Origin: a virus
IMG/VR virus record: IMGVR_UViG_3300030102_004551
Span: 11,784 to 36,522 of that record
DNA: 24,739 bases
Strand: one strand, 5' to 3'
The notes below the pieces were generated by a model. It was given only the letters and a program-made list of their open reading frames with translations, had not been told where the DNA came from and did no database searches. The translations under genes were made by a program, and so were the position numbers. This document shows, piece after piece, positions 1-24,739 of the stretch; positions within the stretch are counted from its first letter, which is position 1; every line of letters begins with the position of its first letter.

Positions 1-140
1 TCGATAAGGCTTGGAGTGTTGTGAAGGAAGATTTGTTTAGGTGTAAGAAGTGCAACCATGTTTGGGATGCTCATGAAGGCGATAATCCCGAAGATGGGTC
101 GTGTCCTAAATGTGGCAGTTTTCATGGCGAAGAGGTGTGA
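1..140 (+). CDS. Tagged zinc-ribbon protein, 5' end outside window (partial)
   Basis: The frame is open from the window edge to the TGA at 138-140. The first complete codons read DKAWSVVKED, and the two bases before them (tc) fit the end of a TTC or TTT-type codon for Phe, so the protein carries the F-D-x-A-W-x-x-x-K segment shared by five other proteins here. Behind it lie two CxxC pairs (CKKC at visible residues 14-17 and CPKC at 34-37) separated by 16 residues, a typical small zinc-ribbon arrangement that could bind nucleic acid or protein. Only 45 residues are visible; if the tag is at the N-terminus as elsewhere, little more than the start codon is missing. The next gene begins 4 bases downstream. 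The function is unknown; the zinc ribbon is read from the cysteine spacing alone. Confidence 0.8.
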   Translation, partial: DKAWSVVKEDLFRCKKCNHVWDAHEGDNPEDGSCPKCGSFHGEEV

Positions 141-143
141 TGA

Positions 144-341
144 ATGTCAGCATTCGATGTAGCATGGGAGATAGCGAAGGGGGACAATGTTCCCACCAAC
201 CCCTCCCTATGGTCACAGGCCAAATCCAAGGCCAAATCCAAGTTCAAGGTCTATCCCTCTGCTTATGCCAACGGTTGGGCCGCTAAGTGGTATAAGTCCA
301 AAGGCGGCGGTTGGAAGAAGAAGGGCAAGGGTAAGAAATGA
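144..341 (+). CDS. Small basic tagged protein (65 aa)
   Basis: It begins MSAFDVAWEIAKGD, a clear copy of the shared N-terminal segment. The rest is lysine-rich with aromatic residues: a KSKAKSKFKV stretch, then VYPSAYANGWAAKWYK, then a Gly/Lys tail GGGWKKKGKGKK. I have seen the YPSAYANGxAxKxY pattern in small viral proteins of unknown function, but I cannot name the family with certainty. The strong positive charge suggests binding to nucleic acid or to an acidic partner, which is inference. The ATG is preceded by GAGGTG about 6 bases upstream. The stop overlaps the next start (ATGA at 338-341), so the two genes are probably translationally coupled. Confidence 0.85.
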   Translation: MSAFDVAWEIAKGDNVPTNPSLWSQAKSKAKSKFKVYPSAYANGWAAKWYKSKGGGWKKKGKGKK

Positions 342-703
342 GTTTTTTCGATTCTGCTTGGGACATAGCGAAGAACGGTTTCAAGAAGATGAAAGGAGTT
401 CATTTCACTCTTCCAAGAGGCGAGATGAAAGTTCTTCAGGCTGAAGATAAGGATTACAAAAGAGGTGTTCTTGTCGAATTATTGAAAGACGGAGGATACG
501 AAGTTGCTTATTGGTATGACAAGTTTGAGGTTTTTCCAGTCGAAGTCATAGTCGATGGCAAGTCGATAAAGAAAGATGGTAGGAAAGTTATACTAAAGTT
601 CCATCCGAAGTTGGAAGAGGCAAGGGGAAAATCAAAGGATCAGATAAGGGAGGCTCAAAAGGATATGAAAGACTCAGGTTCGGGAGGTGAAAAGGATGAT
701 TGA
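338..703 (+). CDS. Tagged hypothetical protein (121 aa)
   Basis: It starts MSFFDSAWDIAKNGF, the shared N-terminal segment, with a four-base ATGA overlap with the preceding gene. Residues about 30-90 look like a small mixed alpha/beta domain with alternating hydrophobic and charged residues (VLVELLKDGGYEVAYW, then VFPVEVIVDGKSI and KVILKFHP). The last 30 residues are a charged, probably disordered or helical tail ending GSGGEKDD. I recognise no family. The 3' end overlaps the 5' end of the next gene, whose ribosome-binding site lies inside this gene's last codons. Apart from the tag it shares nothing obvious with its neighbours. Confidence 0.85.
   Translation: MSFFDSAWDIAKNGFKKMKGVHFTLPRGEMKVLQAEDKDYKRGVLVELLKDGGYEVAYWYDKFEVFPVEVIVDGKSIKKDGRKVILKFHPKLEEARGKSKDQIREAQKDMKDSGSGGEKDD
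683..690 (+). promoter_or_regulatory. Strong Shine-Dalgarno site GGAGGTGA
   Basis: GGAGGTGA lies inside the 3' end of the 121-aa gene, five bases before the ATG at 696. It decides that ATG as the start of the 206-aa protein over the in-frame GTG at 687, which lies inside the site itself. The same octamer precedes the tagged gene that starts at 4074 on the other strand. Confidence 0.75.
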
Positions 704-1316
704 AAAACCAGTCTCCGATATCGTCTCTAAGGACCTCAGGCGATGGTTCAAGGAGAAGTGGGTCGATGTATCTCGTAAAGACAAGGACGGCAAGCATCCT
801 CCTTGTGGTAGAGACGAGGCTAAGACGGATAGTAAGGGATACCCTAAATGCAGACCATCTAAGAAAGTCAGTGATAAAACGCCAAAGACAACAAGGGGAA
901 TGAGTGCCAAAGACAAGAAGGCGGCTACTAGAAGAAAGAGAAGCAAGCCTCAGGGTGTGGGGGGCAAGCCGACCATGGTCAAGTCAACGATCTGTGATTG
1001 TGACACATGCAACACATTAACCAAGGCCATGCTCATGAAGGGTAAGAAAAAAGACAAGCCCTTCCACGGGTACAACCCGAAGAAGCACAGTCGAAAGGGT
1101 GGCCTGAATGCCGCTGGTCGTGCCAAGTTCAAGAGAGAGACTGGAGCCAATCTGAAGCCTCCTGTCACAGAGAAGCCATCTACATTGAAACCCGGATCAA
1201 AGAAAGCAAAGAGACGAAAGTCATTCTGTGCTAGGATGTCTGGTGTTAAAGGACCAACCAGCAAAGGCGGAAAACTCACACCGAAAGGTGCGGCACTGAA
1301 AAGGTGGAATTGTTAA
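696..1316 (+). CDS. Two-domain basic protein, DUF5872-like plus DUF6321-like (206 aa)
   Basis: Two modules can be read. The first (about residues 8-90) has RRWFKEKWVDV at 15-25, Cys37 and Cys52 in PPCGR and YPKCRP contexts, then MSAKDKKAATRRKRS; it resembles the DUF5872 family of small viral proteins. The second (about 130-206) has GGLNAAGRAKFKRETG at 135-150, KRRKSFCARMSG at 173-183 and the C-terminal RWNC; it resembles DUF6321, which I know from many marine phages. Both assignments are from memory, not a search. Between them is a CDCDTC cluster (100-105) that could hold a metal. The protein is very basic throughout and lacks the F-D-x-A-W tag. Its stop overlaps the next start (TAATG at 1314-1318). 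Function is unknown; binding to nucleic acid is plausible from the charge. Confidence 0.85.
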   Translation: MIEKPVSDIVSKDLRRWFKEKWVDVSRKDKDGKHPPCGRDEAKTDSKGYPKCRPSKKVSDKTPKTTRGMSAKDKKAATRRKRSKPQGVGGKPTMVKSTICDCDTCNTLTKAMLMKGKKKDKPFHGYNPKKHSRKGGLNAAGRAKFKRETGANLKPPVTEKPSTLKPGSKKAKRRKSFCARMSGVKGPTSKGGKLTPKGAALKRWNC

Positions 1317-1543
1317 TGACAAGTTTTGAGAAAGCATGGAACATATTGAAAGATGACGAAAGCATGGCATCAGCCAAGAAAAAATTGATTGATTGTCTAA
1401 AGAAAGAAGGTGGAGCGGCTGGATTAGATATGTGCTGCAAGGCTACTGGAATGGATATGAATGATTGCAAGAAACTCATTAACTCCATGGACAATGTGAA
1501 GATGCACAAGCATGGCGATGTTATACTGATGGACGGATTGTGA
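1316..1543 (+). CDS. Small tagged cysteine-containing protein, possibly HTH-like (75 aa)
   Basis: It starts MTSFEKAWNILKDDES, a copy of the shared segment. The ATG overlaps the previous stop and has AGGTGG about 7 bases upstream. The body is helical in appearance: AKKKLIDCLKKEGGAAGLDM, CCKATGMDMNDCKKLINSM, then VKMHKHGDVILMDGL. Two amphipathic helices joined by a Gly-rich turn and followed by a short beta-like end resemble a miniature winged helix-turn-helix, but this is a guess from pattern. Four cysteines occur within about 25 residues and could bind metal. The stop TGA overlaps the ATG of a stunted 8-codon ORF. No family recognised. Confidence 0.83.
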   Translation: MTSFEKAWNILKDDESMASAKKKLIDCLKKEGGAAGLDMCCKATGMDMNDCKKLINSMDNVKMHKHGDVILMDGL

Positions 1544-1569
1544 TGACCTCATTTGACAAGATCAATTAG
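1543..1569 (+). pseudogene. Stunted tagged ORF reading MTSFDKIN then stop
   Basis: ATG at 1543 overlaps the stop of the 75-aa gene as TGATG, the coupling arrangement seen between real genes here. It reads MTSFDKIN and ends at TAG 1567-1569. The first six residues match the start of the preceding gene (MTSFEK) except for Asp in place of Glu. It is either the decayed beginning of a former tagged gene, left after a deletion or frameshift, or a tiny leader whose translation brings ribosomes to the start at 1583. A chance ORF cannot be excluded at this length. Confidence 0.4.
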
Positions 1570-1582
1570 GGAGATTTTGTCT

Positions 1583-1840
1583 ATGTTTGATGATGAATTT
1601 GAGAGGGCGTGGAAAATCATCAGGTCCGATGAGAAAGGTAAGTTCCGTGGATACTCAAAGAACACCATAGAGGGCAGGGCAGAGAAGCAAGGCAAGGCTC
1701 GCGCATGGAACAAGGCTCGCAAGGTAAAGAGAGGCAGAACCAGATTGAGGTATGCTAGGAACAAGACCCGTGGTAATGTGAGGCCGAAGATGAGAAGGCA
1801 ACTAGGCGCTGGCGGTAAGAGACAATCCGTCAGCAGATGA
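1583..1840 (+). CDS. Very basic small tagged protein (85 aa)
   Basis: From the ATG at 1583 it begins MFDDEFERAWKIIRSDEKG, so the tag is offset four residues further in than in its neighbours. An in-frame TTG at 1553 would add ten residues, but AGGGAG about 10 bases before 1583 favours the ATG. After the tag the sequence is dominated by Arg and Lys (RAWNKARKVKRGRTRLRY, NKTRGNVRPKMRRQ, GGKRQSVSR) with almost no acidic residues. This composition suits a nucleic-acid-binding or DNA-condensing virion protein, which is inference. It is the last plus-strand gene, and its stop lies one base from the end of the convergent gene. Confidence 0.82.
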   Translation: MFDDEFERAWKIIRSDEKGKFRGYSKNTIEGRAEKQGKARAWNKARKVKRGRTRLRYARNKTRGNVRPKMRRQLGAGGKRQSVSR

Positions 1841-1841
1841 T

Positions 1842-2933
1842 TCACTCATGTCCTGCATGGACATAGGTTATCTTGGCGTTGGTCGGTGTTCCAGTGTATC
1901 CAAGACTTCCATTGATGGTGACTGTCTTTCCAGATATGGTGAAGTCAGATCCCTGAACTAGGTTTGCTATGAATCTAGGAGTTCCTGTCTTGTATATCAT
2001 GACCTCAACGAGTTTGGTCGAAGCCTCATCTTGAGATCCGAGCGGCTCAAAGGCAAGAACCACATCAGTGGATGACCCGTTGTAAGATGCGGTCTTGATG
2101 GATGTCCTGTGGACTGGTGTGATCTGGTATGCTCCTCCTGACGTTGTGGGGACGTTGGCGCTGGTCGTCTGGTCGGACTGGAAGAAGAGGTGAGTCTCTC
2201 CAGCGCCATTCGGGAATGAGCCCAATCCAGTGGGGTCACGGGCGAATACGAATCCCATGTCGGTGATGGGGAGGTTGCCCGTGTTGTTGGTGATGAGGGT
2301 GTTGACGGGGCTGGTGGCGGCGTTGCTGGAGTTGATGAGGGCGGATAGCGGCAGGGGCCCCGGACGTAGGAACACACGCTTGTCGTTCACGTTGCCCACA
2401 GCGACCCCGCTGCTGTATGTTAGTCTGACAGCGGCCAGAACGATGGTCTGCTTGTCGAGGTGGGCCGATGGTGATTGGGGATAGACGCCTGATCCCGTGT
2501 TGACCTCGTTGCCGTATATCATGGCGATCTTGCCCGTGATGGCCGGATCGACATAGACCAGCAGTATCCTCTCGTAGTTGGCCCCGGTCAGGGTGGGGAG
2601 GGTGCTGGAGTTCTTTGGGAACTTGCCAGTGTGGGACGAGGAGGTGATGTCGATGGACGCAGCGCCTATCGAGTGGAACACCCCATCGAGGAGGACCGTC
2701 CCTGCTGCGATGGACAGCGTGGTGGACGAGTGGCTCACAGCGCAATTGCCCACAGTGCTGCTGTTGCGATTGCTGTCATTGATATCGTTAAGTAGAATGG
2801 GAACGACACCATTCAGAAGTCCGCGTTCGTTGAAGTTCGTGAGGGTCGGGCTGGTCAGTATGTCCTGATCCAGAAGTCCATCGTCCTGATAACTCTGAGC
2901 AGCCCTCTCATGTCCCTCGCCTATCGTCGCCAT
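1842..2933 (-). CDS. Tail fibre or adhesin-like structural protein (363 aa)
   Basis: The protein is rich in Ser, Thr, Gly and Asn, with repeated beta-strand-like stretches typical of tail fibres and baseplate-attached adhesins. Visible blocks include NYERILLVYVDPAITGKIAM near residue 120, QTIVLAAVRLTY near 162, RVFLRPGPLPLSALI near 185, and a C-terminal FTISGKTVTINGSLGYTG that looks like a repeated beta hairpin. No collagen repeats, signal peptide or catalytic motif are seen. The ATG at 2933 overlaps the upstream stop as TAATG and has GGAGGT 7 bases before it. It is the last gene of the tail block. The role as receptor-binding or peripheral baseplate part comes from composition and position; I do not recognise the family. 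Confidence 0.8.
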   Translation of the reverse strand: MATIGEGHERAAQSYQDDGLLDQDILTSPTLTNFNERGLLNGVVPILLNDINDSNRNSSTVGNCAVSHSSTTLSIAAGTVLLDGVFHSIGAASIDITSSSHTGKFPKNSSTLPTLTGANYERILLVYVDPAITGKIAMIYGNEVNTGSGVYPQSPSAHLDKQTIVLAAVRLTYSSGVAVGNVNDKRVFLRPGPLPLSALINSSNAATSPVNTLITNNTGNLPITDMGFVFARDPTGLGSFPNGAGETHLFFQSDQTTSANVPTTSGGAYQITPVHRTSIKTASYNGSSTDVVLAFEPLGSQDEASTKLVEVMIYKTGTPRFIANLVQGSDFTISGKTVTINGSLGYTGTPTNAKITYVHAGHE

Positions 2934-3274
2934 TACCTTACCTCCATCAGAACATCGACCCTGACCTCATTGTTTGATGTCTTGTCGATAGGCATGAACG
3001 TGGCCCTGAATGCAGGGGTGTCGAGGGCGGTGTCGCCATGGAGGACGATCTCCTTGAGCGTCTCCGATGATGTCTCGGACGTGGTGAAGACACCGGACAC
3101 GGATACTGTCCTGTCGTCTATCTTGGTGACAGACGGTGTGATGGTTATCTGGGGGCTACCCGCGCCCCCGTCCCTGCTGGACGCCTCTCCCCCACTCGAC
3201 CCCAGCGTCATCCTTGTGACGAGTGTGGATAGATGGTCTGCCAATGCTGACTTGAGGGAGTCGAGAACAGGCAT
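2933..3274 (-). CDS. Small baseplate or fibre-adaptor-like protein (113 aa)
   Basis: The start at 3274 (MPVLDSLKSALADHL) is chosen because its ATG overlaps the upstream stop as TGATG and GGAGG lies about 9 bases before it; a longer frame to 3313 would run into the upstream gene. An N-terminal amphipathic helix (residues 3-22) and a Gly/Ser linker precede a beta-rich part. The C-terminal half (VSVSGVFTTSETSSETLKEI, then FRATFMPIDKTSNNEVRVDV) resembles a pattern I know from phage tail and collar proteins, in which a strand ending FxPIxKT is followed by alternating hydrophobic residues. A role connecting fibres to the baseplate is likely from this and from its place beside a fibre-like gene, but is not proven. 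Confidence 0.78.
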   Translation of the reverse strand: MPVLDSLKSALADHLSTLVTRMTLGSSGGEASSRDGGAGSPQITITPSVTKIDDRTVSVSGVFTTSETSSETLKEIVLHGDTALDTPAFRATFMPIDKTSNNEVRVDVLMEVR

Positions 3275-4074
3275 CAGTATTCCTCCATGTCGCTGAGTTG
3301 AGTTGTCAACCATCCTCTTCTTTGTGGCTCAGGATATTTTGCCTCATGTTCTAGTAGCGATCTAAGCCTCTCATTTTGATCCTGTTCATACTCCAAGATC
3401 CCCTCTGGTCCGATCCTGTATGTCTGTTCGGGGAACAAGGGAGGACCGCTTACTTGCACCTGACCCTTGCTGCGTTGACCCCTCGCACTTGCAGCAGCCG
3501 CTTCATCCAAAGCAGTTTCTAGTGTTTCACGATCTGTGATTCCTGCATCCCTAATTGCTCTAACTAAACTTGCCCTTTCTAATTCATCTAACAGTTCATC
3601 CTTGCCGGATTGAAGAAAGGACGATTCAAAGTCTCTTAGAGGATCTGAGAAGTCTCCAACTTCATAATCTATTCTAGGAGGGACCATAATTTTCCCATCC
3701 CTTACATCTTTCTTGAATTTAGCAGCATCCATCAACGCTCTCATTGTTGGAATGTATTCTCCAGACAGAGGGTCGTATTCAACTGAAGATCGGAACTTAT
3801 CGCTGTAAAAATCATCCTCAGGACCTCCCATTTCTCGATAGTTTGATGTCTCATACCCCCTACTTGAATCGATACCATATCTATCTCCTGTCCTTGGGTT
3901 AATGTTTGGATCATTGTCAAAGGGATACATGAAACTAGAAAAGTGAGGGATCCTAGAACCTCTGAATGCCAGATTGGCATCTTCATCGAAATATGATGGT
4001 GGTCGTCCAATTGGACTTGGTATTTTAAAATCGACATCTTTGACGAGATCCCAAGCCTTACTGAATACGTTCAT
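3274..4074 (-). CDS. Tagged protein inside the tail operon (266 aa)
   Basis: It starts MNVFSKAWDLVKDVDF, the same N-terminal segment as the plus-strand small proteins. The ATG at 4074 is favoured by GGAGGTGA seven bases upstream, inside the last codons of the previous gene. The body is acidic and low in hydrophobic core: residues about 20-110 are rich in Pro, Asp, Tyr and Arg (FRGSRIPHFSSFMYPFDND) and look disordered, 150-200 is helical (ELLDELERASLVRAIRDAG, TLETALDEAAAASARG), and the end is charged. I recognise no family. Base composition is more AT-rich than in the giant genes next to it. Its location among baseplate genes suggests a virion-associated role, which in turn hints at what the tag may do. 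Confidence 0.82.
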   Translation of the reverse strand: MNVFSKAWDLVKDVDFKIPSPIGRPPSYFDEDANLAFRGSRIPHFSSFMYPFDNDPNINPRTGDRYGIDSSRGYETSNYREMGGPEDDFYSDKFRSSVEYDPLSGEYIPTMRALMDAAKFKKDVRDGKIMVPPRIDYEVGDFSDPLRDFESSFLQSGKDELLDELERASLVRAIRDAGITDRETLETALDEAAAASARGQRSKGQVQVSGPPLFPEQTYRIGPEGILEYEQDQNERLRSLLEHEAKYPEPQRRGWLTTQLSDMEEY

Positions 4075-4076
4075 TC

Positions 4077-7000
4077 TCACATCACCTCCTTGAACAGGCT
4101 CTTGCTTTGACCGATGGGTTTGGCATAGCCGCCGCTCGCATTGACACCGATGTATCCCAATCCGCCTTGATTGTTTCCTATAACGAAGCCTTGATTGTTT
4201 ATGTTCCTGACTAGCATCTTGTATGCGGCGACGACATGCACCCTGCCGCCGACAGACATCTCCACGACATCTACGATGGACCCAGCGTTCTCCTCCAATG
4301 GCTCGCTGTTCCCAGATACAGTCTGCAAGTCAGATAGTATGCCCTCTATGCCCTTCTCGTATTGCGCGATGATGAAGTCAGAGGTCAATGTTGAGTAGTT
4401 GTGGAGAGCCTCAAAGACCGCGAAGTCACCAGATAGGTTGTGGGTTGGGAACTCCACGGAGACTATCTCTCCGGGTTGTATCATGGTTGACCTCAATGCA
4501 CCCTTGACGGTGATGACTGGCGCACCGTTCTCTGTCCTGTGGAGTATGTTCTTGGCGAGCCTGTGTGCCTCTGCCTTGGTCTTTATTCCGGGGACCTCCT
4601 TCCTTAGGGTCCTGACGAGTTCTGAGTTCGCACCCCTGCTGGCCTCCGACTTCATCCTCTCCAAGTCCTTGATGACGACGAATGCCCTTTCATTGGCCGC
4701 TGACGAGTCTCCGACCACGATGATCTCATTGGGCGAATCGAGCATCTTGCTGACGGATATGTCCAATATGCCGTTCGCCATGCCGAGGATGTTGCCCTTG
4801 TGGGTGAATGAGTCGGATGAGTAGATGAGTCCACCAGACCTCTCATTGACGAGTTGCTTGCCGTCTATCTGACTCAATGATGAGATGACTTCCATAATGT
4901 TCAGTCCTATGCTCTTTCTGGCCGTGAATGTGGGAGAATGATCATTTATCAGTCTCAAACTTGGATGAGCGTTCAATGTATTGCTGACCTCCCTGTCCTT
5001 GCCGATGAGGTTGACACTAGGCGTCACGTTGTATGCGGCTAACTCAGGCGAAGCGTCATTCAGCATGTGCATGACTGCATCTGATGTCCTGATGCCAACA
5101 TGTCCTAACTGGCCCAAGAGAGCCATGCCGGGGAACATGCCGAAGTCAAACAGGCTGTCTGCATCTATGTTCCTGAATCTCAGTATGGTGGATATGTCGT
5201 CGCTTTCCACACCAGCGACCCTGAGCCTCGTCCCTCTTCTATCGACTAGGTATGGGGCGAACCTGTCCGCTGTGATCGTCTGCCCATCATGCCTTAGTGT
5301 CGATATCTGATCCCGAACGGACCTGATCTTGGCCGTGGTCGCGCCATCCTCTATCATCACTGGTCGCTGACTCGTCATATAGAAGTCAGATGGGTCATAC
5401 TCAAGCAGGCCCCTGAACGATAGACTGGTCTGCCTTACAGCATCATTGGTGGCATCATAGCGCCTCCATGAGTCAGAAACCTGCTTCATAGCCACAACGG
5501 CGTTGTCAACGAAGGTGGGAGCAATCAAGTGAGGGTGGGTCAAGGCCCTCATGTCAGTCAGGGCAGATGGGCTTGTGACAGTTGTATATCGGGCAACGTA
5601 GCCCTTGAGAGATGATATTCCTGTGCTGTTCGTCACACCCGTTATACGGTTCCCAGACTTCCCGGTATATGCTATCTTACCAGCATTCACGACGAACAGG
5701 CTACCGCTGGATGGGAGCATGGAGGCATCGTCCAAGAGAAGTGTCGTGCCGCTGTGTTCAACCACGGTGAATGATGGATACAGCCTCGCAGCAGTGTCAT
5801 TGTGCTTCCTGCTTATCTCCTCTGGCAGCGTATGTCTGGCGAAGTCGCCACCGACACCTGTCCCGTCATTGGCGTATCTCGACTCAGACTGGTGTATCAA
5901 CTCGCCACCACCGGGATGGGTGGTCTGAGAGTATCTGGGTTCTATCTCAGGGTTGAATGATCCATCTATGGTCTTTCTAGCAGCGTCTGACTTGAAGAAC
6001 TGCAACATGGCTGTGGATGGTATCAGATGATAGACGACATCATGCTCATTGGCGTCTGGGTATTCGATCTGGAATGCACCATCTGCTGTGCTGATGAAGT
6101 CCAGTGTCCCTAGATTCATGTCCAGATTAGCCTCAAAGACGCCATATCTGTTGTCCCTAGTCAATACCAGATCCTCGTAGTCACCACTCTCAAACTTCAC
6201 GCGGGCCCCATGAACCCAGCCATCCTGCAACTGCTGTGATGCGAATCCGAACATCTTCAGGGGCCTCACTAGGCGGACGTAATAATCCACATGCTTCCTC
6301 CTTGGATGGGAGATCATGCCTGCGCCTGAGTTGCCATCTATCTCCGTTGATATCGAACCATCCTCTATCCTGTTGAGATATGTCTTCCTGAGTATGTATG
6401 CCCCTCCCCAAGAAGGTAGATCAGCCGAACCTCTGACAGACCATGTGTCTTTGGCATACTGCTCCGCTGTGACGGATAGGGATGACCCTCCCTTCGATGC
6501 ATTGGTGTCAGGGCTCCACACTGGCTTGGTGTGTTGGCCGGAGATAGTCTGGGACGAGGGGGAAGAGGGGTCGAGGGTCATGCCCTTGGTCGTGAATCTG
6601 GTGTTTATCGTCCATGATGGCGTCACAGGGAACTGCTGCCCGATGCCAAGGTCGCTGTTGAGCGAATATGCCTTCGTGCCCACAACGGCATACTCCACGT
6701 TGGCATTGCTGTTCCTCTCGCTCTCTGTCTCGATCACTAGACCAAGCCTTGGTTCGCTTCTTCCCTGCACGTTCCTGTGATCCGCCACCTCGGACAAGGG
6801 GATGGGCGTCAGTGAGTTGATCGTGCTGTTAGTGTGAGAGCCCTGTCCCCATCCGCTGGTGGGGTAATGCGTGTTGGACGACGAGTGATCGACTGCGGAG
6901 GCGTTGACGTGCAGCGCATTACCCCTCAGATGGAAGAAGCCACCAGTGATGCCGAAGTTCGTGGAACTGACCGCTGCCTTGGAGTTGGCTTGGTTGTATG

Positions 7001-10000
7001 ACGAGGATCCTGTGTATTGGATCAGATCGATGTATGGGTCAGATCCCTTGTTCAAGGGGATGCCCTTCAATGGTTGATTGGCAGTTGCATTCGGATCCGC
7101 TATCGGCTCCCATGCACCAGATGCTAATGCCGTAGGCGTCACTAGGCCAAGAGATTCATTTTTCAATTTAGCACCGAAACCAATAGACTGCTCGGCTGAA
7201 GATGGTCTGCTGTTGGATCTTCTGACAGCATTTGAGAAGACAGTTGACTCTGCTGTGTGCGCTGATGAGACGAACCCAATGGGGACGGATCTCTCGACTC
7301 CAGAGTATGCAGATGGGAATCCCCATGATGCGCCATACGTCGTTGCATTAGGCATGACTTGCATGGAATCGTGGATTCCACCATCGAATCTTGCTTTCCC
7401 ATACACCGAGTCTTGTGATGCTTGTGTCTCTGTCGGATCGCCTGCGAGCATATCTAGCGCATCGCTAGATGTTCTGAAGCCGAATGCCCTCACAGGTAGT
7501 CTTCTGCTTGTATCATATGCTACCATATGATCAATGGATGCGAGGTATCTACTGACGTTTGCATCATATGTGACACCACCATATGTTGACTCTGGGTTCA
7601 CACCATCGCCTATACCCTCGCCTCGACTATACCTTGTCGAAGAATATGCGTCAAGAAGACGTAATGTGCCCGATGACTCTCTCACAGTGGTATGTCCCAT
7701 CAAGACGCTGTTGGCAGACTTGAGCCCGGTTATGTTCCCATGACCGCCTGCATTCAGGCCGTTGTAGCCATAGTTCTGCATCCATTGGACCGCATAGAGC
7801 CTCTCAAAGGGTTGTGCGTTGGCAGGCGTCCCAGAAGTGCCTCCAGAGAAGTTTCTGAGCAGAAGACCCTTGGTAGCGGGGTAGTTGTAGCCTCTAGGCA
7901 TCCCAGACTCCCTGTATCTGAACGTCAAGAAGTGTTCTCTCGATGCGCCGAGGAGGGCTGGATGGCTGTATTCCGCCAGCCAAGTGCATAGGAACGCATC
8001 TGGAGTGCCACCAGAGGCGCAGTCCCCTGCTTTTATGAGTCCGAAGTCGGTATATACCGACGATATACTGCCTCCATTCGCTCCCAAAGCGGCCAAATTT
8101 GCGTATTCTGGATCGTGAACTAGGAGGGGTGGGACCGTCGCTAACTCCGTTGCGACCCTTGGATAGATAATCCCCTCTTCCAGCCCAGATACGAAATAAT
8201 CGCCGTTTTCCTCGTAAATCACTGGTGCGAAGGGCCTTCCCCCTCCCATGGTGTAATCGTTGAGAATGAAGCCGTTGACCATAAACTCGCTACAAGCCGT
8301 GTCTGCGGCCATTGCAGCCGATAGAGTCAGTCTGGTAGCCCCAGCCACAGAGAGGCCGCTGTGGACGCTTGGAGAGGCCCTCCTGACCGTCTGTGAGACT
8401 CCATCGACGTTCGTCTGCTCCTGACCCGGTGCGATCAGATAGTCAACATCCATCGTGGTGGATTGACCAGATAGCCTGTAATTGTCCATTTCAAGGTCTG
8501 GGAGGCCATCTGAGGCGAAGGAACCCGTTGCCTTGTATGTTGACACCCCTTTGACTTCAAGCGTGTCCAGTTCAAGGATAGTCGTGCTATTCGTGTCCTT
8601 TGCAGATGCGAAGCCGATGTGCTTGTGTTCCGACTCGCCCTCGTAAAGCAGCGTGTATGCCGATCCGTGGCTCCTGTGCAACTGCCTCCTCATGGCCTCT
8701 GGAGTGCCTCTGTGAGTCAGGGGGGTGACGAAGGAGTGGCCTTGTCGGGCGAAGCGGATGCGGTGGTGGGGGAAGGGGTAGCCCGTGGCTGTGCCGTTGT
8801 TGGTCTGCGTCAGCACCGATCCCCTCTCGGCGTGGTCGGATATCCTGTGCGCTGCGAACAGGCGCGTGGAGCCGCTTGGGACGGCCCCTGCGGACACAGA
8901 GGGGGTCAGGCCATGCTTGGAGGCCATGTCGGGGTGGAGCATCCTCAGGCAGTGGAAGACGAGCATCCTGTCGTGCGTGTCGTACTGAGAGACGCCGCTC
9001 GCTGCCTCCGCCACCCCGGCGGGACGTGGGTCCGGGGCCGTGAGCCCCCCCATCCCCCACGTCATGTTCGACCACGCTTGTGCCCTGTCGTGGGCCGTTC
9101 TGACGAATATCTCGCCCGGTATCTCCGTTGGATCCGGCAGTTGTATGGCTAGATTCGGCGTTAAACGTCCATTTGGGGCAGACGGGCCAGTTTCCTCCTC
9201 TCCTGTGGTCGGGTCCACCCTTGTGTTCTGCACGTTGAAGTCGCGTATGACCACCCCCCAAGGCGACCCACCGTTGAGTGTGAGCATATTACCCTGATCG
9301 TCAACGACGGTCATGTCCTCAAACACCATGTGTTCGTTTGTTATGTCCATACCCTTGACCCTCTGGGTGTTCACATCATGCTTGGAGAAAATCTCACGGG
9401 GCACATTGTCGGTTCCATTGACTATACTACCGCTCATACTGTTGACGAAGGCAGTCGTGTTGTCCATACCCTCAAGAAGATCATATGAGTCATTGAGCAT
9501 ATTACCAGATGCGCTGCCTTTTGTCTCAGAATATGCGTATTTGCTTACAAGGGTATCATCAGCACCTGCTGGAATCTTAGTTCCATACTCCAGAGGCCTG
9601 ATTTTGATGTCAGTCCCGGCTGAAGATGGGTCGGCCTGAGTGATCGCCCTGAATGATGGGCTCGTCACCGTGTAGTCTGGAGGGGGCATGTCAGGGAGGT
9701 CGCATGAGTTGAGTCCCTCTATGCTGAATCGGACGTAGCCATGGCCAGATCCATGGGCAACGGCTGTGCAGCCCTTGGAGTCGTGGGCAGTCGTGGGCAG
9801 GCCCATGTTGCCGCCGTCCATCGGTTTTGCAGTCAGGTTCCACGTCGGCACTGAACTTCCAAGACCTTGAATCACAGGACCAGCGTTGGCAGGGGCCCAA
9901 TACCCGCCTGCTGAATTAGGGGAGTCTGCCTCCCAAGTCATAACCATGGTGTGCTTGGCTGGTGCGCCTGTGACGCTCACTGTCGCAGCATCTGTGAATG

Positions 10001-10622
10001 TCCCAGAAGGAACTGTGAAGACTACGAGTTGAATGGGTAATCCACCCACGTCTAATCCTACTGTTCTTCGTGATATCGCAGAATAGGTGATTGCAGTCCC
10101 GCCCACGGTTATGGTCCCAGAGTCAGGCAGGTCCGAGGGAAAGCCATTGAGAAACTGGCCCTTGAGAATGACCTTCAACGAGGTCGTGCTTGATTGATTC
10201 CCAAACACGTTCCCCTCATATGTCTCTGAGGGAGACATCCTGACGTATCGTGCCCTCAGGTATCTGGATACGCTATGCTCCCCAACCTGCTTCACCCTTC
10301 GACTGTTTATCTTGGCTGCAATGAGCCTTGTAGCGGCCTCTGTGCCCATGGATAGACTGAGGGCCTTGAGATCCACTACTATGACGTTCTCTGCCTCTGA
10401 CGGGGCTGCTGCGGTAGCGGTGTTGGTCCTGATGATGACAGTCAGGCCCTGCTTCCATGTCGTCCCGCTGTTTGTCCCGTATGTCCAATCCTCTATGTCA
10501 TCGTCATAGTCGGTGTCTGGATAGGTGATGTGCATGGCGAAGAAACCGCTCGCTGGGTAGCCAGAGGACGTGCCGAGTGGCTGGACCTTGGCTGGATAGA
10601 ATCTCTTTCGATATACTGCCAT
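4077..10622 (-). CDS. Giant tail-tip protein with C-terminal baseplate-hub-like domain (2181 aa)
   Basis: The C-terminal part resembles tail hub proteins (gp27 / late-control-D type folds): an alpha segment around 1990-2035 (RTLRKEVPGIKTKAEAHRLA) leads into a beta domain at about 2036-2105 with VITVKGALRSTMIQPGEIVS and FAVFEALHNYSTLTSDFIIA, the pattern by which such proteins end before the tail-tip extension. The preceding 1900 residues are beta-rich, high in Ser, Thr, Gly and Asn, with no recognised catalytic motif. Start: ATG at 10622, three bases after the upstream stop, is preferred to the GTG at 10631. It follows another giant tail protein and precedes a tagged protein. It is far longer than ordinary hub proteins (about 350-1200 aa), so adhesin-like domains are probably fused to the hub. 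Hub homology is judged from pattern only. Confidence 0.8.
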   Translation of the reverse strand: MAVYRKRFYPAKVQPLGTSSGYPASGFFAMHITYPDTDYDDDIEDWTYGTNSGTTWKQGLTVIIRTNTATAAAPSEAENVIVVDLKALSLSMGTEAATRLIAAKINSRRVKQVGEHSVSRYLRARYVRMSPSETYEGNVFGNQSSTTSLKVILKGQFLNGFPSDLPDSGTITVGGTAITYSAISRRTVGLDVGGLPIQLVVFTVPSGTFTDAATVSVTGAPAKHTMVMTWEADSPNSAGGYWAPANAGPVIQGLGSSVPTWNLTAKPMDGGNMGLPTTAHDSKGCTAVAHGSGHGYVRFSIEGLNSCDLPDMPPPDYTVTSPSFRAITQADPSSAGTDIKIRPLEYGTKIPAGADDTLVSKYAYSETKGSASGNMLNDSYDLLEGMDNTTAFVNSMSGSIVNGTDNVPREIFSKHDVNTQRVKGMDITNEHMVFEDMTVVDDQGNMLTLNGGSPWGVVIRDFNVQNTRVDPTTGEEETGPSAPNGRLTPNLAIQLPDPTEIPGEIFVRTAHDRAQAWSNMTWGMGGLTAPDPRPAGVAEAASGVSQYDTHDRMLVFHCLRMLHPDMASKHGLTPSVSAGAVPSGSTRLFAAHRISDHAERGSVLTQTNNGTATGYPFPHHRIRFARQGHSFVTPLTHRGTPEAMRRQLHRSHGSAYTLLYEGESEHKHIGFASAKDTNSTTILELDTLEVKGVSTYKATGSFASDGLPDLEMDNYRLSGQSTTMDVDYLIAPGQEQTNVDGVSQTVRRASPSVHSGLSVAGATRLTLSAAMAADTACSEFMVNGFILNDYTMGGGRPFAPVIYEENGDYFVSGLEEGIIYPRVATELATVPPLLVHDPEYANLAALGANGGSISSVYTDFGLIKAGDCASGGTPDAFLCTWLAEYSHPALLGASREHFLTFRYRESGMPRGYNYPATKGLLLRNFSGGTSGTPANAQPFERLYAVQWMQNYGYNGLNAGGHGNITGLKSANSVLMGHTTVRESSGTLRLLDAYSSTRYSRGEGIGDGVNPESTYGGVTYDANVSRYLASIDHMVAYDTSRRLPVRAFGFRTSSDALDMLAGDPTETQASQDSVYGKARFDGGIHDSMQVMPNATTYGASWGFPSAYSGVERSVPIGFVSSAHTAESTVFSNAVRRSNSRPSSAEQSIGFGAKLKNESLGLVTPTALASGAWEPIADPNATANQPLKGIPLNKGSDPYIDLIQYTGSSSYNQANSKAAVSSTNFGITGGFFHLRGNALHVNASAVDHSSSNTHYPTSGWGQGSHTNSTINSLTPIPLSEVADHRNVQGRSEPRLGLVIETESERNSNANVEYAVVGTKAYSLNSDLGIGQQFPVTPSWTINTRFTTKGMTLDPSSPSSQTISGQHTKPVWSPDTNASKGGSSLSVTAEQYAKDTWSVRGSADLPSWGGAYILRKTYLNRIEDGSISTEIDGNSGAGMISHPRRKHVDYYVRLVRPLKMFGFASQQLQDGWVHGARVKFESGDYEDLVLTRDNRYGVFEANLDMNLGTLDFISTADGAFQIEYPDANEHDVVYHLIPSTAMLQFFKSDAARKTIDGSFNPEIEPRYSQTTHPGGGELIHQSESRYANDGTGVGGDFARHTLPEEISRKHNDTAARLYPSFTVVEHSGTTLLLDDASMLPSSGSLFVVNAGKIAYTGKSGNRITGVTNSTGISSLKGYVARYTTVTSPSALTDMRALTHPHLIAPTFVDNAVVAMKQVSDSWRRYDATNDAVRQTSLSFRGLLEYDPSDFYMTSQRPVMIEDGATTAKIRSVRDQISTLRHDGQTITADRFAPYLVDRRGTRLRVAGVESDDISTILRFRNIDADSLFDFGMFPGMALLGQLGHVGIRTSDAVMHMLNDASPELAAYNVTPSVNLIGKDREVSNTLNAHPSLRLINDHSPTFTARKSIGLNIMEVISSLSQIDGKQLVNERSGGLIYSSDSFTHKGNILGMANGILDISVSKMLDSPNEIIVVGDSSAANERAFVVIKDLERMKSEASRGANSELVRTLRKEVPGIKTKAEAHRLAKNILHRTENGAPVITVKGALRSTMIQPGEIVSVEFPTHNLSGDFAVFEALHNYSTLTSDFIIAQYEKGIEGILSDLQTVSGNSEPLEENAGSIVDVVEMSVGGRVHVVAAYKMLVRNINNQGFVIGNNQGGLGYIGVNASGGYAKPIGQSKSLFKEVM
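4082..4089 (-). promoter_or_regulatory. Strong Shine-Dalgarno site GGAGGTGA
   Basis: On the minus strand GGAGGTGA ends seven bases before the ATG at 4074. It overlaps the last codons of the 2181-aa gene and sets the start of the tagged 266-aa protein at MNVFSKAW instead of the in-frame GTG six bases earlier. Confidence 0.75.
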
Positions 10623-10624
10623 TC

Positions 10625-13600
10625 TCACCACACCGTCTTTGCGTTGCCTATCTCTGTCATCTCTGCGAATGTCAGGACTCGATTATGTATTGCCAGTTCT
10701 GATATCTGCATGTTGGCAGCGTGAATGGGGTTGGATGATGAAGTCACGGTTGTGCTTCCAGAAGAGTCCTTTCCTATCAAGAGAGTCTTGTTCGCTCCAC
10801 TGTTGAAATTAGAGTTGAGGATTGAATTAAAAGACACGTCGCCCGAACCTGAGGATCTCATGCTACTCGCTACCAATGGATTTCTCAGAAGACTAGCGCC
10901 AACCATGACAAGACCGTTCGTCGGGGTTGTTCCGCCACCATATGCAGATGGTATGGTGGCTCTCGCATTCACCGCTGAAAAGTCAGTGAAACCGACCATA
11001 GTAGCGACTTTTGATGTCGTTGAGTCTGCTTCGTCATCGTTGTCAAGATCGGCCACTGGCGAGGTAAAGTTGTCAATTGGACCGATATACAGTTTGTTCT
11101 TGGATGGGTGTGCGCCATGGGTAAAACCAACGAAGATCCAATCGTTCGTAGGGAGTAGCAAGTAATTATCTTCATCTTCTTGTTCTGTGTCCGTTTCAAT
11201 GTTCTGATTGGCAGCGAAAGACACGACTTGGTTCGACCCTCCATATCCCATGAATGAGAGATGCTGCCTGTTGGTGGTGTTGGTCGATGCGTATCCGACG
11301 TGCAGACCGAAGTATTGACTGTTGAGATATCCAGATATTATCGGTCCATGCATGATGTTTCCTTTGATGAAGCATGTGATTGAGAAATCCGCTCTTGGAT
11401 CAAATCCATTCAAAGGCCCGTATTCTGGGACAACTGCTGAACTGAGATAGTCGGCAGTCGATACGACTGGATAGCCAGTGCTGCTGTCGAACAAGAGGGC
11501 TTTGGATGTCGAGTCAACCGAGTTGGCAGGGCCATTGCTTGAACTCTGAGCAGCCGATGCAGTCAGCCTGAGCGATGACCCATACAAGTCGTCTGTTATC
11601 TCCTGTGCCCTTGTGAATGAAGATCCAGATATCGTGTCGTTCATCCTCACATACAGAAGGCATCTTGGAACGATGTCCCCACTGCTGTCAACCTCCATCT
11701 TGTTGTGGATGCCTCTCATGGTATTGTCGTTGATGGTGTCATCATCGGTTATGTCAGTGAAGTCAAGAACAGCGGATGCAGTGCTTACCTCATGCAGATT
11801 CTGGAAGCCTGAGAATCCCGTTGGCCCCTTGGACAAGAAATGCTTGTATTCGCCGGAGTAGTCATTCGATGTCCCGTCGCTGATGTCGAACACCGTTCCT
11901 GTGTGTCCCCCTGCAAAGAAGACGATGGCCTCAGTATCGATCAAAGGATCTATGATTTCAATCTCTACGCCGTCCAATGGAGCGTCACTGGTGTTGTGAA
12001 TCGCTCTAGCAAATTCCGCTGGGTTCCCTCTGGGCGTGACATTCCTCAAGAAAACGCAGTTGGAACCTATATGCTGGTCGTTGTTATACACACCATCGTG
12101 TTTCAATGTAGATATCTTCTCAAATGACGCCAATTGTCCATTGATCCTGATCACGCCACCGTTGTTGTCTGACCTCTTGCTGTGCCTCAAAGCGTGATCC
12201 AACGCCTTCTTCTCGACGGCTATATGGTTTATCGTGGTCGATATACTGCCGAAAACGGGATCAACCATAGCAGGGGGGCTTGAGTTGTCGATCATCTGTG
12301 GTGTGCCCACTGTGTTGATCCTGAGTATTCCCCCTATCCCGTCATACGACCTGACAGCCGATATCGATCCTTGTTGCAGAACCTGACCATGTGGTGCGCC
12401 CTTAAGCACAGACATGGGTGCGAACGTCTTTCCATCCTCAGAGATAGGGAGAGGGGCGGGGAACGAGTTGGGGGCGTAGGACCGACTGTTCGTTGCAAGC
12501 AAACCGCCCACGCCGATTATAGATGCAGGCCTGTATGGATAGGGCGTCCTATTCCTCAACCTGATGCAGAAGTTCCTTCCGCTTGCACCCGGCACTGTGC
12601 TGTGGATCACGATGGTTCTGCCCTTCTCTCCCTCCACGCTCTCGACCTCTTTGCCGGGATACGCCCTGACATATCCCATGTGAGTCCCTGTCTTGGTGTC
12701 GCCAGCGGTTGCAGGGAAGATGGCCGGGGGATCGAAGGCGCTTCCTCCATCAGCGTTCTTAGCCAGAGGATGACCTGCCATGTTGATTCTCCTAATGACT
12801 TCATTGAATGCGCCTTCAAACTCGTTTATTCGATTCGATATATCACTGAAGTCTATCGATTGTGGTCGTAAGAATTCAAGGGCAGAGGCATCAGACTTCT
12901 TCCCTTTGAGAAGAAGATGGGCTGTCTTGCACTCAAGGGGAAGTATGTTGGTCCTGTCATTGAATGAGTCATACAACTCAAACGGATCAAATACCAAGCC
13001 CTCCATGTTGGGCCCATCTCTGATGAGGATTCTGTTTGAGTTCTGTGGATCGACATGCACCCTGTCTGAGGGTAGTCCAAGGCAGTTTCTCACTGCTGTT
13101 ATTATCTGTGAATGAACGGACGTGGAAGATGGATCGAATATGATGTCAGGCTCACTGCCCCCTCCGTATGCACCCTCAGATGCAATTAGGTATCCTCCTA
13201 GAACCACGGTCATTCCGACTGATATGTTAGATGACACATCCAAGGTGGAACGTGTTGGATAACTATTGGAATAGGTCTGCTCATATGGATTCCATAGGGT
13301 TGTGATGTTGATCCTGTTTGTCGTCCCTGAGAGAGTCGCCTTGGCGATCATACCTGTCTTGGCGTATGTCCCGACGCCCTGACCTATGGTGATATAGAAC
13401 GTCGATGACAATCCGGTTGAGTCCCCTCGCTCCCCTGTCGAGGCGACGAAGGCAGTCCAATCATCGACATCGATGTAAGCGTCACTTGAATCGACGGCAG
13501 TGACCACTGCTTGAACGGATGGCCGTTGGCATAGTATGTAGTGAGCGGCGTTGTTGTTGACATGCAACTCATCCAGTTTGTCCGTGGTTTCTATCGATGA

Positions 13601-16600
13601 GACTGTGTTCCTCAGGCCCCAATCCACGGCGAAGGCAGATTCCGTCTCCCTCATCTGCGCCCTGTTGATGGCAGTCATGGTGCAATCGATTGTCATGTCG
13701 AAGGACCGATCAGAGGGGAGGGGGTCGCCGGGGTCGGTGGTGGTGGATAGCCTCTTCTCGGTGTCGAAGAACATGGATGGGAACAGCGGTATCTCGACTA
13801 GGGCCCTCGTTGATGCATAGTATGTCGATGTCTGTGAGTCGTTCCTCACGGATGCGTTGCCGCTGCCGATGACCCTATCCTTCCATCCGGGGAAGTGGGG
13901 GTGGGTCGAGTATATCGGGTTGACATCTATGGCTCCCTGTCCCGGTCCTGCCATGGTCATGGTGACGGTGGGGGTTCCGAGGTCGCCTATCTCCTTGATC
14001 GGCATCCCCTCTCCGAGGTCGAAGTCCCTGTCCGTCCGGGCATCGATGATGTCCATGAGCATCGACCTGCCCCTTATGATCAGCATGGGCTCGCTGTCTC
14101 CACTGGTGATCGGCTCTATCTCCTCGATCCTACCTCTCATCAAGGATCGCTCGACGTTGGCCGTGAGTAGGTCATTGGGTTGCTTGTATGTGTCTGCCAT
14201 GTCTGATAGGGCAGAGTGTCTGTTGACGTTGGCTGGATGGACGAGGACAAGGCTCTCATTGCCCTTAAGTTCGTTGTCAACGACATCAAAACCGATTAGA
14301 TTACCCCTGTTCAGCGAAGAGGGCCTTAGGAACTCGTCCCTGTGACTTGTGTTGTCTGTGGCAGTGGAGCCAGTGACATGCAGTATGTGGTAATCGGAGT
14401 TAGATGTGTCATCAGGCGTGTTGATGCTCGGTATGGCCTTCGGCCTCCCATATCCCCTTATGCCCGTCCCAACGCCAAGAACGGTGTCCTCTATGTTGAT
14501 GAAGGGTGATGGCGTTATGTCGCCAGTCGGGTTCGACCTTAGGGTATGTGATGCCGCCTTGTCATTGAACGTCGCTGTTGGTAGGCTGATGAGTCCTCCC
14601 GGCGCTGTGATGGTGAGGAGGACATCTGCGACAGTGGTTGTCGATGTCGGCCTCCTGAGATAGTCCGATACGGTCTTGTTGTTGTATATCGCGCTCCCAT
14701 GCGGCACAGTCTTCCTGACCACAAGGTATGCTTGGTTCCCCGTTGCATGGTCTGCTGCGAACTTGGTGTTGACATCCGATGATGTGAGCCCTGTCCCTGC
14801 TACGACCTCTCCTGTGAGATCTATGGCATCGTAATACACCAGTATCTTGCTAGGTCCACCTGCGGACACAAGAGCGGAGGGTGAGTCGATAGTGGCGATG
14901 CGGGGGGTGTCGAGGGGGGTTAGGTGGCGGATGTATGCGTCGTTGGTCGGAACGCCTCCCTGTATGTCTCCAGTGTGTTCCGTATCGAGGCCCTTCAGCA
15001 TGAACGGCTTGGGGTTGGACACGGCTATCGCCACGATCTCATCACGGGTTGATGCGGACTTGTCATTGAACCCGATGCCGCTCTCGACCACGATCCTGTT
15101 CGCTGCGTTGGAGTCCGCCATGATGGCCCCCACCGTCTGGGCCCTGTTGATGACTCGGCTTATGGGGCCGCTGAAGACTGGCTCCGTCACCCTCACGACC
15201 TCGTTCTGGGATATGACGGACTGGATGGTGATGTCGTCGTCCATCGTCTCAAAGGTGTTGGCGATCCCTTGAACGGTCTGTTTGACGGTCTGCCTCTCTG
15301 CTGCTGGTATCATCTTGAGGAAGAAGTCGCCCTCGACCAGAGTGTTGGATGTGACCGCCCCATGGTATCCGTATGTGTCCGTGGCTGACAGCAGGGCAGA
15401 TGACGTTGATCCAGATATCCTGCTCTTGGGGGAGAAGAAGTATGCATCGTTCTGATACTCCGTGGTGTCCAAGAACCTCTGGCCGAAGGTAAATTCAGCC
15501 CTTGTGTTGACGTTCGCCGCCCTCGTCGTGCTGCCCGGATCTATGATGATGTCTGCCTTGCCGACAGTGAACCAGACTGGCGTGTCGTCAGTGTGGCTGA
15601 ACAGCATTCCCTGCGCCTGAGGGTCGCCACTACCGTCATTACTAAGAAGGATTGACTCGCAACTAACTCGGCTGTTGGCGAAGTCGATGGCCGTGATCCT
15701 GACTCTCTCGATGAGATTCTGCATGGGATCCAAGTCTGTCGTGGATGTCGCTGATCCCGCTGAGTCCGATGCGTATGTCACCTCTCTGGATGATGGTCCT
15801 GTCGATGTCCCTGTCATGGGATGGTATCCTGAGTGGTTGATGACGGCGTTCAGCGGCGTTGACTTCACAGTCCCCACATATGTCTCATCCCCAAGGTCGA
15901 GGGACGTTGAATACCATGACTGTCCGCTTATCTCACTCAATGGTATCCCTGTGATCAAGGACGCTAGTTTCTCCAAGGCGGTGTATTGATCCGTGACGCT
16001 ACCGGGATTGGAGGAGAAGTCTCGTATCTTGAAGTGGCCGGATGTGTTGAACGTATGGCCCATAGCGACCATCGGTATGTCGAACAGGCCATCATGGGTG
16101 TCCGCCCCATCTCTCCCTTGGTGCGTGTATGCGCTTCTTGCGTTGTTGAAGAATCTGACATTTGGTATGCTCTGCTCATCGTTGAACGACCATAGGCCGA
16201 AGGTTGACTCCAAACGTGTCAATGGCTGGACGACTGGATTGATCTCGCCCTGAGATATCCTGACGCTCTCTATGATGCCTCTGAACTCGCCGCCTTGTCC
16301 ACCAATGAAGAGATCTGAGGATGACTCATCCAACAAACCTCCATCGTCCCCAAGATTCAACTTGGCCACAAGATCCCCATTGATGAAGCACTTCAACTCC
16401 TTGCGGGTGTATTGGGCAGTGACCAGCACCAAACCCTGTGTTCCCTCTGTCATGCCATGTGGCTTATGCTCACCACCAGAGTATGAGCCGGAGTGAGCAG
16501 TCCTCTCCGTCCTCACATTGAACGGCGTCGTTATGGACACTGGCTTTCCAGAGATGTGTGCTGTGAATGTCATTCTATCTTGATCGAATGGGGATCCATA

Positions 16601-16849
16601 GGTCAACTTGTATTGTCCCGGCTTCTCGACAACGACCCCACCATAGTCTGGTATGATGAACGCATCAATGGTGAATGCCCCTCGTATGGCATTGAGGGGG
16701 TTCGACAGGGCCTCATAGTGGACAGCGCCTATCTTGCTGGCCTGACTACCGTCTTTGCCCGACTCTCGGAACCTCCCTGTGGGGACTACGAGCCCGTCAG
16801 TGATGCCATTCAACCTCACGGCCTTGCTATGGAACTTGATCAGAGGCAT
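10625..16849 (-). CDS. Giant tail protein with LamG-like lectin domains at both ends (2074 aa)
   Basis: An N-terminal concanavalin/LamG-like domain spans about residues 58-204: FTIDAFIIP at 59-67, a strand-turn-strand ELKCFINGDLVAKL at 151-164, and LFIGGQGGEFRGIIESVRIS at 180-199. A second one occupies about 1816-2074: ADFSITCFIKG near 1820, DWIFVGFTHG near 1903, TLLIGKDSSG near 2023 and the closing ISELAIHNRVLTFAEM. LamG domains bind glycans or proteins, so a host-surface role is likely. The 1600 residues between are beta-rich with no catalytic signature I recognise. The ATG lies just after the stop of the 407-aa gene and GGGGAT precedes it. With the following giant gene it makes up half of the window. 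A tail-tip or side-fibre position is inferred from gene order. Confidence 0.8.
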   Translation of the reverse strand: MPLIKFHSKAVRLNGITDGLVVPTGRFRESGKDGSQASKIGAVHYEALSNPLNAIRGAFTIDAFIIPDYGGVVVEKPGQYKLTYGSPFDQDRMTFTAHISGKPVSITTPFNVRTERTAHSGSYSGGEHKPHGMTEGTQGLVLVTAQYTRKELKCFINGDLVAKLNLGDDGGLLDESSSDLFIGGQGGEFRGIIESVRISQGEINPVVQPLTRLESTFGLWSFNDEQSIPNVRFFNNARSAYTHQGRDGADTHDGLFDIPMVAMGHTFNTSGHFKIRDFSSNPGSVTDQYTALEKLASLITGIPLSEISGQSWYSTSLDLGDETYVGTVKSTPLNAVINHSGYHPMTGTSTGPSSREVTYASDSAGSATSTTDLDPMQNLIERVRITAIDFANSRVSCESILLSNDGSGDPQAQGMLFSHTDDTPVWFTVGKADIIIDPGSTTRAANVNTRAEFTFGQRFLDTTEYQNDAYFFSPKSRISGSTSSALLSATDTYGYHGAVTSNTLVEGDFFLKMIPAAERQTVKQTVQGIANTFETMDDDITIQSVISQNEVVRVTEPVFSGPISRVINRAQTVGAIMADSNAANRIVVESGIGFNDKSASTRDEIVAIAVSNPKPFMLKGLDTEHTGDIQGGVPTNDAYIRHLTPLDTPRIATIDSPSALVSAGGPSKILVYYDAIDLTGEVVAGTGLTSSDVNTKFAADHATGNQAYLVVRKTVPHGSAIYNNKTVSDYLRRPTSTTTVADVLLTITAPGGLISLPTATFNDKAASHTLRSNPTGDITPSPFINIEDTVLGVGTGIRGYGRPKAIPSINTPDDTSNSDYHILHVTGSTATDNTSHRDEFLRPSSLNRGNLIGFDVVDNELKGNESLVLVHPANVNRHSALSDMADTYKQPNDLLTANVERSLMRGRIEEIEPITSGDSEPMLIIRGRSMLMDIIDARTDRDFDLGEGMPIKEIGDLGTPTVTMTMAGPGQGAIDVNPIYSTHPHFPGWKDRVIGSGNASVRNDSQTSTYYASTRALVEIPLFPSMFFDTEKRLSTTTDPGDPLPSDRSFDMTIDCTMTAINRAQMRETESAFAVDWGLRNTVSSIETTDKLDELHVNNNAAHYILCQRPSVQAVVTAVDSSDAYIDVDDWTAFVASTGERGDSTGLSSTFYITIGQGVGTYAKTGMIAKATLSGTTNRINITTLWNPYEQTYSNSYPTRSTLDVSSNISVGMTVVLGGYLIASEGAYGGGSEPDIIFDPSSTSVHSQIITAVRNCLGLPSDRVHVDPQNSNRILIRDGPNMEGLVFDPFELYDSFNDRTNILPLECKTAHLLLKGKKSDASALEFLRPQSIDFSDISNRINEFEGAFNEVIRRINMAGHPLAKNADGGSAFDPPAIFPATAGDTKTGTHMGYVRAYPGKEVESVEGEKGRTIVIHSTVPGASGRNFCIRLRNRTPYPYRPASIIGVGGLLATNSRSYAPNSFPAPLPISEDGKTFAPMSVLKGAPHGQVLQQGSISAVRSYDGIGGILRINTVGTPQMIDNSSPPAMVDPVFGSISTTINHIAVEKKALDHALRHSKRSDNNGGVIRINGQLASFEKISTLKHDGVYNNDQHIGSNCVFLRNVTPRGNPAEFARAIHNTSDAPLDGVEIEIIDPLIDTEAIVFFAGGHTGTVFDISDGTSNDYSGEYKHFLSKGPTGFSGFQNLHEVSTASAVLDFTDITDDDTINDNTMRGIHNKMEVDSSGDIVPRCLLYVRMNDTISGSSFTRAQEITDDLYGSSLRLTASAAQSSSNGPANSVDSTSKALLFDSSTGYPVVSTADYLSSAVVPEYGPLNGFDPRADFSITCFIKGNIMHGPIISGYLNSQYFGLHVGYASTNTTNRQHLSFMGYGGSNQVVSFAANQNIETDTEQEDEDNYLLLPTNDWIFVGFTHGAHPSKNKLYIGPIDNFTSPVADLDNDDEADSTTSKVATMVGFTDFSAVNARATIPSAYGGGTTPTNGLVMVGASLLRNPLVASSMRSSGSGDVSFNSILNSNFNSGANKTLLIGKDSSGSTTVTSSSNPIHAANMQISELAIHNRVLTFAEMTEIGNAKTVW

Positions 16850-16852
16850 TCA

Positions 16853-18076
16853 TCAAATCCCCACTAACTGCTCGACTACCGTCATTTGGAGAGTGTATGT
16901 ATATACGCTATCACCTGCTTGATACTTGGGAGAGAAGTTAGTGACGATAGCAGGGATGGCTACACCTTGCTCAAGGAATGGATTTGGTCTTGTTGTGACT
17001 CCATCCTCTACCGTGGTTGGATCATATGCTTTGTTGTTCGATGAGGATGAGTGATCAGTCCCCAATCCAGATGGTATGATGAATTGCCTCAACACTGTTG
17101 CAGAGGTGCTAGATGATGCTATCGAGTCATATGGTATCCTGACTCCAACTATGAATTTTCTGACTGTCTTTGACTCTGATATGTTCAGGAACTTGGAGGG
17201 ATCGAAGGACGACACACTGGATGGGAGGTTGATCGAGTTCCCCAATGCAGCACCGGGATTCAATAGGGCTCCACCAGCACTCATGTTGGCTAGATTCAAT
17301 AGATCCTGAACCTTATCGCCTTTCGTGAGTTTCGATGATGCCTTGCCGCCAGAGAAGTCAGAGACATAGAATTGTGTTGACCAATCCTGACCGACTGAGC
17401 CTTGCGTCACTGAGACGAACGTGTCTCCACCATCTCCTGTCGTCTTGTTCGTGATGGTGATCTTTTCACCATCGAATCCAGATCCGCTTTGTAGAGACTC
17501 GGAAACCGACTCAAATACACCTGAGGACTGACTCACAGTCAGAATGGTATTGACAGCAGTGGTGGTGGTGTTGACTTTGACGCTCGCGCCGCTTATCGCA
17601 GATGCAATGGCATCAGCAATCGCATCACTGGTCGTGAGTCCGTTTGTATTCACATACACTATGCTGTTCGTAGCGACGGATGCCGATCCGCCTCCGTCCC
17701 TAAGGATGATCGTAAGATCCTCTCCTAAGCCAGCATTCAACTGTCCTATCGTGCTGAAGTTTATTCTGACATCCTCGACAGCCGCTGCGTTGATTGTGCC
17801 TACGATCTCTTTCCACGTCGAACCTATGGTCTTACTTCCATTCCTCGATAGGTCAATGGTGAACGATGACCCGATGCCCCCTGATGCCTCCAAATCATCT
17901 GTCAAGACTCCCTCTATGCTTATTCCGATGCTGGCTTGATTTAGATCGACTCCGGTCCTTGTTGCTATCACTGGAATAGGGCCGACTGTTGCTATTCTAT
18001 TAAGATCGAATATTATCGACTCTGCGTCCAATTCTATGATGCCGCTGTCGCGCCTGATGAGTTGAATTTTAGGCAT
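16853..18076 (-). CDS. Tail-tip / distal tail-like protein following the tape measure (407 aa)
   Basis: The gene starts at ATG 18076, sharing one base with the tape measure stop (TGATG), with GGAGGGGT just upstream. The N-terminus (MPKIQLIRRDSGIIELDAES) and C-terminus (IVTNFSPKYQAGDSVYTYTL, then QMTVVEQLVGI) are beta-stranded, as in distal tail and hub-adaptor proteins encoded straight after the tape measure in siphoviruses and myoviruses. The middle (about 80-240) is Ser/Thr/Ala-rich and reads like an inserted beta domain. A Dit-like or hub-adaptor role follows mainly from gene order; the sequence itself carries no diagnostic motif that I can name. Confidence 0.75.
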   Translation of the reverse strand: MPKIQLIRRDSGIIELDAESIIFDLNRIATVGPIPVIATRTGVDLNQASIGISIEGVLTDDLEASGGIGSSFTIDLSRNGSKTIGSTWKEIVGTINAAAVEDVRINFSTIGQLNAGLGEDLTIILRDGGGSASVATNSIVYVNTNGLTTSDAIADAIASAISGASVKVNTTTTAVNTILTVSQSSGVFESVSESLQSGSGFDGEKITITNKTTGDGGDTFVSVTQGSVGQDWSTQFYVSDFSGGKASSKLTKGDKVQDLLNLANMSAGGALLNPGAALGNSINLPSSVSSFDPSKFLNISESKTVRKFIVGVRIPYDSIASSSTSATVLRQFIIPSGLGTDHSSSSNNKAYDPTTVEDGVTTRPNPFLEQGVAIPAIVTNFSPKYQAGDSVYTYTLQMTVVEQLVGI

Positions 18077-19626
18077 CAGATACCCCTCCCATAGCCGCCA
18101 GACCTAGATCTGGAGCGGAAGGCACGTTGAACTTCCTGTCCAACGAGTTTGGCAATCTCCTTTGGATCTCCCTTGGCCCCATTCACGTTTATGTTGAAGG
18201 ACACTGTGTCTCCTCCTCCCATGTTCCCAACCCCTTGCAATGACACAGGGATCGTCTTGCCATCTGGGAGAGGGACTACGGCCTCTGTTCCGTGTAGCAT
18301 AGCGGGGTATCCGCTTTGCGGACCAGAGACAACGCCACCGTCGCTGAATCCCAAGAAGTCTCCTACTCCGCCTATGGCTCCGCCGACTGCGCCAACGACA
18401 TTCTCTATGCCATCTGTAATGGGGCTCAATGCATCTGCTATCTCCCCAAAGATCTCCATTGCGAAATCCAACAGTCCAGACAGATATGAGGTGACGCCAC
18501 CTATTGCCCACTCAAACACACCGACGATTTTTCCTCCGATGCCATCGAAGAAGTTTGATATGCCCTCAAACACCCTTTCTATTGCACCTCCAAAGTCTCC
18601 TTGAAGCAACGCAATGAAAATGTCCAGATAGAATTTGAAAAGATCTCCAATTGCTTTCATAACTGGTCTTGCAAAATCGATTAGACCTGCGAAGAATTTT
18701 ATCGCATACTCAAGAACCGTTCCGAGAAGAGTGCCTGTTAAAGCAGCCAAATCTCCTAGTCTTTTCATTATCAGTATTAAGAACTCAAGAAGACCTGCAT
18801 CATACAAGAATTTCATGAGTCCCTCAAAACCACTCACGATTCCAGATATGAATCCCTTTGCAGTGATTCCTGTGTCTCCCATTCCATCTTTTATGCCGTC
18901 GAAGACATTCATGAATCCCTGATAGACTGCCATGACAGCATATAGAATAGCATCAAAAGCACCTGAGTCTTTCAACGTGCCATAAAATGAGGTCACTGCC
19001 CCTATGGAATACACCATGGCCATCCCTATTGCGTCGATGAAACTCTGGATGTATGGTTGCAAGAAAACAAAGGCCTCTCCTATGCCATCTATCATCTTGA
19101 CGAACAAGTCAAATGCGATAGGCGCGAAATCAATCATCATATCAAACAAGGTTGAGAATGCCCCTGTTATGATGGAAAAGTCGAATGACTTGAGATACTC
19201 CAAAGCAGCAGATCCAGCCGCTAACATAAAGTCAAAAGCATTGGAAAGGGCTTGCATCGCTGCATCAAGAGATAGTGTCCCTGACGCAGAGGACGCTAAA
19301 ACCGCTCCTAAACCAATGAGTAGGGCAGAAAAAAATATCACAGAGGTTTTCAAATCAGTGAATAACTTAACAACTAAACCAAGTGGACCTGAAAGAACTT
19401 TCATAGCCTTCCCGGTTGCATCGACTTGTCTTGAAAATGGATTCATCACAGCAATTAATCCTCTCAATATCGCCTTTGTGTCGAGATACAAATCGTATAT
19501 CGGGCCAAGAGCCATTTTCTTTAATTTGACACTCATGACTGTAAGCGCATTGGTTCTTGCCGAAACCTTCTCCAGTGCGAGTCCCATCTTCCTGATATCG
19601 ATGATGGTATCGGCAGTCTTTGTCAT
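18076..19626 (-). CDS. Tail tape measure protein (516 aa)
   Basis: This protein sets tail length and is threaded through the tail tube. It has long hydrophobic and Gly-rich helices, a probable membrane segment at about residues 95-113 (SVIFFSALLIGLGAVLASSA), many further amphipathic stretches with Phe and Ile, and the characteristic C-terminal signature of tape measures: GGVVSGPQSGYPAMLHGTEA followed by VVPLPDG near 445-456, then an Arg/Ser/Gly tail. Start: ATG at 19626 overlapping the stop of the chaperone frameshift product (TGATG) is preferred to the TTG one codon earlier. At 516 aa it is short; using the usual 1.5 angstrom per residue, the tail would be roughly 75-80 nm. No lysozyme or peptidase domain is seen in it. 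The gene is visibly more AT-rich than the giant tail genes. Confidence 0.9.
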   Translation of the reverse strand: MTKTADTIIDIRKMGLALEKVSARTNALTVMSVKLKKMALGPIYDLYLDTKAILRGLIAVMNPFSRQVDATGKAMKVLSGPLGLVVKLFTDLKTSVIFFSALLIGLGAVLASSASGTLSLDAAMQALSNAFDFMLAAGSAALEYLKSFDFSIITGAFSTLFDMMIDFAPIAFDLFVKMIDGIGEAFVFLQPYIQSFIDAIGMAMVYSIGAVTSFYGTLKDSGAFDAILYAVMAVYQGFMNVFDGIKDGMGDTGITAKGFISGIVSGFEGLMKFLYDAGLLEFLILIMKRLGDLAALTGTLLGTVLEYAIKFFAGLIDFARPVMKAIGDLFKFYLDIFIALLQGDFGGAIERVFEGISNFFDGIGGKIVGVFEWAIGGVTSYLSGLLDFAMEIFGEIADALSPITDGIENVVGAVGGAIGGVGDFLGFSDGGVVSGPQSGYPAMLHGTEAVVPLPDGKTIPVSLQGVGNMGGGDTVSFNINVNGAKGDPKEIAKLVGQEVQRAFRSRSRSGGYGRGI

Positions 19627-20015
19627 CAATCAACCCTCATGTCCGTGTTAATTCTATCGAAGTAATCATCGAGCCCAGCGGCATCGCTGGTAGTGCGTAT
19701 GGGCCTTCCCTTATTTCGATTGCCCGTCGCGTTATACCGTCGAGACTCCTTTTGTATCTTCTCCTGCTCCTTCGATTGGATCTCCTGCATCGTTTTTACC
19801 ATGAGATAATCAAGATATACGCGATCTATGGGTTGATCGTCCCATGAGTGTGGTGGGCAGTTGAAGTGTGACGCTAGAACGAAGGTTATGGTGCTGAATG
19901 ACAGGGCCATGACCTGCTTCTCGTTGAATGGGTTCTTCTCCCCCCCACTCGATATGTAATCGACCAGATCGGAGTATTTTATTCCAAAGGGGAGGGCTCG
20001 CTCGTCGTTGCGATT
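19626..20015 (-). CDS. T-like extension of the tail assembly chaperone, made by -1 frameshift
   Basis: The frame is stop-free from the slippery site to the TGA at 19626-19628 and adds 129 residues to the first 109 of the chaperone, giving a 238-aa fusion encoded by 20341-20015 then 20015-19626. It reads NRNDERALPFGIKYSDLVDY just after the junction, then FNEKQVMALSFSTITFVLAS, and ends in a charged helix (KTMQEIQSKEQEKIQKESRR). An internal ATG at 19910 could give a 94-aa product, but the coding-like sequence continues 35 codons upstream of it. This matches the lambda G / GT arrangement in which the extension recruits the tape measure protein, whose gene begins at the end of this one. The fusion is inferred from the slippery heptamer, frame and position; it has not been shown experimentally. 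Confidence 0.8.
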   Translation of the reverse strand, partial: NRNDERALPFGIKYSDLVDYISSGGEKNPFNEKQVMALSFSTITFVLASHFNCPPHSWDDQPIDRVYLDYLMVKTMQEIQSKEQEKIQKESRRYNATGNRNKGRPIRTTSDAAGLDDYFDRINTDMRVD

Positions 20016-20341
20016 CCCCCCATCAAGTCCTCTATCTTGGGGAGGACCTCCCTTACTGCATTCCCGACCTCTGGTGTGAGGTTGAACAGATCATCCTTCG
20101 ACAAGGATGGCGAGGTGCTTTCTATGCAGTTGACCAGCACATATCTCCAGTATCCACCGAAGTCTATCTTTGGCCTCATCTCTTCGCCATCGACCACGAA
20201 GTCAACGAAACTGGACAGAGCCTGTTGCTGTTGTAGCCATGTCATTGGCTTGACGAAGACAACGAGTTTCCCCGCAGGAGTATCCAATTCATGCCTCTCG
20301 GCATCGATCTTTATTGTGAAATCACTCGCCTTCAGCGCCAT
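19979..20341 (-). CDS. Tail assembly chaperone, G-like (120 aa)
   Basis: A 120-aa protein encoded between the tail tube gene and the tape measure gene, the standard position of tail assembly chaperones. It begins MALKASDFTIKIDAERHEL with GGTGA six bases before the ATG, contains VKPMTWLQQQQALSSFVDFV near residues 30-50, and ends TTSEPSPLE. Its start lies inside the end of the upstream gene (about 20 bases overlap). Codons 107-109 (ATG GGG GGA) hold a canonical -1 slippery heptamer, so a fraction of ribosomes should shift into the T-like frame. The family was judged by position, size and the frameshift, not by a named domain. G-like chaperones coat the tape measure during assembly and are absent from finished virions. 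Confidence 0.82.
   Translation of the reverse strand: MALKASDFTIKIDAERHELDTPAGKLVVFVKPMTWLQQQQALSSFVDFVVDGEEMRPKIDFGGYWRYVLVNCIESTSPSLSKDDLFNLTPEVGNAVREVLPKIEDLMGGIATTSEPSPLE
20015..20021 (-). other. Programmed -1 ribosomal frameshift site G GGG GGA
   Basis: In the chaperone frame the codons are TTG ATG GGG GGA ATC, giving the pattern X XXY YYZ with X and Y = G and Z = A. Slipping back one base lets both tRNAs re-pair and continues in the frame of the T-like extension, which is open for 129 codons to the tape measure start. Continuing in the chaperone frame gives termination 11 codons further on at 19979-19981. No downstream pseudoknot was worked out by eye. Confidence 0.82.
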
Positions 20342-20687
20342 CTTCCGTCACCACTTCTTCATCCACTTCTTCAACCGCTTCATCCTCGGTTGGGGCTGCA
20401 CCCGGATTTGCAACTTCCCATGCTCTTAGTCTCGCAATGAGATCGGCTTTTGTGCCATAGACAGGCTCGCCCCTCTCACTGAGCATGAGTCGTATATCGA
20501 CAACGGTCATTTCCTCATATCCGTCGTCATACTCCTCTTTCACTTCTTCAATAACTTCAGGCATGGGGATCGTCAATTCGACCTCATGCGCTGAAACACC
20601 GGGACCAGAAGTCACGCCAGTGCCTGAAATTGTCCAATCCAATTTCTCCCTCGTTCCATTTACGGTTATGAATCCCCTCAATCGCAT
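20322..20687 (-). CDS. Small protein with SAP-like motif, between tail tube and chaperone (121 aa)
   Basis: The start (MRLRGFITVNGTREKLDW) has GGAGAGGAT about 6 bases upstream. Residues 1-45 look like two or three beta strands. Residues 59-93 read EMTVVDIRLMLSERGEPVYG then TKADLIARLRAW, the pattern of SAP/HeH helix-extension-helix motifs (T-V-x-x-L, then G-x-x-x-x-G-x-K-x-x-L-I-x-R-L), which usually bind DNA. Both flanks are very acidic (EEVKEEYDDGYEE and EDEAVEEVDEEVV). Its place suggests tail assembly or tail completion. The SAP assignment is by eye. The 3' end overlaps the chaperone gene by 20 bases. Confidence 0.8.
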   Translation of the reverse strand: MRLRGFITVNGTREKLDWTISGTGVTSGPGVSAHEVELTIPMPEVIEEVKEEYDDGYEEMTVVDIRLMLSERGEPVYGTKADLIARLRAWEVANPGAAPTEDEAVEEVDEEVVTEDGAEGE

Positions 20688-20721
20688 CGTATATCCTCTC
20701 CTGCTCCCGGTATATTATTGT

Positions 20722-22875
20722 TCATAGTGAATAGTATGGTGAATGCTCAGTCACCTTGAGATGTCGAATCACCAACTCGACGTTCGCAATGATCGGTCCC
20801 TTGTCAGATGGGATCTGGTGATCAGCCTTGATAATCGTGTAGTCCTCGATGGTGATCGTGGCCCTTTGCCTTGTGCTGGCGCTTCCGGGCTTAGTGAGGG
20901 TTATGGTGATGTCATTGGTGTTCTTGTGGTGCTTCCTCGTCCTTACCTGCTCCCATAATCGGTCATCCTCAACCATGGCATCGAAGGTGAACGTGTATTC
21001 TCTCTGTGCCTCAGTGATGTCCATTGGGAATTGCGTGGCCCCGTGTTGCACTTGATCGGTGTCGGACGTGGTTCCTTGGTGTCCTCGTATGAACCACCTA
21101 GCAGTGTTGTTGTTGGCTATGCCGAAGTTGAATTGAGTCCCTCTAAGGATGGGTCTTCCGAAGGCCTCGATGCTGATGTCTTGGAAGAGATAGGGCTTCT
21201 CTCCATCGACTGCTATGCCGGACACCTTCCTGTTGCTGGCGCTGTTCGCCGTGTTGTCGAACATCCTGTGGGGGTTGAACCTAGACCCTGTGTCAGTGTA
21301 ATGCCGGGATGCCTCATACGCGGAGTTCAACTTCAACTCGCCTTCAGTGTCTGCTGACACTTCCATAGTGTTGATCTTGCAACCGCTGTATATCCTCAGT
21401 AGTTGGTCGCCACCGGGGCTCGCATCAGTGCTTCTGAAGGATTGCTCTATGGCGAAGGAGGGCACAGTAGTGTGGCCGAAGATAGTATGCTCCACGCCAT
21501 GCACCAGTTCCTTGGTGGTTCCGTTGATGTGAGGGCTACCTCTTCCGCTGTCCGTAGTATATTGTAGTCTCTCGATACCACAGGATGTCGCTGTGTGTGC
21601 AAAGGTGAAAGGCTCATCGACGTATAGATACGGTGAGTCAACAGCAATGACCCTCCTGATCTCATGCTTCTGAATAGTGGCCGGAGTCGCATCTTGGCTT
21701 GGTATGATGTGCGTGTCCTTGTCGAATATCTGGATGTAGTCGCCAGCGGTGAACTTGCCTGCTGACGTGGATGAAACCTCGATCCTGTTGTCTCCTTCTG
21801 TGACGGCGGCGGCTGGCACTGGCATCACATACAGGGTTGCGCCCGAAGAGAGGGCAGCAGTGGCTGCTCCTGAGTCTATGTCAGCGATCCCATCAATGAC
21901 GTGTGATGAGGCGTTGAGCGTGGCATAGGAGGCCAATAGTGGCGCACCGTTTGATATGACCTTCAAGACACCGCCAGTGAGAGGCTTCTCAGCGAATATA
22001 GCGGTGGTGTCCAGCGTCACTTGATCCGATGTCGTTGAGGCCACATCGCCTCCGATCATCACGATGTCCCCATCTGCACCGCCAGAGATGCTGCTCAGTC
22101 CGGTGACGGTCAGAGTGCTAATGCCTGTGACAGCGGCACTATTCCCGTTTGATACCTTGACTACCCTTGCAGCGTTCGATCCTGTTGCTATGTTCAAGGG
22201 CAGGGCCCCGACCACGGTCTGCCCTGAGAAACTGTTCACCGATGAGAATTCACCCACGCTCTTTGAGGAATGACCACCGAGGGCGTATTTCATCCACCTT
22301 AGGGTGTGTGCGTTCAACTGAATTGACCCACCAGAGAGAGTCTCCCTCCCGCTGGTGATGACGTTGACATCCCTGCCGAGCCCGATGACGTGCTGCCTCC
22401 TGACATCGATCTCTGGCTCAGGGAGCGTGAACTCGTTGAGCAGGCCTATGAATTGGTCTGTCATCATCCTGTGATTGTTGCCCGTGTCCGACATAGCGGG
22501 ATCGGGCGTTGGGATCCTGAATGAGTCGAGAGTTGCGCTGTCGGCTGTCGAGAAGACCGTTGAACCCGCTGTGGCCAAGGCTGGCTGGACCGTTATTGTA
22601 GCGGCAGTGGTGTCATTTGCTATGACGTAATACACCCTTCCAGTTGCCGAAAAGTCGTCCGACCCAAAGTTCGTGCCACCAGTTATCCTCAATCTAGCGC
22701 CAACGAGCATGTTGTCTGGTATCAACTGGTATAGGTAGTGGCCACTGGCTATCGTCAGAACTGACGTGTCTGAGCCCTTGGTCGTGTGTGTGATCTCTGC
22801 ATTTCCGAAGTTTATACCGACTTCCTTTCCGAATGAAACCTCTGCGAGGTCGCCCTTGAATATCGCGTTCGCCAT
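20722..22875 (-). CDS. Major tail tube-like protein, unusually large (717 aa)
   Basis: It lies directly upstream of the chaperone and tape measure genes, where the major tail protein is expected. The N-terminus (MANAIFKGDLAEVSFGKEVG) and the C-terminus (RATITIEDYTIIKADHQIPS, then GPIIANVELVIRHLKV) are beta-rich and fit a tail-tube fold in which the last strands close the ring. Typical tube proteins have 150-300 residues, so about 400 residues in the middle (roughly 180-500) are extra; they are Ala, Ser, Thr and Gly-rich and look like inserted surface beta domains. No sheath gene lies between it and the chaperone. There is no clear Shine-Dalgarno site before the ATG. An alternative reading as another tail or decoration protein is possible; the tail-tube call rests on position and general pattern. 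Confidence 0.68.
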   Translation of the reverse strand: MANAIFKGDLAEVSFGKEVGINFGNAEITHTTKGSDTSVLTIASGHYLYQLIPDNMLVGARLRITGGTNFGSDDFSATGRVYYVIANDTTAATITVQPALATAGSTVFSTADSATLDSFRIPTPDPAMSDTGNNHRMMTDQFIGLLNEFTLPEPEIDVRRQHVIGLGRDVNVITSGRETLSGGSIQLNAHTLRWMKYALGGHSSKSVGEFSSVNSFSGQTVVGALPLNIATGSNAARVVKVSNGNSAAVTGISTLTVTGLSSISGGADGDIVMIGGDVASTTSDQVTLDTTAIFAEKPLTGGVLKVISNGAPLLASYATLNASSHVIDGIADIDSGAATAALSSGATLYVMPVPAAAVTEGDNRIEVSSTSAGKFTAGDYIQIFDKDTHIIPSQDATPATIQKHEIRRVIAVDSPYLYVDEPFTFAHTATSCGIERLQYTTDSGRGSPHINGTTKELVHGVEHTIFGHTTVPSFAIEQSFRSTDASPGGDQLLRIYSGCKINTMEVSADTEGELKLNSAYEASRHYTDTGSRFNPHRMFDNTANSASNRKVSGIAVDGEKPYLFQDISIEAFGRPILRGTQFNFGIANNNTARWFIRGHQGTTSDTDQVQHGATQFPMDITEAQREYTFTFDAMVEDDRLWEQVRTRKHHKNTNDITITLTKPGSASTRQRATITIEDYTIIKADHQIPSDKGPIIANVELVIRHLKVTEHSPYYSL

Positions 22876-22923
22876 CTGTATCGGTCTGCCTTACGAGTGC
22901 AATCGTCCTTAACACTATCCGAT

Positions 22924-23217
22924 TTATTCGCCATCAGACGGTATATCGGGAGCATTTGCCGATGCATTCCTCGCTGCGATGCCCTCATTCAACTCTGAGA
23001 TGACCGATTTTAGGTTATTCAAACGTCCTACGAGATCCGCCTCAATACCGTTCAAAGTCGCAGTGAGACTCTGTAAAAGAGCCAATCTATCTGCATTTAC
23101 AACCCTGAGTCTATTGACCTCATCGACCAACATGGCGTTATACTGTTCAACAGTGGGTTGTTCTACAACTTCTTCCGTCGGTTGTTCCTTAGCCTCATCC
23201 TTCTTCTTGGCACACAT
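22924..23217 (-). CDS. Small coiled-coil protein (97 aa)
   Basis: It begins MCAKKKDEAKEQPTEEVVEQ, a charged and likely disordered head, then forms a long heptad-type helix over about residues 25-80 (YNAMLVDEVNRLRVVNADRL, LLQSLTATLNGIEADLVGRL, NNLKSVISELNEG), ending in an acidic Ala/Pro tail. Such short helical proteins occur among phage assembly factors and fibre stems, but I cannot name a family. No Shine-Dalgarno sequence is visible before the ATG; an AT-rich box lies about 29 bases upstream instead. The next gene downstream, the tail tube, begins 48 bases after this stop. Confidence 0.78.
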   Translation of the reverse strand: MCAKKKDEAKEQPTEEVVEQPTVEQYNAMLVDEVNRLRVVNADRLALLQSLTATLNGIEADLVGRLNNLKSVISELNEGIAARNASANAPDIPSDGE

Positions 23218-23242
23218 ACAACCATTGGCAGAAGCAAGAGGG

Positions 23243-23250
23243 TCTTAAAA
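23243..23250 (-). promoter_or_regulatory. Possible archaeal-type TATA box TTTTAAGA
   Basis: On the minus strand TTTTAAGA is centred about 29 bases before the ATG at 23217, a gene with no visible Shine-Dalgarno sequence. In archaea a TATA box about 26-28 bases before the transcript start would make this a nearly leaderless mRNA. The same T-run also follows the inverted repeat at 23251-23266 and could instead be part of a terminator. This is a weak, position-based call. Confidence 0.25.
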
Positions 23251-23266
23251 CTATCATAACTGATAG
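23251..23266 (-). terminator. Inverted repeat followed by T-run, possible terminator
   Basis: CTATCA, a four-base loop and TGATAG form a perfect six-base stem, followed on the minus strand by TTTT. It sits about 20 bases after the stop of the 101-aa gene and before the coiled-coil gene. The stem has only two G-C pairs, so it would be weak as a hairpin terminator; a protein-binding palindrome is an alternative. Confidence 0.35.
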
Positions 23267-23285
23267 GAGTGTTAGATTCATTTGA

Positions 23286-23591
23286 TTAGCAATCTATCCC
23301 CATCTCAAACGATTGTTGAGTTTTCAGGTTCTCATAGCATTCCTTGATGATATTGTAGTAGTCAGCACCATCGCTCATGATCAACGGATAGTCAAAATTG
23401 AAACCTCCTATTGGTGATTTGTTGTCATTGTATGCACTAACATCATACCATATCTTGCCACTGTATTGAACGACTGCCGTCTTGACTCCCTCTTCATTTG
23501 TTTGATAGTCGCACCTTACATCTATGATGACGCAATGGGCGTCTGGGCATCCTACTCCATAGGGCGTGTCGTGTGCTATCCTCAATGCCAT
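23286..23591 (-). CDS. Conserved-looking hypothetical protein (101 aa)
   Basis: From ATG 23591 it reads MALRIAHDTPYGVGCPDAHC, VIIDVRCDYQTNEEGVKTAV and VQYSGKIWYDVSAYNDNK, and ends FEMGIDC. The start at 23591 is preferred to the ATG three codons earlier because GGAGATGA lies 5 bases before it. Strands VIIDVRCDY and KTAVVQYSGKIWY with a following Gly/Asp/Tyr-rich loop suggest a small beta protein. I associate this kind of sequence with short proteins found near tail fibre genes in marine phages, but have no function for it. It is flanked by short intergenic gaps with possible transcription signals, so it may be expressed on its own. Confidence 0.78.
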   Translation of the reverse strand: MALRIAHDTPYGVGCPDAHCVIIDVRCDYQTNEEGVKTAVVQYSGKIWYDVSAYNDNKSPIGGFNFDYPLIMSDGADYYNIIKECYENLKTQQSFEMGIDC

Positions 23592-23613
23592 TGTCTTCAT
23601 CTCCTGTCACTAA

Positions 23614-23621
23614 TACTTATA
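23614..23621 (-). promoter_or_regulatory. Possible archaeal-type TATA box TATAAGTA
   Basis: TATAAGTA on the minus strand is centred about 27 bases upstream of the ATG at 23591 in a short intergenic gap. The spacing fits an archaeal promoter with a very short leader; a bacterial -10 element is an alternative. The evidence is base sequence and spacing only. Confidence 0.28.
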
Positions 23622-23630
23622 GAATTCCTC

Positions 23631-23637
23631 AAAAAAA
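23631..23637 (-). terminator. Seven-T tract directly after a stop codon
   Basis: TTTTTTT on the minus strand begins two bases after the TGA of the 183-aa gene. There is no convincing hairpin in front of it. Archaeal RNA polymerase can terminate at bare T-tracts, so this may be a terminator, but composition alone could also explain it. Confidence 0.3.
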
Positions 23638-23639
23638 TA

Positions 23640-24191
23640 TCAAAAGGACCTTACTCTTACGGTCAGCGAATCAGCAGTAGCATTTTGACCACTTGAACTT
23701 GTTGCTGTTAATAGATATGTTATATTACATGCTTTAGCATTAAGGCCTCCGAGGGTCGAGTCCAAGGTGACGGTGAACCTAGTCACTACCGGAAGTCCAA
23801 ATATAGGATGAGGTGTGCCACTGCCCGTTGCACCATTAGTTATTGATAGGCCCATAGCCGATGTGTCTCCACTTGTGGAAGTTGCCCATGATATTGTTGA
23901 CGCTCCAGTTGCAGTCAAAGTGGTGGTAGCGTCGAATGTGAATGTTTCCGGCTCATCGGGGTCTATACTACCAACGCTGATAGTCACCACACCTATTCCG
24001 TTGTTCTTAGCACCTGCATGACCCCAAGATGATGCTCCTACGTCATATGTGTTTGCGCCTACTTGGTCGAGGTTCATCGCTCTGAAGTAAGTGGTCACTC
24101 CCTCCGTAGCAGATGATACAAAATTCGTAGGTGCGCTTCCCGAAGAAGAAGCATCCTCAAGTTGTTGGCAAGTTCCAATTATTCCTGTCAT
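23640..24191 (-). CDS. Ig-like beta structural protein (183 aa)
   Basis: The start at 24191 (MTGIIGTCQQLEDASSSG) is chosen because GGGTGAT, formed by the last codons and stop of the upstream gene, precedes it by about 10 bases; an upstream in-frame ATG at 24221 would overlap that gene. After a Ser/Gly linker the protein is strand-rich: VTISVGSIDPDEPETFTF, ATTTLTATGASTISWAT, VVTRFTVTLDSTLGGL, and a closing ITYLLTATSSS then ADSLTVRVRSF. Alternating Thr/Val strands and the final AxSLTVRV strand resemble Ig-like or fibronectin-like domains on phage virion surfaces. A decoration or fibre-associated role is likely from this and the preceding fibre-like gene. Confidence 0.75.
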   Translation of the reverse strand: MTGIIGTCQQLEDASSSGSAPTNFVSSATEGVTTYFRAMNLDQVGANTYDVGASSWGHAGAKNNGIGVVTISVGSIDPDEPETFTFDATTTLTATGASTISWATSTSGDTSAMGLSITNGATGSGTPHPIFGLPVVTRFTVTLDSTLGGLNAKACNITYLLTATSSSGQNATADSLTVRVRSF

Positions 24192-24202
24192 ATACACTTC
24201 AA

Positions 24203-24739
24203 TCACCCGATGTATATCCATTTATTCGCAGCAACTGAGATGTATGTCCTTGCAGTCTCATCATCCATAGCAGCATGAGCGGTCCATCCTGTTTGTATCG
24301 AGTTCGATGTTCCCAAGGACGGAGTTGCTGAACCACCTGTGTTGTTGATGACGACGAACTGCTGGCCTGACTGTGCTGTTGCGGGGAGTGTCAGTGTCCC
24401 GCCTGTCCAATAGATCGTCTTACCTGAGTCAGCATCCCCTAGAACTTGATTAGATGAGACTGTCTTTATCATCGTCTTCCTCGCTTGAGTCTCACCTGAT
24501 GGGTATATCCTCATGCTCTCTGTGGCATTCGCATATCCAGCAATAGTTCCTGTCTTGAATATCATTCCGGCCTGAACACCGCTTGAAGCAACCGAGTTGG
24601 AGAGAATCAAAGCGTTGTTGTCAGTGTTTGCACCTGAGAAACTGCCGATTGCTGAGTGCTGTGTTCCACCATCTTGTGCAAAGATAATGAATGGTTGGTC
24701 TGTCTCATCGCCATTGTCCGTGTCTGCCTCAAGGAGAAG
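24203..24739 (-). CDS. Fibre-like structural protein, C-terminal part only (partial)
   Basis: The frame is open from the right edge of the window to the TGA at 24203-24205; 178 residues are visible and the N-terminus is outside. Conspicuous parts are DQPFIIFAQDGGTQHSAIGS, YANATESMRIYPSGETQARK, and the end GGTLTLPATAQSGQQFVVIN followed by NTGGSATPSLGTSNS and RTYISVAANKWIYIG. The block of LPA-x-x-x-G-x-x-F-x-V-x-N-x-x-G followed by a closing W-x-Y-I-G is common at the C-terminus of phage tail fibres and spikes. The protein may be trimeric. It could also be a head fibre, because head genes may lie further right. An in-frame TTG at 24610 is not the real start, since coding-like sequence continues upstream. 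Confidence 0.75.
   Translation of the reverse strand, partial: LLLEADTDNGDETDQPFIIFAQDGGTQHSAIGSFSGANTDNNALILSNSVASSGVQAGMIFKTGTIAGYANATESMRIYPSGETQARKTMIKTVSSNQVLGDADSGKTIYWTGGTLTLPATAQSGQQFVVINNTGGSATPSLGTSNSIQTGWTAHAAMDDETARTYISVAANKWIYIG

Follow-up and report, generated by a model that had tools for sequence, protein, structure and literature searches.

A shared N-terminal tag on unrelated proteins of tailed ocean viruses, a candidate cleavable propeptide for loading cargo into capsids

Background

A few coliphages are known to load cargo by way of propeptides. In T4, internal proteins that are otherwise unrelated are directed to the head by N-terminal propeptides of 10-19 residues, which the prohead protease then cuts off; Alt, an ADP-ribosyltransferase, is among the cleaved proteins. 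This capsid-targeting sequence (CTS) has its hydrophobic targeting residues early and its cut site at the end, with cleavage following Glu (gp21 substrate; PMC9026906). In P1, an N-terminal signal of DarB (>9, up to 30 residues) is enough for a foreign protein to enter the capsid (PMC9024508). In HK97, the major capsid protein (MCP) is cleaved at K103/S104 (PMC10275583).

Here, we analysed a window of 24,739 nucleotides (positions 11,784 to 36,522 of IMG/VR record IMGVR_UViG_3300030102_004551), whose carrier proteins share a tag that resembles the T4 CTS: it is a short N-terminal segment on unrelated proteins, with hydrophobic residues early and a putative cut site at the end, a head-maturation protease is encoded in the lineage, its cargo set varies among relatives, and that set includes an ADP-ribosyltransferase (ART-like in our case). 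However, the tag is built on F4-A7-W8-K12, and the apparent cut follows Lys instead of the Glu of T4, a residue found in only ~1% of carriers at the last tag position. The hosts here are predicted to be archaeal, and a genome can hold as many as 17 carriers, with ~190 cargo clusters overall against a handful in T4. Compared with the DarB signal, the candidate signal here recurs across many cargo clusters and stops at a Lys edge. HK97 shares the Lys at P1, and the MCPs of our lineage keep a putative K-A-D site, whereas the HK97 site frees the MCP of its delta domain and has no known role as a tag common to cargo proteins. Literature searches found no earlier description of the tag.

Results

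An earlier note on this window had reported six tagged proteins, and all six segments were present at the positions it gave. The six are real, but the count was too low: four more carriers lie upstream of the window in the same 36,522-base record (L009:10862, 11090, 11258 and ~11670), and IMG/VR scans retrieved 445 distinct carriers.

The first window carrier is a zinc-ribbon protein (3..140, plus strand), a paralogue of L009:11090-11254. A 10-N scaffold gap immediately precedes the window's first base, so the gene has lost its 5' end and keeps only the tag remnant DKAWSVVK. On the same strand follow a YPSAYAN / DUF5872 N-half protein (144..341; tag MSAFDVAWEIAK at 144-179), a 121-aa protein without assigned function (338..703; tag MSFFDSAWDIAK at 338-373), an untagged DUF5872/DUF6321 protein of the same cassette (687..1316), a Cys-containing helical protein (1316..1543; tag MTSFEKAWNILK at 1316-1351), and an Arg-rich protein of net charge +21 (1583..1840; tag FERAWKIIR within 1583-1624). 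The Arg-rich carrier has R at the last tag position, which is rare among carriers, and its homologue L015:4317 starts with MEAFDRAWEIIR. On the minus strand, among the tail genes, lies a tagged acidic 266-aa protein (3274..4074; tag MNVFSKAWDLVK at 4074-4039) with homologues in further virus records.

The tag has the 12-residue N-terminal consensus M-[TS]-A-F-[DE]-x-A-W-x-[VIL]-[VLA]-K. Searched at the DNA level as TTYGANNNNGCNTGG, its F-[DE]-x-A-W core matched eight times in the window's record, on one strand only, and the reversed-pattern control gave 0; across 41 records, there were 221 matches and one control match. Among 853 predicted proteins from 14 records, the motif was found 109 times within the N-terminal 30 residues, against a mean of 0.01 and a maximum of 2 for 400 permuted motifs. 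The motif is thus above chance at N-termini, and a chance origin was rejected. It starts within eight residues of the protein start in 417/445 carriers, with F as the fourth residue in 323/445. As the earlier note had seen in six proteins, the conserved F, A and K are encoded by freely varying codons (TTT 221/TTC 196; GCT/GCA/GCG; AAA 228/AAG 185); therefore, conservation acts on the peptide.

An alignment of 117 carriers had a mean column identity of 4%, and the only invariant columns were F4, A7, W8 and K12, which the search pattern behind the alignment also demanded. When only F[DE].AW was demanded, position 12 was K in 96%, R in 1% and E in ~1% of carriers; this preference for K over R fits a protease P1 residue better than simple charge. 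Information content is 4.3 bits at Lys12 but 0.6 just after it and ~0.2 bits thereafter, an abrupt edge past the Lys.

With the tag removed, the carriers fell into 189 clusters (blastp 1e-3), i.e. about 190. Together with the 4% column identity, this agrees with the earlier view that the downstream parts are unrelated, and a single diverged family was rejected. Single genomes hold up to about 17 mutually unrelated carriers. The metagenome search that the earlier note had proposed, run on IMG/VR, placed the carriers in one related virus lineage with diverse downstream domains: zinc ribbons, ADP-ribosyltransferase-like proteins, a DNA methyltransferase, HTH and ASCH domains, and many of no assigned function. 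The suggestion that carriers are basic proteins packed with DNA did not generalise: among 433 carriers, the median net charge was -0.055 per residue, and 53% were clearly acidic against 9% clearly basic.

The largest carrier cluster includes ART-like proteins with weak KptA and PARP matches. In a structure model of one such carrier, the tag is predicted as a helix (3-12) preceding the domain, and the top Foldseek matches were KptA and other ART folds, with marginal support (best E-value 5.7e-3, TM-scores about 0.4). A carrier query meant to find an isolate gave only weak matches in Erwinia phages, in the region of the catalytic motif, and a PADLOC scan returned methyltransferases and weak Cas12-type matches only. 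If carriers are virion cargo, the payload would comprise ADP-ribosyltransferase-like, DNA-modifying and zinc-ribbon proteins, and others without assigned function.

The tag is confined to a single lineage of tailed viruses that have an MCP of halovirus type and a thermosome. The same MCP family was encoded by 36/45 tag-bearing contigs, and among records picked by MCP alone the tag was present in 30/50 (72 matches vs. 2 control matches). The 84,980 cellular genomes scanned gave nine scattered single matches, near chance, and a cellular origin was rejected. Of 27 records searched, 22 had a thermosome gene, including nearly every record >80 kb. By tblastn, the MCP matched 11 records, all of them archaeal viruses (haloviruses and methanogen viruses only). 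The Druskaviridae haloviruses HVTV-1, HCTV-1 and HCTV-5 have MCPs homologous to that of the tag lineage (35% identity to HCTV-1), but the 40 kb of HVTV-1 examined had no tag. The tag-bearing ocean viruses probably infect archaea, with Poseidoniales as the predicted host. Poseidoniales virus P01 (PP497040, Satyavativiridae) is reported to have an MCP like that of Druskaviridae, and its host is likewise predicted to be Poseidoniales (PMC13108676).

The window's record is a fragment that lacks head genes, and head-gene and MCP tests were made in relatives. In the fragment, most carriers lie downstream of the replication genes and on their strand, with the tail genes opposite. Three adjacent window genes have homologues located between portal and MCP in a relative, L146. 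Those of 144..341 (L146:8288-8680) and 338..703 (L146:7336-7716) are within its head operon, and that of 687..1316 (L146:7704-8291) is flanked by the portal and MCP genes; this last family is also found at the portal in G016.

Tag-bearing genomes encode TerL, portal, head-maturation protease and MCP; the protease (phrog_23555 and phrog_80 in L057) belongs to a family present in 12 records. In gene maps of 11 records, carriers were inside the head operon or directly adjoining it (TerL-adjacent, portal-p123, p109-p285, p101-p612). Where head genes were present (13 records), all 123 carriers shared their strand. In 15 further genomes, 98/99 tag matches were on the MCP strand, and the thermosome gene was opposite in strand to the MCP wherever both were located.

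The MCP, the protease and two or three further head proteins of the lineage have similar Lys sites. Near its N-terminus, the MCP has LLK↓AD (arrow, putative cut), and 38 MCPs share its L, L, K and D without exception; the KAD is retained in haloviruses at 37% identity, where halovirus homology begins. Other sites are [FW]ILK↓S/E in the protease, LLxK in p180 and LxK↓MDP in p123. Overall, hydrophobic-x-Lys occurred near the N-terminus in 51/121 proteins of head families (14.8 expected from shuffles), compared with 31/236 proteins of other genes (21.3 expected). Portal and TerL lack this site, which is itself short. An MCP structure model meant to place the cut site reached a pLDDT of 34 and was set aside.

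Discussion

We consider the tag likely to be a cleavable capsid-targeting propeptide for exchangeable virion cargo, comparable to the T4 CTS with Lys replacing Glu at the cut. A packaging signal of this type was the leading idea of the earlier note and is the best-supported reading of how the tag would act; the prohead-protease site, offered there as an alternative, apparently forms the C-terminal end of this element. The first 12 residues would form a short amphipathic helix, with F4, A7-W8 and V/L10-11 as a docking face for a partner inside the prohead (scaffold/core, protease or MCP), and tagged proteins would be enclosed as the head assembles. An HK97-type head-maturation protease would then cut after Lys12 (P3 hydrophobic, P2 free, P1 Lys), at a predicted site of the same kind as those in the MCP and in further head proteins, and the released cargo may enter the next host cell together with the DNA. 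These parallels suggest that a Lys-specific head protease logic is common to HK97 and the tag lineage. Almost any protein would be packable by tag fusion, hence a cassette as variable as the one observed.

Some observations stand against capsid targeting. The carriers of the window's record are mostly on the replication-gene strand, opposite the tail genes; portal and TerL lack the Lys site, the site is short, and the window's Arg-rich carrier ends its tag in R; and the distant relative HVTV-1 has no tag in 40 kb. As for the ART-like cargo, the E-values of the model are marginal, and its TM-scores are about 0.4.

The gene order of the window's record would also suit a linear motif by which unpackaged carriers dock on a single hub inside the cell (host or viral RNA polymerase, replisome or proteasome), and many carriers are zinc ribbons, HTH proteins or modifying enzymes able to act on host machinery. 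Yet the motif is tied to the start codon instead of being placed anywhere, it is near chance in cellular genomes, and carriers accompany head genes on the head strand, with the tag on head-operon proteins, which makes a hub unlikely. We give similarly little credence to a tag that stays uncleaved or sends carriers elsewhere in the virion (portal/neck or tail lumen): some carriers are indeed encoded between the MCP gene and the tail genes, or among the latter (3274..4074; p101-T-p612), but most clusters adjoin the head module, and the Lys edge with its parallel MCP and protease sites points to prohead maturation.

Docking to the virus-encoded thermosome (group II chaperonin), with the tag feeding small late proteins for folding, has a precedent listed among the references of PMC10052503, where a T4 head protein N-terminus directs proteins to GroEL, and it would suit the frequency of the thermosome gene in the lineage. 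Nevertheless, the likeliest clients, i.e. large, highly conserved head and tail proteins, are untagged, whereas carriers are often small zinc ribbons; no thermosome was found in G112, a 93-kb record with 12 tag matches; and a chaperonin ligand would not account for the strict Lys or the edge past it. We regard this docking, with the hub one of the two main rivals, as improbable. Least credible by far is that the tag is a nucleic-acid signal (translation-initiation or leader element) with only the appearance of a peptide, or that the carriers are one diverged family. The fixed start-codon distance and TTCGAYAAGGCTTGG, common to four carriers of the window's record, would fit the former, but synonymous codons are free at every conserved multi-codon residue, so a DNA-level signal was rejected, and untagged neighbours are the majority within carrier-bearing operons. 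A single family is contradicted by the unrelated downstream parts.

Conclusions

Beyond the capsid-targeting propeptide itself, we lean towards a broader view, in which one cleavable tag serves as a general virion cargo-loading system of a widespread marine-archaeal virus lineage, each virus holds an exchangeable effector payload, and the tag alone predicts the delivered proteins. If this is right, it would be, as far as we know, the first cargo-loading propeptide in archaeal viruses and the one with by far the largest cargo set, and the tag would be a candidate for loading proteins into capsids. The tag could also serve to list the proteins that these viruses deliver into their hosts. It would thus provide a sequence rule that marks hundreds of unassigned proteins as probable virion effectors against abundant, uncultivated marine archaea.

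Results

All six tagged proteins that the earlier note described in the window are there. Five are on the plus strand (3-140, 144-341, 338-703, 1316-1543, and 1583-1840) and one is on the minus strand (3274-4074); the 5' end of the first was lost to a 10-N scaffold gap immediately before the window. Four further carriers (proteins bearing the tag) lie upstream, within the 36,522-base record. At the DNA level, this record has eight motif matches, on one strand only, and none for the reversed control. Tagged genes are also duplicated in tandem across the gap (L009:11090-11783, upstream in the same record, and window 1-250), the zinc-ribbon copies being 84% and the YPSAYAN copies 94% identical in DNA.

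In IMG/VR, a strict DNA pattern scan retrieved 43 stretches and a start-codon-anchored pattern at least 120. The 41 records first examined held 221 motif matches (up to 17 per record) vs. one control match. Motif frequency at N-termini was above chance: in predicted proteins of 14 records, 109 occurrences fell in residues 1-30, versus 0.01 on average for 400 permuted motifs. The anchored pattern gave nine single, scattered matches in 84,980 cellular genomes (chance estimate, about four). Relaxed forms of the tag (SKIFNTTWEIMK, NKIFDITWNVMK) occur on adjacent proteins at L112:12547-13236, which means that the strict pattern misses some carriers.

We gathered 445 distinct carriers from all loci, with the motif at most eight residues from the start in 417. 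Without the tag, they formed 189 clusters (blastp, 1e-3), 123 of them singletons; at a looser cut-off of 0.1 many merged, leaving 122, so the true number of families is smaller, yet still large. Aligning 117 representatives gave a mean column identity of 4%, with F4, A7, W8, and K12 as the sole invariant columns, all four of which the search pattern also demanded. As the earlier note had it, the carriers are otherwise unrelated and do not form one family.

Information content, weighted by carrier cluster, was high from T2/A3 to K12, with 4.3 bits at the Lys, 0.6 at the next position, and about 0.2 thereafter. Since the search pattern required K or R, we re-scored the last position demanding only F[DE].AW: K reached 96% and R 1%. 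Codon choice at conserved positions varies freely, as had been noted for the six. An AlphaFold2 model of one carrier has the tag folded into a helix (residues 3-12), and the domain begins at 15. One carrier (L064:1392-1814) has a second, internal tag (TTPFNKSWGVVK), and the sequence following it is N-terminally tagged in another virus; the carrier looks like a fusion of two tagged proteins.

The largest carrier cluster includes YHGT-motif proteins with weak matches to KptA and PARP models; a structure model of one had KptA and other ADP-ribosyltransferase (ART) folds as top structural matches, with marginal E-values. Other carriers match D12 DNA methyltransferase, HTH, ParB-like domains, zinc ribbons and, weakly, ASCH; a DNA adenine methyltransferase of the D12 type and proteins with ParB domains are found at L157:3993-5657 and in the A1 set of tagged proteins. 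Acidic carriers are commoner than basic ones, so they do not share a role in condensing DNA, and the suggestion of basic, DNA-packing proteins does not hold in general.

In most of 11 gene-mapped records, a variable block of tagged genes flanks the conserved head operon, and more tagged genes adjoin TerL, follow the portal gene, and precede the p285 and p612 family genes. All 123 carriers in 13 records with head genes shared the strand of those genes; three of the records have substantial content on the other strand, where 0 of their 24 carriers were located. In 15 further genomes, the strand of the major capsid protein (MCP) gene held 98 of 99 tag matches, and the thermosome gene was opposite to it wherever both were located. 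The record of the window itself forms the exception in placement, with most carriers coming after replication genes. Homologues of window genes 144-341, 338-703, and 687-1316 lie between the portal and MCP genes in the relative L146. The three-gene cassette (YPSAYAN, FTLPRGEMKVLQ, and DUF5872/DUF6321 with KWVDVSRKDKDGKHPPCGR) is inside the head operon at L146:7336-8680 and beside replication genes in the window's virus (144-1316).

Head operons also contain, adjoining the protease gene, a gene for a protein of 1,090-1,889 aa (L057:13266-16688, L089:4405-10074) with no PHROG match; in L080, its segment WVIQEKPEGKRVII resembles, by eye, a nucleotidyltransferase/ligase motif.

Discussion

In several conserved head proteins, a hydrophobic-x-Lys site lies close to the N-terminus; with putative cuts marked by an arrow, these sites are LLK↓AD in the MCP, [FW]ILK↓S/E in the protease, LLxK↓A/N/Q in p180, and LxK↓MDP in p123; portal and TerL have none. 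Within the first 60 residues, such sites occurred in 51 of 121 head-family proteins vs. 14.8 in shuffles, and in 31 of 236 proteins from other genes vs. 21.3, an enrichment that is supportive only, since family members are not independent. The MCP site's L, L, K, and D residues do not vary among 38 sequences, and homology with halovirus MCPs starts at about its K-A-D. HK97 is cut at K103/S104 (PMC10275583). The MCP of halovirus HVTV-1 (L195:13863-15233) has two K-A-D sites, LRKADGRI and SKADN, possibly successive protease cuts.

Altogether, the tag fits a cleavable capsid-targeting propeptide, for which we infer packaging, cleavage, a docking partner, and delivery. It would work in the same way as the capsid-targeting sequence (CTS) that brings T4 internal proteins into the head. 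That head also contains the ART Alt, and the T4 prohead protease that removes the CTS cleaves Alt as well (PMC9026906). However, a T4 CTS proper is ruled out, because both the sequence and the apparent cut residue of the tag are different. P1 DarB has its packaging signal at the N-terminus (PMC9024508). In the strongest rival readings, the tag would be a thermosome-docking signal or the ligand of an intracellular hub; both leave the strict Lys edge unexplained. We found no earlier description of the tag in the literature searched, which took in only a minority of subscription journals.

Records rich in carriers have genes for TerL, portal, and head-maturation protease and for an MCP that, among named phages, matches only Druskaviridae haloviruses and viruses assigned to methanogens. 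This MCP family was found in 36 of 45 tag-bearing contigs, and the tag in 30 of 50 records picked by MCP alone (72 matches vs. two control matches). The closest named group is Satyavativiridae, with a described Druskaviridae-like MCP and Poseidoniales as predicted host (PMC13108676). Almost all near-complete genomes of the tag-bearing lineage encode a thermosome, and the window's record encodes an ERCC4-type nuclease. Together with the MCP type, these genes point to archaeal hosts for the tag-bearing viruses.
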